NCBI GenBank assembly: GCA_025937835.1
Contig: JAICQO010000060.1
Location: forward strand, 1-41,551
Direction of reading: 5' to 3'
Length of the DNA: 41,551 nt
From: Polyangiaceae bacterium
GTDB taxonomy: Bacteria > Myxococcota_A > Polyangia > Polyangiales > Polyangiaceae
Shown here: positions 1 through 41,551 of the stretch, piece by piece
Numbering within the stretch: the first letter of the stretch is position 1
How the letters are laid out: the number at the start of each line of letters is the position of its first letter
Notes under the pieces: generated by a model
Database searches by the model: none
What the model saw: the letters and a program-made list of their open reading frames with translations, nothing else
What the model was told of the DNA's origin: nothing
Position numbers and translations under genes: made by a program

Positions 1-755
1 CCCGTGGCCGTGACCTTGGCCACCATCAGCTCGGCCTCGGGCGCGACACCGACGTAGCGCGGTGGAGACGAAGAGAGCCCGTTGCCCGCGGCCAGCGAGG
101 CGACGTGCGTGCCGTGGCCGATGCTGTCGCGCGGCTCGTCTCCGGTGACACCGTTCGCGATGAGCTCGTCGATGTCCTCCGCGGAGTACACCGCGCAGTC
201 GTTCTGGCTGCCACAGCCGAGCTCCGCTTCGAGCTCGGGGTGGCGACCGAGCACGGGGCGGCTGAAATCCAGCAACCAACGCACGCGCGTCGAGCCGTCG
301 GCGCGTCGCAAGTCGGCGTGCGCCACGTCGACCCCGCTATCTACGATCCCAATCACGACCCCGCTGCCGCTGCGGCCGGACTCGACCCGCGCAAGTGACG
401 CTCGCACCCAGCCGTCCGCGCGGTCCATCAACAGCCGCCGACCCGGCGACCACTCGAAGCGAAAGCCGGGATGCGCTGCGTACAGCTCCGGCAATTGCTC
501 GGGTTCGAGCTCGAGCGCGGCCCACCTCCCGCCGAGCGGCGTCACGAACGGCGGCCAGGGCTGCGCCGTGTCCAGCCTCTCGGCGAGCAGCGAGACGCGG
601 CCGTCGGTGCGGTTCGAGAGCACGCGCGGCAAGCGCTTCCCCGCCGGAGCGGTGCGCGCGGCCTCGACCAGCGCGCGCGGCAGATCGACCTGCGCGCGCG
701 CCGGGAACGCGAGCGCGCTCGCGAAGAGAAAAGAGAGCCAGGCGCGACGCAGCAC
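1..755 (-). CDS. Secreted S8 (subtilisin-like) serine protease, 3' part cut off by window edge
   Basis: The readable 251 residues are the N-terminal part of a subtilase. A hydrophobic signal peptide fills about residues 5-22 and ends in ARA. A pro-region-like stretch of about 100 residues follows. The catalytic Asp lies in VVIGIVDSGVD (D139) and the catalytic His in GHGTHVASLAAG (H214). The Ser block would lie beyond position 1 and cannot be seen. An insert with two Cys (about 181 and 187) sits between the Asp and His blocks. The start is a GTG 7 nt after the stop of the carboxyltransferase gene, so the two are probably co-transcribed. By family the product is an exported endopeptidase; the substrate is unknown. 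Confidence 0.85.
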   Translation of the reverse strand, partial: MLRRAWLSFLFASALAFPARAQVDLPRALVEAARTAPAGKRLPRVLSNRTDGRVSLLAERLDTAQPWPPFVTPLGGRWAALELEPEQLPELYAAHPGFRFEWSPGRRLLMDRADGWVRASLARVESGRSGSGVVIGIVDSGVDVAHADLRRADGSTRVRWLLDFSRPVLGRHPELEAELGCGSQNDCAVYSAEDIDELIANGVTGDEPRDSIGHGTHVASLAAGNGLSSSPPRYVGVAPEAELMVAKVTAT

Positions 756-762
756 CGCGGGC

Positions 763-2292
763 CTACATCGGCGGGATCAGGTGCTTCTTGCCCGGCCCGC
801 GCGCGTGTCGGCCTTCGCTCAGCGCGAAGCGCTGCGACAGCTCCCGGCGCAGGGCGTCGAACGGCAACACCGCGTCGATCACCAGCTCGCTCGCGAGCTT
901 TCCGAGGTCGATGTCGCGGCGGTACTCTTCGCGCAGCTCGGCGACCAGCGCGTCGCGCTCGGGGCCCTCGGGCACGCCCTGGATCTTGTTGTAAAAGACC
1001 GCGTTCACCGCGGCTTGAGCGCCCATCACCGCGATCGACGCCGTGGGCAGCGCCAGGCACGCGTCCGGCTCGAACGCGGGACCGCACATCGCGTACAGCC
1101 CGGCGCCGTAGGCCTTGCGCACGATCACGCTGAGCTTCGGCACGCTGGCCTCGCTGACCGCGGCGATCATCTTGGCACCCGCACGGATGATGCCCTGACG
1201 CTCGACCTTGGTGCCGATCATGAACCCCGGCACGTCGGCGAGGAACAACAGCGGCAAGTTGAAGGCGTCGCACAGCCAGATGAAGCGCGCGGCCTTGTCG
1301 GCGCTGTCGACGAACAACACGCCGCCGAGGTGCTTGGGCTGATTGGCGACGACGCCGATCGCGCGGCCGTCGATGCGCGCGAAACCGGTCACGAGCTCCT
1401 TGGCGAAGCGCTCCTTGATCTCGAAGAAGCTGCCCTCGTCGACCACGGCGTCGATCACCTTCTTCATGTCGAAGGCCTTGTTCTCGTCGGCGACGATCAC
1501 CTCGGCGAGCGGTTTGGCGTCCGCGCGGGGCGGGCGCGGCGCGCCGAGCTTCGGCGCTTCCCCGGCGTTTTGCGGCAAATAAGCCAGATAGGCGCGGGCC
1601 CAGGCGATCGCGCTCGGTTCGTCCTTCGCAAGCACGTCGCCGCAGCCGGAGACGGCCGTGTGCATCTTGGCGCCGCCCATCTCTTCGAGCGTCACCTTCT
1701 CGCCGATCACCATCTCCGCCATGCGCGGCGAGCCGAGGTACATGCTGGCATTGCCGTCCACCATCACCACCACGTCGCAGAACGCCGGGATGTACGCGCC
1801 GCCCGCCGCCGAGGGGCCGAACAGCACGCAGATCTGCGGCACCTGCCCGCTCAGGTCTACCTGGTTCTTGAAGATGCGACCGGCGCCGCGGCGGCCTGGA
1901 AACATCTCCACCTGATCGGTGATGCGCGCGCCCGCCGAGTCCACCAGGTAGAACAGCGGGCACGAAAGCCGCGCCGCCGTCTCCTGGATGCGCAAGATCT
2001 TCTCGACCGTGAGCTTGCCCCAGGAGCCGGCCTTGACGGTGGAGTCGTTGGCGAGCAACGCGATCGGGCGCCCTTCGATGCGCGCGACGCCGGTGATGAC
2101 GCCGTCGGCCGCGAGCTCCGGCTCGAGGGCGTTCGCGAGCAGGCCGTCTTCGACGAAAGAGCCCTCGTCGACCAGCAGGAAGATCCGCTCGCGCGCGAAC
2201 AGCTTGCCCTGTTCGGCGTTCTTGTCGTGATACTTGGCGGGGCCGCCGGAGTGCGCGCTACCGGTCAGCTTCCAGAGCTCCTGTTCGTCCAT
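763..2292 (-). CDS. Acyl-CoA carboxylase carboxyltransferase (beta) subunit
   Basis: This 509-residue protein has the two crotonase-fold halves of biotin-dependent acyl-CoA carboxylase beta subunits (propionyl-, acetyl- or methylcrotonyl-CoA type). Family members move CO2 from carboxybiotin to an acyl-CoA in the cytoplasm. Seen directly: the Gly-rich oxyanion-hole region GPSAAGGAYIPA in the N-half, and in the C-half LFLADVPGFMIGTKVERQGIIRAGAK followed by KAYGAGLYAMCGPAFEPD, both hallmarks of the family. Length is normal (500-540). The biotin-carrier/carboxylase alpha subunit is not in the window. The substrate cannot be fixed from sequence by eye; the text around GRRGAGRIF is more like the methylcrotonyl/geranyl branch than classic PccB. 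It is flanked by an upstream lipoprotein gene and a downstream protease gene on the same strand, probably one transcript without a clear shared pathway. Confidence 0.9.
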   Translation of the reverse strand: MDEQELWKLTGSAHSGGPAKYHDKNAEQGKLFARERIFLLVDEGSFVEDGLLANALEPELAADGVITGVARIEGRPIALLANDSTVKAGSWGKLTVEKILRIQETAARLSCPLFYLVDSAGARITDQVEMFPGRRGAGRIFKNQVDLSGQVPQICVLFGPSAAGGAYIPAFCDVVVMVDGNASMYLGSPRMAEMVIGEKVTLEEMGGAKMHTAVSGCGDVLAKDEPSAIAWARAYLAYLPQNAGEAPKLGAPRPPRADAKPLAEVIVADENKAFDMKKVIDAVVDEGSFFEIKERFAKELVTGFARIDGRAIGVVANQPKHLGGVLFVDSADKAARFIWLCDAFNLPLLFLADVPGFMIGTKVERQGIIRAGAKMIAAVSEASVPKLSVIVRKAYGAGLYAMCGPAFEPDACLALPTASIAVMGAQAAVNAVFYNKIQGVPEGPERDALVAELREEYRRDIDLGKLASELVIDAVLPFDALRRELSQRFALSEGRHARGPGKKHLIPPM

Positions 2293-2331
2293 CGGGCTCC
2301 AAGCTAGCGGATCTCACCGCGCGACTCGAGT

Positions 2332-3270
2332 CTATCGCTCGGCGAGCAGGCGTTCGACGAGGCCCTCGATCGAGCGCAGCCGGTCCGTCGAAAAGCCGAC
2401 CATCACGTCGCGCACCACGCCGCGGCGGTCGATGACGAACAGGGTGGGCAAGGCGTAGGCGCGGTAAGCGCGCTGGGTCACGCCGCTCTCGTCGGAGAAC
2501 AGCGGATAATTCATGACGTGGGTGCGAGCCGCCTGGGCGGCGATGTCGACGGGATCGCCCGTGACGCCGAGCAGCTTGAAGCCGCGAGCTCCGTAGCGAT
2601 CGTTCCAGTCGCCGAGCACGGGTGACAGGATGCGACAGGGCACGCACCAGCTGGCCCAGAACTCGACCACCACCACCTGGCCTCGCAGCTGCACGAGGCT
2701 CGGAGAGACGCTGCCCTGGATCGTGGTCAAGGCCGACAGCTGTGGCGCGACCGTGTCGACGTAGCGCTTTCTCATCAGCGCCTCGTCGTTCGGTTGCGGC
2801 TCGAGCGTGACGGCGATCAACCGTTCGGCGTTGCCTCGGCGGAGCACCAGACCCACGCGCTCACCCGGCGCGTGCGCGCTGATGATGCCGACGACGTCGC
2901 CGGGGCGCTCCACGGGCTCGCCGTCGATCGTGACGATCACGTCGCCGCTCGCCAGCTGTGCGCGCGACGCGGGCGAATCCGGCACCACGCCGCGCACGCC
3001 GACTCCGGCTTGCCCCGCGGGCAGCGCCGCGAGCTCCACGCCCATCCAGCCGTGTCCGTTCACCTCGTTCGTCGCCCAATCCGGCCCGGGCTCCCGGGGC
3101 GAATCACCCACCGCGCTCGCCGTCTGTTCCTCGAGCGCGCGCTCCTCGGCCACCGCTTCGCCTTTACGAGGCGTGGTGCTGTCTATCGGCCGGACGGGAG
3201 GCGCACTCGCACACTGACAGAGCAGGATCGACGCGAATGCGGCACCCCAGCGCGAATGCGAGTGGCGCAC
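2332..3270 (-). CDS. Lipoprotein-like PDZ plus thioredoxin (TlpA-like) protein
   Basis: The protein (312 residues from a GTG start at 3270; an ATG at 3306 would add 12 residues) begins with a basic stretch, a short hydrophobic core and ILLCQCAS, an imperfect lipobox with Gln before the Cys. A PDZ domain follows (MGVELAALPAG ... VVPDSPASRAQLASGDVIVTIDGEPV), then a thioredoxin-fold domain with the redox motif WASWCVPC and a cis-Pro in YALPTLFVID. By family, TlpA/ResA-like domains reduce or exchange disulfides outside the cytoplasm, and the PDZ part binds peptides or C-termini. The fusion suggests client-directed thiol chemistry in the periplasm (inference). The start region overlaps that of the divergent P460-like gene, so one of the two starts is uncertain. 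Confidence 0.8.
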   Translation of the reverse strand: MRHSHSRWGAAFASILLCQCASAPPVRPIDSTTPRKGEAVAEERALEEQTASAVGDSPREPGPDWATNEVNGHGWMGVELAALPAGQAGVGVRGVVPDSPASRAQLASGDVIVTIDGEPVERPGDVVGIISAHAPGERVGLVLRRGNAERLIAVTLEPQPNDEALMRKRYVDTVAPQLSALTTIQGSVSPSLVQLRGQVVVVEFWASWCVPCRILSPVLGDWNDRYGARGFKLLGVTGDPVDIAAQAARTHVMNYPLFSDESGVTQRAYRAYALPTLFVIDRRGVVRDVMVGFSTDRLRSIEGLVERLLAER

Positions 3271-3842
3271 GCGAGACGTGTTACCATGCGGCCCTGCGCT
3301 TCGCACTGCGTGCTCGTCTCGGAGGTCTGGGTGGCCGCGCGATCTACCGCGCCGCTCTGCTGTCCGCTTTTTCGCTGCTAGCGCCGCTAGCGTTCAGCGG
3401 GTGCGGCCCCAAACAGCCTGCCGCGCCGCCCGCACCGCCGCCTCCCCCCCCGCCGCCTCCCCCGCCCGTGTCCTGGTTCACGGCGGCCATGACGTGGCCC
3501 GTGCTGACGCCCAAACCCTTCCTCTCGCAGCACCTCGGCGAACGGCACCTGGCGGTTCTACGGGTGAGCCCCGAGGCGCAGCCCACCTACCAGGCGCTCG
3601 TGCCGGACTCGAGCTTCAGCCCCGGCACGCTGTTCATCGAGTCGCTGAGCGTCGAGGCGACCGGGGCCCCGGGGCCGGTGCTGGCGCTCGAGCGCACCGA
3701 GAGCGACTGGCGTTACTGGCTGCTCCACCCGGACGGCACCGTCGATCGCGAGGCCCGCCCGAGCGAGTGCGCGCCGTGCCATGCCGCAGCGCCCGCAGCG
3801 CCGCTGTTCGGCCTCCCGAATCGCGCCGGACCAAGCCGTTAG
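3237..3842 (+). CDS. Cytochrome P460-like lipoprotein with CxxCH motif
   Basis: About 201 residues from the ATG at 3237. A hydrophobic segment ends in FSGC, a good lipobox, followed by a run of about 16 prolines with a few alanines acting as an extended linker. The globular part contains a GTLFIESLSVE segment, a WRYWLLHPDGTV segment and SECAPCHAAAPAAPLFGLP near the C-terminus. That order matches the cytochrome P460 / DUF3365-like superfamily, where CxxCH holds a covalent c-type haem. It should be an outer-membrane or periplasmic haem protein; no reaction is assigned. The start is doubtful: no good ribosome site precedes 3237, and a purine-rich GGAGG at 3320-3324 leads to no in-frame ATG. Only the part from about 3300 is firmly supported. 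Confidence 0.65.
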   Translation: MRHPSANASGARETCYHAALRFALRARLGGLGGRAIYRAALLSAFSLLAPLAFSGCGPKQPAAPPAPPPPPPPPPPPVSWFTAAMTWPVLTPKPFLSQHLGERHLAVLRVSPEAQPTYQALVPDSSFSPGTLFIESLSVEATGAPGPVLALERTESDWRYWLLHPDGTVDREARPSECAPCHAAAPAAPLFGLPNRAGPSR

Positions 3843-4446
3843 ACCCAACGCATCGGCTAGTTGCCGCGTCCAACTGCGCGGACCAGGAATCAGGTCTGGT
3901 CGGACGGCGTTGTGGTCACCGGACCTCGACCTCGACACGGCCGAGCCGGCCGCCCCCGCGCGGCGCCTACAAAGCGCCAAAGCCCGGCGGCACCGGGCTT
4001 TGGAAAACAACTGCTAGAGCGCAAGAAGCAGAAGCGAAGAAAACGTAAGGAAGATTATTCGCTAAGGAAGAGTCGTTAGGCTTTGAAGTCAGAGGACGGC
4101 GCCTGGGAGCGCGGTCGAAAGCAGCAAGAAAGAAGCGCGTCGGCGAGGGGCGACCTTGCCGGCGCGCTCGTCGTTAAGCACGCAACGTGCCAAGTTCGGC
4201 GTCTGACGCGTAAGAGTCCGAACTTACAGTGATTTTAGCCGCCGTGGCGGATCGCGCAGCTGGTTCAATCACCGGAAACCTGGCCTCGCTGTCATGCCCC
4301 CCCGGGGGTCCTGCAAAGTTTTCATATCGCCGCTGCCGTGGTGCTGGAATTGCCGGGCGCGCACGCGGGGCCCACGGCTCGCCGAGCCGAAGAGGCAATC
4401 CGCCATGCAATCGGGAAATGACCCTTCGGGGTGAGTGGCCGTTTCG
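3843..4446. other. 604-bp stretch without a recognised gene
   Basis: No convincing coding signal on either strand. It contains a perfect hairpin (3977-4003), then an unusually A/G-rich, lower-GC segment (about 4015-4090) ending in TAAGGAAGAGTCGTTAGG. An 8-bp inverted repeat AAGTTCGG/CCGAACTT lies at 4192-4199 and 4218-4225. A C6/G5 run sits near 4297-4308. I looked for a tRNA around GGTTCAATC (4262) and found no acceptor stem. The stretch separates convergent genes, so it must hold terminators; the rest is unexplained and could hold a small RNA. Confidence 0.5.
3977..4003. terminator. Perfect 11-bp hairpin between convergent genes
   Basis: CCAAAGCCCGG (3977-3987), loop CGGCA, then CCGGGCTTTGG (3993-4003): every base of the arms pairs. 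It lies 135 bp after the P460-like gene. Neither strand has a long T-run after the stem, so it may be a strong GC hairpin terminator of the kind common in high-GC bacteria or a dispersed palindrome. Confidence 0.55.
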
Positions 4447-5223
4447 TCAGCGAGGGCGTTTGGGATCCATCAGCGCGCTGATACCGCTCAGCAGCTCGAT
4501 CGGCAGCGGAAAGACCACCGTCGTGTTCTTCTCCCCGCCGATCTCGACCAGGGTTTGCATGTAGCGAAGCTGCATGGAGTTCGGCGAGCGCGTGAGCACG
4601 TCCGCCGCCTCGCCGAGCTTCTGCGACGCCTGGAGCTCTGCGTCTGCAGCGATGATCTTGGCGCGACGCTCACGCTCGGCTTCCGCCTGGCGTGCCATCG
4701 CCCGCCGCATCACCTCCGGCAGCTCGATGTCCTTGATCTCGACGGCCGACACCTTGATGCCCCAGGCGTCGGTCGCTTCGTCGATGATGCGCTGGAGCGA
4801 CGCGCCGATCTTCTCGCGCTCCGCGAGGATCTCGTCGAGCTCGTGCTGGCCCAGGATGTTGCGCAAGGTGGTCTGCGCGAAGAGCGACGTCGCCATGTAG
4901 TGGTTGGCGATCTTCAGCACCGCGTCGATCGGGTTCATCACGTTGAAGTAGATGACCGCGTTGACCTTGATCGTGACGTTGTCCTTGGTGATGACCTCCT
5001 GCGGCGGCACGTCGTGAGTCACCGTGCGAAGGTCGACCTTGATCATCCGATCGATGAACGGAAACAGCAGACGGAGCCCCGGACCCTTCAAATTTCCCGC
5101 TGAAACGCGGCCAAGACGGAACACCACGCCGCGCTCGTATTCGTTGACGATACGTATGGATTTGGCGACCACGATCAGCGCCACCAGCAAGATCATGGAG
5201 AAAGGGACGAGTACTTCTTGCAT
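4447..5223 (-). CDS. Slipin / stomatin-like SPFH protein
   Basis: A 258-residue SPFH (band 7) protein. An N-terminal hydrophobic anchor (about residues 7-20, [13 protein letters not shown]) leads into [17 protein letters not shown], the start of the SPFH domain. [27 protein letters not shown] and the [21 protein letters not shown] block are near-canonical for slipins. A charged Ala/Glu/Arg coiled-coil region ([17 protein letters not shown]) follows. Slipins form membrane microdomain scaffolds and in bacteria are typically encoded beside an NfeD-type protease, as here: the protease gene ends 7 bp upstream on the same strand. PH1510-type NfeD proteases cleave the C-terminal hydrophobic part of their slipin partner; the segment [24 protein letters not shown] here is the corresponding region (inference). 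Confidence 0.93.
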
Positions 5224-5230
5224 CGTGTCC

Positions 5231-6556
5231 TCACACTGCGCGCCGCACCAGGAGGCGCATGGGTCGAGTTGAAACGCGAACCACTTCGATCGCGTCGCCC
5301 GCCTGGATCTCGGGCTCGAGAGTCTCCGCTTGCCAGCGAGCGCCGTCCACCATCACTTGCCCGAGCTCGGACGAAAGCGCCTTACCGAAGCTCTCGCGGG
5401 CCGTACCCAAGCGCCCCACCAGCGCCTCGCTGCCGGTCTGGAACGGTTCCGAGAGCGCGCGGCGAGTGACCCGGCCGAGTAACAGCATCGCCACGCCCGC
5501 AGCGACGATGATCGGGCCGAGCAGCCACAGGTTCACGATCCGGGCGCCACCGAAGTAGGCGTCGGAGTCCACCATCAGCGCTGCGGCGAGCACCATCCCC
5601 ACGAGCCCTGCCCCGCCCAACACGCCGTGCGTCGGCAGCTTGACCTCGAGCGCGAGCGAAAGAACTCCGATCACGAACAACGCGACGGCCGACATCTCGA
5701 TCGGCAACACCGAGCTGCCGAGCAGCCCGAGCACCAACAGCACCGCGCCGATCGCGCCGCCCGCGCCCACACCGGCGGTCGCGAGCTCGTAGACGATTGC
5801 CAGCGTGCCGAGCGAGATCAAGAGCGAGGTCACGCTCGGGTCCGCGATGCGATCCAGCACTCGATCGACGAACGTCAGCGGGACCTCGACCGCCGTCAGG
5901 CCACGCGTCGAGAGCCGCTTGCCCGGCCGTATTTCCCGCCCGTCCAGGGCGCGCAGCAGCTCGGCCTGGTTCGCGGCCAGGAGCTCGACGAGCTTCTTCT
6001 CCTTGGCCTCTTCCGCGGTGAAGCTGATCGACTCCGTGACCATCGAGCGCGCGAGGTCGACCGGACGGCCGCGGCGCTCAGCGAGCGACTGGATCAGCGC
6101 CGTCAGGCTGTTCGTCGCCTTCTTGTCGAGCACGTCGTCCAGGGCCTTGCCGTCGGCCACCGGGTGGGCCGAACCCACGCGCGTGCCGGGGGCCATCGCA
6201 GCGATGTCCGTCGCGAGAAGAACGAACGCGCCGGCAGAGGTCGCCTGCGCCGAGCGTGGCTCGGTGAAGCCCACCACCGGAACCCGCGAGTTCGACAGCT
6301 TGGCCACGATCTCCTGCATCGAGGCCACGAGCCCGCCGGGCGTATCGAGCGTCAGCAGCAGAAACTCCGCTTGCTCCCGCTCGGCTCGGTCCACGGCGCG
6401 AGCGACGTGCCGCGCCGTGATGGGGTTGATCACCCCTTCTACCCGGACATGCACGAAGGAGCGCGCAAACGCGGGCGACGTCCAGATCAGCGACGCGCAC
6501 AGCAGTGCAAGAGGCCAGAGCCGTGACCAAAACGGCGAAACCGCGCGGCGCCCCAT
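5231..6556 (-). CDS. nfeD: NfeD-type membrane-bound ClpP-class serine protease
   Basis: A full-length (441 residues) NfeD1b-type protein. A signal peptide (about 13-31) is followed by the ClpP-class protease domain: [19 protein letters not shown] (about 66-84), the nucleophile in [18 protein letters not shown] (Ser107), and GSAHPV. The general-base Lys is expected in the DKKATNSL segment. Four to five membrane helices follow (about 240-375), then a C-terminal OB-fold NfeD domain ([14 protein letters not shown] ... GDAIEVVRV). Family role: an intramembrane-linked protease working with the slipin encoded just downstream on stress or membrane-quality control. All key residues are visible, so it should be active. 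The gene is preceded on the same strand, 56 bp away, by the unrecognised 322-residue gene. Confidence 0.93.
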
Positions 6557-6612
6557 GCCGAACAGTCCCGTTTCACGCGGCGTTCGTCAAGCAGCGCGGA
6601 CGCTCGAGCGGC

Positions 6613-7581
6613 TCAGGCGCGGGCAGATTGCGGATCGAGCGGATCGGCCCACTGTGGCCGTCGCGTCGTCTCCGAGGCCCTCAGCGGGTAGAGCTCGCGG
6701 TATTGCTCGCAGCGAGCCGCAAATTCCTCGGTGCTCTTGGGCATGGGCACCCGCGCGCGGGTGACGGAGAAGACCAGCGTGTGCGCTCGGTTGATGAGCT
6801 GAAGGCCGAGCGCGATGGCGCGCTGCTGGAAGGCGTCGACCGGCGGCAGCGGATGCGGCTCGAAGGCCAGGAGCTGCTCGGAGCTCACCGCGAAGGAGGT
6901 CCAGATCTCGAAGATGTCGGCGTCCGTGCGGAGCGTCTCGCACTTGGCCTTGGCCGCGAGCGCAAAGGCCTCGACCAGGGGCGCGAGGCCGGTGAACGCG
7001 GGCTGCCCATCGAAGGTGGCGATCAGATCCGACGAAATCGCGTCGATCGCCCGCATCGTCTGGGCAATCTTCAGGTACCGGCTGCGGTAAAATTCCTCGA
7101 TCGGGAAACAGAAGGCCTTGAACGGCTCGCCCCAGAGCTCGTCGATGCCCTCGTCGCCGCTGCGATGCATCACCATCTTGCCGAGCGCCAGCGCCTCTTG
7201 CAGGTGCCGCCCGCACTCGCGCATCAGGGCGTTGTCGGGCTGGACATCGACGCCGAGCGCCTGCAGCTCGACGAGCTTGGTGAAGATGTCGCAGGCGCGG
7301 TTGAACATCGCGCCGGCCAGCATCGCGCCCTTGACGCGGCGGCGCGGCGCATCGGTCTCGCCCTCGTAGGCGCGGCGCGCTTCGTCGAGGCGCGTGCCCG
7401 GCACGTTCAGACCGTGCTCGACGTGGTTGAAGAGCCGGCGGGTGAGCGCCTCGATCAGCTTCTTTTTGGCTAGGAGCGTGTCTGCCGGGACCTCGTAGGC
7501 CTTGATCCAGTAGCCGTCGTAGTAAACACGCGATCGGCCGTCGACGACGCGCTCTGTGCCGGAGGGGATCTCGTGCTGCAT
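6613..7581 (-). CDS. Unrecognised 322-residue cytoplasmic protein
   Basis: I do not recognise the family. The protein has no signal peptide or membrane segment and looks mostly helical. The N-terminus (SRVYYDGYWIKAY, then KKLIEALTRRLFNHVEHGLNVPG) is Tyr- and charge-rich. The middle contains LGKMVMHRSGDEGIDELWGEPFKAF, and there is an Ala-rich helix around FALAAKAKCETL. It is the first gene of a probable minus-strand transcript with nfeD and the slipin gene (56-bp gap to nfeD), but nothing in it suggests a membrane role. Codon use and composition match the neighbours, so I believe it is a real gene. Confidence 0.7.
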   Translation of the reverse strand: MQHEIPSGTERVVDGRSRVYYDGYWIKAYEVPADTLLAKKKLIEALTRRLFNHVEHGLNVPGTRLDEARRAYEGETDAPRRRVKGAMLAGAMFNRACDIFTKLVELQALGVDVQPDNALMRECGRHLQEALALGKMVMHRSGDEGIDELWGEPFKAFCFPIEEFYRSRYLKIAQTMRAIDAISSDLIATFDGQPAFTGLAPLVEAFALAAKAKCETLRTDADIFEIWTSFAVSSEQLLAFEPHPLPPVDAFQQRAIALGLQLINRAHTLVFSVTRARVPMPKSTEEFAARCEQYRELYPLRASETTRRPQWADPLDPQSARA

Positions 7582-7730
7582 GACCGGGACCAGGGAGCCA
7601 GGCTCCTGATCGCGCCTCGTAGCACCACCCCACGCTCTGACAAACGAGAACGACGATCGGGCGACCGCCTTCGTTTGCGGGCGGGTCGGTGATCCAACCG
7701 GACACGCGGGCGAAACCAGACGGGGCGAAG

Positions 7731-7742
7731 CGAAAATTTTCG
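7731..7742. promoter_or_regulatory. 12-bp perfect palindrome before the methyltransferase gene
   Basis: CGAAAATTTTCG is fully self-complementary and lies 15 bp before the ATG at 7758 in the divergent intergenic region. It could be an operator or part of the leader. A chance palindrome of this size in about 170 bp is not very rare, so confidence is low. Confidence 0.25.
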
Positions 7743-7757
7743 GCGTAGCCTGCGCTC

Positions 7758-8594
7758 ATGGCTCGAAACGGGACGCTGACCGTGGTCGACGGGGCAATCG
7801 GCACCGAGCTCATCCGTCTCGGCGCCGAGGCCTCTTGCATCGAGCTCGAGAACGTGCGCGCCCCACTGCGCGTGCTCGAGCTCGCGCGCTCGTACGTGGA
7901 AGCAGGAGCAGAGCTGCTACGCACCAACTCGTTCCAGGCGAACCGCATCGCGCTCGAGGCCCGAGGCGTGGGCGAAGACGTGATCGGGCTGAACCGCCGC
8001 GCGGCGGAGCTTGCGCTCGAAGCGGCCAGAGGGCGCGCACGGATCACGGGTTCGATCGGTCCGATTGGCATGCGCCGGCGTTCACCCGCGATCGAAGCCG
8101 AGCGCGCGCGAGCAGCGTATGCAGAGCAGGCCGCGGCGCTGGTCAGCGGCGGCGCCGCGCTGCTCCTACTCGAGACGTTCGTGGACCTCGACGAGGCCGA
8201 GCTCGCGCTCGATGCGATCGCAGAGAGTGGGGTTCCGTACGGCATTTCGATGAGCTTCGACCTCGTCGACGGCGAGCCGCAGAGTCTCGGCAGGGCGACG
8301 CCGGCCGAGCTCTCCGCGCTCGCGGAAGCCCGAGGCGCGCTGTTCGTGGGTGCCAACTGCGGCACTGGATTGCTCGGCATCGAAGCCACGATCGACGCGC
8401 TATCCAAATCGCGACTACCGGTATGGCTCACACCGAGCGCTGGTGTTCCCGGCACTGTCCCGAGCGCGACGGCCGCTGACTTCGCGCGACTCGCCGCGCG
8501 GCTCCGCGACGGCAACGTTGCGTATTTCGGTGGTTGCTGCGGCACGGATCCGAGCTTCGTGCGTGCGATCACCGAGTCTCTAGACAACTGCTGA
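7758..8594 (+). CDS. Homocysteine S-methyltransferase-domain protein
   Basis: A 278-residue protein with only the Pfam S-methyl_trans fold, as in the MetH N-terminal domain, MmuM or BHMT. Visible landmarks are DGAIGTEL (residues 11-18), LRTNSFQANR (the homocysteine-site loop), GSIGPIG, LLLLETFVDLDEAELAL, GANCGTG (Cys201) and FGGCCGTDP (Cys260-Cys261). Cys201, Cys260 and Cys261 are the three zinc ligands that activate homocysteine. Family members move a methyl group from S-methylmethionine, betaine or methyltetrahydrofolate to homocysteine to make methionine; the donor cannot be told here. There is no cobalamin or folate domain, so it is not full MetH. It is divergent from the 6613-7581 gene and stands alone. 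Confidence 0.88.
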   Translation: MARNGTLTVVDGAIGTELIRLGAEASCIELENVRAPLRVLELARSYVEAGAELLRTNSFQANRIALEARGVGEDVIGLNRRAAELALEAARGRARITGSIGPIGMRRRSPAIEAERARAAYAEQAAALVSGGAALLLLETFVDLDEAELALDAIAESGVPYGISMSFDLVDGEPQSLGRATPAELSALAEARGALFVGANCGTGLLGIEATIDALSKSRLPVWLTPSAGVPGTVPSATAADFARLAARLRDGNVAYFGGCCGTDPSFVRAITESLDNC

Positions 8595-8687
8595 TCACGG
8601 CGCGCGACTCGAGGTTGTCGCACAATCGTACAAGCAGCAGCTCGCGTGTCCCTCTAGCTTCGGGGCAACTCGTAAAGGAGCTGGGCA

Positions 8688-10925
8688 ATGAACGGGCGAC
8701 TCGCTGGGAACGAAGGTCGGAATTGGGAGCGCATTCGCATGCGACTCGGGGTCACGCTGCCGCTCGTGGGACTGCTCGCGTTGAATCAGTGCGGCGCGCC
8801 GGAGGGCAAGCGCATCGCCGTCGAAACTCCCGGCTCGGGCACGGGCTCGACGGGTGCGCTGCTCGGCGGCAACGGCGGCCAGGGCTCGCTCGACGGCTCC
8901 GGCAATCGAACCGGGCAGGGCTCGACGTCGAGCATGGGCAGCGGCAACGCGCCGGGTAGCGGCAATGGCAGCGGCAATGCGCCGGGTAGCGGCAATGGCA
9001 CGATCGGCGGCGGACAACCGCCGCTAGCGCGTCCGGGTGAAGCCTGCAGCGTGACCGGTCAAAACGCCTGCGTCGGGCCGAGCCAGAAGCAACGCCTGGT
9101 GTGCGTCGACGGCGCCTGGGAGCCCGACACCGCCTGCAGCTCGGCCGAGAACTGCGATCAGTCGAGCGGCGAGTGCCTTTCGATCCCGGCGGATTGCGCG
9201 GGGCGATCGGTGGGCTTCCGCTTCTGCGATGCGGACGGGCAGGTCGGCGTGTGCGGCCTCGACCTGGTGCGGGTGGAGACCGAGGACTGCGACGGGGCGT
9301 GTACGAACGGGCGCTGCAAGCCGCTCGGCTGCGGTGACGGCGTCGAGACCCCGCCGGAGGAGTGCGACGACGGCAACACGTCGGACACAGACGACTGCAC
9401 GAGCGAGTGCCTGGCCGCCGGTTGCGGCGACGGCATCTTGCAGGCCGGCGAAGAATGCGACGACGGCAACACGCTCAACACCGACGGCTGCGCGGAGTGC
9501 CAGATGGCGCGCTGCGGGGACACCTTCGTGCAGCCGGGTGAGGCCTGCGACGACGGCAACACGGTGGACGCCGACGGCTGCACCAACAAGTGCCAGATGC
9601 CCGGCTGCGGCGACAACATCCTGCAGACCGGCGAAGAATGCGACGACGGCAACACGCTCGACAACGACACCTGCAGCAACGCCTGCAAGCGCCCGAAATG
9701 CGGCGACCGCATCATCCAGATGGGCGAGGCCTGTGACGACGGCAACACCGTCAACGACGACGCCTGCAGCAACCTGTGCACCGTGCCCGGCTGCCCCGAC
9801 GACATCAAGCAGGCGAGCGAAGAGTGCGACGACGGCAACATGAACAGCACCGACGGCTGCACGGCCGCCTGCAAGCTGCCGAAGTGCGGGGACAGCTTCA
9901 TCCAGGACGGCGAAGACTGCGACGACGGCAACAAGGTCGACGACGACGGCTGCACCAACCTGTGCAAGCGCCCGAAGTGCGGCGACAACATCACGCAGCG
10001 ACCGATGGAGGAGTGCGACGACGGAAACAGCAACGACCTCGACGCATGCTCGAACTCATGCAAACCGAAGCGCTGCGGCGACAATATCACCCAAGAGGGT
10101 GAAACTTGCGACGACGGAAACCAGAACAACACCGACGCCTGCAAGAACGACTGTCAGAAGGCCACCTGCGGCGACTCGCTCAAGTCCGACGGCGAGGCGT
10201 GCGACGACGGAAACCAGAACGACGGCGACGGCTGCAGCTCGGAGTGCCAGCCCGAGGCCCGCTGCGGGGACGGGGTCAAGAACGGCTCGGACGAGTGCGA
10301 CGACGGCAACACCAACAACGCCGAGGACGCCTGCACCAACCAGTGCAAGGAGCTGAAGCCGCTGAACGAGCTCAACCCGTCGTGCAGCGAGTCGAACATC
10401 ACGTTCACGCTGTGCATGACGGCCGCCACCAACTGGTGCAAGGCGTTCGGCAACAACATCGGCGTCATCACCGGCAAGCCCAACTCGAACCAGGACCGCT
10501 ACGACGTGGCCTGCCTCGAGAACGTGCAGAAAAAGACGTTTACGGTCGAGGCGGCGTTCAGCAAGAGCGGCGGTGATTGCCCGGGCGGCCAGCAACAATT
10601 TCCGAAGTGCGTGAACGCCGTCACCGAGAAATGCAAGGACGATGGCTTCACGTTCGGCTTCTACACTGGCCTCACCAACAACGACACCCAGCTGCAAGCC
10701 GCCTGCGGACATGCGCGCGAGGCCAGCGTGGAGGCGGGCTCGATCGGCAATGGCTGCACGATCAGCGAAGGCAGCAAGATCGAGCTCGCGTGCACCGCGG
10801 CGATCGCCAAGCGCTGCCGCGACGCCGGGGACGGCAAGACAGGCATGATCGTGGGCGTCGACGGCACGAAGGTGAACTACGTGTGCCTCACCGGCACCAT
10901 CGGCGTCGCCGAGTTCGACCGCTGA
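8688..10925 (+). CDS. Cys-rich surface protein: 11 DUF4215 repeats plus three tandem 4-Cys modules
   Basis: A 745-residue exported protein. The ATG at 8688 has a good ribosome site (AAAGGAG); a second in-frame ATG at 8739 also has one (GGGAG) and gives a shorter n-region. The hydrophobic core ends in LLALNQC, a lipobox-like site with Gln before Cys. A Gly/Ser/Asn-rich linker (about 45-110) leads to a small Cys-rich domain, then 11 repeats of the CGDG-x-x-x-x-GEECDDGN-x-x-x-x-DGC-x-x-x-C type (DUF4215 / Myxococcus Cys-rich repeat, codons about 215-553). The last 180 residues form three related 4-Cys modules of about 48 residues. By analogy the repeats are disulfide-bonded and Ca-binding or adhesive; no enzyme domain is visible. 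The neighbour downstream is a Ser/Thr kinase on the same strand, 227 bp away. Confidence 0.88.
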   Translation: MNGRLAGNEGRNWERIRMRLGVTLPLVGLLALNQCGAPEGKRIAVETPGSGTGSTGALLGGNGGQGSLDGSGNRTGQGSTSSMGSGNAPGSGNGSGNAPGSGNGTIGGGQPPLARPGEACSVTGQNACVGPSQKQRLVCVDGAWEPDTACSSAENCDQSSGECLSIPADCAGRSVGFRFCDADGQVGVCGLDLVRVETEDCDGACTNGRCKPLGCGDGVETPPEECDDGNTSDTDDCTSECLAAGCGDGILQAGEECDDGNTLNTDGCAECQMARCGDTFVQPGEACDDGNTVDADGCTNKCQMPGCGDNILQTGEECDDGNTLDNDTCSNACKRPKCGDRIIQMGEACDDGNTVNDDACSNLCTVPGCPDDIKQASEECDDGNMNSTDGCTAACKLPKCGDSFIQDGEDCDDGNKVDDDGCTNLCKRPKCGDNITQRPMEECDDGNSNDLDACSNSCKPKRCGDNITQEGETCDDGNQNNTDACKNDCQKATCGDSLKSDGEACDDGNQNDGDGCSSECQPEARCGDGVKNGSDECDDGNTNNAEDACTNQCKELKPLNELNPSCSESNITFTLCMTAATNWCKAFGNNIGVITGKPNSNQDRYDVACLENVQKKTFTVEAAFSKSGGDCPGGQQQFPKCVNAVTEKCKDDGFTFGFYTGLTNNDTQLQAACGHAREASVEAGSIGNGCTISEGSKIELACTAAIAKRCRDAGDGKTGMIVGVDGTKVNYVCLTGTIGVAEFDR
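8941..9000 (+). repeat. 30-bp tandem duplication inside the linker of the Cys-rich protein
   Basis: 8941-8970 and 8971-9000 are identical except one base (AACGC versus AATGC), encoding two copies of a Gly/Ser/Asn-rich ten-residue unit. This is a recent in-frame slippage event in a flexible linker. Confidence 0.9.
9330..10346 (+). repeat. 11 tandem DUF4215 (CGDG...EECDDGN) repeats
   Basis: Eleven units of about 30 codons, each starting with CGD (CPD in unit 6), a central CDDGN, and two more Cys. Spacing is even; unit 8 has one extra residue (QRPMEECDDGN). The nucleotide text of the CDDGN core (TGCGACGACGGCAAC) recurs nearly unchanged, giving obvious substrate for unit gain or loss. Confidence 0.93.
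10383..10886 (+). repeat. Three tandem 4-Cys modules at the C-terminus
   Basis: Codons 566-733 hold three units with the pattern C-x(7-11)-C-x3-A-x3-C-x(8-12)-G-x(12-16)-C. The unit cores are LCMTAATNWC, KCVNAVTEKC and ACTAAIAKRC. They differ from DUF4215 in spacing and lack CDDGN. I do not recognise this module. Confidence 0.75.
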
Positions 10926-11152
10926 GCGCGCGGGGGCCGCGCAGGGTGCTCCTGCTCGGGAGCAGCCGACAGAAATCCGATTTCACGCCCTGACGCGGGT
11001 AGTGTTTGACGGAGCCCGGAGTCACTCGGCAGGGCGCTGCACCTTCGGGCCCGGGCTCGCCCAGCACGACGCCCTGCGGATGCAGGGGGGTACGGCGGGC
11101 CCTTCGACATGTCCGCCTTGACGGCGGAGGGAAGCCGGGTTGACTTCGGATC

Positions 11153-12454
11153 GTGGCGAACGATGACCCTGTCGTGGCCCGCGCGCGCGGGCGAGTGGGT
11201 CAGACGCTTCATGGGAAGTACCGGCTGGAGCGCCTGCTCGGCGTCGGGGGCATGGCGGCGGTCTATGCTGGAGTCCATCGCAACGGCCGTCCGGTGGCGG
11301 TGAAGCTCTTGCACCCGGAGTTGACGCTCAACGAGGGCATCCGCGAGCGCTTTCTGCGCGAGGGCCAGGTCGCGAACGCCGTGGAGCACCCGGGTGCCGT
11401 TGCCGTGCTCGACGACGACGTAACCGAAGACGGCTCCGCGTTCCTCGTGATGGAGTTGCTCGATGGAGTGACCGTGGAGAGCTTGAACGAACGGAACCGT
11501 CTGCCGATCGGGGCCGTGTGCAGCATCGGGCTGCAGGCGCTGGAGGTGCTCGAGGCGGCCCACGCGCGCGGCGTGGTGCACCGCGACATCAAGCCCGCCA
11601 ACCTGTTCGCGACCCGCGAGGGCGCGGTGAAGATCCTCGACTTCGGGATCGCGCGGCTGCGCGAGCCGGGCGCGACCAGCGGCACACAGACCGGGTTGAT
11701 GTTGGGCACTCCGGCGTTCATGGCGCCCGAACAAGCGATCGGCCGCATGAGCCAGATCGACGCTCGGACGGATTTGTGGGCGCTCGGCGCGACGCTGTTC
11801 ACCCTGGTCTCGGGGCGCCCCGTGCACGAGGCAGAGTCGGTGCAGGAGGCGCTGGTCAAGGCCGCCACGGAGCCCGCGCGCTCTCTCCGCAGCGTGGCTC
11901 CGAAGGCGCCGTCGTGGTTGGTCAGCGTGGTCGATCGGGCGCTGTCGTTCGAACAGAGCGCTCGCTTCGCGACGGCGCACGAAATGCGTGCGGTGCTGGC
12001 GCAGTCCGCGAAGGACGCGACTCCGGCCGCCGTGGCGGCGCTCGTGGAAAGGGCGGACTCCGTGCCCCCCGGGCAGAGCTCACGGCGTGGACGGCCGTCG
12101 GCGACCCACGCCGCCGTCGTGACGCCTGCGCCGGCGGCGAAGCGCTCGCTATCGGGATGGCTGCTGTTGATTCTGGTGGTCGCGGGTGTCGGCGTCGGCT
12201 TCGCGAAGTGGGCTGACTACGTCGAGCTCCAGCGCGCGGCGCGACCCTCGTCCCCCGCAGAGTCCGAGTCGCTCGCGCGAAGGACGGAGGGACCCGAGCC
12301 GTCACTGACGGGGACTGCCTCGGCGAGCGCTGCCCCGTCCGCCAGCACCGCGCCGACCCTGCAGAAGCCCGCGCGCCGCCGCAACCCCGCGACTCGCCGT
12401 GGCGCAAATGACGTCGGCGGGCGAGAGGGACTCCCGAGCATGAAGCCACAGTAA
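11153..12454 (+). CDS. Membrane-anchored Hanks-type Ser/Thr protein kinase
   Basis: A 433-residue kinase with an N-terminal catalytic domain (about 22-285): P-loop GVGGMAAVY (30-38), Lys51 in VAVKLL, catalytic loop VVHRDIKPANLF (D145, N150), DFG at 163-165, and the TPAFMAPEQ activation-segment end. All residues needed for activity are present. A Pro/Ala/Ser linker follows, one membrane helix (about 334-350), and a low-complexity Ala/Ser/Pro/Arg tail outside. No sensor domain such as PASTA is visible. The start is a GTG at 11153 with only a weak ribosome site; the next ATG would remove part of the P-loop region. Myxobacteria carry many such kinases; the target is unknown. Confidence 0.92.
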   Translation: MANDDPVVARARGRVGQTLHGKYRLERLLGVGGMAAVYAGVHRNGRPVAVKLLHPELTLNEGIRERFLREGQVANAVEHPGAVAVLDDDVTEDGSAFLVMELLDGVTVESLNERNRLPIGAVCSIGLQALEVLEAAHARGVVHRDIKPANLFATREGAVKILDFGIARLREPGATSGTQTGLMLGTPAFMAPEQAIGRMSQIDARTDLWALGATLFTLVSGRPVHEAESVQEALVKAATEPARSLRSVAPKAPSWLVSVVDRALSFEQSARFATAHEMRAVLAQSAKDATPAAVAALVERADSVPPGQSSRRGRPSATHAAVVTPAPAAKRSLSGWLLLILVVAGVGVGFAKWADYVELQRAARPSSPAESESLARRTEGPEPSLTGTASASAAPSASTAPTLQKPARRRNPATRRGANDVGGREGLPSMKPQ

Positions 12455-12497
12455 CGATCGTGACTGTGTTTTCGTGTTCGAAAGGGTTGTCGGGCTC

Positions 12498-14042
12498 TCA
12501 CCACGCCGTCGGTTTGTAGTCCTTGAGGAACTGGCCCCACACGTGGCGGCCGGTGTTGATGCCGTCGAAGATGGGATCGACGATGCGCGCCGCGCCGTCG
12601 ACGATGTCGAGCGGCGGGTGGAAACCGGTGTCCTGGGTCTTGCGCTCGGCGATGTGCAGCGGATCTTCGTCGGTGACCCAGCCGGTGTCCACGCTGTTCA
12701 TGAAGATGCCGTCCTTCGCGTAGTCCGGCGCGGACGTGCGCGTCATCATGTTCAGCGCGGCCTTGGCCATGTTGGTGTGGGGGTGCTTGTCGGTCTTGAA
12801 ACGCCGGTAAAACTGGCCTTCCATCGCCGAGACGTTGACGATGTGCTTGTCGAAGGAGCGCTCGCGGAGCATCAGCGCCTTCAAGCGCGCGTTCAGGATG
12901 AACGGCGCGATGGCGTTGACGAGCTGCACCTCGAGTAGCTCCACCGTGCCCACTTGATCGAGCGGCAAGCGCCAGCTGTTGATGCTGCGGCGATCGACCT
13001 GCTGCAGGTCGGCGTCGAGGGCGCCGAGCGGAAACAGCGCGGGGCTCGCCTCCCGATCCTCGGGGACGAGCGCGACCTGTGACAGCGCCGACGCCGCTTG
13101 CAGGCCGAGCGCCGCTGGGGCCGGCTCGCCGCCGTCGCCGAGCTGCTGCGCGCTGCTCACGCGGAGCTCTTCGTAGTCGGTGAGCAGCCGCGCCGCCTGT
13201 TCGGGCAAGCGCGCGAGCGGGCCGAGCTCACCGTCCATCAGGTGCTGGTAGAAGCCGGCGGGGCGGCGCACGGTCTGACAGGCGTTGTGCAGCACGAAAT
13301 CGAGCCGGTTCTCGCGCTGTCGAAGGCTCTCGGCGAAGGCCTCGACGCTCGGGCTGTGGCGCAGGTCCAACCCGTAAATCTGCAGACGGTCGCGATAGTC
13401 CTCGAAGTCCTTTTCGCGGGCGTAGCGCTGGGCGGCGTCGCGGGGGAAGCGCGTGGTCACGATCACCCGCGCTCCAGCGCGCAACAATAGGATCGCGGCC
13501 TGATAGCCGATCTTCACGCGCGCTCCGCTGATCACCGCCACGCGGCCGCGCAGATCGGCAGTCTGCGTGCGCTTTCCGTAGTTGAAGTCGCCGCACTCGC
13601 CGCACATCTGATCGTAGAAGGCGTGGACTCGAGTGCAGCGCGTCTTGCACACGTAGCAAGCGCGCGCCGCGCTGAGCTCGGGCTCGCTCTCGAGCGGCTG
13701 TTCCACGAACGGCGCCGTCCCGTTCACGAAGGTGCCGCCGCCGGCATCCGCCAGCGCTGGTCGATCCGGCGTTTGAAATACCGGTTCGAGGCGCTTCCGG
13801 CGAATGCCGGCGCGCGCCAGGATCGCCTGGTCGGCGTCGCGCACGGCGCGCCGCTCCTTCTTGCGGATCTCCTTCGACAGCCGGCGCTGCTCGTCGCGCT
13901 CGGGGCGCGAGACGCGGCCGGCCGCGGTCAGCAGCCGATTGCGGAGCTCCGCGTCGATGTACGCGAGCTCGCCCCGATCTTCGCAAATCGTGTCGAGCAC
14001 GCGCAGGCAGGCTTCGACGGCGTCGGGCGTCAGGCGGCGCAT
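12498..14042 (-). CDS. SDR-fold protein with N-terminal helical region and zinc ribbon; catalytic Tyr replaced
   Basis: A 514-residue protein, twice the usual SDR length. Residues 1-130 are charged and helical. A four-Cys ribbon follows (ACYVCKTRC ... QMCGECGDF). The Rossmann part starts at LRGRVAVISGARVKIGYQAAILLLRAG, a T/S-G-x3-x-G-x-G variant, with VLHNAC in place of NNAG. The catalytic area reads HIVNVSAMEGQFYRRF ... HPHTNMAKAALNMMTRTSA: Ser and Lys are kept but the position four before Lys is Thr, not Tyr. This HTNMAKAAL form recurs, from memory, in a family found in bacteria and plants annotated only as oxidoreductases. It probably binds NAD(P), but normal SDR chemistry is doubtful. It converges with the kinase gene (44-bp gap) and lies downstream of the nuclease gene. 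Confidence 0.82.
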   Translation of the reverse strand: MRRLTPDAVEACLRVLDTICEDRGELAYIDAELRNRLLTAAGRVSRPERDEQRRLSKEIRKKERRAVRDADQAILARAGIRRKRLEPVFQTPDRPALADAGGGTFVNGTAPFVEQPLESEPELSAARACYVCKTRCTRVHAFYDQMCGECGDFNYGKRTQTADLRGRVAVISGARVKIGYQAAILLLRAGARVIVTTRFPRDAAQRYAREKDFEDYRDRLQIYGLDLRHSPSVEAFAESLRQRENRLDFVLHNACQTVRRPAGFYQHLMDGELGPLARLPEQAARLLTDYEELRVSSAQQLGDGGEPAPAALGLQAASALSQVALVPEDREASPALFPLGALDADLQQVDRRSINSWRLPLDQVGTVELLEVQLVNAIAPFILNARLKALMLRERSFDKHIVNVSAMEGQFYRRFKTDKHPHTNMAKAALNMMTRTSAPDYAKDGIFMNSVDTGWVTDEDPLHIAERKTQDTGFHPPLDIVDGAARIVDPIFDGINTGRHVWGQFLKDYKPTAW

Positions 14043-14084
14043 GGCGCGCGCAGTTTAGCAGCAGCTGGGGCCGAAGACCGCCCC

Positions 14085-14573
14085 TCAGTCGCACGGAACA
14101 GCTGCGCATTCAGCCCAGAGCCCCAGCGACTGCTCTCGGGCCCGCCGCTCGAGCGCCCGGAACTCGACGGCGCGCTCGGCCCCGTTCGGCGGGATCACCA
14201 GCGCGCAGGCGTAGCCCTCTTCGATGAGGAGCGCGTTCACCTCGATGCCGTCGACCGTCACGTAGGCGAGCAAGCGATCGTAGCGATCGCGGCACTCGGT
14301 GTCGTAGCTGAGCGAGACGCGACGGCCTTCGACCAGGGCGCGGTTCTCCGCCCGCGCTTCCGGGCCGAAGCACTCGACCGCTCCGCTCGCGCTCTCCGGC
14401 GTGTCGACGAGCAGGTAGCGAACGCGCTCCCCGGTCGTGAGCTCGATCGTGTCGCCGTCGACGACGCGGCGGACCACGGCCTCACGCGGGCCGCAATCGA
14501 AGGGCTCCGTCGCGCACGCGGTGGCCTGCACCCACAGGCCGAGCAGCGGAACGACCCGTCGGAGCTGAGGCAT
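14085..14573 (-). CDS. Secreted thermonuclease (SNase)-like protein
   Basis: A 162-residue OB-fold nuclease. The N-terminus has a short hydrophobic stretch ending in ATACAT, either a signal peptide or a weak lipobox. The SNase signatures are present in order: VVDGDTIEL (Ca-binding Asp), VRYLLVDTPES (active-site Arg and Asp), GPEARAENRALVEGRRV (Glu) and DRYDRLLAYVTVDG (second Arg). All catalytic positions appear intact. Two Cys pairs (FDCGP, VECFG, TECRD, WAECAAVPCD) suggest disulfides, which fits an exported enzyme. It cuts DNA or RNA by family. Divergent from the DUF4380-like lipoprotein gene across a 164-bp gap. Confidence 0.87.
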   Translation of the reverse strand: MPQLRRVVPLLGLWVQATACATEPFDCGPREAVVRRVVDGDTIELTTGERVRYLLVDTPESASGAVECFGPEARAENRALVEGRRVSLSYDTECRDRYDRLLAYVTVDGIEVNALLIEEGYACALVIPPNGAERAVEFRALERRAREQSLGLWAECAAVPCD

Positions 14574-14737
14574 GGACTCCGCTCGGCCGCGGCTTGCACC
14601 GAGTTGCGTCCCGGAACCGATTCAATCCGCACGCGGCGTTCGCGGATCACTGCCAGTAGACCGCTCAGCTGGAAAAGCCGTCGCGCCACCTCAAGGCTGC
14701 CGTTGCCGGCCGATGGGGCGGATGGTAACTCGGGCCC

Positions 14738-15988
14738 ATGGTGCGTTCGGCGTCGCAATGGCTGCTCGTTGGTGGAGCGGCAGCCCTGGTTATCGCAGCG
14801 TGTTCTTCTGACGGCGGGACGGACGGGAAGCCGCTGTCCCCGCCCGCGACGGGCGGCGCAGGCACGGGCGGCGCGAGCACCGGTGGCCTGGTCGGCACCA
14901 CGGGCGGCGCGACCGGAGGCACCGTCGCGGTCACAGGCGGGGCCGCGAACCCCACGGGCGGCGGCGCGAACCCGATCGGCGGCGGCGCCGGAGCGGGCGG
15001 CACTCCCGCGGGCGGCATGGGCGGCGCGCCCGTCACGGGGGGAGCGCCGGCTGCAGGCGGCGGCAGCGTCGGCGGCGGCGGCAGCCCCGCGGGCGGCATG
15101 GACGGCGGCAGCGGCGGAGAAGCGACTGCAACCCTCAAAGGTGAGATCGACCGCGGCAACAAGAGCTACGTGCTCGAGTTCGGCGAGCTCTTCTTCGGCG
15201 TGACCTCGGACGGCGGGCGCATCGTCGACGTGCACGTGACCGGCGGAAAAAACATCCTGACGGGCCCCGAGGTCAACGACGTCAACTACGGCTCGACGTT
15301 CTGGCCTAGCCCTCAGTCCTGGGAGTGGCCGCCGACCAGCAGCATCCCCGAGATCAACAACGGGCCGTACACGGCAATGGTCGCGAGCCCGTCCTTCACG
15401 CTGACCGGCGCGGCGAACGCCACGGTCGGTGCATCCGTGACCAAGAAGTTCACGGCCAATCTGGCCAAGGGCTCGGTCGACGTCGAATACAAGATGACGG
15501 CGACGGCCGCGGGCAAGAGCTTCGCTCCGTGGGAGATCTCGCGCGTGCCGCAGACCGGCGGGCTCTCGTTCTACCCGACCGGTACTGGTGCCCCCACCAG
15601 CGGTACCTTCGAAGCCGTGCCCACGACCACGGGCGCCGGTTGCACCTGGTATCAGGGCGCCGCGTCGCGCCCCAGCGCCGATCAAAAGCTGTTCGCAGAC
15701 GGCATGGGCGGCTGGCTGGCTCACGTCCAGGGCGATCTCTTGCTGCTCAAGAAATTCCCGGATTTGCCGAGCGGCATGGCCGCGAGCGGCGAGAACGAAA
15801 TCGAAATCTACGTGAGCAGCGGCGCGAACTACATCGAGCTCGAGCAACAGGGCCCGTACATGGCCGTTGCCATGGGACAGAGCCTGACCTGGACCGTGAC
15901 CTGGATCGTCCGGAAATTGCCCGCGGGCATGACGGCGACCCCCGGCAACCAAGCGCTCGTCGATTACGTGAAGAGCCTGGTCGAATAA
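14738..15988 (+). CDS. Lipoprotein with Gly/Thr linker and DUF4380-like sugar-mutarotase-fold domain (paralogue 1)
   Basis: A 416-residue predicted lipoprotein: hydrophobic core ending in VIAACSSDGG (good lipobox), then about 105 residues of GG-T/A-GG repeats, then a globular domain of about 280 residues. Domain landmarks are LEFGELFFGVTSDGGRIVDV, NYGSTFWPSPQ, WEWPP, SVTKKFTAN, FAPWEISRVP, GWLAHVQGDLLLLKKFPD and a closing WTVTWIVRKLPAG. These match, piece by piece, the protein encoded at 28179-29471 and resemble DUF4380, a galactose-mutarotase-like fold. Function is unknown; a surface carbohydrate-binding role is a guess. Its stop codon abuts the stop of the convergent SWIM gene with no base between. 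Confidence 0.82.
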   Translation: MVRSASQWLLVGGAAALVIAACSSDGGTDGKPLSPPATGGAGTGGASTGGLVGTTGGATGGTVAVTGGAANPTGGGANPIGGGAGAGGTPAGGMGGAPVTGGAPAAGGGSVGGGGSPAGGMDGGSGGEATATLKGEIDRGNKSYVLEFGELFFGVTSDGGRIVDVHVTGGKNILTGPEVNDVNYGSTFWPSPQSWEWPPTSSIPEINNGPYTAMVASPSFTLTGAANATVGASVTKKFTANLAKGSVDVEYKMTATAAGKSFAPWEISRVPQTGGLSFYPTGTGAPTSGTFEAVPTTTGAGCTWYQGAASRPSADQKLFADGMGGWLAHVQGDLLLLKKFPDLPSGMAASGENEIEIYVSSGANYIELEQQGPYMAVAMGQSLTWTVTWIVRKLPAGMTATPGNQALVDYVKSLVE

Positions 15989-16924
15989 TCAGCGGCGCTG
16001 CTTGCCCTTCTTGGGCGAGCGCTTGCGCGGTGGCGCTTCTGGTGCCGGCGCGGTTGGCTCCGGCGCGGGCTGTTCTGCGTCCGCCATGGCGATCCGCCGC
16101 GCGGCGTCGGCTGCGGCGCGCACCAGCGGGGACAGCACGTCCGCCGGGCTCGCTTCGTCCTTCCACGCCGGAGGTGTGCCCAGCTGGCGGAGCGCTGCCC
16201 CGTGCGCGCTCGGTTCGTCGAAGGTGAATCCGAGCGCAGGCAGCGCCTGACGCGGGCGGTCGTAGTCGGCGGCGCTCACTTTGCCGAGCTTCACGCCCGG
16301 TGCTTCGGGGGCCTTCGCTTCGGGCGTTCCGCGCGCGGCGCGCAGCGCGGCCAGTACCTGCGACTTGGTCTTTCCACGCAGCTCGAAGATCAGGAAAGGA
16401 TCGCGATCGAACGCCTCGCCGAGCACGTAGTGCGCCGCCGCGACGTGCTTGCACGGGTCGCCCCAGTCCGGACACGAGCAGCTCGTCTTCAGATCGGCGC
16501 GCTCCCGCGGGAACAGGGAGACGCCTGCTTCGTGAAAAGCCTGATCGATCTCGCTCGGCATCTGCCCGGCGAGCAGCTCCGCCGAAAACTGCGCCTTGGC
16601 CGCCATCGCGGCGATCGCGCGCTGCCAGGCCGCTTCCGACAGCTCGCCGAGCTCGATCCGAACCTGATACGGCGTCGGGCGCGAGCCGGTGACCTGAGCC
16701 GTCACCGCTCCGGGCTCGACGACCAGGTCGTGCGTCCGCCCGGCGCGGGCGTAGGTCTTACCGCGCGCCAGCCGCCCCGCGTCGCCCTGGAGCACCTGCT
16801 GCAGCGCGCCGATCCAGCGCTGGCCCCACCAGGTCGTGCCGGCCTTGTCGATACGGATGCCGTGCTCGGGCGGCGGCTTCTTCGGCCCGGCCGTGCGCCA
16901 GTCGAAGCGTTCGCGCGGCCTCAT
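15989..16924 (-). CDS. SWIM zinc-finger protein paired with SNF2 helicase
   Basis: A 311-residue protein. The start at 16924 overlaps the SNF2 stop as ATGA, which rules out the longer reading extending upstream. The N-terminus (KAGTTWWGQRWIGALQQV ... RLARGKTYARAGRTHDLVVEPGAV) is the conserved entry region of this family, and the SWIM finger is TSCSCPDWGDPCKHVAAAHYVLGE with Cys149, Cys151, Cys158 and His160 as ligands. The tail is Ala/Pro-rich and very basic (RKRSPKKGKQRR). By family these proteins pair with SNF2-type helicases in a translationally coupled unit, as here; a nucleic-acid-binding accessory role is likely. Confidence 0.9.
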   Translation of the reverse strand: MRPRERFDWRTAGPKKPPPEHGIRIDKAGTTWWGQRWIGALQQVLQGDAGRLARGKTYARAGRTHDLVVEPGAVTAQVTGSRPTPYQVRIELGELSEAAWQRAIAAMAAKAQFSAELLAGQMPSEIDQAFHEAGVSLFPRERADLKTSCSCPDWGDPCKHVAAAHYVLGEAFDRDPFLIFELRGKTKSQVLAALRAARGTPEAKAPEAPGVKLGKVSAADYDRPRQALPALGFTFDEPSAHGAALRQLGTPPAWKDEASPADVLSPLVRAAADAARRIAMADAEQPAPEPTAPAPEAPPRKRSPKKGKQRR

Positions 16925-19848
16925 GGCTCCTCCGGATCGGAGACGGAGGCGCCCGAGAGCGCGAACAGGTCGCGCAGCGCGGTCGTGTCGAGCTCGGTGA
17001 TCCAGCGCTCGCCTGCGCCGACGACCTTCGACGCCAGCGAGCGCTTCTGCTCGAGCAGCCGATCGACCTTTTCTTCGACGGTGCCCGCGCACAGCAACTT
17101 GTGAACCTGGACCGCGCGCCGCTGCCCGATGCGGTAAGCGCGATCGGTAGCCTGGTCTTCCACGGCCGGGTTCCACCAGCGGTCGTAGTGGAAGACGTGG
17201 TTCGCCGCAGTCAGGTTCAGCCCGGTCCCTCCGGCCTTGACCGAGAGCACGAAGATCCGCGGACCGCGCGGCTCCTCCTGGAAGCGCCGCACCATTTCGT
17301 CGCGCGCGGCCTTGGCAACGCCGCCGTGCAGAAACAGCACCTCGACCCCGAGCTTCTGGGAAAGGTGGAGCACGAGCTTGTCCCCCATCTCGCGAAACTG
17401 CGTGAACACCAGGGCCTTGTCACCGGTCGACAGCGCTTCCTCCAGCATTTCCGTGATGCGCGCGAGCTTTCCGGAGCGGCCTTCGAGCGGGCCGCGCTCA
17501 CCGAGGTAGTGCGCCGGGTGGTTGCAGATCTGCTTGGTGAACGTCAGGAGTGCGAGCACGCGCCCGCGTCTTTCGATGCCCTCCGCGCCCTCGATGCGCA
17601 ACAGCTCGTGATCGACGACCGCCTTGTACAGCGTGGCCTGCTCGCGAGTGAGCGTGCACACCACCTTCATCTCGTTCTTTGGCGGAAGGTCGCGGATAAT
17701 CGAGGGATCGCTCTTCGCGCGGCGCAGGATGAAGGGACCGACAATTCGGCGCAGCCGAGCCGCGGCGTCGTCGTTGCCGTGGCGCTCGATCGGCAGCGCG
17801 AACTCGCGGCGAAAGGTCTCGAGCGGGCCGAGCAGGCCGGGGTTATTGAACTCGAGGATCGACCACAGCTCGGCCAGGCGATTTTCGACGGGCGTACCGG
17901 TGAGCGCGAAGCGCTGGCTGGCCCGCAGCGAGCGCGCCGCCCGCGCCGTGGCGGAGGCCGAATTCTTGATGTTCTGCGCCTCGTCGAGCACCGCGACCGA
18001 CCACTCTACTTGGGACAAGAGCTCGGCGTCGCGGCGAAGCAGCCCGTAGCTCGTCAACACCAGCGTACCGGGCGCTTTCGCGATCTCGTCCGAGCTCTGC
18101 GCCCGCTCGCTGCCGTAGTGCCGCACGATCGTCAGCGACGGCGCGAAGCGTTCGATCTCGCGCTCCCAGTTGCCGACCACGGAGGTGGGGGCGATCAGCA
18201 GCGCCGGCCGCGCGTCGCCCGGAGCCTGCTCGAGGCGATGCAGCAAAAACGCGAGCAGCTGCATGGTCTTCCCTAGGCCCATGTCGTCCGCGAGGCACGC
18301 GCCGAGCCCGAGCGCCGCCATGGTCACGAGCCAGTTCAGCCCGCGGGACTGATAGGGGCGCAGCTCGGCCTTCAGGGCTCGCGGAGCATCCAGCTCGCTT
18401 TCGCTGCCGTTGCGAAGGCGCTGCACGAGCTCGGCCATGACCCCCGACGCCGAAACGGCGACGGAGAGCTCGCCGCGTCGGATCTCGCCCGCGAGCACCG
18501 CCTGGATCGCCTCGCGCGCGCTGACGCGCGAAGAGCCGCCCGCGAGCCGCTTCTGGATCTCGGCGAGCTCGTTCGGATCGACCGCCACCCACGCACCTCG
18601 GAACTGCACGAGCGGGGCCTTGTGTCGCGCGAGCTCCGCGAGCTCTCGAGCGCTGAGCGCTTGGTCGCCGACGACGGCTTGCCAGTCCACGGTGAGCAGC
18701 TCGTCCAGCCCGAGACCCGCGGCACCCTTGACCACGCCCGCCACCTTCTTCGACGGCCCGCCGACGCGCATCCGCAGCCGCAGCCGGCGCTGACCCGCGG
18801 CCGTCAGCTCGGCCGGCACGATCACGCCGAAGCCGGCTTCGGCGAGCGCAGCGGCGCCTTCTCCCAAAAACGTCCAGGCCGTGCGCGGGTCGAGCTCGAC
18901 CGATTCCGGGTGCGCGCTTTCGAGAGCGCGGGCGATCGGAGGGAACAGCCGGGCGGCGCGCCCGAGCGCTTCGAGCAGGGATTCTTCCGGGTCGCGGAAC
19001 GCGCGTCCGAGCTTTTCGAGGCTCCGGCCTCGGGATTTGCTCCAGACTTCGGAGGCGGCGACCAGCAAGCTCGGATCGTCGGGGGACTGCAACAGGAACG
19101 CGAGCACGAACGGCTCGCCGTCGCCCACCGGCGGTTCGAGCCGGAAGCAAGCGCGCAGGCGATCGCGCGCTCCGAGCGCGGGCTCGCTCCAGCGCTCGAG
19201 CTCGGAGACCAGCGAGCGCTCGCCGAATCCCTGGACGTCGAAGCTTCGCTGTTCGCCGGCGAGGGCGCTCCGAAAGCGCCGCGTCCAATCATTTTGCGCC
19301 CCGCTCTTCGACGGAGCCTCGGGCAACCCCGGCCCGCCGTGGCTCGCGCGCACCAGGGCGTCGATCAGCGCGTCGATGTACGCGCGCAGCAGCGCGTCCG
19401 GGGCCCACACCAGCGCCGCGCCCTCGCGCGCGATCGGGACGGCATGCGCGGCTGCCGGCATGCTGCGCGAAAGGGCCGCGACCTTCGCCGAATCTTCACT
19501 GCTCGCGAGCGAGGCGGCCCAGCGCGCCTCGAGCCGGCCATTTTGTCGAGTGATGGTGGGCACGACCAGCTCGCGCGCCAACAGATCCAGAGCGAGCTTG
19601 CTGGCCAGCGTGTAGGTGGCGACCGAGCCCGGCAGGCTCTCGAGCTCGAGCGCTGGGACCACCGCGAGCCGAGCCGCGCTGGTGGTGAGGGCGAGCTTCA
19701 CGCCGCTTACTTCGAGCCGGCCTTCGGGGGCGACGACCTCCGCCGTCACGGGCTCGCCGTCGCGCGCAAGCTCCGGGATGGCTTTCGGCGCGTCCTCGGA
19801 ACCCCAGAGGAACAGCGCCTCGATCTCCGGCCGGTACTGGAGCGGCAT
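16921..19848 (-). CDS. SNF2-family DEAD/H helicase (bacterial SWI2/SNF2 with SWIM partner)
   Basis: A 975-residue ATPase. The start at 19848 follows the MDR gene stop by 5 nt with GAGG just before it. The first 480 residues are a poorly conserved N-terminal region including an SNF2-associated bacterial domain (about 330-460, through LDELLTVDWQAVVGDQALSARELAEL). The motor has motif I ADDMGLGKTMQ, motif II as LDEAQNIKN, motif III LTGTPVENRLAELWS, motif IV VFTQFREMGD, motif V SVKAGGTGLNLTAANHVFHYDRWWNP and motif VI DRAYRIGQ. All are canonical. The function of these bacterial SNF2-SWIM pairs is not well settled; DNA translocation on protein-bound DNA or RNA-polymerase recycling are options. Translationally coupled to the SWIM gene. 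Confidence 0.93.
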   Translation of the reverse strand: MPLQYRPEIEALFLWGSEDAPKAIPELARDGEPVTAEVVAPEGRLEVSGVKLALTTSAARLAVVPALELESLPGSVATYTLASKLALDLLARELVVPTITRQNGRLEARWAASLASSEDSAKVAALSRSMPAAAHAVPIAREGAALVWAPDALLRAYIDALIDALVRASHGGPGLPEAPSKSGAQNDWTRRFRSALAGEQRSFDVQGFGERSLVSELERWSEPALGARDRLRACFRLEPPVGDGEPFVLAFLLQSPDDPSLLVAASEVWSKSRGRSLEKLGRAFRDPEESLLEALGRAARLFPPIARALESAHPESVELDPRTAWTFLGEGAAALAEAGFGVIVPAELTAAGQRRLRLRMRVGGPSKKVAGVVKGAAGLGLDELLTVDWQAVVGDQALSARELAELARHKAPLVQFRGAWVAVDPNELAEIQKRLAGGSSRVSAREAIQAVLAGEIRRGELSVAVSASGVMAELVQRLRNGSESELDAPRALKAELRPYQSRGLNWLVTMAALGLGACLADDMGLGKTMQLLAFLLHRLEQAPGDARPALLIAPTSVVGNWEREIERFAPSLTIVRHYGSERAQSSDEIAKAPGTLVLTSYGLLRRDAELLSQVEWSVAVLDEAQNIKNSASATARAARSLRASQRFALTGTPVENRLAELWSILEFNNPGLLGPLETFRREFALPIERHGNDDAAARLRRIVGPFILRRAKSDPSIIRDLPPKNEMKVVCTLTREQATLYKAVVDHELLRIEGAEGIERRGRVLALLTFTKQICNHPAHYLGERGPLEGRSGKLARITEMLEEALSTGDKALVFTQFREMGDKLVLHLSQKLGVEVLFLHGGVAKAARDEMVRRFQEEPRGPRIFVLSVKAGGTGLNLTAANHVFHYDRWWNPAVEDQATDRAYRIGQRRAVQVHKLLCAGTVEEKVDRLLEQKRSLASKVVGAGERWITELDTTALRDLFALSGASVSDPEEP

Positions 19849-19853
19849 CGACC

Positions 19854-20888
19854 TCAGCGCTCGTTCACGAGCACCAGCTTGCCGCGCGTTTGCCCCGATT
19901 GGAGCGCCTGGTGCGCGCGGCCAGCTTCGGCGAGCGGGTACGCCGCGACGTCGAGCGGGCGGATCGCGCCGCTCTCCACGCGCCGCAGGAGCTCGGTCAT
20001 GGTCTCGCGATAGAGCGTGAGCTCGTCGAACAGATACGACAGGTTGAAGGCAAACACCGCCACGTTGCGATCGACCATCTCGAGCGGGTTGAAGCGCGGC
20101 GTGCAGAGGTAGCGCCACAAGAGCTGCAGAAAATTCGGCTTGCCCCCGTGGGAGATCATGCTCGAAAAGCCGTAGACGATCAGCCGCCCCATCGGCGCGA
20201 GCAGCTCGAACGAGGTGCGGAGCGTGGTCGCGCCGTTGGCGTCGAGCACGACGTCGAAGCCGCGCGGCGAAAACTCGCGGGCCTGCGCCGCGAGCTTTTT
20301 CGGCTCCTGAACCAGCACGCGCTCGGCGCCTTGTGCCAGGGCGTGCTCGAGTTTGTGCGCGGAGCCCACGACGCCGAGCACGCGCGCGCCTTCGCTCTTC
20401 GCGAGCTGGCAAACCGCGCTGCCGACGCCTCCCGCGGCCGAATACACGAGCACCGTCGAGCCCGCCTTGGCCGCGCCCAGCACGAACAGGCCGTACCACG
20501 CGGTGAGGTACGCGACCTGGAACGCGCCGGCTTGCTCGAAGGCGATGCTCGCCGGCAGCGGCAAGAGCTGGGCGGGCTCGACCACGACGCGCTCGGAATA
20601 AGCGCCGAAGCGCGTCACGCCGATCACGCGGTCGCCGACCGAGAGCTCGCTGACGCCTTCGCCCACGGCGGCCACCTCGCCCGCGAACTCGAAGCCCGGC
20701 GTGAGCGGCCAGCCCGCGAACTCGTTGGCAGACTTGTAAAGCCCCATGCGCGCGATGCAGTCGGCGTAGTTCACGCCGATGGCGCGCGTCGCGACCACGA
20801 CCTCGCCCGCTCGGGGCTCGGGGTCGGGCTGCGGCTCCAGAAGTAGGCTGTCGAAGCCGCCGGGGCGCCGGATCACGATCTTGTTCAT
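19854..20888 (-). CDS. Zinc-independent MDR oxidoreductase (quinone oxidoreductase / VAT-1-like)
   Basis: A 344-residue medium-chain reductase starting at MNKIVIRRPGGFD (ATG at 20888). Landmarks are VNYADCIARMGLY, PGFEFAGEVAAVGEGV, GDRVIGVTRFGAYSE, the AYLTAWYGLF segment and the NADPH site VYSAAGGVGSAVCQLAK. A catalytic zinc Cys/His set is absent. The segment HGGKPNFLQLLWRYLCTPRFNPLEM followed by NRNVAVFAFNLSYL-like text is characteristic of the VAT-1/QOR-like branch. It likely reduces enones or quinones with NADPH. It is the first gene of the minus-strand SNF2-SWIM transcript; the link may be only positional. The BlaI-type operator lies 93 bp upstream in the shared divergent region, so co-regulation is possible. 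Confidence 0.9.
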   Translation of the reverse strand: MNKIVIRRPGGFDSLLLEPQPDPEPRAGEVVVATRAIGVNYADCIARMGLYKSANEFAGWPLTPGFEFAGEVAAVGEGVSELSVGDRVIGVTRFGAYSERVVVEPAQLLPLPASIAFEQAGAFQVAYLTAWYGLFVLGAAKAGSTVLVYSAAGGVGSAVCQLAKSEGARVLGVVGSAHKLEHALAQGAERVLVQEPKKLAAQAREFSPRGFDVVLDANGATTLRTSFELLAPMGRLIVYGFSSMISHGGKPNFLQLLWRYLCTPRFNPLEMVDRNVAVFAFNLSYLFDELTLYRETMTELLRRVESGAIRPLDVAAYPLAEAGRAHQALQSGQTRGKLVLVNER

Positions 20889-20981
20889 GGCAGAGCCGAG
20901 GTGTGACCCCGGTCGTCTACCATCGATTGGCTCGAGCCGGAGGCCAAGCGACGCCCCGCGAAATCGCCGCAAATCTCACGA

Positions 20982-21002
20982 TCTACTACCCAGAATAGTA
21001 GA
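20982..21002. promoter_or_regulatory. BlaI/CopY-type operator 1: TCTACTA-N7-TAGTAGA
   Basis: Perfect 7-bp arms with a 7-bp spacer, ending 22 bp before the GTG of the BlaI-type gene. The core TACTA..TAGTA resembles the TACTACA-TGTAGTA operators known for BlaI/MecI/CopY winged-helix repressors. The same site recurs at 22518-22538. Confidence 0.8.
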
Positions 21003-21024
21003 CCGAGCGTAGGCTGCAGGCGCC

Positions 21025-21459
21025 GTGAGCGAGCCCAGGAACCCGCGCTTTCGCCTGCGACCAGGCAAGAGAGGGCTCGAGCTCCGGCTGCACGAGCTCG
21101 AGGCCGCGATCATGGACGTGATCTGGAGTCGAGGGCTCGAGTCCTTCACGGTGAGCGAGGTGCTCGCGGTGCTCGAGAAGCGACGCGACATCGCCTACAC
21201 GACCGTGATGACGACCGTCGCGCGCCTGTTCGACAAGGGGCTGCTCGAGCGAGAGCGCGACGGCAAGCGCTACCGCTACTCGCCGAAGTGCACGCGCGAA
21301 CAATTCCTCGAGTCGACCGCGCGTGAGGTGCTGGACGGCGCCGTGGGCGGTCACCAGGTCCTGGCCATGCTCGCCGAGAAGGTATCCGAGGCGTCGGCGC
21401 TGGAGCTCGACGAGCTCGAGGCCTTGATTCAGAAGCGGCGCGAGGAGCTCGGGGAATGA
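21025..21459 (+). CDS. BlaI/MecI/CopY-family transcriptional repressor
   Basis: A 144-residue winged-helix repressor. The DNA-binding part is LELRLHELEAAIMDVIWSRG ... FTVSEVLAVLEKRRDIAYTTVMTTVARLFDKGLLERERDGKRYRYSP, which follows BlaI closely. The C-terminal part (LDGAVGGHQVLAMLAEKVSEASALELDELEALIQKRREEL) is the usual dimerisation helix. In BlaI/MecI systems, induction is by proteolysis triggered by an M56 membrane sensor; that gene overlaps the stop here by 4 nt (ATGA). No Cys-rich copper site as in CopY is present. The gene starts at a GTG 22 bp after the first operator and probably represses itself and the downstream efflux genes. Confidence 0.92.
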   Translation: MSEPRNPRFRLRPGKRGLELRLHELEAAIMDVIWSRGLESFTVSEVLAVLEKRRDIAYTTVMTTVARLFDKGLLERERDGKRYRYSPKCTREQFLESTAREVLDGAVGGHQVLAMLAEKVSEASALELDELEALIQKRREELGE

Positions 21460-22478
21460 CCGAGGCAGCCTTCCCGTTGCTCGGCGCGGCGTTCGTCGTG
21501 TCGATCGTGTTGCCGGCGTCCGCGCTGCTCGCCAAGGCAGCGCTGACGTTGCTCGAGCGGAGCGAGCTCGGCGGGCCGCTGTCCGGGCTCACGCTGCGCT
21601 ACGTGGTGCTGACGGCGTCGAGCGCCACGCCGCTCGCCTGGTTCTTCTCCGCGGGGCTGCATCAAGCCGAATCCGGCCAGTCCGCGCTCGCCTGCCTGCT
21701 CGACCACGATCAGGCCGCCCGCTGCTTCGAGCCGGGCTTCTTCGCGTTGATGCTGGCAGGGGGTGTCGGCGCGGCCTGGCTCTCTGCCGTGCGCGGCTCG
21801 CAGCGGGTCCGGGCGTCGTCCTCGCCCGCGGCGCTCGAGCTCGCCGAGCGGCTTCAAGGGCTACTCGCCGGCCGCGCGGTGCTCGAGGGGCTCCGCGGAC
21901 GGATCGTCGTCACGGAAGACGAAAGCTTCTCGATCGGCACCTACGGCACGCTGCGACCGCGCGTGTTCGTCTCGACTACCTTCGCGTCGAGCCTGACGGA
22001 CGCAATGCTCTCCAGCGCGCTCGCGCACGAACGCGAGCACGTCCGAGCCTTCGACACGCTCCGCTACTTGCTCCTCGAGCTGTCATTGGCCGTCAACCCG
22101 TTCGGGCGCTTCTTGCTCGAGCGACACGCGACGCTGTGGAAAGCCGCGCGCGAAGCGCATTGCGATCGCGAGGCGGTGCTGCGCGGCGCGGCTCCGCTGC
22201 CGCTCGCCCAGGCGATCCTGCGCGCAGCGCGGCCGCTCTCACGCTGCTGCGCGGCGCTCGGCGCGGGAGATGCCGCGATCCTCAAGCTCCGGGTGAACCT
22301 GTTGCTCGCGTTCGCGGAGCGCGCTCCGCACCGGCGCCCGAGCGAGGGCCGCTCGGCGATCCCGCTCGCGCTCACGCTGCTGGTGCTCTCGCTGTTGATG
22401 CCCCACCGTACGGGGACCGAGGCGCTCGACGTGCTGCACACCGGCGCGGAGCACGCCTTCACCTACTTCTGGCGTTGA
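21456..22478 (+). CDS. Short BlaR1/MecR1-like M56 membrane metallopeptidase without sensor domain
   Basis: A 340-residue integral membrane protein: hydrophobic segments at about 5-30, 48-68, 94-112 and 320-335, with a cytoplasmic zinc protease core between. The zinc motif is LAHEREHVRAFD (H191, E192, H195); a third ligand is likely in the REAHCDREAV segment. GTYGTLRPRVFVSTTF and the LLELSLAVNPFGRFLLERH block match M56 peptidases. BlaR1 (about 600 residues) has an extra penicillin-binding domain; this protein ends shortly after the last membrane segment, so a beta-lactam sensor is missing. It presumably inactivates the BlaI-type repressor upon a different, perhaps metal, signal (inference). 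Overlaps the repressor gene by 4 nt. Confidence 0.88.
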   Translation: MTEAAFPLLGAAFVVSIVLPASALLAKAALTLLERSELGGPLSGLTLRYVVLTASSATPLAWFFSAGLHQAESGQSALACLLDHDQAARCFEPGFFALMLAGGVGAAWLSAVRGSQRVRASSSPAALELAERLQGLLAGRAVLEGLRGRIVVTEDESFSIGTYGTLRPRVFVSTTFASSLTDAMLSSALAHEREHVRAFDTLRYLLLELSLAVNPFGRFLLERHATLWKAAREAHCDREAVLRGAAPLPLAQAILRAARPLSRCCAALGAGDAAILKLRVNLLLAFAERAPHRRPSEGRSAIPLALTLLVLSLLMPHRTGTEALDVLHTGAEHAFTYFWR

Positions 22479-22484
22479 GTTCCC

Positions 22485-23906
22485 ATGCTCTCGAATGATC
22501 GCTCTCGCTCGGCGCAATCTACTATCAAGCGTAGTAGATATGCCTATTGCGCGGCGTGGCTCTTGCTCTGTGCCTGCGCGTCTGGCCCCGCGGTTTCGCC
22601 CTCGCACAGCGCGACCGAAGCTCCGCCGCCCCACCTCCGGAGCCCGGCAGAAGCCAGCGATCCGCAAGGCTACCCCGAGCACACCGATCCGGTGCCCGAC
22701 CCGCGGCGAGGCGATCAGGTGTCGCTCGGCGGCATCCTGGCGTTCGCGGACCATCACTCACCGCTGCTCGCGGTCGCGCGCAGCACGCGATCGCGAGCAG
22801 AGGCAGCGCGCGTGGCGGCTTCTACTTTGCTGCCCTCGAACCCCGAGCTCTCCGTGGCCGTGGGTCCCCGCTTCGGAGCCGCAGGCTCGGGCATCGACGT
22901 GGACGTCACGCTCACGCAAGAGCTCGAGCTCGCCGGCGAGCGCGGACTACGCCGGGCCGCGGCCGAGCGGCTGCGCGAGCTCACGAACGCCGAGATCGAG
23001 CAGATGCGCTGGGCCGTGCACTGCGACGTCCACGCCGCGTTTCACCGCGCGCTCGTGGACCAGGAGCGGGCGCGGCTCGCCGAGCGCGTCGTCGCGTTCC
23101 AGCGCGACGTGCTGCGCGTGGTCGAGCGCCAGATCGCCGCGGGCGAGACGGCACCGCTCACGCTGCGCCTGGCTCAGGCCGAAGTCGCGCAGTCCGAGCA
23201 GGTGCTGGTCGGAGCTCGGCAGTCGTTTCTGGCCTGGCGCATTCGCCTCGCGCAGCTCTCGGGCTGGCCGAGCGCGACGCCGCCGACACCCGCCGGAAGC
23301 GTCGATGTGCCGCGCGACCCGCCGCCGCTCGAACGCCTGAGCGCGGTGGCGCGGCAGCGTTTACCGAGCCTGCGCGCCAGCGCCGCGCGGGTGCGCGAGG
23401 CCCAGGCGCGCGCCAGCGCCCGAGAGCGCGAAGGCTTTCCCCGTCCCTCGATTGGCGTCCAGTACCAGCGCGAGGGCAACCCCTCGAGCGAGGGCGCCTA
23501 CGACATCGTGATGGGCATCCTGTCGCTGCCGATCCCGAGCTTTCAGACGAATCAGGGAGCGCGCGCCGCCGCGCACGCCGAAGCGACCGTCGCGGCCGCA
23601 CAGCTCGCAGCCGAGCGAACGCTGCTGGACGGCCAGATCGCCGAGGCGCGCAGCGAGGTGGTAGCGGCCGCCGCGCGCACCAAGGCCTACGGCACGGAGA
23701 TCTTGCCGCGCTTCGAGGAGAACCTGACGCTGCTGCGGCGCTCCTTCGAGCTCGGCGAGATCGACCTGCTGGCGCTATCGACCGGACGCGAGCGCTTCTT
23801 GCGCATTCAGAGCGACGCGCTGCTCGCGCAGCAAGATTACTTCGTGGCGCTGGCCGGCCTGGAGCGGGTCGTCGGCGTGGATCTGTGGAGCGATGATCAT
23901 CATTAA
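22485..23906 (+). CDS. czcC: Outer-membrane factor of an RND metal efflux pump (TolC/CzcC-like lipoprotein)
   Basis: A 473-residue outer-membrane efflux protein. The N-terminus is basic, then CAAWLLLCAC (lipobox with Cys at about 31), consistent with CusC/OprM-type acylation. The body has the duplicated helical architecture: ARSTRSRAEAARVAAS..LPSNPELSVAVGPRFG, LTQELELAGERGLRRAAAERLRELTNAEI, then the second half GVQYQREGNPSSEGAYDIVMGILSLPIPSFQTNQGARAAAHAEA, typical of CzcC. The C-terminus ends in DDHH. It forms the exit duct for the adaptor and pump encoded next. The second BlaI-type operator lies inside its first codons, so either translation starts at 22485 over the operator or the true start is unclear; no good alternative start keeps the signal sequence. 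Confidence 0.88.
   Translation: MLSNDRSRSAQSTIKRSRYAYCAAWLLLCACASGPAVSPSHSATEAPPPHLRSPAEASDPQGYPEHTDPVPDPRRGDQVSLGGILAFADHHSPLLAVARSTRSRAEAARVAASTLLPSNPELSVAVGPRFGAAGSGIDVDVTLTQELELAGERGLRRAAAERLRELTNAEIEQMRWAVHCDVHAAFHRALVDQERARLAERVVAFQRDVLRVVERQIAAGETAPLTLRLAQAEVAQSEQVLVGARQSFLAWRIRLAQLSGWPSATPPTPAGSVDVPRDPPPLERLSAVARQRLPSLRASAARVREAQARASAREREGFPRPSIGVQYQREGNPSSEGAYDIVMGILSLPIPSFQTNQGARAAAHAEATVAAAQLAAERTLLDGQIAEARSEVVAAAARTKAYGTEILPRFEENLTLLRRSFELGEIDLLALSTGRERFLRIQSDALLAQQDYFVALAGLERVVGVDLWSDDHH
22517..22539. promoter_or_regulatory. BlaI-type operator 2: ATCTACTA-N7-TAGTAGAT
   Basis: Eight-bp perfect arms, 7-bp spacer, matching operator 1 in arms and spacing but with a different spacer (TCAAGCG). 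It lies 32-54 nt inside the annotated start of the outer-membrane factor gene. Binding here would block transcription from any promoter just upstream or act as a roadblock for read-through from the regulator genes. Confidence 0.8.
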
Positions 23907-25059
23907 TCGCACGATTCTCCTGCTCACCTGCGCGCTGCTCGAGGTGAGCTGCAACAAGCCGCACGCCGACCCACACTCAGGCGAGCACGGCACAAAACCC
24001 GCGCAGCACGCCGAGGCCGGGCACGAAGGCGAGGTGCGGCTGTCGGCGGAGGCCGTCGAGCGCGCGGGCATTCGCGTCGCGGCGGTCGAGCGGCGCGCGC
24101 TCACCGGGGGCGTCGCGATCCCGGCAGAGGTGCAGTTCGAGCCGAGCAGCACGGCGCACATCGGGCCGCTCGTCCCCGGGCGCATCACCAAGGTCTCGGT
24201 CGCGCTCGGAGATCGCGTGCGGCGCGGGCAGCTGCTCGGCGCGGTGGCCTCCACCGACGTCTCCAGCGCGCGCGCGCGGCTCGATCAGGCCCGCGCGCGG
24301 CTCGCCGCCGCGGAGTCCACGCTCAAGCGCCAGCAGCAGCTCTCGACCGAGGGCATCACCGCCCAGCGCTCGCTGATCGACGCCGAGGCCCAGGTCGGCG
24401 AATTGAAGGCCGAGGTCGAGGGATTGCGCCGGCAGTTGTCGGTGTTCGGCTCCGGCAGCGCCGGGGAGCTGGCCCTGAGGGCTCCGATCGACGGCGTCGT
24501 CGTGGCGCTCCACGGCACGCTCGGTGAAACGGCGACGCCCGAAGAGCCCACCTTCATCGTGACCGATCCGAGCAAGGTGTCCGTTCAGGGCAACGTGCCG
24601 GAGCTCGAGCTGTCGCGGGTGCAGCCGGGCGCGGCCGTGGTGGTGCGTTTGCATGCGTTCCCCGACGTGTCGATGCCCGGAACCATCACCTACGTCGCGC
24701 CCGCGCTGGACGAGCGGACGCGCTCGCTGCCTGTGCGGGTCACGCTACGAGCTCCCGATCCGCGCCTGCGCAGCGGCCTGTTCGGGAGCATCGAGCTCGT
24801 CGGAGCCACGGCCGACGAGCGGACGCTGGTGGTTCCGACGGAGGCCGTGGCCACGCTCGACGGGCAAACGGTCGTGTTCGTGCCCGCGGACGAACCGAAC
24901 ACGTTCCGGCCTCGGGCGGTCGCGCTCGGGCGCCGCGCGGGCGGGTTCTTCGAGATCCGCTCCGGCCTCGTGGAGGGCGAAAAACTCGCGATCTCGGGCG
25001 CGTTCACGCTGAAGAGCGCCTTGAAGAGCGGCGAGCTCTCGGAAGGCCACGAGCACTGA
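23893..25059 (+). CDS. czcB: Periplasmic adaptor (membrane-fusion) lipoprotein of RND metal efflux, His-rich termini
   Basis: A 388-residue CzcB/CusB-type adaptor, starting 14 nt inside the previous gene. The signal sequence ends in LLEVSC (lipobox). The mature N-terminus has a His cluster (HADPHSGEHG ... QHAEAGHEGE) and the C-terminus ends in EGHEH, both possible metal-binding tails. Landmarks: lipoyl half GPLVPGRITKVSVALGDRVRRGQLLGAV, a coiled-coil hairpin with STLKRQQQLSTEGITAQRSLIDAEAQVGELKAEVEGLRRQL, second lipoyl half ALRAPIDGVVVALHGTLGE, then beta-barrel and membrane-proximal domains (VPTEAVATLDGQTVVFVP). It links pump and outer-membrane factor and may hand over metal. Confidence 0.92.
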   Translation: MIIINRTILLLTCALLEVSCNKPHADPHSGEHGTKPAQHAEAGHEGEVRLSAEAVERAGIRVAAVERRALTGGVAIPAEVQFEPSSTAHIGPLVPGRITKVSVALGDRVRRGQLLGAVASTDVSSARARLDQARARLAAAESTLKRQQQLSTEGITAQRSLIDAEAQVGELKAEVEGLRRQLSVFGSGSAGELALRAPIDGVVVALHGTLGETATPEEPTFIVTDPSKVSVQGNVPELELSRVQPGAAVVVRLHAFPDVSMPGTITYVAPALDERTRSLPVRVTLRAPDPRLRSGLFGSIELVGATADERTLVVPTEAVATLDGQTVVFVPADEPNTFRPRAVALGRRAGGFFEIRSGLVEGEKLAISGAFTLKSALKSGELSEGHEH

Positions 25060-25063
25060 GCCG

Positions 25064-28178
<3,115 letters not shown>

Positions 28179-28198
<20 letters not shown>

Positions 28199-29471
28199 CG
28201 AGGTCGAGCAGCGCCTTGCTCGGCATGGCCATCACGCCGTCGGGCAAGGCGCGCAGGTACCAGCGCACGGTGTACGTGACCATCGCGCCGCCTTCGATCA
28301 TCGCGTAGGCGCCCTGGTTCTCGATCTGGATGTAGGCGTTGGAGTCGTTCTCGGGGTGGTTCGTGTAGAGCTCGACCTCGGCCATGTTCGGCGCTTGCTC
28401 CGCGGCCATGATGTCGGGGAAGGCCTTGATCAAGAGCACGTTGCCCGAGCCCACGTGCGCCACCCAGCCCTTGGCGTTGGACTGCAGCTTGGTCTCCGGC
28501 TGGTCGTCCGCGTAGTCGAACCAGTAGGCGCCTTCGGCCTTGCTCGTCATGGTCAGCGCCTTGCCGCCCTCGCCCATGGCCGCGACTGGATCTTCGTCGG
28601 ACGCGAAGAACGTGAGCCCGCCGCCGGGCACCCGCGTGACCTCCCAGGGCGCGACCTGACGCGTGTCGGTGCCCTCGTTCCGGATCGTGTACTCGACGAT
28701 CACGGCTTGCTTGGCCATGTCGTAGCTGAACTTCTTGGTGACGCTCAGGTCTTCCAGGCGATCCGCGCCGGATTCGCCGACCTTTTCTCCGACCAGCACC
28801 AGGCTCATGCCGTCCACGGTGCCGACGTATTCCTCCGAGTCGAGCTCGGAGGGCGGAGGCCAGCCCCAACCGTTGTCGCCATATTGCGGCGAAGTCCAGA
28901 ACGTGGAACCGGCGTTGTCACCGGCGACGCTCTTGCTCGCCAGGAGCTCCTCTGTGCCGAGCTTTGCAGAGACGATGCGAGCGCCGCGCGCCGGCTCGAT
29001 CTCGAAATGCAGATCGCCGTAGTGAATGACGGCCTTGCCGCCGCTCAGGTACGTCCCTTCCATCGGAGGAGGAGCTGCGCCGCCGCTCCCGCCACCGCCG
29101 CCGCTTCCTGCGCTACCGCCCGGCGTGCCGCCCGAGTCCCCGCCGCTGCCCGCGCTCGGTGCACCGCCGCCGCCACCGGCCGCGGGCATGCCGCCGCTGC
29201 CTGCCACGGTGCCGCCAGCTCCGGCTCCAGGGCTTCCCGCGCTACCGGCCGCTGCTCCGCCGCCACCCGACCCGCCCGGAGCGCTACCCCCGGTCGCGCC
29301 GCCCGTGCTCGGGCTACCGGCGACAGCTGGCGGACGGCCACCCGTCGCGCTGGGCGTGCCGCCGGTCGCGAGTGGGTGTTCGGAACCGGGATCGCAGCTC
29401 GACAGACCAAACCAAGCAGGGACCGCAGCGCTCAACGCAGCAAGCCCAAAGACCTTCGAAGAAGCAGACAT
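28179..29471 (-). CDS. Lipoprotein with Gly/Pro linker and DUF4380-like domain (paralogue 2)
   Basis: About 430 residues from the ATG at 29471 (MSASSKVFGLAAL..FGLSSC, clear lipobox); an ATG at 29513 would add 14 residues before the signal. A Gly/Ala/Thr/Ser linker of about 120 residues follows. The globular domain matches the protein at 14738-15988: HYGDLHFEIEPARGARIV, NAGSTFWTSPQ, WGWPPPSELD, LSVTKKFSYDMAKQAVIVEYTI, VAPWEVTRVPGGGLTFF, GWVAHVGSGNVLLIKAFPD, and TYTVRWYLRALPDGV at the end. The shared PWE-x-x-RVP and STFW patches are probably binding-site residues. It overlaps the CzcA gene tail-to-tail by 20 nt; a functional link to metal efflux is not indicated. Confidence 0.83.
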
Positions 29472-29939
29472 GAATGGCCAGCTACCATCCGGCTCAGAGC
29501 TCCGCAACAGCACAAAAATAGGGGCTTGACCGGTTCGAGCGCGGGCCGCGACCAGGAGAAAGAGCCTTTACTCGGCGAGGGGTTGGCGAGGGCTCGCGGC
29601 GGGTTGCAACGATACGGCTGCGCCGAAGCGCCGATATCGGACTTCGCACATCACAGTGCGACGCCGCTCATCATGAATGACGCGCACGACATGACCGCGA
29701 CACGCGTTGCTCGAAGCAAAAGCGAAATGAACGCGCAGATCTCGACAAACCAACACGGCGGCGCTGCAGTTTTTTCACGCCGTTCGAAAGCTGATCGAAG
29801 CGTGAGTCACGCGACTACCGCCATCGCTTCGATTTGCAAAGTGCGCTATTCCTTTGTCCCGCGATTGGCGAGACGGCCGTGTCGGCTCGCGACGCGCGGC
29901 GACTCCGTGTGCCGCACTCTCCGCCTGCGCTCAGGAATC
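29472..29939. other. 468-bp divergent intergenic region
   Basis: Between two divergent lipoprotein genes. It must hold both promoters. It is noticeably less GC-rich than the genes (CACAAAAATAGGGG near 29511; TGCAGTTTTTTCACGCCG near 29768), but I see no convincing operator, RNA or small gene. AGGA sits just before the ATG at 29940. Confidence 0.5.
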
Positions 29940-30698
29940 ATGCGTCTCAAGTCGATTGAACTCAACAGCGCACTCGCCATCCTGATCGCGCTCGGAGCCA
30001 CACAAGGGTGTGGAGAGGATCCGGAGAGCACCGGTGATCCGGGAGGCGGCTACGACCTCGGAGGAAACGCGCCGATCGGAGGCGCCAGCGGGTTCCCGAC
30101 GGGCGGCGCAACCGGCGGGCTCACGCAAAACACCAGCGCTGCGAGCGGCGGCACCACCGGCGCAACGAAGAGCGCGACGGGCGGAGTCGCAACCGGCGGC
30201 AGCACTGGCGGCACTGCCACGAGCAAGGGCGGCAGCGGCGGCAGCAGCACGCAGGGTAGCGGTGGCGGCGGCAAGGGCGGCAGCACGACCGGCGGTCGAG
30301 TCGGCTTCGGCCAAGGCGGCAGATCGTCGAGCAGCGGCGGCAGCGCCAGCGGCGGCAAGGCCACCGGCGGAAGCGGCGGCGGCGCAACCGTCGCGTTCTC
30401 GTCCGTCGCCACGGTGATCCAGAACAAGTGCGGCGGCTGCCACTCGACGGCGGCGCGCATGCCCGTGCTCAAGAACGACGCCAACCTGCGCGCGACCCTC
30501 ACGAGCTACAAGGTGGCGCGCTGCGGGAACAACCCGCTGGTCACGCCGATGGACACGGCGAAGAGCGCGCTGGTCGGCGTCGTCAGCAAGAGCTGCATGG
30601 GGCTGTCCATGCCGACCCCGTGCAACACCACGCCGTGCATCCCGTCGGCGGACCTGATGACGATCCAGAACTGGATTATGGGCGGCGCGCTTCCGTGA
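29940..30698 (+). CDS. Gly/Ser/Thr-linker lipoprotein with haem c-like CGGCH domain
   Basis: A 252-residue lipoprotein. Signal core LNSALAILIALGATQGCGED gives a lipobox TQGC. A low-complexity Gly/Ser/Thr linker runs to about residue 145. The last 105 residues are a compact Cys-rich domain: SVATVIQNKCGGCHST with a single CxxCH haem c-binding motif, a possible distal Met in ARMPVLKND, and four further Cys (VARCGNN, KSCMGL, TPCNTTPCIPS), ending in LMTIQNWIMGGA, the usual terminal helix of cytochrome c-like myxobacterial lipoproteins. It should be a mono-haem surface or periplasmic electron carrier with unknown partners. No other haem gene is adjacent. Confidence 0.82.
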   Translation: MRLKSIELNSALAILIALGATQGCGEDPESTGDPGGGYDLGGNAPIGGASGFPTGGATGGLTQNTSAASGGTTGATKSATGGVATGGSTGGTATSKGGSGGSSTQGSGGGGKGGSTTGGRVGFGQGGRSSSSGGSASGGKATGGSGGGATVAFSSVATVIQNKCGGCHSTAARMPVLKNDANLRATLTSYKVARCGNNPLVTPMDTAKSALVGVVSKSCMGLSMPTPCNTTPCIPSADLMTIQNWIMGGALP

Positions 30699-30740
30699 TC
30701 GAGCCGCTCGGGCGGTTCCTGGTGACATTCTGCGCGAACC

Positions 30741-31760
30741 GTGGCTCTCATCCCGAACGTGTCCGTGCACGGTCGGTGGAGAGCAGCAACCCTCGTAGCC
30801 CTGTGCTGTTCCGCATACTCACTCGCCGCGCACGCTGACGGCGCCCCGCACGAGGCGGAGCCGTCGCCCCGCCCCGGCTACGAGGTGTGGCTCGAGGCGT
30901 ACGAGCGTTTTGCCACGCGCCGCGACTTCGACGAACCCGTATTTCTGGTGCAGGCGGCTGTCGACGAGATCCGCGTTCAAGAGCTCGGGCTCACGCTCGG
31001 GCTACGCCTCGGCCTGTTGCTCGGCCTCTCGGCGCGCTTCGAGCTCCCGTTCGTGCACCGGCGAGCAGCCATCCACTACGCGCCACTGCTCGTCTCGCGG
31101 GACGAATTCGCGCCGTCGTTTTGGGACGAGCTCCAGGGCTCCGGGCTTCGAGCTCCGCTAGTCGCGCTCGACTACGAGCTCTGGAGCGGCCGGCACACCG
31201 CCGTGTCGCTCGGTGCAGGCGCCGTGCTCCCCGGAGACGACAATCCCGGCGGCGGGCTCGCGCCGCAGCGGTTGCCGCCGAGCACGGGTCAGAGCGAGTG
31301 GTTCGTCGAAAGTGCGCTGGGCGTGCGCTTCCCAGCGCTCCAACTCGAGCTCGGCTACCACGGCGGGTACCACCCCGGCGACGCCTCGACCTACCTCGTG
31401 CGACGGCTCGGCGGCGATCAGGTGGCGAGCGGCGTGCTCGGCGATTACACGACCCACCACCTCCGGCTCGGCGCCGTGCTGTTCCCGAGCGCGCGCGTGT
31501 CGCTCTCGCTCGCACCCAGCCTGTGGCTCGACGAGAACCCGCCGGTCGTGGTGAAGGGCCGCGAGTACCAAGTCTTTCGCGAGCGCGTGCGCGCCGAGCT
31601 CGGGCTGGAAGCACGGCTCTCGACGCGACTCGGCGGCGGGCACCGGCTCGAGCTGTTCGTCGCGGACGTGTTCCTCGACGCACACGAGCGCGATCCGTTC
31701 TTCCCCATCGAAGTGCCCGAGCGCGGTTTCGGGCTCGCCTTCCACACGGGGGTTCCCTGA
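30741..31760 (+). CDS. Predicted outer-membrane beta-barrel-like protein, first gene of a 3-gene cluster
   Basis: A 339-residue exported protein (GTG start at 30741; GTGs at 30756 and 30762 are alternatives). A signal peptide ends at AAHA. The rest alternates hydrophobic and polar residues with many Gly/Leu/Arg and aromatic strand ends: LGLTLGLRLGLLLGLSARFELPFVHR, TAVSLGAGAVLPG, LGVRFPALQLELGYHGGYH, and a closing GFGLAFHTGVP. This fits a small barrel; I do not recognise a named family with certainty (DUF3187 is a candidate). The stop TGA shares its last base with the ATG of the metallopeptidase gene, so they are translationally coupled. Confidence 0.75.
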   Translation: MALIPNVSVHGRWRAATLVALCCSAYSLAAHADGAPHEAEPSPRPGYEVWLEAYERFATRRDFDEPVFLVQAAVDEIRVQELGLTLGLRLGLLLGLSARFELPFVHRRAAIHYAPLLVSRDEFAPSFWDELQGSGLRAPLVALDYELWSGRHTAVSLGAGAVLPGDDNPGGGLAPQRLPPSTGQSEWFVESALGVRFPALQLELGYHGGYHPGDASTYLVRRLGGDQVASGVLGDYTTHHLRLGAVLFPSARVSLSLAPSLWLDENPPVVVKGREYQVFRERVRAELGLEARLSTRLGGGHRLELFVADVFLDAHERDPFFPIEVPERGFGLAFHTGVP

Positions 31761-34700
31761 TGCGGCGGCTCGCGCTTTTCGCGCTGTGGGCCGCGCTCTT
31801 TTCGTGGCTCGGGCGCGCCGAGGCGGTGCCGCACGGCCTGTTCAATCGCCCGGAAGACGACTGGCGCGTGCTCGAAACGCGCTACTTCCGCATCTACTAC
31901 ACGAGCGAAACCCCGAGCTCCGCAGCGCGCCTGGCCGAGATCGCAGACGCCACGTTCGAGCGCCTGAACGCCTTCTACGGCTACGTGCCGCCCGACAAGA
32001 TCGGCGTGACGCTGGTGGGCTACACCGGCTACAGCAACGGCTTCGCCGAGTTCGGCCGCAACCGCATCACGCTGTACACCACACCCGCGAACTTTCACGT
32101 CCGGAACCGCTCGCCTTGGCTCGAGAACGTGTTCACCCACGAGCTCAGCCACGTCCTCACGCTGAACATCGCCTCGGCGTTTCCAGGCCGCATCCCGCTC
32201 GTGCTCGGAACAGGCGCCATCCGGAGCTCGGAGTCGGAAGCGGTGCTGCGCGTGCCGCTCTACACCGGCAACTACCCGCACTGGTTCTCGGAGGGCGTCG
32301 CGCAGTTCGACACCGAGCAGACGGGCGGAGACCGCTTCGACGAGAACCGTGAGGCCTTCGAGCGCGCGGCGCTGGAAGACGGCCTTTACTACTCGCTCGA
32401 TCGGCTAGCCTTCTTCGGGGACGAGCGCTGGTACAATACGGGGTTCGGTTTTCTGCGCTACCTCGAGCGGAGGTTCGGGAAAGGCACCGTGCACCGGATT
32501 TTCCGGGACGCGGGCCAGCACTTCGACCTCGTATTTTCGTCGCTGTTCGAGCGAACGCTCGGGCTCTCGCTGGCCGAGCTCGAGCGCGATTTTCGCGCTG
32601 ACATCGAGCATCGTTTCGCTACGCACCAGCGCGCCGTCGAGGGCGGGCGCTACGACGGCGTGCGCGTTCAGCTCCCCGACGAAGATCCGCGCTTCGAAAC
32701 TCTGACGTCGCTCGAGCGCGAGCGGCTCGCCAAAGGTTACACCTCGCGGGTCGTGCGCAGCGACGGCGACCGCGTCTACTACCGTCAGGGCGAGCTGTTC
32801 CATCGGGCTCGCTTCGTCGCCGGTCGCGAGCCACGGCTCGAAGACGACGAAGTGCTGGGCGAAGGCTATGCGCTGTCACCCCACACGGAATCGAGCTTTT
32901 TCGTGCTGCGGCAAGAGGGACACTCCCCCTCACTCTTGCCGAGCTGGTACCGGCCGGAGTTCGAGAGCCCGAGCCTGTTCGTGATCGACACCGACGGCAA
33001 CGAGCGGCGGCTGCTCGCGGACTCACACTTGCACGACCTCGACGTCTGTCCGGCGCGGCGCGAGCTCGCTGCCGTGTACAACGACGGCGACGGCAGCTTG
33101 CGGCTCGCGCTCTACCCGCTCCCCGGGTTCGGCACGAAGAACGTGCGCATCGACGTGCGCGGCCGGAGCTTTCCCTTGCCGGCGCAGGCCTTCGACGAGG
33201 TGCGCTCGCCCCGCTACAGCCCGGATTGCTCGAAGCTGTTCTTCTCGCGCCGCATCGGCGACGATCACGACGTCTACGCCTGGGACTTTCGGACAGAGCG
33301 CGCCGAGCCGTTCGTCAACGAGGAAGCCTTCGAGCTTTACCCCGAGCCCGCCCGAGACGGCGTGTACTTCGCCTCGGCGCGCGACGGCACGCTCAGCGTA
33401 TACTTTCGGAGCTACGCGAGCGGCGCGCTCCGGCGCGTCACGCGCGCGCTCACCTCGCACCATTACCCCGTGCGCGCGGCGGGCGGCGTGTTCGTCGCGC
33501 GCCTGCGCGGAACCGGCTTTCACGCGTACTATCTCGACGACGCGAGCAGGAGCCCGGACTGGGTCGGCGCTCCCGTGCCCAAGACCGACCCCGGCTTCCG
33601 GCGCACCCCCGCACGAGTCGAAGGCCGCGGCTACGCGCCCTTCACCCCCAAGGATTGGACCACGCCGAGCCTCGTGCCGATGCTCGACTTCGAGTACACC
33701 CACGTCTCCGGTCGCGGCCGCAGCGCGCTCGACGCGCAGGTGGGGCTCGAGTTTTACATCGAAGATCAGCTGCGCACGCACGCGCTCTGGTTCCGCGGCT
33801 TCGTCGGCAACCGCAACGATCTGTTCCTGAGCTATCGCAACGACATGAGCCCGCTCACGTTCGAAGGGCGCGTGGGTTACAGCCAGGATCGCGACACGTA
33901 CACCTACCCGCGCCCCGACGGGCAGAGCTTCGACCACGTCACCGACGGGCGCTGGGGCTTTTTGTACGGCTCCGCGGCGCTGCCCCTCGACAATTTCTGG
34001 CGCGTCGGGCTGGAAGCCGAGACCATCCGCGACATCGGCACCACGCTGAGCGCCGCCGCGCGCGACGCCGACTTCGAGAACCCTCGCTACGCGCGCGACC
34101 GCGCGGGCGCGTTCGTCACCTTCTCCGGCCTCGATCGCACCGATCCGTCGTATCGCGAGCGCTGGGTCAACAAGCGCGGCTACCGCGAGTCCGACCTCCG
34201 CGCCTCGTACGCCGTCGAGCGGCTCGACCGCTCGCTCGCCGAATTCGGCCTGCAGACGGGCGACAAACCGTACCTGCGCGCCGAGCTCGAACACCGCGAG
34301 TACCTGGCTCTGCCGTCGTTGTTTCGCGGCAGCTTCGACCACACCCTCGAGCTCGGCCTCAAGCTCGGCTGGATCAGCCGCGACATCGGCTTTCTACCGT
34401 TCTACGGCGGCGGGCGGCTCTACTCGCAGAGCACGCCCGAGCTCAACACCTCCGTCGGCTTCAGCGGTTACTCGTCGTTCAGCCTGTCGGGAGAGAGCCT
34501 CCTGAACCTGTCCGCCGCGTACCGTTTTCCACTCTTGCGCGGCCTCGGCTGGGACCTCGGTCCGTTCTTCCTCGAAGACGTCTACGCCCAGCTATTCACC
34601 TCGTGGGGCAACATCTGGGGCTACGACGCGGACGGCTCCCGGCAGCGGCCGCTGCTCGATCGCGCCGCCAACGGCCGGCGCATCGTCGGTGACGTGGGCG

Positions 34701-34876
34701 CCGATCTGCGGCTGTTCTCGTTCTTCCAGGAAATCGACGCCAACATGGGCACCACGCTGCGCGTCGTGTACCGCGCCGTGCCGTTCGCGCGCTGCCCCGC
34801 GGGCGACGAGGTCTGTTTCGGCGTGGACGGCCGCTATGGCCTGCGCGCCTACCTGATGTTCGGAGCGGGGTTCTGA
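31760..34876 (+). CDS. Exported MA-clan (HELSH) metallopeptidase with propeller-like middle and C-terminal barrel
   Basis: A 1038-residue protein with a signal peptide (1-22). Residues about 38-290 form a gluzincin peptidase: FTHELSHVLTLNIAS (H127, E128, H131) with the third zinc ligand in PHWFSEGVAQ (E178). A middle region of about 350 residues with WD/TolB-like strands (LFVIDTDGNERRLLADSHLHDLDVCPARRELAAVY, SPRYSPDCSKLFFSRRIGDDHDVYAWDF, EPARDGVYFASARDGTLSVYF) suggests a beta-propeller. The last 350 residues look like an outer-membrane barrel ending in an aromatic (RAYLMFGAGF, C-terminal Phe as in BAM substrates). This order, peptidase then propeller then barrel, puts the protease on the cell surface (inference). 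Confidence 0.82.
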   Translation: MRRLALFALWAALFSWLGRAEAVPHGLFNRPEDDWRVLETRYFRIYYTSETPSSAARLAEIADATFERLNAFYGYVPPDKIGVTLVGYTGYSNGFAEFGRNRITLYTTPANFHVRNRSPWLENVFTHELSHVLTLNIASAFPGRIPLVLGTGAIRSSESEAVLRVPLYTGNYPHWFSEGVAQFDTEQTGGDRFDENREAFERAALEDGLYYSLDRLAFFGDERWYNTGFGFLRYLERRFGKGTVHRIFRDAGQHFDLVFSSLFERTLGLSLAELERDFRADIEHRFATHQRAVEGGRYDGVRVQLPDEDPRFETLTSLERERLAKGYTSRVVRSDGDRVYYRQGELFHRARFVAGREPRLEDDEVLGEGYALSPHTESSFFVLRQEGHSPSLLPSWYRPEFESPSLFVIDTDGNERRLLADSHLHDLDVCPARRELAAVYNDGDGSLRLALYPLPGFGTKNVRIDVRGRSFPLPAQAFDEVRSPRYSPDCSKLFFSRRIGDDHDVYAWDFRTERAEPFVNEEAFELYPEPARDGVYFASARDGTLSVYFRSYASGALRRVTRALTSHHYPVRAAGGVFVARLRGTGFHAYYLDDASRSPDWVGAPVPKTDPGFRRTPARVEGRGYAPFTPKDWTTPSLVPMLDFEYTHVSGRGRSALDAQVGLEFYIEDQLRTHALWFRGFVGNRNDLFLSYRNDMSPLTFEGRVGYSQDRDTYTYPRPDGQSFDHVTDGRWGFLYGSAALPLDNFWRVGLEAETIRDIGTTLSAAARDADFENPRYARDRAGAFVTFSGLDRTDPSYRERWVNKRGYRESDLRASYAVERLDRSLAEFGLQTGDKPYLRAELEHREYLALPSLFRGSFDHTLELGLKLGWISRDIGFLPFYGGGRLYSQSTPELNTSVGFSGYSSFSLSGESLLNLSAAYRFPLLRGLGWDLGPFFLEDVYAQLFTSWGNIWGYDADGSRQRPLLDRAANGRRIVGDVGADLRLFSFFQEIDANMGTTLRVVYRAVPFARCPAGDEVCFGVDGRYGLRAYLMFGAGF

Positions 34877-34877
34877 G

Positions 34878-35834
34878 ATGACCTTTCGACGACTCGCGCT
34901 GCTCGCCACGCTCCTCTGCACGCCGCTTTCGGGCTGCGACCTCGGCGGCGAAGTCGGCCACGACGGCCAATACGGCTTCCTCTCCCCCGCGGGTTTGCCG
35001 GGCACGGCAGCCCGCCCGCTCGAGCGCTTGCTCGTGCTCGAAGCAGACGGCGCAGCAGACCGCACACTCTATTACTTCTTCGAGGGCGACCTCGGCAAAG
35101 CTGGGATTGGGGTCGAGGATCTGCGCGGCGTGGCCAGTCGCTTCTCCCGCTTCGAGATGCGGTTCGGCATGCCACCAGAGAACTACGCGCTCGTCGACGA
35201 AGCCGAAATCGAACGCGCAACTCTCACCCTGCGCGTCGACGGCGAGCCCACGACACTATCGGAGCTCAGCGCCGAAGAGCTCGTCGAAACCGGCGCCTCC
35301 CGCTTCGGCCCTTCGCACGCCGCCGTGCGCGTCTACTTCGGTATCCGGCCGAGCTCCGCGCAGTTCTCAGAGCTCGAGCTCGACTCCGCGCGCGGCTCTC
35401 TCGCCTACACCCCCGAGCTCGCGGCAACAGAGCTCGAGCTCACCCGCGGCGCCGACGAGCTCCGCGTGGAATACGGCCGCCTCTCCAAGCCCGACTACGT
35501 CGAAGTCGACCTCTTTCAGCCCATCGTCCGCAGCTCCGACGGCGTCGAGCTCGACGCCTCCCTCTTCATCTCCCTCGGGCCCGAGTGGCCCGCGATAGCC
35601 ACGAACGAAGCCCTCGACAGCGCCTTCGCCCAGGGCTGCTGGTCAGCGGACCAACCCCTCTCGGTGCGCGTCTCCCAGGTCGCGCGCAGCTACACCGCAG
35701 CCCCCGCATCCCAGCCCAGCGACCTCGCCGTCATAGCCCGCCGCCTCGACCTCACACAACTCGCACCAGAACAATGGACCCGCGAGCTCACCCTGCCCTC
35801 ACTGCTGCCGTATTGCGAAACCTTCAACCACTAA
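34878..35834 (+). CDS. Unrecognised lipoprotein, third gene of the cluster
   Basis: A 318-residue predicted lipoprotein beginning 1 nt after the metallopeptidase gene stop. LALLATLLCTPLSGCDLG is a classic signal with lipobox LSGC. The mature part is acidic, Glu/Leu/Ser-rich, with no domain I can name; patches such as VEDLRGVASRFSRFEMRFG, ELELDSARGSLAYTPELAATELELTRGADELRVEYG and CWSADQPLSVRV suggest beta-sandwich structure. Two Cys occur late (FAQGCWSAD, LLPYCETFNH), possibly disulfide bonded. Placement implies it is a partner of the surface peptidase and barrel protein (inference). Confidence 0.78.
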   Translation: MTFRRLALLATLLCTPLSGCDLGGEVGHDGQYGFLSPAGLPGTAARPLERLLVLEADGAADRTLYYFFEGDLGKAGIGVEDLRGVASRFSRFEMRFGMPPENYALVDEAEIERATLTLRVDGEPTTLSELSAEELVETGASRFGPSHAAVRVYFGIRPSSAQFSELELDSARGSLAYTPELAATELELTRGADELRVEYGRLSKPDYVEVDLFQPIVRSSDGVELDASLFISLGPEWPAIATNEALDSAFAQGCWSADQPLSVRVSQVARSYTAAPASQPSDLAVIARRLDLTQLAPEQWTRELTLPSLLPYCETFNH

Positions 35835-35842
35835 CAGAAAAA

Positions 35843-36130
35843 CTCTGACGGCTTCTGTCGCCAAGACGCCAAGACAACGCCAAGAGTCGCCAAGATGTTT
35901 TGGGGGTAACGCTTCACGTCACTGCTCCCACGGAAAGGCTCTGACGGGTTCTGCCGCAAAGGCGCAAGGGGCCCAAAGAGTCGCAAGGTTTTTCGGGGGA
36001 GCGGTTCACGGCACCGACACCCCAGGGGAAGGCTCTGAGGGCTTTGTCGCCAAGGCGCCAAGATAACGCCAAGAGTCGCCAAGATGTTTTGGGGGGGAGC
36101 GGTTCAAGTCACTGGCTCCCACGGATAAGG
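35843..36130 (+). repeat. Left array: three tandem 94-98-bp repeats, plus orientation
   Basis: Units 35843-35938, 35939-36032 and 36033-36130 each begin CTCTGA(C/G)GG and end in a GG(A/T)(A)AAGG-like block. Units 1 and 3 share GTCGCCAAG-x-CGCCAAGA; unit 2 has CCGCAAAGGCGCAAGG instead. All contain a G-run after TTTT and GGTTCA/GCTTCA near the middle-end. A start of a fourth unit (CTTGCGCGGTTTTTGT) is visible at 36131. From there to 36292 no gene is seen. The same family, reversed, occurs at 41277-41551. Confidence 0.9.
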
Positions 36131-36292
36131 CTTGCGCGGTTTTTGTTGGCGGCGCGCTACGAATGTTGCGGAACGCGGGCACCGCGCGCGACGCTCCACC
36201 GCGCGCTGGGATGGGTAACGGCTACGAAATAGTGAGCGGACTGCGATCCTGACCCCGAGTACCGGCAGCTGCCTGCCGACGAACGTGGGTCG

Positions 36293-36327
36293 ATTTCTTG
36301 CGTCCATCCGGGGGGCTCTCCGTCTTC
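36293..36327 (+). promoter_or_regulatory. Candidate ECF-type promoter A
   Basis: ATTTCTTGCGTCCATCCG, 11 bp, then GTCTTC. The same element with identical spacing precedes the sigma factor gene (40560-40594). GTCTTC ends 42 bp before the ATG of the Cys-rich protein, a normal leader length. Spacing between the CATCCG and GTC blocks fits ECF -35/-10 geometry. Confidence 0.65.
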
Positions 36328-36369
36328 GTAGGTGAGAGGCGAGGATCGCCGGAAGAAGAGGAATACAGG

Positions 36370-36585
36370 ATGCTCAACGAAATTCAGAACAGCGAGACCC
36401 AGGGCGGGGCGCACGACGCGGCTCAGGAGAAGGACGACCAAGGAGGCTGCTGCGGCGGCTCCCCCCCGCAAGGTGTCGACGCCTGCTGTGCGCTCGACGC
36501 CGCGGTCAAGGCGACTGGTGGAGTCGGCTGTGGTTGCGGCCCACGGGCTGCGAGCCGAGGCAGCCAGAAAGGGCGGTGCTGCTGA
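36370..36585 (+). CDS. Small Cys-rich protein (71 aa, four Cys pairs) of the arsenic island
   Basis: Eight Cys in 71 residues, arranged as GGCCGG, DACCALD, GCGCG and a terminal RCC; the first 28 residues are Glu/Gln/Asp-rich without Cys. There is no signal peptide, so it is cytoplasmic. The start at 36370 is preceded by GAAGAGGA; an upstream TTG in frame (36298) lies in the promoter element and is unlikely. The stop shares a base with the ATG of the flavoprotein gene (TGATG), so the two are coupled. I do not recognise a family. Adjacent Cys pairs bind soft metals or trivalent arsenicals well, so a metallothionein-like or arsenic-carrier role is a reasonable inference from the context. Confidence 0.75.
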   Translation: MLNEIQNSETQGGAHDAAQEKDDQGGCCGGSPPQGVDACCALDAAVKATGGVGCGCGPRAASRGSQKGRCC

Positions 36586-37898
36586 TGGCCGCGCTCGAGA
36601 CCTTGCCTGTCGCGGTGATCGGAGCCGGACCCGTGGGGCTCGCGGCAGCGGCGCGCCTCCTGGAGCGTGGCCTCGAGCCGTTGATCCTCGAGGCTGCTCG
36701 GGACGTGGCTGCGAGCCCGCGCGACTGGGGCCACGTTCGCCTGTTCTCTCCCTGGCGGTACAACGTCGATAAGTCAGCGGTGGAGGCGCTCGAGGCAGCG
36801 GGTTGGACGGCGCCGCCGCCGGACGAGCTGCCAACCGGTCACGAGCTGTACCGTCACTACTTGCAGCCGCTATCGGCTCTCAGCACCATTCGGGACCGTC
36901 TGCACGTGGATCGGCGCGTCGTGGCCATCACCCGGCACGGCGTCGACAAGGTGCGCACCGCCGGGCGTGAAGCTGTCCCCTTCGTGATCAGAACGACGAG
37001 CGAAAGCGGCGTGAGCGAGGAGTTCCTGGCTCGGGCGGTGATCGACGCTACGGGGACGTGGTGGAGCCCGAACCCCCTCGGCGCTGCTGGTATTCCGGCC
37101 GCCGGTGAATCCGCCCACAGGGCACGCATCCACTATGGGATTCCGGATGTGCTCGACAGAGATCGCGGCCGGTACGCGGCAAAGACAACGCTAGTCGTCG
37201 GCGCTGGTCACTCGGCGGCCAACAGCATCCTCGGCCTCGCCGAGCTCGCGCGGACCACGGCCAACACGAACATCGTCTGGGCTACGCGCAGCGACAATCT
37301 GACGCGAGTCTTCGGCGGCGGGGACGACGACGGCTTGCCCGCGCGCGGAAAGCTCGGCGCAGAGCTCCGGGCATTGACGGAGAACGGCAGCCTCTCGCTC
37401 GTTCAGAACTTTCGGATCGAGGCGTTGCGCGAAGTAGCCGGGAAGCTCGAGGTCGCCGGGACCCGCGCGGGGAAGGTGTTCGCGCTGTCAGGCATCGACT
37501 CGATCATCGCGTCGACCGGACAGCGGCCGGACCTCGCGATGACCCGTGAGCTTCGCCTCGCGCTGGATCCTGCCCTCGAATGCGCAGCGGTGTTGGGGCC
37601 GCTCATCGACCCCAACGAGCACAGCTGCGGAACGGTGCGACCTCACGGCGCTCGCGAGCTCGCCCACCCGGAGCCGAACTACTACATGATCGGCGCCAAG
37701 AGCTACGGTCGAGCGCCGACGTTCCTGCTGGCCACCGGCTACGAGCAGGCGCGTTCGGTGGCAGCGATGCTCGCCGGCGATCATGAAGCGGCGGCTCGCG
37801 TCGAGCTCGAGCTGCCCGAGACGGGCGTGTGCAACAGCAACCTGCAAAGCCAAGCTGGCAGCTGCTGCGTCCCGGGGAACCAGGGCGGCTGCTGCTGA
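36585..37898 (+). CDS. Flavin monooxygenase-like FAD/NAD(P) oxidoreductase with C-terminal CC tags (ArsO-like)
   Basis: A 437-residue FMO/TrxR-like flavoprotein: FAD site AVIGAGPVGLAAAARLLERG (residues about 9-28), GHVRLFSPWRYNVDKSAVEAL, VIDATGTWWSPNPLGAAGIPA, then the NAD(P) site TLVVGAGHSAANSILGLAEL, and SIIASTGQRPDL near the C-terminal end of the FAD half. The tail LQSQAGSCCVPGNQGGCC has two adjacent-Cys pairs beyond the folded core. Similar flavoproteins (ArsO, ArsV) occur in arsenic operons, where some oxidise trivalent organoarsenicals; that is the best fit, not proven. Coupled to the small Cys-rich gene and followed by the MFS gene after 9 nt. Confidence 0.85.
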   Translation: MAALETLPVAVIGAGPVGLAAAARLLERGLEPLILEAARDVAASPRDWGHVRLFSPWRYNVDKSAVEALEAAGWTAPPPDELPTGHELYRHYLQPLSALSTIRDRLHVDRRVVAITRHGVDKVRTAGREAVPFVIRTTSESGVSEEFLARAVIDATGTWWSPNPLGAAGIPAAGESAHRARIHYGIPDVLDRDRGRYAAKTTLVVGAGHSAANSILGLAELARTTANTNIVWATRSDNLTRVFGGGDDDGLPARGKLGAELRALTENGSLSLVQNFRIEALREVAGKLEVAGTRAGKVFALSGIDSIIASTGQRPDLAMTRELRLALDPALECAAVLGPLIDPNEHSCGTVRPHGARELAHPEPNYYMIGAKSYGRAPTFLLATGYEQARSVAAMLAGDHEAAARVELELPETGVCNSNLQSQAGSCCVPGNQGGCC

Positions 37899-37907
37899 GC
37901 GGGTCCA

Positions 37908-39113
37908 GTGCAGGACGAGACAGCTCCTGGACGGCCCTGGGCCCGGGTGGTCGGGCTATCGATCGACCAGCTCGTTGCCTGGGGCGTCCTCTACTACTCG
38001 TACAGCGTGCTGTCGGTGCCGATCGCTCGCGACCTGGGCGTGGCGGTGTCGACCATCGCTGCCGCCTTCTCGGGCTCACTGCTGGTCCCTGCTCTGCTAG
38101 CCCCACGAGTAGGACGCCTGCTCGATCGCAAGGGGGCACGCTCCGTACTGCTCTACGGAGCGGTCATCGGTCCCGTTGCTTTGGGTGGACTGGCGGCTGC
38201 CCAGCGGGAGTTGCCACTGCTGCTCGCGTTCGCCGGGCTCGGCGTGGCGCAGGCATTGTCACTCTACGAGCCAGCCTTTCGCGCGGTGGTCGATTGGTTC
38301 CCTGCCGCCGAGCAACGCGCCAGAGCCCTGCTCGTGCTCACGGCCATCGGGGGGTTCGCAAGCACGGCGTTCCTGCCGCTCACTGCTGCCCTCCTCGATG
38401 AGTTCGGCTGGCGGCTGACGCTGCTGATGCTGGCGACGCTGACCGCCGTCGTGACGCTGGGGATACGGCTGGCTCTCCCCCGACCAGCGCCGGGCGCACC
38501 GGCGCGGCGACCGGCGTCCCAGCCCTTCCGTGACGGTGCACCGAACACGAGCAGGCTCTTGAGCGGCGGCTTCGCGCTTCAGTCGTTCGCGGCCAGCGGT
38601 GCGACGATCTGTCTGGTGTGGCAATTCGTCGAACGCGGCGAGCCGCTCGCCGCGGCGGCTTCCATCGCTGGCCTGGCTGGAGCATCGCAGGTCCCCGGTC
38701 GCTTGCTGCTCTTGCCGCTGAGCAGAGTGGTCCCCACGCACATCCGGCTACCCTGGTTGCTCATCGTTCAAAGCACTGCTCTGTTTGCGCTCGCCGTCCT
38801 CTCCGGGCCCGCTCTCATCGTCGCCGTGATCACGTTCGGCGCTGCTGGTGGTGCGATGACGCTCGAGCGCGCCACGGTCGTCGTGGAGTTGTTCGGTCGA
38901 GAGAGTTTCGGCTCGGCCCACGGCCGGCTGGCCTCGGGCGCGTTGTTCGCGCGAGCCGCCGCGCCCTTCGCCGTCGAGCTGCTGCACGCCACCCTCAGCT
39001 ACGCGGTCGTGCTCGGATGGCTGGCCATCTGTCTGCTCGCGGGCAGTGCGATAATCGGCGTCGCCCTTCGTGCTCGACGGCGGCCCGCTACCGAGCACCA
39101 GGTGACTCGATAG
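37908..39113 (+). CDS. MFS transporter of the arsenic island
   Basis: A 401-residue major-facilitator protein with about 12 hydrophobic helices; the A-motif-like loop is RVGRLLDRKGARSVLLYG after helix 2. The central loop (about 185-205) is Pro/Ala/Arg-rich. The start is a GTG at 37908, 9 nt after the flavoprotein stop. MFS exporters of arsenicals are known (ArsK, ArsJ families) but I cannot assign this one to either by eye; the gene order suggests that it exports the product of the flavoprotein or a thiol-bound arsenical. No ArsB, Acr3 or ArsP gene is in the window, so this is the only candidate efflux protein of the island. No Cys-rich tail. Confidence 0.85.
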   Translation: MQDETAPGRPWARVVGLSIDQLVAWGVLYYSYSVLSVPIARDLGVAVSTIAAAFSGSLLVPALLAPRVGRLLDRKGARSVLLYGAVIGPVALGGLAAAQRELPLLLAFAGLGVAQALSLYEPAFRAVVDWFPAAEQRARALLVLTAIGGFASTAFLPLTAALLDEFGWRLTLLMLATLTAVVTLGIRLALPRPAPGAPARRPASQPFRDGAPNTSRLLSGGFALQSFAASGATICLVWQFVERGEPLAAAASIAGLAGASQVPGRLLLLPLSRVVPTHIRLPWLLIVQSTALFALAVLSGPALIVAVITFGAAGGAMTLERATVVVELFGRESFGSAHGRLASGALFARAAAPFAVELLHATLSYAVVLGWLAICLLAGSAIIGVALRARRRPATEHQVTR

Positions 39114-39121
39114 CACGGCGC

Positions 39122-39153
39122 GGGAATTCCCCTAATTTCGATAATTTTCGAAG
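39122..39153. promoter_or_regulatory. Candidate ArsR operator region before arsR
   Basis: Two palindromes: GGGAATTCCC (39122-39131) and TTCGA-TAATTT-TCGAA (39137-39152). The second lies 44 bp before the arsR ATG, overlaps a GATAAT -10-like element, and is similar to TTTCGACATTTCTAGAAA at 39524-39541 before arsI. A/T-rich dyads of this size are typical ArsR/SmtB sites. Confidence 0.6.
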
Positions 39154-39196
39154 AACCGCTTGCGGGCCTGATTCGGTCAATTAGAGCTAGAAGCGC

Positions 39197-39502
39197 ATGA
39201 CCAAAGTCGACCGCCATGCAGAGCAGCTCGCCGCCCTGGGGCATTCCGTCCGGCTGAGCATCCTGCGTTACGTGGTGCAGGGCGACAAAGGCGGGACGGC
39301 CGCGGGTGACATTCAGGGCCACGTCGACGTGCCAGCCTCGACGCTGAGCCACCACCTCAAGCGACTCGTGGATGCCGGTCTGCTCTCCACGCGGAACGAG
39401 GGAACCTACCACTACTACGCCGCGATCTACGAGAATCTGCGCGCGCTCACCGACTACCTCTGGGAAGACTGCTGCAAGCGCGGCAAGGGTAGCTGCTGCT
39501 GA
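39197..39502 (+). CDS. arsR: ArsR/SmtB-family repressor with C-terminal Cys quartet
   Basis: A 101-residue winged-helix repressor. The helix-turn-helix is DVPASTLSHHLKRLVDAGLLSTRNEGTYHYY. The classical E. coli ArsR metal site (CVC in the recognition-helix region) is absent; instead Cys lie at 92, 93, 100 and 101 in WEDCCKRGKGSCC. This is very like Acidithiobacillus ferrooxidans-type ArsR, where As(III) binds Cys95, Cys96 and Cys102. It should release its operator on binding As(III) or a trivalent organoarsenical. An operator-like dyad precedes it and a related one precedes arsI, the next gene (50 bp). Confidence 0.92.
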   Translation: MTKVDRHAEQLAALGHSVRLSILRYVVQGDKGGTAAGDIQGHVDVPASTLSHHLKRLVDAGLLSTRNEGTYHYYAAIYENLRALTDYLWEDCCKRGKGSCC

Positions 39503-39523
39503 GGTCCTTTTTTTGCGTCGCTA

Positions 39524-39543
39524 TTTCGACATTTCTAGAAATG
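39524..39543. promoter_or_regulatory. Candidate ArsR operator before arsI
   Basis: TTTCGACATTTCTAGAAATG resembles the dyad before arsR (TTTCGA common, then A-x-TT-x-T-x-GAA in register). It includes a perfect 12-bp palindrome ATTTCTAGAAAT (39531-39542). It lies 9 bp before the arsI start, close enough to hinder initiation. A run of seven T (39508-39514) precedes it. Confidence 0.5.
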
Positions 39544-39552
39544 GAGCGGTTC

Positions 39553-40032
39553 ATGAACATCCTCAAGCCCCACATCTCGCTCAACGTCTCCAACATCGAG
39601 GCGTCGGTCGCGTTCTACGAGAAGGCGTTCGGCATCCAGGCCACGAAGCGTCGGCCGGGCTATGCCAAGTTCGATCTCAGCGAGCCGAACCTCAACCTGA
39701 CGATGAACGAGTCTCCTCGCACCGGCATCAACGCGAGCCACTTCGGCATCCAGGTCGCGAGCACCGAGGACGTGGCCACGGCTACCGCGCGCTTCACCCA
39801 GGCGGGGCTCGCCACCAGGACCGAGGAAAACACGGCCTGTTGCTACGCGGTTCAGGACAAGGTCTGGGTCGAAGATCCCGACGGCAACGCCTGGGAGGTC
39901 TTCGTGGTGAAGAGCGACTCACCGTTGCTCCACGAACAGGCGCCTAGCGTTCACGAGAAGGCGGCAGGCGCGGGCTGCTGCGTCCCCACGCTCCACGGCA
40001 TCAAGCAGGGCGGCGGTGGTTGCTGCCCCTGA
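39553..40032 (+). CDS. arsI: ArsI: Fe(II) C-As lyase (VOC/glyoxalase fold) with Cys-rich tail
   Basis: A 159-residue VOC-family protein. The start at 39553 has GGAG 8 nt before it; the ATG at 39541 lies in the operator-like dyad and is less likely. Key residues match ArsI: His7 (LKPHISL), His63 (ASHFGIQV), the adjacent pair Cys96-Cys97 (NTACCYAV) and Glu115 (GNAWEVF). In characterised ArsI the two His and the Glu bind Fe(II) and the Cys pair binds trivalent methyl- or phenylarsenicals, whose C-As bond is split with O2. After the core there is a 40-residue tail with AGAGCCVPTL and a terminal GGGGCCP, two more Cys pairs. Encoded between ArsR and ArsN2; expected to demethylate MAs(III) to As(III). 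Confidence 0.93.
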   Translation: MNILKPHISLNVSNIEASVAFYEKAFGIQATKRRPGYAKFDLSEPNLNLTMNESPRTGINASHFGIQVASTEDVATATARFTQAGLATRTEENTACCYAVQDKVWVEDPDGNAWEVFVVKSDSPLLHEQAPSVHEKAAGAGCCVPTLHGIKQGGGGCCP

Positions 40033-40123
40033 TCCGAAGGGCAAGCCGATCGAACGCGTGCGCGAGATCCGTGACGACGTGAAGGCCCGAGTCCTGGAGC
40101 TAATCGAGCAGGAGAGGAAATAA
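40022..40123 (+). pseudogene. arsC: Remnant of arsenate reductase (arsC, LMW-phosphatase type), C-terminal 33 codons
   Basis: Between arsI and arsN2 one frame reads PDPKGKPIERVREIRDDVK then ARVLELIEQERK and stop. DP followed by a charged helix of the form E-x-VR-x-IRDDV-x-x-RV is the C-terminal end of thioredoxin-coupled ArsC. The P-loop and all catalytic Cys are missing, and the frame runs upstream into the arsI tail. Its TAA shares a base with the ATG of arsN2, the overlap expected of an original arsC-arsN2 pair. It looks like a deletion that joined arsI to the end of arsC. Confidence 0.7.
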
Positions 40124-40557
40124 TGGTCGACCTGCGGAACGCAGTGCCGTCCGACCTCGAAGCTGTCACGAGCCTCCTGCGCGAGGCCGGCCTGCCCACG
40201 GAGGGCGTCGAGGACCAGTTCCCAGCCCAGTACATGGTCGCGACCGTGAAGGGCTCCGTCGTGGGTGTCGCGGGGCTCGAGCTCCACGGCCGCGCGGGGT
40301 TGTTCCGTTCGCTGGCCGTCCGCCCGACGTTCCGCGGTACGGGCGTCGGAACCGCCTTGCTCCGTGAGCGTACCGAGTGCGCACGGGGTCTGGGTCTCAG
40401 CCAGGTCTTCCTCCTCACGACCAGCGCGCCGGGCTACTTCGAAAAACTCGGGTTCCTTCGCACAGAGCGAGGAGCCGTCCCCGAAGAGCTAGCGAAATCC
40501 AAGGAGTTCGCGTCCGTCTGCCCGAGCTCGGCAACTTGTCTGGTCTGGCAGCCATGA
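40123..40557 (+). CDS. arsN2: ArsN2-type GNAT acetyltransferase
   Basis: A 144-residue GNAT protein: VVGVAGLELHGRAGLFRSLAVRPTFRGTGVGTALLRE holds the acetyl-CoA pyrophosphate loop (RGTGVG), followed by VFLLTTSAPGYFEKLGFLRTERGAVPEELAKSKEF and ASVCPSSATCLVW. This order, and the YFEKLGF and CPSSA texts, match the arsenic-operon acetyltransferase ArsN2; ArsN1 instead acetylates arsinothricin. The substrate of ArsN2 is not well known. Its start overlaps the arsC remnant stop. Two Cys (CPSSATC) near the C-terminus could bind arsenic. Likely co-transcribed with arsR and arsI. Confidence 0.85.
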   Translation: MVDLRNAVPSDLEAVTSLLREAGLPTEGVEDQFPAQYMVATVKGSVVGVAGLELHGRAGLFRSLAVRPTFRGTGVGTALLRERTECARGLGLSQVFLLTTSAPGYFEKLGFLRTERGAVPEELAKSKEFASVCPSSATCLVWQP

Positions 40558-40559
40558 TA

Positions 40560-40594
40560 ATTTTCTGCGTCCATCCGTCCGACGTCCTGTCTTC
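40560..40594 (+). promoter_or_regulatory. Candidate ECF-type promoter B before the sigma gene
   Basis: ATTTTCTGCGTCCATCCG, 11 bp, then GTCTTC, the same element and spacing as 36293-36327. It begins just after the arsN2 stop and ends 54 bp before the sigma start. The early leader also matches: AGAGGC-x-(C)AGGAT occurs in both. Autoregulation by the ECF factor is the simple reading. Confidence 0.65.
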
Positions 40595-40634
40595 AAGCCA
40601 GAGGCTCAGGATGACGCAAACGCTCTACCCACCC

Positions 40635-40641
40635 AAGGAGG
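40635..40641 (+). promoter_or_regulatory. Strong ribosome-binding site fixing the GTG start of the sigma gene
   Basis: AAGGAGG, 7 nt before GTG at 40649. It is the strongest Shine-Dalgarno I noticed in the window and supports the GTG start. Confidence 0.85.
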
Positions 40642-40648
40642 CGCACTA

Positions 40649-41221
40649 GTGCTCGCCGAGGGCATACCTTCATCGCATCGAGAGCTCGCGCAGAAGCTAC
40701 GGCCGTTCGTTGCGCGACGCGTGCCCGAGGCCGACGTGGACGACGTGCTCCAGGACGTTTTCGTTCGGGTGCAGCAGGGGCTCCCCGGGCTCCGCACTCA
40801 GGAGCGGTTCATTCCGTGGCTCTATCAAGTCGCACGGAGCGCCGTGCAGGAGACGCTTCGCCAGCGTGCTCGGCACCCTCTGGCAGGCGAGCACGAGGAG
40901 CAAGCGCAGCTCGACGCCGAAACATCGGCTACGTCTGATTCCGGCCTCGCCGCGTTTGCCACCAGCGCGATCGCTCAGCTGCCGTCGCCTTACCGGGAAG
41001 CGCTGACGCTCACGGAGCTTCAGGGGATGACGCAAAGCGAGGCCGCGGAGGTGCTCGGTATCTCGCTGTCCGGTGCAAAGTCGCGTGTTCAGCGCGGTCG
41101 CGAGAAGCTCCGAGAAATCCTCGAAAATAGCTGCAAGATCGCGCTCGACGTCCGGGGCGGCGTCATCGAGTGCGAACCCCGCCAGCCAGGGAACTGTTCC
41201 TGTAGCGGCCGGCAGGACTGA
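40649..41221 (+). CDS. SigZ-like ECF sigma factor with Cys-containing C-terminal tail
   Basis: A 190-residue sigma-70 family ECF factor. Region 2 is LRPFVARRVPEADVDDVLQDVFVRVQQGLPGLRTQERFIPWLYQVARS; region 4 is LTELQGMTQSEAAEVLGISLSGAKSRVQRGREKLREIL. The extra tail ENSCKIALDVRGGVIECEPRQPGNCSCSGRQD has Cys162, 175, 183 and 185; the CKIALD-x-RGG-x-x-x-x form is shared by SigZ-type factors. No anti-sigma gene is adjacent, so the tail could be a direct metal/arsenic or redox sensor (inference). The same promoter-like element lies before this gene and before the small Cys-rich protein operon. The gene is followed by the reversed repeat array. Confidence 0.9.
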   Translation: MLAEGIPSSHRELAQKLRPFVARRVPEADVDDVLQDVFVRVQQGLPGLRTQERFIPWLYQVARSAVQETLRQRARHPLAGEHEEQAQLDAETSATSDSGLAAFATSAIAQLPSPYREALTLTELQGMTQSEAAEVLGISLSGAKSRVQRGREKLREILENSCKIALDVRGGVIECEPRQPGNCSCSGRQD

Positions 41222-41276
41222 GGCATGTCCGAGGCGTGTCTTGTCGCCAGGCGCACGGCGACAAAGCCGTTCCTAG

Positions 41277-41551
41277 CCTTCTCCTTGGATACGAGCGAAG
41301 CCAAGCGCTCCCCCCCAAAAAACTTGCGAGTCTTTGCGCCCCCTTGCGCCTTTGCGGCAGAACCCCCCAAAGCCTTTTCCCCGCGTACGAGTGACGCCAA
41401 GCGCTCCCCACAAACCCCTTGGCGACTCTTGGCGACTCTTGGCGCCTTGGCGACAGAAGCCGTCTGAGCCTTTCCCGTGGCTACGAGTGACGTAGAGCGC
41501 TCCCCCCCAAAAAACTTGCGAGTCTTTGCGCCCCCTTGCGCCTTTGCGGCA
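41277..41551 (-). repeat. Right array: 96-bp tandem repeats in reverse orientation, running off the window
   Basis: Units 41277-41372, 41373-41468 and 41469-41551 (cut) read on the minus strand like those at 35843-36130. The first and third are the GCAAAGGCGCAAGG subtype and are near-identical to each other; the middle one is the GCCAAGGCGCCAAGAG subtype. A decayed unit edge (rc CTAGGAACGGCTTTGTCGCC) is seen at 41257-41276. Between the sigma gene stop (41221) and the array there is no other gene. Confidence 0.9.

Follow-up and report, generated by a model that had tools for sequence, protein, structure and literature searches.

Genes of the island and identity of the sigma factor

The window, a 41,551-nucleotide stretch of DNA from a Polyangiaceae bacterium, carries eight genes between positions 36293 and 41221, all on the forward strand. 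A reading of the sequence alone had placed seven intact genes and one remnant there, and gene calls and profile matches bore out these positions. The first open reading frame (36370-36585) encodes a small protein of 71 amino acids with eight cysteines arranged in pairs; no Pfam or NCBIfam family matched it, and we predict that it is probably an arsenical-binding or chaperone peptide. Its stop codon overlaps the start, at 36585, of a gene for an FAD/NAD(P)-dependent, ArsO-like flavoprotein (36585-37898; Pyr_redox_3) with cysteine pairs at its C-terminus, followed by a gene for an MFS transporter (37908-39113) that is predicted to be a probable arsenical exporter and whose best model is ArsK (NF033733). 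The kinship of these two proteins to ArsO and ArsK held up, but membership by the curated cut-offs did not (44.4 bits against a cut-off of 425 for NF040505, and 156.9 against 400 for NF033733), and they are named here as relatives only.

The middle of the island contains arsR (39197-39502), encoding a repressor that exceeds the cut-off of 55 bits for NF033788 with a score of 62.3 and ends in cysteine pairs (DCCKRGKGSCC), and arsI (39541-40032), encoding a C-As lyase for demethylation of organoarsenicals (NF041414, 174.6 bits, cut-off 116); an alternative arsI start at 39553 is possible. Next to arsI lies what is left of an arsC gene (40031-40122), its last 30 codons only, covering positions 102-126 of the 126 in the TIGR02689 profile (E = 9e-4), and then the gene for an ArsN2 N-acetyltransferase (40123-40557; NF040501, 140.6 bits, cut-off 125). 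The last gene (40649-41221), with a GTG start and a strong Shine-Dalgarno sequence (AAGGAGG), encodes an ECF sigma factor. Dispersed repeats flank the island. We take the locus to be a myxobacterial cluster for detoxification of arsenic and organoarsenicals that is under two controls, a reading that, taken whole, we consider likely.

The sigma factor consists of regions 2 and 4 only (Sigma70_r2 and Sigma70_r4_2), as expected of an ECF member, and its fold matches ECF structures. The SigZ models, which represent the family of Bacillus subtilis SigZ, gave the best scores of all models (153-155 bits), yet the protein stays below both curated cut-offs (TIGR02959, 153.1 of 168.65 bits; NF007215, 154.5 of 212 bits). 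Full SigZ membership was therefore rejected, and we call the protein SigZ-like. Its relatives in Nitrospira, Pontibacter, Pseudoalteromonas, Moraxellaceae and Cohnella score high enough to pass TIGR02959. In a phylogenetic tree, all sigma factors with a cysteine tail grouped apart from five control ECF sigma factors with moderate support (89/92), and the window's sigma factor shared a clade with those that pass the SigZ cut-off. Relatives were present in 61 of 379 genomes of the phylum; none was found in the viral contigs searched.

Two copies of one promoter-like element, and a separate pair of candidate ArsR boxes

An exact pattern match identified a putative promoter of the Cys-rich/flavoprotein/MFS operon at 36300-36326 (-35 TGCGTCC, -10 CGTCTT), and a second match, at 40567-40593, lies before the sigma gene; both are on the forward strand, and both contain TGCGTCCATCCG-N11-GTCTTC with identical spacing (family D4). 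The sequence-only reading had proposed that the first operon and the sigma gene have a promoter-like element in common, and these two copies go far beyond chance. In the 6.92 Mb genome, the pattern GCGTCCWT-N14-GTCWT has three exact matches, all at loci of SigZ-type sigma factors, the third being before an arsM-sigma operon on another contig; neither the reverse strand of the genome nor a backwards control pattern gave any. A relaxed pattern gave no excess over the control and no extra regulon members in this genome, suggesting that the regulon is small. A loose fuzzy search allowing five mismatches was swamped by chance matches, and the exact pattern and a position weight matrix (PWM) were used instead. 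When the island was scanned with the PWM, the two promoter sites scored 32.5 (first operon) and 24.4 (sigma gene), the next best site scored 1.5, and no sigma promoter was found before arsR or arsI. This layout fits the two-layer control that had been suggested for the island.

Before arsR (39135-39152, ATTTCGATAATTTTCGAA) and before arsI (39523-39540, ATTTCGACATTTCTAGAA), inspection and a scan revealed candidate ArsR operators. The two genes share an AT-rich box that differs from the sigma element and is defined from these two sites; ArsR may bind both, and would then control arsR-arsI-arsN2 separately from the sigma factor. Part of the arsR box, the run GATAATTTTC, is found again immediately before the sigma -35 element. 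A T-rich stretch before the -35 element is common to many promoters of this sigma type.

The sigma factor and its element accompany arsenic genes across phyla

Within the phylum, an arsenic gene lies beside the sigma gene at 40 of 41 loci: arsM is upstream in 34 of the 41, and at the others with an arsenic gene the neighbour is arsI or a flavoprotein-MFS pair. The link between this sigma factor and arsenic is far wider than the sequence alone could reveal, and arsM is its standard partner. Of 30 close arsM genes from the phylum, 20 lie next to a sigma gene, and every one of these has the element, at a distance of 34-191 bp upstream; the 10 that do not lie next to one all lack it (p = 3e-8). 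Two myxobacterial loci (L063 and L077) lack the element. Close orthologues of the flavoprotein (at least 51% identity) are rare, occurring in 7 of the 379 genomes, but six of those seven also have the sigma gene, against a background of 61 in 379 (p about 1e-4), which supports the expectation that sigma factor and flavoprotein would travel together.

The element also precedes operons of the flavoprotein/MFS type elsewhere: the match is exact in genomes G150, G215 and G349, and degenerate with correct spacing in G116. Three of these other operons (G116, G150 and G349) encode a small Cys-rich protein ahead of the flavoprotein or the MFS transporter; that of G116 is a clear homologue in the same place, and those of G150 and G349 are Cys-rich counterparts. 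G349 has the element before the flavoprotein gene, before the sigma gene and before a Cys-rich/MFS pair, and in G241 it follows the flavoprotein and MFS genes and stands before the sigma gene. In G150, the Cys-rich/flavoprotein/MFS operon with its element and the sigma gene lie on different contigs, suggesting action in trans.

Outside the phylum, 18 of 29 SigZ-type loci have an arsenic gene as neighbour, compared with 1 of 46 loci of other ECF sigma factors. The partners there are arsM, arsI, arsH, arsR/permease or a flavoprotein-MFS pair, and the flavoprotein-MFS pairing of the island recurs in Myxococcota and in one Moraxellaceae metagenome-assembled genome. The element usually accompanies these pairings: in Nitrospirota, Lentisphaerota, Poribacteria, Bacteroidota, Chloroflexota and Gammaproteobacteria, the best site of the locus for the element is upstream of the partner operon. 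The type of partner switches repeatedly along the sigma tree; therefore, the link to arsenic does not reflect one inherited pairing. Some SigZ-type sigma factors, in Cohnella, Photobacterium, Thalassomonas and Nocardia, have no arsenic gene nearby, and the notion that every member is linked to arsenic was rejected because several loci of Bacillota, Vibrionaceae and Nocardia lack such a neighbour.

The cysteine tail and comparable sensors

The sigma factor ends in a tail (41129-41218, forward strand) containing Cys162, Cys175, Cys183 and Cys185. These four are the only cysteines of the protein, in agreement with the tail noted from the sequence. In an alignment of 33 homologues, Cys162 is invariant and Cys183 nearly so, and at least three tail cysteines are present in 70 of the 72 C-terminal extensions counted. 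The window's protein has Ser-Cys where a Cys-Cys pair is usual; in the aligned Myxococcota set, where the first cysteine of that pair is absent, Cys175 is present. A beta-hairpin (162-166/172-177) is predicted after region 4, and solved ECF sigma factors align mostly only to residue 154-161, and to 168 at most. No anti-sigma gene is conserved within about 5 kb of the sigma gene at the loci in the phylum. We propose that the tail is an arsenical sensor, one that may bind its ligand directly.

The closest analogy is with CorE and CorE2 of Myxococcus xanthus (former ECF44, now ECF238), which sense metals through a Cys-rich C-terminus and have no anti-sigma factor (PMC3107203, PMC8999054, PMC9023288). 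The window's sigma factor likewise has a Cys-rich C-terminal extension, and CorE2 has the Cys-Cys pair that is usual in SigZ-type tails (PMC9023288). However, the tail cysteines of the window's sigma factor are spaced unlike those of either protein (spacings as quoted in PMC9023288), its partner genes concern arsenic rather than copper or cadmium/zinc, and its nearest models are those of SigZ. CorE-like membership was rejected, as the CXC motif of the sigma2-sigma4 linker (PMC8999054) is absent and no cysteine lies outside the tail; the system thus resembles CorE in logic and fails the linker feature. ECF287 and ECF288 have also been suggested to work like CorE, given their C-terminal cysteines (PMC8999054). 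In OrbS of Burkholderia cenocepacia, four C-terminal cysteines form an on-board metal sensor (PMC9023288), but there Fe(II) inhibits the sigma factor, which serves iron starvation genes. A cysteine tail can therefore also switch a sigma factor off, which counts against our proposal that arsenicals would activate rather than inhibit the SigZ-like protein.

A model for control of the island, and its alternatives

Comparison between genomes brings out the pairing of sigma factor and promoter, its conserved association with genes that modify arsenicals and the conservation of the cysteine tail, and at this level the link between sigma factor, promoter and arsenic is strongly supported. The sigma factor is probably a sensor and switch for arsenic compounds. 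Our favored explanation, which we regard as likely, is that it is activated by arsenicals through its tail and drives its own gene and the first operon, with ArsR acting separately. Three tail thiolates would bind a trivalent arsenical, either As(III) or, as the partner genes suggest, a methylated and more probable ligand such as MAs(III). Binding would release or activate the sigma factor, which would direct RNA polymerase to promoters of the form TGCGTCC(T/A)T-N13-CGTCTT. In this genome there would be three targets, the Cys-rich/flavoprotein/MFS operon, the sigma gene and the arsM-sigma operon on the other contig, and the sigma gene's own promoter would create positive feedback. ArsR would control arsR and arsI-arsN2 in mid-island, where read-through from the first operon is possible. 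Whether SigZ-type sigma factors are, across phyla, one-component sensors of trivalent (methyl)arsenicals that use a conserved cysteine tail and a nearly universal promoter to turn on arsM, arsI, arsH or flavoprotein-exporter operons is a broader proposal for which we put the chances for and against about level.

Alternatively, the sigma factor could control these promoters in response to zinc, oxidized thiols or general electrophiles that act on its tail, or through an unlinked anti-sigma factor as sensor, the ars genes being only part of a thiol-stress regulon. CorE2, with its Cys-Cys tail, senses cadmium and zinc (PMC9023288), and at some SigZ-type loci without arsenic neighbours the element lies beside genes for a C-S lyase, a glutathione-S-transferase-like protein or an aldo-keto reductase, so some members might respond to a wider signal, thiol-reactive stress. 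Arsenic genes are nonetheless by far the commonest partners, the theme persists through several changes of partner enzyme, and no anti-sigma gene is conserved nearby; we consider this explanation unlikely but the most serious of the alternatives.

It is less probable still that ArsR governs the whole island and that the sigma factor, expressed via ArsR or the house-keeping polymerase, is an amplifier without sensing. The island does encode ArsR, and the GATAATTTTC run upstream of the sigma -35 element could be taken as its mark, but T-rich stretches in this position are widespread among these promoters, and the conserved tail cysteines would need another reason. Moreover, the sigma loci of relatives are for the most part plain arsM-sigma operons, and an ArsR query revealed no arsR next to them. 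The decayed arsC gene and the flanking repeats make the island a patchwork, in which the sigma gene might be a mere passenger without a role in arsenic control. The three exact genome matches of the element, all at SigZ-type loci, its distribution among arsM genes with and without an adjacent sigma gene, and its conservation across phyla leave that idea highly improbable and, by sequence comparison, already largely refuted.

Arsenic resistance and sigma factors

To our knowledge, ars operons are normally controlled by the ArsR repressor only. Those containing arsI, arsM, arsH or arsN2 encode the same enzymes as the loci described here, and an ArsR with C-terminal cysteine pairs; the island differs in having a sigma factor and its promoter in addition. 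Herminiimonas arsenicoxydans also employs an alternative sigma factor in its arsenic metabolism. Its arsenite oxidase, part of a respiratory/oxidative pathway, reportedly depends on sigma-54 and a two-component system, and the sigma factor there is not known to act as a sensor in its own right. Control of this oxidase by RpoN (sigma-54) is described in PMC2848651. Literature searches brought up no account of SigZ, or of ECF sigma factors with arsM or arsenic, that bears on such a role; arsM beside sigma factors of this kind may be mentioned in the 2021 ECF re-classification, the 2019 review of metal-responsive ECF sigma factors or the CorE2 paper.

SigZ was described in 1997, going by a title cited in PMC2700814. 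When the sigma factors of B. subtilis were tabulated in 2023, its entry still gave no function beyond 'ECF' (PMC10141391). Our comparison ties the SigZ family to genes for arsenic methylation and demethylation, names a promoter and points to residues for mutation, making this old orphan directly testable. If the proposed mechanism is correct, arsenic resistance, otherwise described in terms of ArsR repressors, would gain a positive layer of control based on a sigma factor. The sigma factor and its promoter could also be put to use together as a biosensor for arsenicals.

Gene content of the island

The arsenic/organoarsenical island (36293-41221) lies on a complete contig (G000:C202) of a draft genome of 6.92 Mb in 227 contigs, and the window's nearest named relatives in these searches were Myxococcota/Deltaproteobacteria MAGs. 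All eight features listed by the sequence-only reading were found. Curated models upheld the identities of ArsR, ArsI and ArsN2, and of arsC, a remnant made up of the final 30 codons survives. The flavoprotein and MFS protein, encoded with a small Cys-rich protein in the first operon, are related to ArsO and ArsK with scores far under both cut-offs, and the ECF sigma factor (40649-41221, + strand) is closest to SigZ models, yet scores under their cut-offs.

A putative promoter element that accompanies the sigma factor

The Cys-rich gene and the sigma gene do share an upstream element, as had been proposed: TGCGTCCATCCG-N11-GTCTTC (36300-36326 and 40567-40593). Across the whole genome, GCGTCCWT-N14-GTCWT had three exact matches, two in the island and a third on contig C112, in front of an operon of arsM and a sigma gene whose product shares 51% identity with the island sigma factor; there were no reverse-strand matches and none for a backwards control. 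A relaxed pattern gave 13 matches versus 18 for its control, so no further regulon members are visible in this genome. On C112, an N-terminally truncated arsR remnant (~32310-32460) adjoins arsM-sigma, with an aquaporin-like gene close by.

Comparison of sequences makes an association of this sigma factor, its promoter element and arsenic genes all but certain. Relatives of the island sigma factor occur in 61 of the 379 genomes of the phylum, and regions were retrieved around the best 40, giving 41 loci with the window. At 34 of these 41, the sigma gene follows a co-oriented arsM (the one member tested scored 351 bits against the NCBIfam arsenite methyltransferase cut-off of 263). The other seven comprise three loci with arsI (L063, L068, L077), two with the flavoprotein-MFS pair (L062, L067), the window with both, and L065, where the queries used found no arsenic gene. 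The exact element has 23 sites, spread over 20 of these loci (consensus TGCGTCCTTt-N12-cCGTCTTc, spacing constant). A weight matrix made from these sites, with those 20 loci as its training set, located strong sites (score at least 18, best of the locus, before the operon) in 13 further loci and, in some of the rest, weaker sites in the corresponding position; the arsM, first-operon and other-phyla comparisons depend less on that set.

A separate search with ArsM singled out the phylum's 30 closest arsM genes. Where a sigma gene adjoins arsM (20 genes, many also in the training set), the element is always present, 34-191 bp ahead of arsM with scores of 25-38; it is absent from all 10 others (best score ~6.6; Fisher p = 3e-8). 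Because these ten arsM genes are 70-81% identical, the element goes with the sigma factor and not with arsM. In 20 same-family genomes lacking the sigma gene, exact matches were scattered at ~0.7 per genome, the chance level.

The first operon was assigned to the sigma factor in the sequence-only reading, and the two co-occur in relatives: apart from the window's own, six of the 379 genomes encode a close flavoprotein orthologue (51-66%), and five of these six carry the sigma gene (p ~1e-4, window counted). One genome, G150, has the element-Cys-rich protein-flavoprotein-MFS operon and the sigma gene on separate contigs, which implies action in trans. In another, G349, the element occurs three times, preceding the flavoprotein gene, the sigma gene, and a Cys-rich protein gene with an MFS gene; G116 encodes a clear Cys-rich protein homologue (CCGG...ACCALDAEVKASGGSGCGCG) with a degenerate element of correct spacing. 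For distant flavoproteins (~33-39%), neither MFS nor element was present within the stretches fetched. At L201, in G215, a SigZ-like sigma gene between element and flavoprotein has an internal deletion that took out the linker and the greater part of region 2 but spared the Cys tail; G215 has a second, intact copy at another locus, with arsM.

SigZ-type loci in other phyla

Scanning genomes with the sigma alignment identified SigZ-type loci in Nitrospirota, Verrucomicrobiota, Lentisphaerota, Poribacteria, Bacteroidota, Acidobacteriota, Chloroflexota, Bacillota, Actinomycetota and Gammaproteobacteria. An arsenic gene was near the sigma gene at 18 of 29 loci (the 29 include one myxobacterium) versus 1 of 46 other ECF loci from that scan, a weak ArsM-like match (Fisher p = 6e-9, with the arsH HMM query used for the SigZ-type loci only). 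Partners in the 18 were arsM, arsI, arsH (two), arsR and the flavoprotein-MFS pair, and the ArsI cut-off was exceeded by each of the eight ArsI partners checked, of which three belong to the phylum set. The element was the locus's best site at the matching place in most SigZ-type loci (e.g. Nitrospira, Lentisphaerae, Pontibacter, Pseudoalteromonas, Thiotrichaceae, Anaerolineales), precedes the flavoprotein gene in a Moraxellaceae MAG, and scored above all 60 simulated sequences in ~16 of 30 loci. In a tree, the Cys-tail sigma factors form a group apart from the five control ECFs (moderate support), and within this group the partner type switches repeatedly.

Some SigZ-type sigma factors seem to have other target genes, and the general arsenic claim must therefore be limited; loci without arsenic genes hint at a wider thiol-stress role. 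The same element precedes genes for a PatB-type C-S lyase, a GST-like protein and an aldo-keto reductase at L097 (Thalassomonas), L105 (Photobacterium) and L093 (Cohnella). At L094 (Anaerolineales), arsM's usual place is taken by a gene ~740 bp ahead of sigma; it lies behind a near-perfect element and encodes a DF-family (seleno)protein-like product with a CxxC motif.

Proposed two-layer control and the Cys tail

Within the island, the weight matrix gave a sigma promoter score only at the two known sites, and arsR and arsI share a box unlike the element (ATTTCGATAATTTTCGAA and ATTTCGACATTTCTAGAA) that is likely an ArsR operator. With only two sigma sites and a separate arsR/arsI box, the DNA fits the two-layer model proposed earlier, in which the sigma factor would control the first operon and itself, and ArsR would control arsR-arsI-arsN2; the ArsR layer, inferred from two sites, is probable. 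Transcripts of the first operon may also run on into arsR, across the 83-bp gap.

The sigma protein has ~30 residues more at its C-terminus than most solved ECF structures cover. AlphaFold2 places a beta-hairpin (162-166/172-177; pLDDT ~84) directly after region 4, with the final ten residues at 65. All four cysteines of the protein (162, 175, 183 and 185) are in this tail. Among 33 homologues, Cys162 is invariant and Cys183 nearly so, and the aligned Myxococcota sigma factors without the first Cys of the pair, including that of the window, have Cys175. As(III) favours three thiolates; at least three cysteines occur in 70 of 72 tails counted, most with a Cys-Cys pair. No conserved anti-sigma family was found near the sigma genes. 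We consider it rather likely that the tail is an arsenical sensor, and somewhat less so that the arsenical activates rather than inhibits the sigma factor. On-board C-terminal sensors have been demonstrated experimentally in CorE, CorE2 and OrbS (PMC3107203, PMC8999054, PMC9023288), whose layout the island sigma factor resembles. It would work like CorE, but by the linker test it is not a CorE.

Four island proteins end in repeated Cys pairs (Cys-rich protein, 36448-36582; flavoprotein, 37842-37895; ArsR, 39466-39499; ArsI, 39973-40029), and in relatives ArsM has them at each end; they may be a common arsenical hand-over motif. Inverted ~100-nt repeats border the island (35856-36132 and 41257-41551), and may have helped it to move or recombine; the contig ends inside one copy, and the genome holds ~60 more in dispersed positions, including some close to the second sigma locus (C112).
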